From Neisseriales bacterium (GTDB lineage: Bacteria; Pseudomonadota; Gammaproteobacteria; Burkholderiales; UBA11063), in the NCBI GenBank assembly GCA_008017145.1, contig SSGY01000177.1, forward strand, positions 1 through 18,473: 18,473 bases of DNA, in the 5' to 3' direction. The position numbers and the translations under genes were made by a program. Of this stretch, positions 1 through 18,473 are shown one piece after another (within the stretch, counting starts at the first letter, position 1; every line of letters starts with the position of its first letter). The notes below the pieces were generated by a model that saw only the letters and a list, made by a program, of their open reading frames with translations, did no database searches and was not told the origin of the DNA.

Positions 1-131
1 AATTCATCAATTTTAGCCCAGTTAAATTTATCTGCTAATTGGACTAAGCTATGCTTCATATCCAATAAATGGATTAACTGAATCTTCAATAATTCTGGTT
101 GAAATTTATCTTCTATTTTACGTGGTTTCAT
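1..131 (-). CDS. IS5-family transposase, N-terminal fragment (cut by window edge)
   Basis: Reading leftward from an ATG at 129-131, 43 codons stay open to the window edge. They begin MKPRKIEDKFQ and include HSLVQLADKFNWAKID. This is the typical N-terminal region (DUF772-like) of IS5-family transposases, which have a short basic start followed by a conserved HxLVxLADxxxW segment. The catalytic domain lies outside the window, so I cannot say whether the gene is intact. It sits downstream of the polysaccharide locus and marks a mobile-element boundary on that side. It looks like a different IS5 subgroup from the fragment at 17273-18088, although the two do not overlap in sequence coverage. Confidence 0.7.
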   Translation of the reverse strand, partial: MKPRKIEDKFQPELLKIQLIHLLDMKHSLVQLADKFNWAKIDE

Positions 132-395
132 GCTTTTTTGCTCGCTGATATTGCAAGGTTTAAAGCATTATTTTACCATTTCTTGCAATATTTAGCTTAT
201 GAAAATAGCATATTATTAAATTAAATCAGATTGATATATGATTTTTAGCATCAACGAAGTAAGAACAATAAGTATGAGCTCTATTTTGACTATAGATTGT
301 TAATAATAATTTTCACAATATCGCAATATCAATATCAAAACAGCGCTAATAAGTTGACTAAGTGATAATCCCTTGTCTCACAACGAAGAATTGCA
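132..395. other. Non-coding gap between IS5 fragment and glycosyltransferase
   Basis: I see no convincing gene here. A perfect 10-base inverted repeat (ATATTGCAAG at 148-157 and its complement at 182-191, 24 bases apart) lies just upstream of the IS5 transposase start. It could belong to the element's subterminal region or be an operator-like site. The rest is AT-rich filler and probably contains the outer end of the IS element, but no terminal repeat can be fixed because the other end is outside the window. Confidence 0.4.
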
Positions 396-1514
396 TTACT
401 TATTTAATAACTGCTTTGCAACTTCAAAATATTTATTGACAACAATTGTTTGATCAAATTCTCGCTCCATTTTATAGCGACCTTGCAATCCCATTTCAAC
501 TTTCTTATTAAATGGTAACTCTATAAAACGAATCATTGCATCCGCTAAAGAGTCAACATCCCGTGGTTTTGCCATAAACCCATTAACGCTATCTTCAACA
601 ACTTCACGGCAACCAACATTATCCACAGTAATAATTGGCTTACCCATACTACATGCCTCCATCAAAACCCTAGGAAGACCTTCTTTATAATATGAAGGCA
701 ATACCATACAATCAACTGACGTCATAACCTCGAATACGTTATCCACCATACCGAGGTATTCAAAAAAACCCTCTTCTTCCCACTGTTTTATTTGTTTTTC
801 AGGAATACCCGAAGGATTTGCCAAAAAATAATTGCCGATAACTTTTAGTTGGGTCGTTGGGTATTTCTGTTTAACAATTTTGATTGCCGCAACAAGCTCA
901 CCAAGTCCTTTATCCCATAATAATCGACCAGAAAAAATAAATGTAGTATTTATACTTTCAGTTAATCCAACATATTTAAACTTAGCTAAATCAACACCGT
1001 CCCCAGGCAATGCAAGGCTTATCGCTGAATTTGGAATAATTTTTAACTGATCAAAAATATCTTTATCATCATTATTTTGAAAAAAAACACATCCGATATG
1101 CTTAAATGCAAATTTATACAATCTTACGACAATTTTATTTAATAAGTTCTTGCTCAAAAATGCAGTGCCCAATCCCGTCACACCTGCAATTACTGGAATT
1201 TTATACTTTCGTGCAGCGATCGCAGCGTAAAGATTTGGTTTAATTGTAAATGAACAAATTAAATCTGGCTTTAACTTTAAAAATAAATTTTTGAATTTTT
1301 GAATTAATGAATAATCTTTAGATGGATTAACTCCTTTGCCATCTATTTGTATTTGGTGACAGGATATCCCAAACTGCTCTATTTTCCTATAGAAGTTTTC
1401 ATCATTAGGAATAAGTGCCTCTACAATATATCCGCTATCACGAAAAGCAGCCATCAAATGAAGTTGACCAAATAAATGGTGTGCAGTGTTATCTATAAAT
1501 AGTATCTTTTTCAC
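396..1514 (-). CDS. GT4-family glycosyltransferase (PglA/CapM-like)
   Basis: This is a 372-residue GT-B fold retaining transferase, probably adding a sugar to an undecaprenyl-linked oligosaccharide at the cytoplasmic face of the inner membrane. The N-terminal acceptor half carries the FTIKPNLYAAIAA and TGLGTAF segments (about 89-118) typical of PglA/CapM-like enzymes. The C-terminal donor half has SGRLLWDKG (195-203, phosphate-binding R197/K202) and the EX7E motif E278-GLPRVLM-E286, followed by GKPIITVDNVGCREVV. Length is normal and the protein looks intact. The start is GTG (1512-1514) with only a weak purine stretch upstream. It is fixed by the conserved KKILFI beta strand. A 277-base gap with a hairpin separates it from the rest of the locus, so it may be transcribed on its own. 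Sugar specificity cannot be read from sequence. Confidence 0.9.
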   Translation of the reverse strand: MKKILFIDNTAHHLFGQLHLMAAFRDSGYIVEALIPNDENFYRKIEQFGISCHQIQIDGKGVNPSKDYSLIQKFKNLFLKLKPDLICSFTIKPNLYAAIAARKYKIPVIAGVTGLGTAFLSKNLLNKIVVRLYKFAFKHIGCVFFQNNDDKDIFDQLKIIPNSAISLALPGDGVDLAKFKYVGLTESINTTFIFSGRLLWDKGLGELVAAIKIVKQKYPTTQLKVIGNYFLANPSGIPEKQIKQWEEEGFFEYLGMVDNVFEVMTSVDCMVLPSYYKEGLPRVLMEACSMGKPIITVDNVGCREVVEDSVNGFMAKPRDVDSLADAMIRFIELPFNKKVEMGLQGRYKMEREFDQTIVVNKYFEVAKQLLNK

Positions 1515-1717
1515 ATTATAACTTTCATTTTAACTTTAATCAAAAAAGTTCAATTGGTATACGATTGTTAGTAACGCTCTAAGTTTAATCAGATATAATT
1601 AACTCATTACTAGCGTAGTACTATCAAGAATCAAATATAAATTTAAAGAACATCTTTACAAATTATTTAACTAATCTCATCGTTCTGAAACAACTTGATA
1701 AGTTACTTAACTCAGTA

Positions 1718-1745
1718 CCGAGCGCTTGTATTGACAAACGCTCGG
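1718..1745. terminator. Hairpin, possible terminator, between two glycosyltransferase genes
   Basis: CCGAGCG at 1718-1724 pairs perfectly with CGCTCGG at 1739-1745. After one mismatch three further pairs (TTG/CAA) close a six-base loop. It is much richer in GC than its surroundings. A T-rich run follows on the plus strand (CTTTATAT) but not on the minus strand, so its use as an intrinsic terminator of the leftward GT2 gene is uncertain. It could also be a processing or regulatory hairpin. The remainder of 1515-1791 shows no gene. Confidence 0.5.
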
Positions 1746-1791
1746 CTTTATATAAAATCATGATCAAATTCTAAAACTGTTAGGTACTAAG

Positions 1792-2616
1792 CTATTTATC
1801 TTTATTTTTCCGATAAAATACAATTATCAAGCGTCGTAAATATTTAGCTGTAAACCAAAAATAGAATGCTAAATATTCAATAAAATTCAATGACTTATCC
1901 TGAAACAACTTCTTTAATATTCGCACCTCCCCATCATACATAGTTTTCATATTCGCAGATAACCCAGACTCACCGTAATCCGCTTTACCATTACCAACCG
2001 AAACCAAATTCTCATTTAATGAATAGATGGCATAGTTTTTAGCAACCCTAATATTAAAATCAAAATCCTCCGCTCCTTTCATAGATTCATCATACAAGCC
2101 AATTTTTTCAATAATCTCTTTTTTAAAGATAATACTAGGAGTGGTAGGCCATGGCTTAAATAAAACCTGTTTTAATGTAAGAGAAAATAAATAAGAACTC
2201 CCCTTACCAAAAAGAACATATTTATTATTATTTCTATTACAGCCAAGGAACTTTATGTCTGTTTTCAAAATCATTTGATTTATTTGCTTTTCTAATTTTT
2301 CAGGAAACCATTCATCATCTGAATCTAAAAGAGCAATAATATCACCATTTGATTTCTTTATGCCCATATTCCTTGCTGAAGACACCCCGCCATTACATTT
2401 TGAAAAAATCTTTAACTCTCTGTTCTTTATTTTTATGTATTGTTTCTTTAAATTCTCAACAAGTTCTAAAGATTTATCTGTCGAACCATCATTAATGATA
2501 ATTATTTCAAGATTATCCGTATACGTTTGCATATAAACTGAATTAATGGTTGAGCATATAGTATTTTCAGAATTATACATGGGGATAATAACACTTACAT
2601 TAAATTTATTTTTCAC
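1792..2616 (-). CDS. GT2-family glycosyltransferase
   Basis: This 274-residue inverting GT-A fold transferase probably adds a sugar to the growing repeat unit at the cytoplasmic membrane. The N-terminus VSVIIPMYNSENTI (8-20) is the canonical GT2 nucleotide-binding start. It is followed by INDGSTDKS (41-49), NGGVSSARNMGI (75-86) and the metal-binding DXD region LDSDDEW (97-103). The acceptor part has the EDFDFNIRVAKNY segment expected for the catalytic-base region. The C-terminus is basic and aromatic (RRLIIVFYRKNKDK), which fits membrane association. The start is GTG at 2614-2616 with an AGGGTG ribosome binding site seven bases upstream. It lies 36 bases downstream of the polymerase gene and is likely cotranscribed with it. 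Confidence 0.9.
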   Translation of the reverse strand: MKNKFNVSVIIPMYNSENTICSTINSVYMQTYTDNLEIIIINDGSTDKSLELVENLKKQYIKIKNRELKIFSKCNGGVSSARNMGIKKSNGDIIALLDSDDEWFPEKLEKQINQMILKTDIKFLGCNRNNNKYVLFGKGSSYLFSLTLKQVLFKPWPTTPSIIFKKEIIEKIGLYDESMKGAEDFDFNIRVAKNYAIYSLNENLVSVGNGKADYGESGLSANMKTMYDGEVRILKKLFQDKSLNFIEYLAFYFWFTAKYLRRLIIVFYRKNKDK

Positions 2617-2652
2617 AACACAACACCCTAAATTTATAATTAAAATTAATCA

Positions 2653-3735
2653 TCAATCCCAAATTGTATTATAAGGTAAGTACAACTCACTATATTCACC
2701 GTATAATACACCATAAAACCTTACAAAAAGATATACAAGTACAATCAAAAATAAAATGGTCTTATTCTGTGGTGTATATTTGACACTAAACAAGTTAGCA
2801 ATTAAGATTCCTTCAACACTAAAAAAATAATAGCCTATACGCCCCAAAGAAGGGGAAAATAGCGCGGTTAATGCGAAAAAAATAATACCTATGACATAAA
2901 TATTAATAAACCCTCTCATATCATTATCATAATTAGGTATCCATTTAGCAATAAATCTAATAAGCAATAGCATTAGAACTCTATTAAGCAGCCCTTTTAT
3001 AAGAATAAACATCGGGCTACCCGCTCCAGATGCTTGGTCTACACTTGAATTAAAATACGTAGCAAATTTTGCTAGTAATAAAATATTTGCTCTAGCAAAT
3101 AAATTAAATAACTCATTCTGCAATAGGGAAACTATCAACAATAATATTAACGTTAGGAAGCATAAAGTAATTTGTGATTTTTTAGATAATTTAAGATAAT
3201 ATATTTTATAAGATATCAAAAATGCTAATGCCGAAATATGGATGAACGCAGCACAAACAACCGTTAAGGTAAAATAAATTGGTCTTCTTTTGATTACAAA
3301 AAAAAGAGCAATAAAGGTAATAGCAACAGCTACATTTTGTCTAACAAAAAAAATATCTCCAAAACCTGTAGAAAAATATACCCATAAACTTACTATTGGG
3401 AATATACTAAACTTATAAACTACCTGATATTTGGATAGATATAAAATTAGCCCATTTATAAATAAGAATACAGTAAAGCTATCGGTAATATTTCTAGTAA
3501 AGTAATTTAAATACCCAAAACCAATTTCATATTCACGAGGAAGAGCATTAGCGGAAGAAAGAAATACAATATAGTAGCTATCCCAATCGGTACCTCGCTC
3601 CCAACGGAGAAAGGACATGCCTAAAAAAATCAATACTATTAAAGAATACACAATATAAACATTTTTTTCTAATAAGAAATTAATATTCGCCCATGATAAA
3701 ATCCCTAAGGAGATAAAAAACAACCAATAAATCAT
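2653..3735 (-). CDS. EpsG-family polysaccharide polymerase (Wzy-like membrane protein)
   Basis: This very hydrophobic protein of about 360 residues has many transmembrane helices. It resembles EpsG/Wzy-type enzymes that polymerise undecaprenyl-linked repeat units on the periplasmic side of the inner membrane. The key signature is RWERGTDWDSYY (about residues 44-55 from the chosen start), the conserved R...GtDW..Y loop of EpsG proteins. It is followed by paired helices and the FFVRQNVAVAI segment, matching the family's arrangement. I chose the ATG at 3733-3735, one base after the stop of the upstream gene, because MIYWLFFISL begins the first helix directly. A TTG start at 3763-3765 would add ten residues and overlap the upstream gene by 29 bases. 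Only one polymerase is visible in the locus. Confidence 0.85.
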   Translation of the reverse strand: MIYWLFFISLGILSWANINFLLEKNVYIVYSLIVLIFLGMSFLRWERGTDWDSYYIVFLSSANALPREYEIGFGYLNYFTRNITDSFTVFLFINGLILYLSKYQVVYKFSIFPIVSLWVYFSTGFGDIFFVRQNVAVAITFIALFFVIKRRPIYFTLTVVCAAFIHISALAFLISYKIYYLKLSKKSQITLCFLTLILLLIVSLLQNELFNLFARANILLLAKFATYFNSSVDQASGAGSPMFILIKGLLNRVLMLLLIRFIAKWIPNYDNDMRGFINIYVIGIIFFALTALFSPSLGRIGYYFFSVEGILIANLFSVKYTPQNKTILFLIVLVYLFVRFYGVLYGEYSELYLPYNTIWD

Positions 3736-3736
3736 T

Positions 3737-4858
3737 TTATAATTGTCTTTTAAAATTTTCAGCAACTACGAGTGGTGAGAATAAATACTTTGCATTTCTT
3801 AGGTTTGTGACTTGCAGTTGATATTCTTCTTTTTTAGCTCCAAAGGATATTTGCTTTACACAGTAAGCAAGATCTTCAAAACAATCAAAAAGATATCCTA
3901 TATTTCCAGATTTTTTAAAGATATAACTGAAAAAATCATTTCTTATTGCGAGTATTGGCTTCTCATTCATTATTGCATCAAATATTGCCCCACTAGCTCC
4001 TAACTTATAAGAAGACTCAGGATAAAAAAACACTACATAGTCCAACAATCTAGTTTGTTTTATAAATTCATCTTCAACTATTAGTGAATTAGTAACATTT
4101 AAAGTTACTAGAGTATTATTAGGAATCTGGCATTCAAATTTTCCTATATGAAATAGATGGATATTAAATAATCCTTGAGCTAATACAAACTGCTCTAAAT
4201 CAAAAATATTATCACTATTTTTAGCATACGTAGCTACACCAATCCCACCAATCAGGTATTCATGTTTATTTATTAACCTATCATCAGCTAAACTCTCTGT
4301 TACAGTATAAGGGTGATCAATTGAAATTATACTATCTTTAAATCCACCTATTTTATTAATTAAATTATGTTTTATTGAATCACCAAGCACAATATATTTA
4401 AAATTTTCACAGTGTAACCGATATTTAAATGCAAAGACAGTATAATAATCTATCTTATAAAACTTAGATAACCTGTTAAAACTATCTAAAATAGCGTGCA
4501 TTACAAAAAAAACACACTGCGTTCTAAATAATTTCTTGGCAAAATACATCGTATGTGGTAAAGTTTGAGTAATGAACAATCCATCAATCTTTAACTTAGA
4601 AAATTTCCGAAGATTTCTATACTCGTTTAACAAGATGCAAACTTTATTATCTTTGCTATAATCTGGAATGTAAATTGGAATAAATTCTAGATTTTCATTT
4701 TTAATTTCTTTTTCTAGCAATACTATTTGGTCTAAACTGCCGTAATATGAAATACGCTCCCCTTTATAAGTTAATAATAAGACCTCCAGAAAGTTCTTAT
4801 TAAACTGGTAATGCATCCACTCATGCGCCCATGGTTCATAAACAATGATCATCTTCAT
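3737..4858 (-). CDS. Divergent glycosyltransferase-like protein (GT-B type, unassigned)
   Basis: This 373-residue soluble protein sits inside the polysaccharide operon. It is probably a GT-B glycosyltransferase, though it matches no family I can name. The N-terminal half alternates strands and helices and has the FFVMHAILD segment (117-125), similar to the acceptor-side histidine region of GT4 enzymes. The C-terminal half has IGGIGVATYAKNSDN (203-217) where the donor-binding loop would be, and SYKLGASGAIFDAIMNEKPILAI (283-305). That second stretch resembles the S..G...EA...GKPvi segment of GT4 proteins but lacks a standard EX7E motif. The start is ATG at 4856-4858 behind AAAGAAG at very short spacing, and the ATG two codons later is an alternative. 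The stop lies one base before the chosen polymerase start, so the two are probably translationally coupled. Role inferred mainly from context. Confidence 0.65.
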   Translation of the reverse strand: MKMIIVYEPWAHEWMHYQFNKNFLEVLLLTYKGERISYYGSLDQIVLLEKEIKNENLEFIPIYIPDYSKDNKVCILLNEYRNLRKFSKLKIDGLFITQTLPHTMYFAKKLFRTQCVFFVMHAILDSFNRLSKFYKIDYYTVFAFKYRLHCENFKYIVLGDSIKHNLINKIGGFKDSIISIDHPYTVTESLADDRLINKHEYLIGGIGVATYAKNSDNIFDLEQFVLAQGLFNIHLFHIGKFECQIPNNTLVTLNVTNSLIVEDEFIKQTRLLDYVVFFYPESSYKLGASGAIFDAIMNEKPILAIRNDFFSYIFKKSGNIGYLFDCFEDLAYCVKQISFGAKKEEYQLQVTNLRNAKYLFSPLVVAENFKRQL

Positions 4859-4929
4859 ACTTCTTTAAAAATTTGGCTATAGTTATAAAAATTTGCAAAA
4901 ACTCTCGTAATTCACATAAGTCGATAAAT

Positions 4930-6057
4930 TTATTTACTAGCAAAAATAATTTCATCAAATAAATTATCCCATTGTCTAATTATCGCAGAACCTGAAAATC
5001 TACTAAGTGAGAGATAACCTAACCTAGCTTTTTCTAAAGCTATATCATAATTGTTAATAACTTCAAGAATCTTATTTATCAACTCACTCTTATCATTAAT
5101 ATTTATTATATACCCATATTTTCCATTATCTAATATTTCCACTGCACCTGTATTTGTTATGATAACGGGCTTAGAACAAGCTAACCCTTCAATAACTGTC
5201 ATTCCAAAAGACTCTGTATTAGATGTTGAAATAAGTATATGGCTATCTTGAATATAGTCAATAACATTATGAACTAATCCAGTTAAAATGACATAATCCT
5301 CAAGGTTGTTTTGTTTAACAATCGCTTCAATGCTCGATCTTTGTTCACCCTCACCACAAATAATTAATTTTATATCTAGTAGATGTAACTTAACAAGATC
5401 ATTCAGCGCTAATAACGCCAACTCAAAATTTTTTTCTTTGGAAAGTCTTCCAACAATAATTATTTTTACCGTCTCACCATTAGAACACTTCATGCTAGAC
5501 TGTTTTATTTGCTCACTAAAAACTGTTTCCGAAATATGATTATAAATGACTAAGCTATGATCAAGCTTATGACCAATATAATCAAATAACGATGCTTCCG
5601 CGTATTTGCTGACATTAATTACTCTATCTACATTTGCTAAAATAAATTTATGTAGTTTTCTTTCTAAATTATTTCTTACAACAGGATACACATCTAAATT
5701 GCTATGATTCCATACAATGAAATATTTTTTAAATAGTTTTGAAGCAATAAATGATGGAATTAACCCAAATATTACTTCTTTAGAAATTACGATATCAGTG
5801 CACCTAACAAGTCTAAAAATACTAATATAAAAAAACACTCTATTTAAAATTTTATTTATAACTCCGTTGTATCTTTTTTTATCTGAATAAACTAAATTAA
5901 CTTTAGGCAAAGAACTAAACTCACATATGTGAAATTTTACAAGTATTGTAATCTCATAATTAATTTGTAATTGAGAAACCAAATCTAACATTACTTTCTC
6001 TGCCCCACCTTTGCTAAGAGTAGGCCAAATAAATAATATTTTTTTTATTTTACTCAA
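4930..6057 (-). CDS. GT4-family glycosyltransferase
   Basis: This 375-residue GT-B fold retaining transferase of the polysaccharide pathway begins MSKIKKILFIWPTLSKGGAEKVMLDLV, with the GGAEK acceptor-side motif (17-21). The donor side has VGRLSKEKN (about 202-210, R204/K208) and the EX7E motif E282-SFGMTVI-E290, then SKPVIITNTGAVEIL. I chose a TTG start at 6055-6057 because GAGGTG (6064-6069) lies six bases upstream and the conserved first strand begins there. An in-frame ATG at 6108 would add 17 residues (MKFIKYKTNFIYFEVFY) that look like translated leader. The gene is intact and runs in the same direction as its neighbours, about 70 bases before the next gene. Confidence 0.9.
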   Translation of the reverse strand: MSKIKKILFIWPTLSKGGAEKVMLDLVSQLQINYEITILVKFHICEFSSLPKVNLVYSDKKRYNGVINKILNRVFFYISIFRLVRCTDIVISKEVIFGLIPSFIASKLFKKYFIVWNHSNLDVYPVVRNNLERKLHKFILANVDRVINVSKYAEASLFDYIGHKLDHSLVIYNHISETVFSEQIKQSSMKCSNGETVKIIIVGRLSKEKNFELALLALNDLVKLHLLDIKLIICGEGEQRSSIEAIVKQNNLEDYVILTGLVHNVIDYIQDSHILISTSNTESFGMTVIEGLACSKPVIITNTGAVEILDNGKYGYIININDKSELINKILEVINNYDIALEKARLGYLSLSRFSGSAIIRQWDNLFDEIIFASK

Positions 6058-6063
6058 GTAAAA

Positions 6064-6069
6064 CACCTC
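6064..6069 (-). promoter_or_regulatory. Ribosome binding site deciding a TTG start
   Basis: GAGGTG on the minus strand lies six bases upstream of TTG at 6055-6057. It is a far better initiation signal than anything in front of the upstream ATG at 6108, and it decides the start of the GT4 gene at 4930-6057. Confidence 0.65.
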
Positions 6070-6209
6070 AAAATAAATAAAATTTGTTTTGTACTTTATA
6101 AATTTCACTTCACATTACTTTTTCGTAGTAAATGAATTATAAAATTAAACTATCCAACCACCAATTTTAATATGATTCTTTAAATAACCTATATTTATCG
6201 TAATAACTA

Positions 6210-6778
6210 TTAGCGTCCAATGCTAAATCGTTTCTTTAAAAACCTTCTCCCTATCATAACTATACTATCTCTTTTGATCAAATCTGTAAAATATTGTTGA
6301 TTAAAAAGTTTATAGCGTTTATTAATTTTTATAAGTAAATATAATAGCCATTGATAATGAACGTGTTGAAACACAGATAAACACCTTTTTGGCATAAACT
6401 TAAATTTCAAATAATCATTCAATTGTTTATTAGAAACATACTCACTAAAATAATTGTCAAAATTTTTTCTTATTATTTTTCGAGAATGATTCTCAATACC
6501 TTCTAAAAAAACTGAAGTTGTTTGGGTGCTGGACTTCCGGTACATTAATAAAAAATCCGGTAAGTTCGCAAACTTGACCCCCTTGTATATAAAGTTGATC
6601 CATAAATCATAATCTTCAGCTAATCCGCCAAGAGATTCATCATACCTAACATCCAAAGAAACTAATATTTCACGTCTAACTATAACAGAAGGTTGAGCAA
6701 CACTGCATTGATAAAACAATGATGCAATCATTATTTCTTCTGTGCTAGTAGGATAAGCTACGTTTCCAATAATATTGT
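6210..6778 (-). pseudogene. GT2-family glycosyltransferase, C-terminal remnant truncated by an IS
   Basis: Read leftward from the edge of the IS3 element, the frame gives HNIIGNVAYPTSTEEIM, then LFYQCSVAQPSVIVRRE and GGLAEDYDLWINFIYKG. These are hallmark central and C-terminal segments of GT2 transferases: the acceptor-side YPTS.EE helix, Q.PSv..R, and the aED-W catalytic region. The whole N-terminal nucleotide-binding part, roughly the first 120-150 residues including the DXD motif, is missing, so the product cannot be active. An internal ATG at 6729-6731 could start 173 residues but lacks the active site. The missing half is not found beyond the IS at 7992 onward, which implies a deletion with the insertion or afterwards. 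It would have been the first visible gene of the polysaccharide operon. Confidence 0.8.
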
Positions 6779-6836
6779 GGTAATCCTCCCATTTTTAAAG
6801 CAGTCTAAAAGTATAGATTCTTTACAGCTTAAATAA

Positions 6837-7652
6837 TTATTTCTTAAATACTGGTGGCACACCTCCCAAGCTCATATGTGGTCTCACATTATTATACATC
6901 CAGAGCCACTGTGTTGATTGTTGTTTTACTTGCTCAATACTTTCAAATAGACATTGATTTAGTAATTCATAGCGCATCGTTCGGTTAAATCGCTCAACAT
7001 AACCATTTTGTTGGGGATTTCCCGGCTGGATATACCACAGCTCAATTTCACTCCTTTTTGCCCATTGCTTCAAGCTGTCACTAATATACTCTGGTCCATT
7101 ATCACATCTAATTGCAAATGGTTTGCCTCGACGTTCAATTAACCGATCTAGCGTTCTTATTACTCGAACAGCAGGCAAAGAGAAATCAACCTCAGTTTCC
7201 AATGCCTCGCGATTGTAGTCATCTATAATATTAAGTGTACGATACTTCCTGCCATCAATTAGATTGTCATACATGAAATCCATTGACCAGATATGATTTT
7301 GAAACTGTGCTACTGCTAGTTTCTCTGGTTTCTCACGCTTAACTCTACGTTTAGGTTTTATGCGTAGATTTAAACATAATTCACAATAGATGCGATAAAT
7401 AGGTTTATGGTTAAACTGTAACTTCAGGACATTGCGAATATACAAATAGCATAGTTGAAATCCCCATGTTCTATGCTCAGTAGTAATATCCAGCAGTAAC
7501 TGCGCAATCCTTTCATTATCATTATTGAGCTTACTTGTATAACGGTATGTAGTTTCACTTATACTAAATAACCGACACACTCGTCTAATGCTGAAGCCCT
7601 TACTCAATGTTACTTCTTTTGCCATCAATTTACGTTGCGATGGCTTTACCAC
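6837..7652 (-). CDS. IS3-family transposase OrfB (rve integrase domain)
   Basis: This 271-residue catalytic half of the IS3 transposase carries out strand cleavage and transfer as part of the fused OrfAB protein. After an HTH_21-like region (about 45-100) the integrase core begins with HIWSMDFMYD. The catalytic residues are D125, D184 (IRCDNGPEY) and E220 (NGYVERFNRT), with 35 residues between the last two, a proper DD35E triad. The C-terminus WMYNNVRPHMSLGGVPP is the usual IS3 ending. The apparent start is GTG at 7650-7652. It overlaps orfA by seven bases and is probably reached by -1 frameshifting rather than separate initiation. It looks complete. Confidence 0.92.
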   Translation of the reverse strand: MVKPSQRKLMAKEVTLSKGFSIRRVCRLFSISETTYRYTSKLNNDNERIAQLLLDITTEHRTWGFQLCYLYIRNVLKLQFNHKPIYRIYCELCLNLRIKPKRRVKREKPEKLAVAQFQNHIWSMDFMYDNLIDGRKYRTLNIIDDYNREALETEVDFSLPAVRVIRTLDRLIERRGKPFAIRCDNGPEYISDSLKQWAKRSEIELWYIQPGNPQQNGYVERFNRTMRYELLNQCLFESIEQVKQQSTQWLWMYNNVRPHMSLGGVPPVFKK

Positions 7653-7912
7653 TTTTTTGCCATAGCCTCTTTTAGGACATCGTGATCCATCTGTAATTCA
7701 GCATACATTCGCTTTAGTCTATTATTTTCTGACTCAAGCTGTTTTACTTTGGATAACATTGAAGCATCCATACCGCCATATTTAGAGCGCCATTTATAAA
7801 ATGTTGCACTACTTATTCCATTGCTACGACATACTTCTGTAATTGGCATACCACTTTCTGCCAATTTTAGAATGTTGATTATTTGTGATTCCGTAAACTT
7901 TGAGTTCTTCAT
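7646..7912 (-). CDS. IS3-family transposase OrfA (HTH_Tnp_1)
   Basis: This 88-residue DNA-binding protein begins MKNSKFTESQIINILKLAESGMPITEVCRSNGIS, the standard helix-turn-helix of IS3-family OrfA, followed by ATFYKWRSKYGGM. The second half (about 52-85) is a leucine-zipper coiled coil (LESENNRLKRMYAELQMDHDVLKEAM) used for multimerisation. On its own it binds the terminal repeats and represses transposition. Fused to OrfB it makes the active transposase. The start is ATG at 7910-7912 with an AAGGG-type ribosome binding site. The last codons contain the A_AAA_AAG slippery heptamer. Confidence 0.92.
   Translation of the reverse strand: MKNSKFTESQIINILKLAESGMPITEVCRSNGISSATFYKWRSKYGGMDASMLSKVKQLESENNRLKRMYAELQMDHDVLKEAMAKKW
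7652..7658 (-). promoter_or_regulatory. Programmed -1 frameshift heptamer of the IS3 element
   Basis: In the orfA frame the minus strand reads GCA AAA AAG TGG TAA. The heptamer A_AAA_AAG is the classic slippery sequence of IS3-family elements. A slip of one base back continues as GTG GTA AAG in the orfB frame and makes OrfAB. The orfA stop lies only three bases after the heptamer's final G. Confidence 0.8.
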
Positions 7913-8092
7913 TTTTAATACCCTTTTTGGTGTTAGTCGATATTGTAAATCTCTCTACTTATCAATAGCGCTTTTTTTAGGGGGTATTACCGTTAGCCAA
8001 ATGAGGTTTACAGACAGCCTCTATAGTTATCCCATCATTTATTGAGCGTAATATGTTAAAGTCTATGTCTCCTAATTTTGGTTGATAATAAA

Positions 8093-8444
8093 ATGCACGG
8101 ATGCTCACAAGACTTTAGGGATAAAGCAATGGATCTGTATAAAACAGGTAATTACAATAAGAAAGGGTTAGTAGATACTCTCTTTAAGTTATGCCACAAT
8201 TCGCAGATGGTGTGATCGGTATGATGAAACAGGCATCGACAACAATTTATCTAAACTATGAGGTTGGGCACTTAGAGGTTTGAAGTTTTTATCATGGATT
8301 ATGCTTGCGCTATGTAAGGAACTAAAGCCTAGCCAAGTAGTGATTAGTCGTGCTGCCGAATTTGCTGCAGCTACTGCGAGATACAAAGATAATCTACCAT
8401 TAACTAAAGAAGACCTGATGTATCACGAAATGTTTCCAAATTAA
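8093..8444 (+). pseudogene. Relic with IS630-like transposase N-terminus
   Basis: From ATG 8093 the plus strand encodes MHGCSQDFRDKAMDLYKTGN, like the helix-turn-helix start of IS630/ISFtu1-type transposases (YSQDFRD..). It then meets a stop at 8213-8215. Shifting frame near 8190-8205 continues sensibly as LSYATIRRWCDRYDETGIDNN, the expected second recognition helix, up to a stop at 8259-8261. The same frame reopens for 60 codons (GWALRGLKFLSW to TKEDLMYHEMFPN, stop 8442-8444). I do not recognise this last stretch and it need not belong to the same gene. No catalytic DDE domain is present. This is debris of a mobile element, possibly fused to an unrelated tail. Confidence 0.5.
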
Positions 8445-8579
8445 GATCATGCTATTTAGATGACTTATCCTCTCGTCGTTTGCCTAATTATGGCGCGAGC
8501 GGCGAGTAATTCTGCTTTTGGCGTATTGTAATATACTGAAGACTTCATCCTGTAATAGAGGTTCTTTTAAATCAACTAG

Positions 8580-8690
8580 CAGTCTGTTGATAAAACCTAT
8601 TAAATAGCCGAGAGCTATCAGGGAGAGTTTGAGACAGAATATCTCGATATTCCTCGACTATTTAGTAGGGTTTATCTGTGACCAACTACT
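8580..8690. repeat. MITE-like imperfect inverted repeat / large hairpin
   Basis: The 23-base arms at 8590-8612 and 8653-8675 are reverse complements with three mismatches. Beyond a few unmatched bases they extend outward through CAGT..GTTG (left, 8580-8589) and its complement near 8683-8690. The 40-base centre contains a further palindrome at 8637-8652 (GAATATC and GATATTC around a two-base loop). The outer CAGTCTGTTGATAAAA resembles the ends of IS1182/IS5-type elements. It ends about ten bases from the stop of the NlpC/P60-like gene, so it may also stop or stabilise that leftward transcript. It could be a MITE, a solo IS end pair or a dispersed intergenic repeat. Confidence 0.6.
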
Positions 8691-8700
8691 GTCTTATAGG

Positions 8701-9747
8701 CTATCGAATAACTCGTCGAACTCCCCAAATATTTTTACTATAGTAACTACAAAATGCACGGTAATCAGGACCTTGGTAAGTGCTGTCAATAATAACCCAT
8801 TGTCCAGCTTGAGGCTTGCATGAATCTTGTTCATATGGTTTGTGCGGAGCAATTATTGAAATTGGTACTTGATTAATACCATTGCCGATTTTTTTTCCCG
8901 TCCACATATAAGCATGAGTAACAATATTTTGCCCATTTGCTAGCCCATTGAAATCGTGTTGGGTTGCTCCAACATACATTAGATCTCCAGCGTTAAGATG
9001 AGCATAATCCTTATCTGTTAATTGAATAGTCTTTAAACCATTTTTATCAATTGTTGAAAAATATCCTGAAGTACATGATTCATTCTGTTCAAGGCTGCCA
9101 TCACGACATAGTAATTTTCCGGGTGCCATCCCATTCTGAAAATTACCAGCGCTGCGTTGCATATTTGGAGAACGACCATCATCAACCGCAATAAGACCGG
9201 CTTGTAAATAAATTGACGGTGTGAAGAATATCCCTAATCCAAAATTGTAAAGCCATGCTGTAAAGTCTGAGCAATCAAATCCATACCACATTTTGTTATT
9301 TTGCCAGTTTGTAATCGTTTCATTGCCTACTCCTGAATAATTCCAGCGAATTTGTTGCCCGTTAAATTGATTGTTTGCTAAATTTAAATTATTAGCGCAA
9401 AATTCATCACCTGTTGTTTGCTGTTTTAATATTTGGCGGTCGGTGGTACGAAAGTCTGGAGTATGATGATGACAATAATTTAACTTTTGTTTTATCCAAT
9501 AATCAGCGGCAGCAAGTAATCTTTGACGACTCCAGTCTGGATTTGTTGCACACTGTTGCTGTTCGCTATTCAAACTAAACTGATTTGCTTTGTACCCCCA
9601 TTTACCTTTGGCATAAGATGAAAACGGTTGTTGGTTCTGAAAACTAAAATCACTAATTTGCAGCTTACAATCAGCTGCGGCAACCGTAAAGTAAGTTGAT
9701 ATAATTAGCATTAGTTTATAATTTTTTAACATACGGGAAATTTTCAT
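8701..9747 (-). CDS. Secreted NlpC/P60-like cysteine peptidase (putative cell-wall hydrolase)
   Basis: This 348-residue exported protein has a signal peptide with likely cleavage in TVAAA/DC near 25. The C-terminal half has the papain-like NlpC/P60 arrangement: catalytic cysteine C159 in GFDCSDFTAWLYNFG, AGDLMYVGA (253-261) and catalytic histidine H278 in THAYMWTGKK. D321 in WVIIDSTYQGP is the probable third residue. Such enzymes usually cut peptidoglycan stem peptides or related amide bonds in the periplasm or outside. Unusual points are the roughly 95 residues between the GFDCSDF block and the GDLMYVG block, a 130-residue N-terminal domain with its own cysteines, and ten or so cysteines in total. 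The first ATG lacks a clear ribosome binding site, and the ATG at codon 6 is possible. It closes the exported-protein cassette. Confidence 0.7.
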   Translation of the reverse strand: MKISRMLKNYKLMLIISTYFTVAAADCKLQISDFSFQNQQPFSSYAKGKWGYKANQFSLNSEQQQCATNPDWSRQRLLAAADYWIKQKLNYCHHHTPDFRTTDRQILKQQTTGDEFCANNLNLANNQFNGQQIRWNYSGVGNETITNWQNNKMWYGFDCSDFTAWLYNFGLGIFFTPSIYLQAGLIAVDDGRSPNMQRSAGNFQNGMAPGKLLCRDGSLEQNESCTSGYFSTIDKNGLKTIQLTDKDYAHLNAGDLMYVGATQHDFNGLANGQNIVTHAYMWTGKKIGNGINQVPISIIAPHKPYEQDSCKPQAGQWVIIDSTYQGPDYRAFCSYYSKNIWGVRRVIR

Positions 9748-9845
9748 AAAACGGCTAATGTTACTCTCAGAAAAGGTTAATCACAAAAAAGTTGAAAAGT
9801 GATTACGATAACCCCACCAGACAAACAAAACTCTTAAAGTACCAA

Positions 9846-10082
9846 TCATTCTTTAACGTGTTGAGACATCTCCGCATTTAAACAGTTAGATTTTGCTTTG
9901 TTTGTTTGTGGTGCTGATTTGTGACATTCAGCTACAACCTTGCTGGCTTCATCTAAATGAGCAACGTAATAAGAGAGTGGGTGATGTATGACGTTATCAT
10001 CCACTGTTATTTTATCGCAAGCATTGAGCATCGTAATCAAAATCAATAGAGCGAACGTTAGTAGCTGTTTAATGATTTTCAT
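9846..10082 (-). CDS. EexN-family lipoprotein (entry-exclusion type)
   Basis: This small lipoprotein of 78 residues begins MKIIKQLLTFALLILITMLNAC, a lipoprotein signal peptide ending in the lipobox LNAC. The mature part has HPLSYYVAHLDEA, then ECHKSAP and SNCLNAEMSQ. It matches the pattern of EexN proteins: a (V)xxYYxxHxxE stretch, then a cysteine about 20 residues on, then NCxNA. EexN proteins of conjugative plasmids sit in the envelope of a recipient and block redundant mating by a type IV secretion system. I chose ATG 10080-10082 because AAGGTG (10087-10092) is four bases upstream. A TTG ten codons earlier is less likely. No conjugation genes are visible nearby, so the function here may differ. 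Confidence 0.68.
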   Translation of the reverse strand: MKIIKQLLTFALLILITMLNACDKITVDDNVIHHPLSYYVAHLDEASKVVAECHKSAPQTNKAKSNCLNAEMSQHVKE

Positions 10083-10086
10083 AACA

Positions 10087-10092
10087 CACCTT
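10087..10092 (-). promoter_or_regulatory. Ribosome binding site of the EexN-like gene
   Basis: AAGGTG on the minus strand lies four bases before ATG 10080-10082. It supports starting the lipoprotein there rather than at the TTG at 10110-10112, and it gives a signal peptide of normal length. Confidence 0.6.
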
Positions 10093-10127
10093 ATCTTTTT
10101 TATTATATTCAAATAGTCGATGAATGC

Positions 10128-10814
10128 TTATTTGCATGCAATCATGTATTCATCATGCCAATTATCTTTAGCAATAATCCCCCTAGTTCCTGTCGGGCAG
10201 TATTGATTTGGATTTATCCTTTCCCCATCTATTATTAATGTTGGTTGCGGATCAACTTCGGTCATGTAGTTCTTTGCTGGCATATTATCTCGATAATCAT
10301 AAATTGACTGAAAATAGACCTGTGGGATTGTACCGCCATTGCTTAGAGAGCCAGACCAGCCATATTTATAGGTATTACTCATTGGGCAAGAAGCCATCAT
10401 GCCAACCGCCCATGAGGTTGCTGGATTTGCAGCACAATCTGAAAAATATTGCCCGTTAGACGTATTTACGTTACTGACCGCTGGAGCAATTGGAGTAGAT
10501 GTTGGTTCTACTACTGGAGCAGAAGATTCAGTAGCTGCAGACTCGTATTTAGGTAATACTGTTGTGGCTTGTTTTATTTTATTAGCCAAGTCATCTTGGG
10601 ACATAGTATTCAATTCTGCGACCGTTCCAATTGTGGTACTTTCTGGTCCAACGGTGATTACATAATTCGCTGGTAGTTGGGATACTTCAGCTTTTAAACT
10701 ACTAGCACATGTTTCACTGAATCCTTGCTGGCAAGATGTTACGCCAAAGCTTCCACTAGCATTAGCAATCAGAGGTAGTATTAGTGTAGAAAGTAATATA
10801 GATGTTTTTTTCAT
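10128..10814 (-). CDS. Secreted six-cysteine protein of unknown family
   Basis: This 228-residue exported protein matches no family I can name. It begins MKKTSILLSTLILPLIANA with a clean signal peptide (cleavage after ANA at 19). The mature chain has a small N-terminal domain with C28 and C36. A P/S/T-rich linker of low complexity follows (about 93-118, ESSAPVVEPTSTPIAPAV). The C-terminal domain holds C127, C143, C206 and C227 and is rich in Tyr, Trp and Asn. Six cysteines after cleavage suggest three disulfides, hence a periplasmic or surface location. The ribosome binding site GAAGGAAAT precedes ATG 10814. The gene starts 11 bases after the pilin stop, so the two are surely cotranscribed, and it could be a pilus-associated adhesin or accessory protein. 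That role is inference from position only. Confidence 0.75.
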   Translation of the reverse strand: MKKTSILLSTLILPLIANASGSFGVTSCQQGFSETCASSLKAEVSQLPANYVITVGPESTTIGTVAELNTMSQDDLANKIKQATTVLPKYESAATESSAPVVEPTSTPIAPAVSNVNTSNGQYFSDCAANPATSWAVGMMASCPMSNTYKYGWSGSLSNGGTIPQVYFQSIYDYRDNMPAKNYMTEVDPQPTLIIDGERINPNQYCPTGTRGIIAKDNWHDEYMIACK

Positions 10815-10825
10815 TGTAATTTCCT

Positions 10826-11170
10826 TCAGTTAGTTAAACAATTCGCAGCAAATAAAACTGTTTGTTGAGGCAGTAAATGCCCATTACCAGTAATAGCGAT
10901 TGCACCGTCGCTTGTAATTACTAAAGATTTTATATGTTCGCCGTATACGCCAATCGATAAACCTGCCTCGATGTTACTATTTGGAAGTCGCCCAGTATTT
11001 TGGAAAAATTCACATTCAGCTTCGGCTGCCCATTTTGCATAAGTTACAAACTCGCTAAACGCAGCTCGTTGTGTGTATGCTTGATAAGCTGGTATAGCGA
11101 GAGCTGCAAGCACTCCGATAATGCTTATTGAAATTAATAATTCTATAAGTGTAAATCCGTTATCTTTCAT
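10826..11170 (-). CDS. Type IV pilin (PilA-like prepilin)
   Basis: This is a short prepilin of 114 residues. The leader MKDNG is followed by [31 protein letters not shown]. The G5/F6 bond is the prepilin peptidase site, and glutamate E10, position five of the mature chain, is the residue needed for subunit assembly. The hydrophobic helix is continuous, as in true pilins. The globular part has only two cysteines, C53 and C111, which could bridge the helix base to the C-terminus. It would be inserted in the inner membrane and then polymerised by a type IV pilus or pilus-like machine. No assembly genes are in the window. It is the first gene of the exported cassette. The start is ATG 11168-11170 with no strong ribosome binding site. 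Confidence 0.88.
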
Positions 11171-11643
11171 TTGTATTTATTGTTCTATAAATTTTATCTA
11201 TCTGAGGTAGATTTATTTTGCTATATATTAAATATACAAAACTATTAAAAAATCATACCGTCAAGTTAATTACACATCATGGTAACCAATTAAATTACAA
11301 ATGTGTTTTAATTATTAAATTTGGAGCTAATAGCTTTAATGTTTCAAGGTTGTTTGAGTTTAATTATATACGCTATTGTATATTTAGTGACGGAAGTGAG
11401 TATTTGCATTATTAGAATTTGATTTCTATTTATAGTAATGCTTTGATAATATTGATATTATTTAGGTGGTTACATCAAGTGAAAGGTTATAATGATAAAA
11501 AAATGTTATTTACCAGTATTGTTGATGTGATAAATGTGGAAGAATAAAGTAAACTGATGAATTTTTGGCATGAGCTATTGACAAATAAACTTTTGAGAAA
11601 TGCTTTTACTATCATGATTTATATCTTCGTATCTAAATTTTTA
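11171..11643. other. Long gap upstream of the pilin gene, no supported gene
   Basis: About 470 bases of very AT-rich sequence separate the pilin gene from the terminator of the lipoprotein operon. It must hold the promoter of the leftward pilin cassette, but no convincing -35/-10 pair stands out. A 65-codon plus-strand frame from TTG 11218 has a GAGGT motif nine bases upstream, and a 41-codon frame starts near 11557. Neither shows recognisable protein features, and the second runs into the terminator hairpin. Confidence 0.4.
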
Positions 11644-11679
11644 ATACTCCAGCAGTTTAGGAAAACTACTGGAGTGTAT
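11644..11679 (-). terminator. Intrinsic terminator of the paired lipoprotein operon
   Basis: On the minus strand ACTCCAG-T-AGTTT pairs with AAACT-G-CTGGAGT around a short loop. This gives about 12 pairs with one interior mismatch and some extra pairing at the base, followed by ATTAAAAATTT. It begins about a dozen bases after the stop codon of the 848-residue lipoprotein. The U tract is modest and interrupted, but the stem is strong for such AT-rich DNA. Confidence 0.7.
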
Positions 11680-11691
11680 TGATGAATCCAA

Positions 11692-14238
11692 CTATGGTAG
11701 TAATGTAAACGTGGTATAGCCAACTCTTATATCTGCATCAGCATCATTCGAATAGTTGTAACTGATTGTATAACTAGTTACAGGAACATAAGATGCAGCG
11801 GTTAAATCTATCAAACAAGTTGGCGATGCTGTTGTCAATGTACAGCTAGCAGGAGAAGCTGTAAATCCGTCAATTAATTGAGGTGTTACAACTGCTGAAG
11901 TTAAATGAGAACTTAGACCAGCCAACGTAAAATTAATTGGTATAGTTTGCGTATTATCGCCATTTTTAATCACCGTTCCAACCGAGTTAGTCACCGTACC
12001 CCATGAGTTAACAGTAACATAATTACTAACGCCTGTACTAAAATTCTGATTTACTCCAGTATTGGCATCGATATAACTGTAACCTGGAGCCGTAATATTC
12101 ATTGATCCAGTCGGATAAAAATTAGCTTCTACTATTGGAGCAACAACGTTTAAAGTTATAATACAACTAGCACCGACTGCTAGTGTTGTTGTACTAGTGC
12201 CTGTTGGACAAGTACTACTTGATAGAATATAACCAAACGGTAACTGATTTAATGCAACATTAAATTTAGTTGCATCAGCCATTCCGTCATTAGTATATTT
12301 ATAGCTAAAGGTTAATTGATTTCCTGATGAACTAGAAAATACCCAAGGGCTAGAATCACTTCCAGAACCAGATAAATCACCCCATGCTGTTGCTGCGGGA
12401 GTTGAGCTGTCATAACTTACATTAATTAAAGCAGCTGTAACAGTTTCCAACGTGTAACTATCAATCGCTTGTACTGCTGAACTAACTGGTGTTGGCAGAT
12501 AACTAACAGTCAAATTCTGCGGCAAACTTTGTGTTGTTGTAAATGGCCCATAGCGTAATGTAATACTACAACTACTACCACTAGCTAAAGAACTACCACA
12601 ATTATTACTGACCGTAGTTTGTGAAGTTACGAATGGAAGTGTATAATTTATTTGAGTTGCGGGTATACTTGCTCCATTTGTAATGGTGAAGGTCTGTTCA
12701 ACGGTGGCAACACCATCTGCACGCACAGATGGATTTTGAGGACTTGCCGAAATGCTAAGGTTAGCTTCACTTTGTATTGCTGAGTAAGGTGTCGTTAAAG
12801 TTGGCGAATTATAACTAGTTGTTTGATTCTGGGAATTAGTATAATTTGCAGTAATTTGAGAAATAATATTTCCAGTTTCAACTGAAGTTGGAGTATATTC
12901 AATGGCAATATTGCAACTAGTTCCTAATGCTAAATTTTGAGAGCCATCTAATGCACAAGGTGTTGTTACACCGCTAGTTAAATACACAAATTTAGCATTG
13001 GGTAAACTATTAAACTTAAGATTATTCAATACACTATTACCACTATTGGCGACATTAACAGTTAGTGTTTTATGGGGTGAATTAGCAACAACATATTGTA
13101 AATTACCATTTGGGATTAAAGTAATGCTAGGCGTATTTGGAGTTGCAATATAAATAGCATTAAAAGCTATGTTAGTGCTGGTAGAGCCATTATTGTAAGC
13201 TATAGTTACGGTACCTTGACCATTAATAGATGAATTAGCATCAACCGTAAAAGTACAAGAACCATTAACCGCCAAATTTCCACTGCAAGTATTACTACCG
13301 ATTCCAAGAGCTGATGGAGCCCCAGAAACACCAGTAATAGTTGCTGTCGCATTACCTGTGTTTAATACCGTTATAAGTTTATCATCTGTTCCATCTGCAG
13401 GATTAATTACTAGATTACTGGCATCAACAACCAAATTTGCAATCGCATTAATTGTCATTTGATAATTAAATTGAGCATTATTGAGACTACCATCAGTTTT
13501 TGTACCTTGTAAAGAAACATTGAGTGCATTATTCGTACCAGGGAAACTTATTAGCGCAGTACATAAATTACCCTTAGTATATGCCCCACCATTACAAATA
13601 ATATTTCTAGATAAGATTGGTAAATTTGCAATTACATTTAGAGCGGAATAGTTGTCATCAAGGATAAATGGAATCGCAACAGTCGATTTACGATTATTAA
13701 CGACACTAAGTAAATTATTGTTATTAGCATAAATAAATCCATTACTTGACGGAAGTCCACTTTGATAGCTGACCACCTGTGCTGCTGTGTAAATTTTACC
13801 TGTAGGATCTTTAAAATCCAAATTAACAAACAAACCACCACTATTATCGGTCGGAGTCACTTTTAATGCACAGCTACCACTGGGAGCTAAAGTTTGACAG
13901 GCACTAGCATCAACTAAGTTATTAACATTACCGCCCAATAAAGATTTAAAACTTGCTTTAAGTTTTGCAAAAAGACTATTATTACTCGAATCAACAGGAC
14001 GAACTTTAACATCAACTAAAGTTAAGGTTTGATTTACAAAGCTATCCGCCTGTAAATAATAGCTTGCACCTTGCATATTATTTAGAAGAGGCATTGTCGA
14101 TGATGAGCTAATCGTCACCAAATTTGTCGTAGTCGGTGTAGGTGGAATATTCCCGCCCCCACTTAATGACGAACATGAACCATTGCCACACGCAACTAAC
14201 GCAAGACTGGTAAATAAAATTGAAATAAAATTACGCAA
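11692..14238 (-). CDS. Large surface lipoprotein with repeated cysteine-paired Ig-like domains
   Basis: This 848-residue lipoprotein begins MRNFISILFTSLALVAC with lipobox LVAC (lipidated C17) and a Gly/Ser/Pro/Thr-rich tether up to about 40. The rest is beta-rich and threonine/serine/asparagine-rich, and looks like a string of Ig-like (ASH/CARDB or choice-of-anchor type) domains. Each has a signature of the form C...(L/A).G.SC.(I/F). Visible cysteine pairs are 114/123, 215/226, 318/328, 428/442, 547/557, 677/692 and 799/808. NTGNATATITGV and VANSGNSVLNNL are typical strand signatures of these folds. Residues about 276-489 are clearly paralogous to the neighbouring 874-residue protein. The TTG start (14236-14238) is fixed by a strong GGAGG seven bases upstream, 18 bases after the neighbour's stop. 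It is probably an outer-membrane surface adhesin or scaffold; no catalytic motif is seen. Confidence 0.72.
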   Translation of the reverse strand: MRNFISILFTSLALVACGNGSCSSLSGGGNIPPTPTTTNLVTISSSSTMPLLNNMQGASYYLQADSFVNQTLTLVDVKVRPVDSSNNSLFAKLKASFKSLLGGNVNNLVDASACQTLAPSGSCALKVTPTDNSGGLFVNLDFKDPTGKIYTAAQVVSYQSGLPSSNGFIYANNNNLLSVVNNRKSTVAIPFILDDNYSALNVIANLPILSRNIICNGGAYTKGNLCTALISFPGTNNALNVSLQGTKTDGSLNNAQFNYQMTINAIANLVVDASNLVINPADGTDDKLITVLNTGNATATITGVSGAPSALGIGSNTCSGNLAVNGSCTFTVDANSSINGQGTVTIAYNNGSTSTNIAFNAIYIATPNTPSITLIPNGNLQYVVANSPHKTLTVNVANSGNSVLNNLKFNSLPNAKFVYLTSGVTTPCALDGSQNLALGTSCNIAIEYTPTSVETGNIISQITANYTNSQNQTTSYNSPTLTTPYSAIQSEANLSISASPQNPSVRADGVATVEQTFTITNGASIPATQINYTLPFVTSQTTVSNNCGSSLASGSSCSITLRYGPFTTTQSLPQNLTVSYLPTPVSSAVQAIDSYTLETVTAALINVSYDSSTPAATAWGDLSGSGSDSSPWVFSSSSGNQLTFSYKYTNDGMADATKFNVALNQLPFGYILSSSTCPTGTSTTTLAVGASCIITLNVVAPIVEANFYPTGSMNITAPGYSYIDANTGVNQNFSTGVSNYVTVNSWGTVTNSVGTVIKNGDNTQTIPINFTLAGLSSHLTSAVVTPQLIDGFTASPASCTLTTASPTCLIDLTAASYVPVTSYTISYNYSNDADADIRVGYTTFTLLP

Positions 14239-14245
14239 AAGAAGA

Positions 14246-14250
14246 CCTCC
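14246..14250 (-). promoter_or_regulatory. Strong ribosome binding site for a TTG start
   Basis: GGAGG on the minus strand lies seven bases before TTG 14236-14238, in the 18-base gap after the upstream lipoprotein gene. It fixes the unusual start codon and shows the second gene is translated from its own site within the operon. Confidence 0.75.
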
Positions 14251-14256
14251 AAAAAA

Positions 14257-16881
14257 TTACCAAAAAAGAATATTATTTGAGCCAGAGAAACCCGAGGCGC
14301 CAGAACTAACGCACGTTAAAAAACCGTCACTTTCTCGAATATTACAGCCAAAAACTGAAGCGCCTGTTGAATAATTAACAAATAAATTATTATTTGCAAT
14401 CCCAAGACCTACTAAATTTCCTGCTGTCGTAATAATTGCTGTGCTTGTCGCATTTTCGCAATTGCTGACTGAAAGTCCGTCAACCGCTAATAAACATTTT
14501 GAAATAAACATAGTATTGCTGTAGCCATTAGCAAAGTAAAAATATTGATTATAAATTGCAACTCCTCGCCCTGTTATTCCTGAATTGATAAGCGTAGATA
14601 CACTAAGACTGCCACAATTATATACATCACCGGACTGGTCTAATTGACACCTAATTACGTAGCCATATTTAGGAGTCGTAGTATTAGTCATTTTAGAAAT
14701 ATAGATAATGCTATTCGCAATCAATAACCGATTTGGTGTGTCAGAACCCAAATAAATACTAGCGGCTGTCTCGGTTTTGCAATTTGTTAATGCTCCAGTT
14801 GTGCTTTCGATGATGCATTTATGTAGGCTATCTGGAACGGTTGATGTATCTGCATAATAAAATCGATTATCTTGAATCACAAAACCATAAGCAGATGTTG
14901 TTATCTGAGTTGTACAGCTGTTTATTACTTTTGTTACAGGATTTAATATACAACGTAAAACATTTCCGTTTTGAGGGCCAGTATAAATATAACTCTCATA
15001 ATAAGCTAAATTAACAAAAGGAGTTCCAGTGTTTGCTGTTGAACAACTGCTCAAACTGGTTCCTGAGCCTGAATAGTTACATATAGTTAAGCGACTCTGA
15101 CTTTGGCTTGCAATAATGGCTAAGGTCATGCGTTTATTTACATTAACGTACAAACTATTCAAACTCTTACTCCCCGTAGTTGCGGTTACAACATAAGAAT
15201 TTGGGTTACTATTGAGTGTCGTTATAATAGTTAGATTGCAACTCGGAGTGCTACTCGTTAAAGTGCAGGTAGCTGGTGAAATAGTTAGATTAGCTGGGTC
15301 TGGTGAAGTAAAAGTTACAATTACGGGATAGTCCGAAAGTGGTGAACTTTCAGTAACTGTAACCGTAGCACTTTCCCCCTGAGTCAATGTTACAAAATTA
15401 TTACTGTAACCAACATTTAATGTGTCAACCGTTGAATATGGGATTGTGATTGATGAATTATAGCTTTGACTTTGGTTAGTAGCACCTGCATATTCAGCGT
15501 TCAAGCCCCAGTTAAATGTACCATTTTGTTGTAGCGTTGGATTATAAACAACACCTAAGTTACAACTACTCCCACTCGGCAGGTCTTGAGTACCATCAGT
15601 TTTGCAAATAGGAGCTGCAATCCCATTAGTAGTATAGCTCAAATAAGGATTCAGGATATTTAACTGACTAAAATTAAATTTGTTTAACGCGCGGTTACCA
15701 TTGTTGCTAATATTTAATGTCATTACCGATGGCGTATTTAAAATCGTACTGTTAAATGACCCGATTACGGATATTTGTGCACCAGTGCTCGAATTATTGG
15801 CAATGTAAATTGCATTGAGATTTTGTGTTTGGAGCGTTCCATCTGGATTTTGGTAACTAATAATTACGTTGGATTGCCCATTTAGCTGGCTGGTGGCGTG
15901 TAAATCAAAACTGCAGCTAGCATCAACCGCCAAATTGCCATTACACGAATTATTGCTAATCGAAAGCGGTGAACTAATCTGAACATTCAAATTATTAGCA
16001 ATCGCTAATCCAGCATTAAGTAACGTTATGCTAGCAGTTCCACTACTTCCATTCGCTGGATTAATTACAATGTTATTGCCACCAATCAAGACATTTGGAT
16101 TCAAACTGTTATCAATCTGGACTAAGCTTCCAGTCTTTAATGTAGAGGTGGGAGAATACATTAATTCAATATTAAAATTCCCACTATTAACATTGGTAGT
16201 CAATAAAACCTGACATAGTTGATTTGCTCGTAAGCTCGTAACTCTAGCACCTTCACAAAAAAATTGACTAGATAACCGTGACGGTATATTTAATTGAGCC
16301 GATAAATACTCATACTGGGTGGGGGTAATTAAAACAGGTAAAACAGCACTAACGTTACCAGATGCTTGAGCCATTATTGGATTGCTTAGCTGTCCCAAAT
16401 TTAATATATTGGTAGCAGTGTTTGTCTTAGTATAATTAACAAATGCAGTGCTTGCACGGTGTTGATCATCATATGCCGTCACTGCAAAGCTACCTGAGTT
16501 AATAACAGGCGGAATAGTAACAGCAATTAAACAATTGCCTCCTGTTGCAACATTCGTACAATTCATCGCTTTCAGTGATACATTAAGTGGTGCACCACTA
16601 TAGTTACTAGTCGCTAGAGAAAGATCAGATAAATTATCACTCGAATTATTATTTAGTTGCAATACAAGTGTGTGTGACCGATCATCGCTAATCGTAAATG
16701 GAGCAACCTGACTAAGGCTAATTAGCGAATTATTGCCAATCAACCCTGAACTTTGAGCCTTTTGGCTCCCTCCTGAACAACTATTCAGAGTCACAGTAAT
16801 TAACATAACTGCTAAAAATTGCGTTACTAGATGGGCTGAACAATAAAACCGCTGTTTTAAAAAGATACTTAAAAACTTCAC
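14257..16881 (-). CDS. Large lipoprotein with Ig-like domains and a C-terminal six-repeat beta-propeller-like domain
   Basis: This 874-residue lipoprotein has the lipobox LNSC (lipidated C35) after a long signal peptide. Residues about 40-485 are Ig-like domains with cysteine pairs (108/117, 209/223, 313/323, 426/440), paralogous to the downstream 848-residue protein. A further Ig-like unit has ATCTLTSSTPSCNLTI (537-552). From about 586 the chain changes to six repeats of 43-56 residues, each with a cysteine pair 11-12 residues apart: 601/613, 644/656, 689/701, 745/756, 796/808 and 846/857. An aromatic (I/F)YYA or FYFAN strand lies between pairs, as in six-bladed propellers. The C-terminus NNILFW ends in aromatics. 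The start is GTG 16879-16881, with AAAGGTG eight bases upstream. It is likely surface-anchored and used for binding. It is the first gene of the two-gene operon. Confidence 0.75.
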   Translation of the reverse strand: MKFLSIFLKQRFYCSAHLVTQFLAVMLITVTLNSCSGGSQKAQSSGLIGNNSLISLSQVAPFTISDDRSHTLVLQLNNNSSDNLSDLSLATSNYSGAPLNVSLKAMNCTNVATGGNCLIAVTIPPVINSGSFAVTAYDDQHRASTAFVNYTKTNTATNILNLGQLSNPIMAQASGNVSAVLPVLITPTQYEYLSAQLNIPSRLSSQFFCEGARVTSLRANQLCQVLLTTNVNSGNFNIELMYSPTSTLKTGSLVQIDNSLNPNVLIGGNNIVINPANGSSGTASITLLNAGLAIANNLNVQISSPLSISNNSCNGNLAVDASCSFDLHATSQLNGQSNVIISYQNPDGTLQTQNLNAIYIANNSSTGAQISVIGSFNSTILNTPSVMTLNISNNGNRALNKFNFSQLNILNPYLSYTTNGIAAPICKTDGTQDLPSGSSCNLGVVYNPTLQQNGTFNWGLNAEYAGATNQSQSYNSSITIPYSTVDTLNVGYSNNFVTLTQGESATVTVTESSPLSDYPVIVTFTSPDPANLTISPATCTLTSSTPSCNLTIITTLNSNPNSYVVTATTGSKSLNSLYVNVNKRMTLAIIASQSQSRLTICNYSGSGTSLSSCSTANTGTPFVNLAYYESYIYTGPQNGNVLRCILNPVTKVINSCTTQITTSAYGFVIQDNRFYYADTSTVPDSLHKCIIESTTGALTNCKTETAASIYLGSDTPNRLLIANSIIYISKMTNTTTPKYGYVIRCQLDQSGDVYNCGSLSVSTLINSGITGRGVAIYNQYFYFANGYSNTMFISKCLLAVDGLSVSNCENATSTAIITTAGNLVGLGIANNNLFVNYSTGASVFGCNIRESDGFLTCVSSGASGFSGSNNILFW

Positions 16882-16889
16882 AAGCTATA

Positions 16890-16895
16890 CACCTT
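16890..16895 (-). promoter_or_regulatory. Ribosome binding site of the propeller lipoprotein
   Basis: AAGGTG (part of AAAGGTG) on the minus strand lies eight bases before GTG 16879-16881. It supports that start despite the unusually long n-region of the signal peptide. Confidence 0.6.
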
Positions 16896-17272
16896 TACGC
16901 AATTACAGAAGCCACTTGCGCCAAGAAACAAGTTCTTGAGCTACTATTTCATATGGAGGTCTAAATTTAAATTTTCTCGTGATCTATCTTTTAAAACATA
17001 GTGAATCCAAGATTATTAAATTCTTTGCGATACTCTTGCCACATATCAGATACCTGACTAATTGCATTATTGTTCTTTACTTCTTTAATTTGTGGAGCTT
17101 GATAGCTCGGTAACCTACATATCATAATTCGTATCCATAATTGAAGCCTCTGCAAATTAGAAGTCCATGAGAGTTAATTCATGCTAAATTGAATTTTTGA
17201 TTTTTAAATTTGTGGAAGGTTGATAATTTGGTCTATTTTTTGGAAATACTCTCCCATTTATCACCATTTACC
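16896..17272 (-). other. Gene-decay zone upstream of the lipoprotein operon
   Basis: No intact gene is supported. On the minus strand a 44-codon frame (17125 to 16991) reads MICRLPSYQAPQIKEVKNNN and ends EYRKEFNNLGFTMF. It extends upstream without a start to about 17170. After its stop another frame gives FKFRPPYEIVAQELVSWRKWLL (about 16910-16980) before a stop. Both look protein-like in composition, which suggests remnants of one or two broken genes. I do not recognise either. The promoter of the lipoprotein operon should also lie here, but only weak candidates can be seen (TTGTTT, 18 bases, TGTAAT just upstream of the ribosome binding site). Confidence 0.3.
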
Positions 17273-18088
17273 CTAAAATACCCAGCTAATTTGGCGTTTT
17301 CGTAAAATTTGGATACTATTATCCAGTGTTAGGCTAATTTTATTGGCTGCTTTTAGTAAGTTATGAGCAATTGCTACTAATAAAGCCTGAGTTTTAACTT
17401 TGGCTATACCAATGTACTTGCTTCTGGTAAAACCAAAGATATTTTTAGTTGTAGCGTTTGTGCGTTCAACGATATATCTGGTTTTTGAAATACGCTTATT
17501 ACGATAAAGCTGTTTGAATGTAAGTTTAGTATTACGTTTAGCCTTATCCATAATACCGTTGCCAATGTTATTTGTTTTTAGAAATTCACGGTTAGCTTCT
17601 GAAGAGTAGCCTTTGTCTGTTTGCAGGAATTTAGGTGCGGCTTCTTCAATCACTGGTTGCAGCACTTGCTCTAAACTAGTCATCTCAGATTGATTCGCTG
17701 GTGTTATCATTAAATGTTCATAATAGCCATCAGTGGCATCGGTTACAATAAACTCTTTGAAACCAAATATGTTACGTTTGCCTTTTTTAAGCCATTTTGC
17801 ATCTGAATCTATTTCGACATTTGATTGCTGGTTAGCACTTAATTCAAATAGCTCTCCACCACTACCTGAATTATCAATATCGTCCTCATTACGATCTTCT
17901 GCGATTAGCTTTGGTTTGGCTTGTGAGTTAACTGCGGCTTCAATTAAAGTTGCATCCAGAATTGCACCTTCGGTTATCTTTACTTTGAGGTTATGCTGTT
18001 CAAGCTGATGATTAATCTGCTTTAGATAACCATCCAACATATCTTGTTTAACTAGCTTATTCCTAAATCTACAAATTGTAGTTTCTAG
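17273..18088 (-). pseudogene. IS5-family transposase, 5' end removed by another IS
   Basis: The C-terminal two-thirds or so of an IS5-family DDE transposase are present. The frame runs from ETTICRFRNKLVKQD just inside 18088, the conserved TTICRFR block, through GAILDATLIEA (first catalytic aspartate) and LQTDKGYSSEANREFL (second aspartate). It ends with RYIVERTNATTKNIFGFTRSKYIG, which carries the catalytic glutamate. Counting from the internal ATG at 18040, these are D29, D141 and E191. The catalytic residues are intact, but the N-terminal DNA-binding part is missing: the frame meets a stop immediately beyond 18088, where another element begins. The internal ATG would give only 255 residues. 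The stop codon is at 17273-17275. It cannot transpose on its own. Confidence 0.8.
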
Positions 18089-18473
18089 AACTTACGCATT
18101 GACAGAAATTCATAATTATGCACATGCCATGCCTGTAATGCTGTTGTGTTTAATAAATTCAGCAATAATTTTGTTAAATAATTGTCGCTGCACCTGATAC
18201 CAATTAGTAATTATTTGTTTGGTTTTCATTATTTCTAGTTTGCAAAAGGCTTTGAGTGCACAATAAACATGCGTCCTAATTGCATGGCTTTTGCGAACTT
18301 GGAATCTTTCAATATTACAAACCTGTTTAAGTGCTCGATGATAACATTCAATTTGCCAATGTTGATCATGGGTACTTTTAAAGTCCGTATAATTAATTGA
18401 ATCTAAACTCTCTAAATTGGCAACACCCATGATGTAATAGCGATATGCTTCTTTGAATAACTGTCTAAACACC
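18089..18473 (-). mobile_element. IS4/IS701-like element, one end, running off the window
   Basis: Next to the IS5 fragment the sequence becomes AACTTACGCATTGACA (18089-18104). Its complement TGTCAATGCGTAAGTT reads like a terminal repeat seen on some IS701/IS4-type elements. The tetramer CTAG (18085-18088) lies at the junction and fits the CTAG target preference known for IS701. The second end and the matching target copy are beyond the window, so the element's identity and length stay provisional. Confidence 0.6.
18116..18473 (-). CDS. IS4/IS701-like transposase, C-terminal part (cut by window edge)
   Basis: The last 118 or so residues of a DDE transposase run leftward from the window edge. 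The block HDQHWQIECYHRALKQVCNIERFQVRKSHAIRTH contains the catalytic glutamate in the IECYHRALK signature, with E and K six residues apart, as in the E(6)K part of the IS4/IS701 motif. The tail ALKAFCKLEIMKTKQIITNWYQVQRQLFNKII is also usual for these enzymes. A GTG at 18470-18472 is in frame but is not the true start, because the two catalytic aspartates must lie further upstream. The stop is at 18116-18118, about 12 bases inside the proposed terminal repeat. Confidence 0.8.
   Translation of the reverse strand, partial: VFRQLFKEAYRYYIMGVANLESLDSINYTDFKSTHDQHWQIECYHRALKQVCNIERFQVRKSHAIRTHVYCALKAFCKLEIMKTKQIITNWYQVQRQLFNKIIAEFIKHNSITGMACA

Follow-up and report, generated by a model that had tools for sequence, protein, structure and literature searches.

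The window, by which we mean the whole analyzed stretch of 18,473 bases, contains four consecutive open reading frames (ORFs) on the minus strand that code for exported proteins, as the original prediction had claimed. In the direction of transcription, these encode a short PilE-like type IV prepilin of 114 aa (10826..11170), a secreted protein with six cysteines (10128..10814), a small lipoprotein of the EexN family (9846..10082), and a secreted NlpC/P60-like enzyme (8701..9747). Two larger ORFs on the same strand precede the pilin gene. One codes for an 848-aa putative lipoprotein with an Ig-like domain (11692..14238; PF22544, 25.6 bits at a cut-off of 25.5), whose match to a choice-of-anchor model stayed under the cut-off (26 of 45 bits). 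The other codes for an 874-aa putative lipoprotein (14257..16881) with no family above any cut-off.

The cluster lies between transposase ORFs. On one side is an ORF with rve domains (6837-7652), adjoined by an 88-aa ORF (7646-7912) that we take to resemble IS3 OrfA, and on the other side are the transposase ORFs at 17273-18472. Among six ORFs scanned on the left side, three matched glycosyltransferase families, one matched EpsG, and two had no Pfam match. A 173-aa ORF without a Pfam match (within 6210-7912), presumably the end of a glycosyltransferase, is located next to the transposase ORFs, which may have truncated it. The Pfam scan covered 15 of the 40 listed window ORFs of at least 50 aa. 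Searches of the window against Rfam and of the region 8046-8690 against plasmids returned nothing.

The pilin and the six-cysteine protein

The window pilin has a prepilin signal and methylation motif (PF07963, N_methyl; 35.5 bits compared with a cut-off of 21.2), and it was matched by Neisseria PilE with an E value of 1.3e-15 over query residues 6-91. Its identity to nine aligned relatives was 33-40%. The alignment (A3) showed that the window pilin lacks the C-terminal disulfide loop, known as the D-region, and that its end precedes this region. A loop of the W-x-C...P-x-x-C type closes eight of nine aligned Aquella-group relatives, and the window pilin stops before it. The family PF00114 (Pilin) was not listed for the window pilin at E 1. 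A homology search for diverged relatives with pilin residues 28-114 returned only the query itself (nine candidates), so any conservation of the pilin/six-cysteine pair would be hypothetical.

The six-cysteine gene starts 11 bases past the pilin stop (gap at 10815..10825, minus strand), and its start codon is preceded by GAAGGA, which we take to be a ribosome-site-like stretch. The protein has its own Sec-type signal, recognized by eye, and a proline/threonine-rich linker, and its six cysteines are conserved. It belongs to no Pfam family, has no relative below E 1 among solved structures, and yielded an unusable structure model (mean pLDDT 37.4). Its best score as a D-region was 0.9 bits (residues 201-208), which was matched by 21 of 500 shuffles, and its start scored −0.9 bits with the D-region profile. 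The protein is also much larger than a D-region. A comparison with the tails of the long pilins of the Aquella group gave an hhalign probability of 0.1%. With blastp, a long modular pilin was matched (E 0.002, 18% identity) when neither composition correction nor a low-complexity filter was applied; this match lay in serine-rich stretches and was discarded.

Searches for the six-cysteine protein in Aquella-group genomes, run without a positive control, gave no match (0/5 and 0/23). Matches in 31 of 300 genomes of the order (E ≤1, best 0.0116) were short and weak and were taken as chance. None of three stretches in viral contigs was confirmed, and the plasmid search gave one non-significant match (E 0.4).

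A split pilin in the Aquella group

At an Aquella-type locus (L069, genome G203), a PilE-like pilin stops early and a 93-codon ORF begins 13 bases on. The product of this second ORF starts with a Sec-type signal (by eye), behind which come the loop that the pilin lacks, a proline-rich stretch, and two further cysteines. Together, the pair tiles the 108 positions of PF00114, the first ORF matching positions 2-83 (30.8 bits) and the second positions 80-107 with 22 bits, exactly the curated cut-off. The profile of 15 D-regions gave 23.7 bits for the second ORF, a score reached by none of 500 shuffles. Judged by these matches, the pair is a split pilin whose second part has newly gained an export signal, something that a simple reading-frame error would not produce. 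In the alignment, the Aquella-type and window pilins break off at about the same column, behind the strand located before the D-region. A term search of the Aquella oligotrophica paper (PMC6612550) found no pilus words.

A 900-aa lipoprotein encoded about 2.6 kb downstream of this split pilin is related to the 848-aa lipoprotein of the window (25% identity in 773 aligned columns, E 2.6e-28). Since 65 matches of this family are spread over 15 of 23 Aquella-group genomes, we regard the shared neighborhood of pilin and Ig-type lipoprotein as weak evidence of conservation. The 874-aa protein of the window had no significant match to a 348-aa lipoprotein of the Aquella-type locus (blastp E 0.52).

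Frequency of early stops and splits

In the Aquella group, a pattern search over the loci of all 31 matches yielded 33 distinct pilin-like ORFs besides that of the window, and the split at L069 was the only one among them. The W-x-C motif was missing, by the pattern used, from 13 of the 33. Eight of these looked like other minor-pilin types (L124-L126, by eye), and three were a variant loop (L064), a masked sequence (L059), and a cut sequence (L065), which leaves the split pilin and L056. The PilE-like pilin of L056 ends early too, and the remaining 207 bases of its contig contain no partner ORF; hence an early end alone proves little.

Order-wide, matches occurred in 147 of 300 genomes. From a part of these, 36 loci (26 and 10 regions), most of them picked for short open frames, were sampled. 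Among 42 ORFs in this sample, a looser pattern flagged eight, and no split with a Sec-type partner was found. The pilin of L181 looks like a plain frameshift. Splits thus appear to be rare in the sample examined, and the window may represent a second, further diverged case.

Several other variants of pilin architecture were seen. PilE-like pilins with extra C-terminal domains of ~150-190 residues occurred at five loci (L054, L118, L120, L121, and L123), and the extension of L118, the only one scanned, was covered by no Pfam family. Cysteine-rich tails were present on Aquella-group pilin-like proteins of L125 (stop at 2223) and L126 (stop at 2723), with repeated CSGNC units in the former. In two genomes (L066:2011-2481 and L067:2019-2486), a PilE-like pilin is followed by a pilin-like protein that, by eye, has no usual prepilin cleavage motif.

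The EexN-like lipoprotein and the exclusion hypothesis

The small lipoprotein scored 41.8 bits with the NCBIfam model NF033894 (EexN; cut-off 33) and resembles this family also in its lipobox (LNAC, with Asp at +2; by eye). According to the Lol rule of E. coli, Asp at +2 hints at inner-membrane retention, and the same residue would hint at this location for the window lipoprotein.

The original prediction had offered, as one hypothesis, a barrier or exclusion module built around a pilus-like fiber and directed against conjugation, phage, or competitors. We surveyed 300 genomes from the order of a Neisseriales relative for the EexN family (E 0.001) and obtained matches in 25 genomes at 35 places, six of which were under the curated cut-off. 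VirB4-type matches were present in 18 of the 25 genomes. At 18 of the 35 places a VirB4 match was located within 10 kb on the same contig, and at the other 17 there was none, although broken assemblies may hide further links. One of five Aquella-group genomes contained an EexN match (L049), which had conjugation-like neighbors by eye and VirB4 9 kb away. The EexN family is often, though not always, found beside conjugation genes. Beside the window copy, no conjugation gene occurred among the 15 scanned ORFs of the 18,473-base window. A tblastn search of plasmids with the lipoprotein returned nothing, the 78-aa query being insensitive.

An exclusion module would agree with the score of the lipoprotein above the family cut-off and with the 18 places close to VirB4. 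It is opposed by the lack of conjugation genes among the scanned window ORFs, by the 17 places without VirB4 in range, and by PADLOC, which reported nothing for any of six window proteins at E 0.1. We consider such a module highly improbable. The lipoprotein looks like a relative of a known family rather than a part of a new barrier system.

The NlpC/P60-like enzyme and conservation of the gene order

The enzyme has the NlpC/P60 fold, and its residues Cys159, His278, and Asp321 were invariant in all 25 aligned rows. We infer that Asp321 is the third catalytic residue, and likewise the geometry of the site. With 14.7 of 23 bits, the enzyme missed the gathering cut-off of the Pfam NlpC/P60 family. 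It differs from the NlpC/P60 peptidases 7cfl, 4r0k, and 3h41 in this low score and in extra cysteines and an NYCHHHxP-like motif, which its Legionella and Burkholderia-type relatives have in common with it. Genome loci with this enzyme family numbered 40, from Legionella, relatives of Burkholderia, Neisseriales, and others, and its named members include Legionella species and Aquella oligotrophica (P0091). Taken with the many Aquella-group matches of the 848-aa lipoprotein family, this suggests that the window probably stems from an Aquella-like member of the Neisseriales. Like the EexN-like lipoprotein, the enzyme is a member or near-member of a known family, and the tie of both to the pilin is positional only.

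A four-gene order shared with other genomes, as expected for a conserved system, was not recovered. When every ORF of 40 or more codons in the 40 enzyme loci, several of which are cut by contig ends, was compared by phmmer with the other window proteins, no relatives of the pilin, the six-cysteine protein, or the lipoprotein were found (E 0.01). At three Legionella enzyme loci the neighbors differed, as judged by their first 70 residues. A partial exception to this mostly negative outcome is that the enzyme and the six-cysteine protein each have relatives with 66-74% identity. These two genes probably occur together in one relative, because the entries P0002 (enzyme, 74%) and P0098 (six-cysteine protein, 67%) agree in a longest contig of 34,776 bases and list two contigs each.

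Searches with the enzyme gave no match in phages, 22 stretches in viral contigs of which none was confirmed, and three distant matches in plasmids; two of these were inspected and had no such neighbors. In two Aquella-group genomes (L115:8094-10345 and L117:7944-10185), an NlpC/P60-like lipoprotein is directly followed by a lipoprotein with a DTGS motif, which showed a sub-threshold similarity to the aspartyl-peptidase-like family PF20729 (E 1.2e-5 and 5.2e-6). A 606-aa relative of the enzyme (P0072), without a Pfam family at E 0.1, has a lipobox and Ig-like stretches (by eye) ahead of the NlpC/P60-like part. This single chain recalls the separate large lipoproteins beside the enzyme in the window.

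Interpretation of the locus

We tentatively propose that the pilin and the six-cysteine protein are the two parts of a split type IV pilin, or that the latter is a separately exported head of the former, and assign this reading a probability of roughly 0.4. It draws on four observations: the pilin ends early, the six-cysteine gene follows after 11 bases, its product has a Sec-type signal (by eye), and a relative has a clear split pilin. The case for the Aquella-type pair is strong, that for the window less so. In both, a truncated pilin is followed by a gene whose product is exported separately, and the partner is recognizable as a C-terminal pilin part in the Aquella-type pair only. Since the six-cysteine protein shows no recognizable pilin loop, the two-part reading of the window is an analogy.

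In the proposed mechanism, the short pilin would supply the signal, the helix, and most of the beta-sheet, and type IV pilus machinery with genes elsewhere in the genome would assemble it. The six-cysteine protein, probably translated from the transcript of the pilin, would be exported by Sec and may dock where the C-terminal loop of the pilin is missing. Once docked, it could form the surface of the fiber, with adhesion as the probable role. The NlpC/P60-like enzyme would cleave peptidoglycan, either that of its own cell or that of others, and the EexN-like product would be a small envelope lipoprotein.

A PilQ model had matches in all six relatives searched, three of them over the cut-off, and in seven of 14 control genomes, one over the cut-off; the weak matches may be other secretins. 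Given the matches in all six relatives, the adhesion or secretion island with machinery encoded elsewhere, which the original prediction had named as the other option, fits better than the barrier module, against which the PADLOC, conjugation-gene, and synteny results speak. In two genomes of the group (G203:C1:142847-144234 and G002:C18:38271-39598) the PilQ match lies in two separate open frames that are divided at different points, which could be real or an assembly error.

Decay and chance would offer another account of the window, in which the pilin is a damaged accessory copy and the four exported proteins lie in a variable surface region between transposase genes. The transposase ORFs on both sides, the 40 enzyme loci of which none keeps the other genes, and the early-ending pilins without partner (L056) or with an apparent frameshift (L181) are in line with it. 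The clean spacing and the ribosome-site-like stretch before the six-cysteine gene argue against decay, as does the retention of its product and of the enzyme among relatives, one of which probably carries both on a single contig; we regard this account as rather unlikely. The six-cysteine protein might instead work like TcpF or CofJ, as a soluble cargo or adhesin that Sec exports and the pilus then releases or displays while the pilin fold is left uncompleted. Its gene adjoins that of the pilin, and a Sec-type signal, a linker, and conserved cysteines without any pilin-like sequence would suit such a role, which, however, leaves both the missing D-region and the parallel Aquella-type arrangement unexplained and appears unlikely to us.

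For the two-part pilin, an evolutionary scenario can be drawn that we consider doubtful. In the Aquella group, the pilin would have been cut after the sheet and its C-terminal piece exported by Sec, and the window lineage would then have swapped this piece for an unrelated six-cysteine head, making the fiber surface swappable by one gene. If the two-part reading is true, pilins of two chains occur outside Geobacter and its relatives as well, and the pilin fold can be cut at a different place. It would also become directly testable how much of a pilin suffices for fiber assembly and how fiber surfaces diversify. The Aquella-type pair lends itself to such tests more cleanly than the window does.

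Comparison with known systems

A literature search, with most subscription journals outside its scope, returned no title on a split pilin of Neisseriales, and the phrase "split pilin" was absent. The closest described arrangement is that of Geobacter. The short Geobacter pilins adjoin a GSU1497-like gene, an arrangement for which an origin by gene fission was inferred (PMC5174107), and the pilin has been described as a PilA-N/PilA-C heterodimer (PMC11046646). The role of PilA-C, possibly as a chaperone, and the naturalness of the two-chain fiber are disputed (PMC8844916, PMC9207759). The window resembles PilA-N/PilA-C (GSU1496/GSU1497) in that a short pilin gene is adjacent to a gene for a separate protein, and the Aquella-type partner is likewise a plain C-terminal pilin piece. 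In contrast to PilA-C, the partner in the window has no detectable pilin sequence. The position of the cut also differs, being in the loop after the helix in Geobacter (PMC5174107) and after most of the sheet but before the D-region in the window and the Aquella-type pair. Compared with Neisseria PilE and the Aquella-group PilE-like pilins, the window pilin has the same N-terminal signal, helix, and sheet region but lacks the C-terminal disulfide loop. Finally, the modular pilins PilB and PilC of Streptococcus sanguinis (PMC10191384) are alike in adding a surface domain to a pilin; there the domain is part of one chain, whereas the head in the window would be a separate chain.
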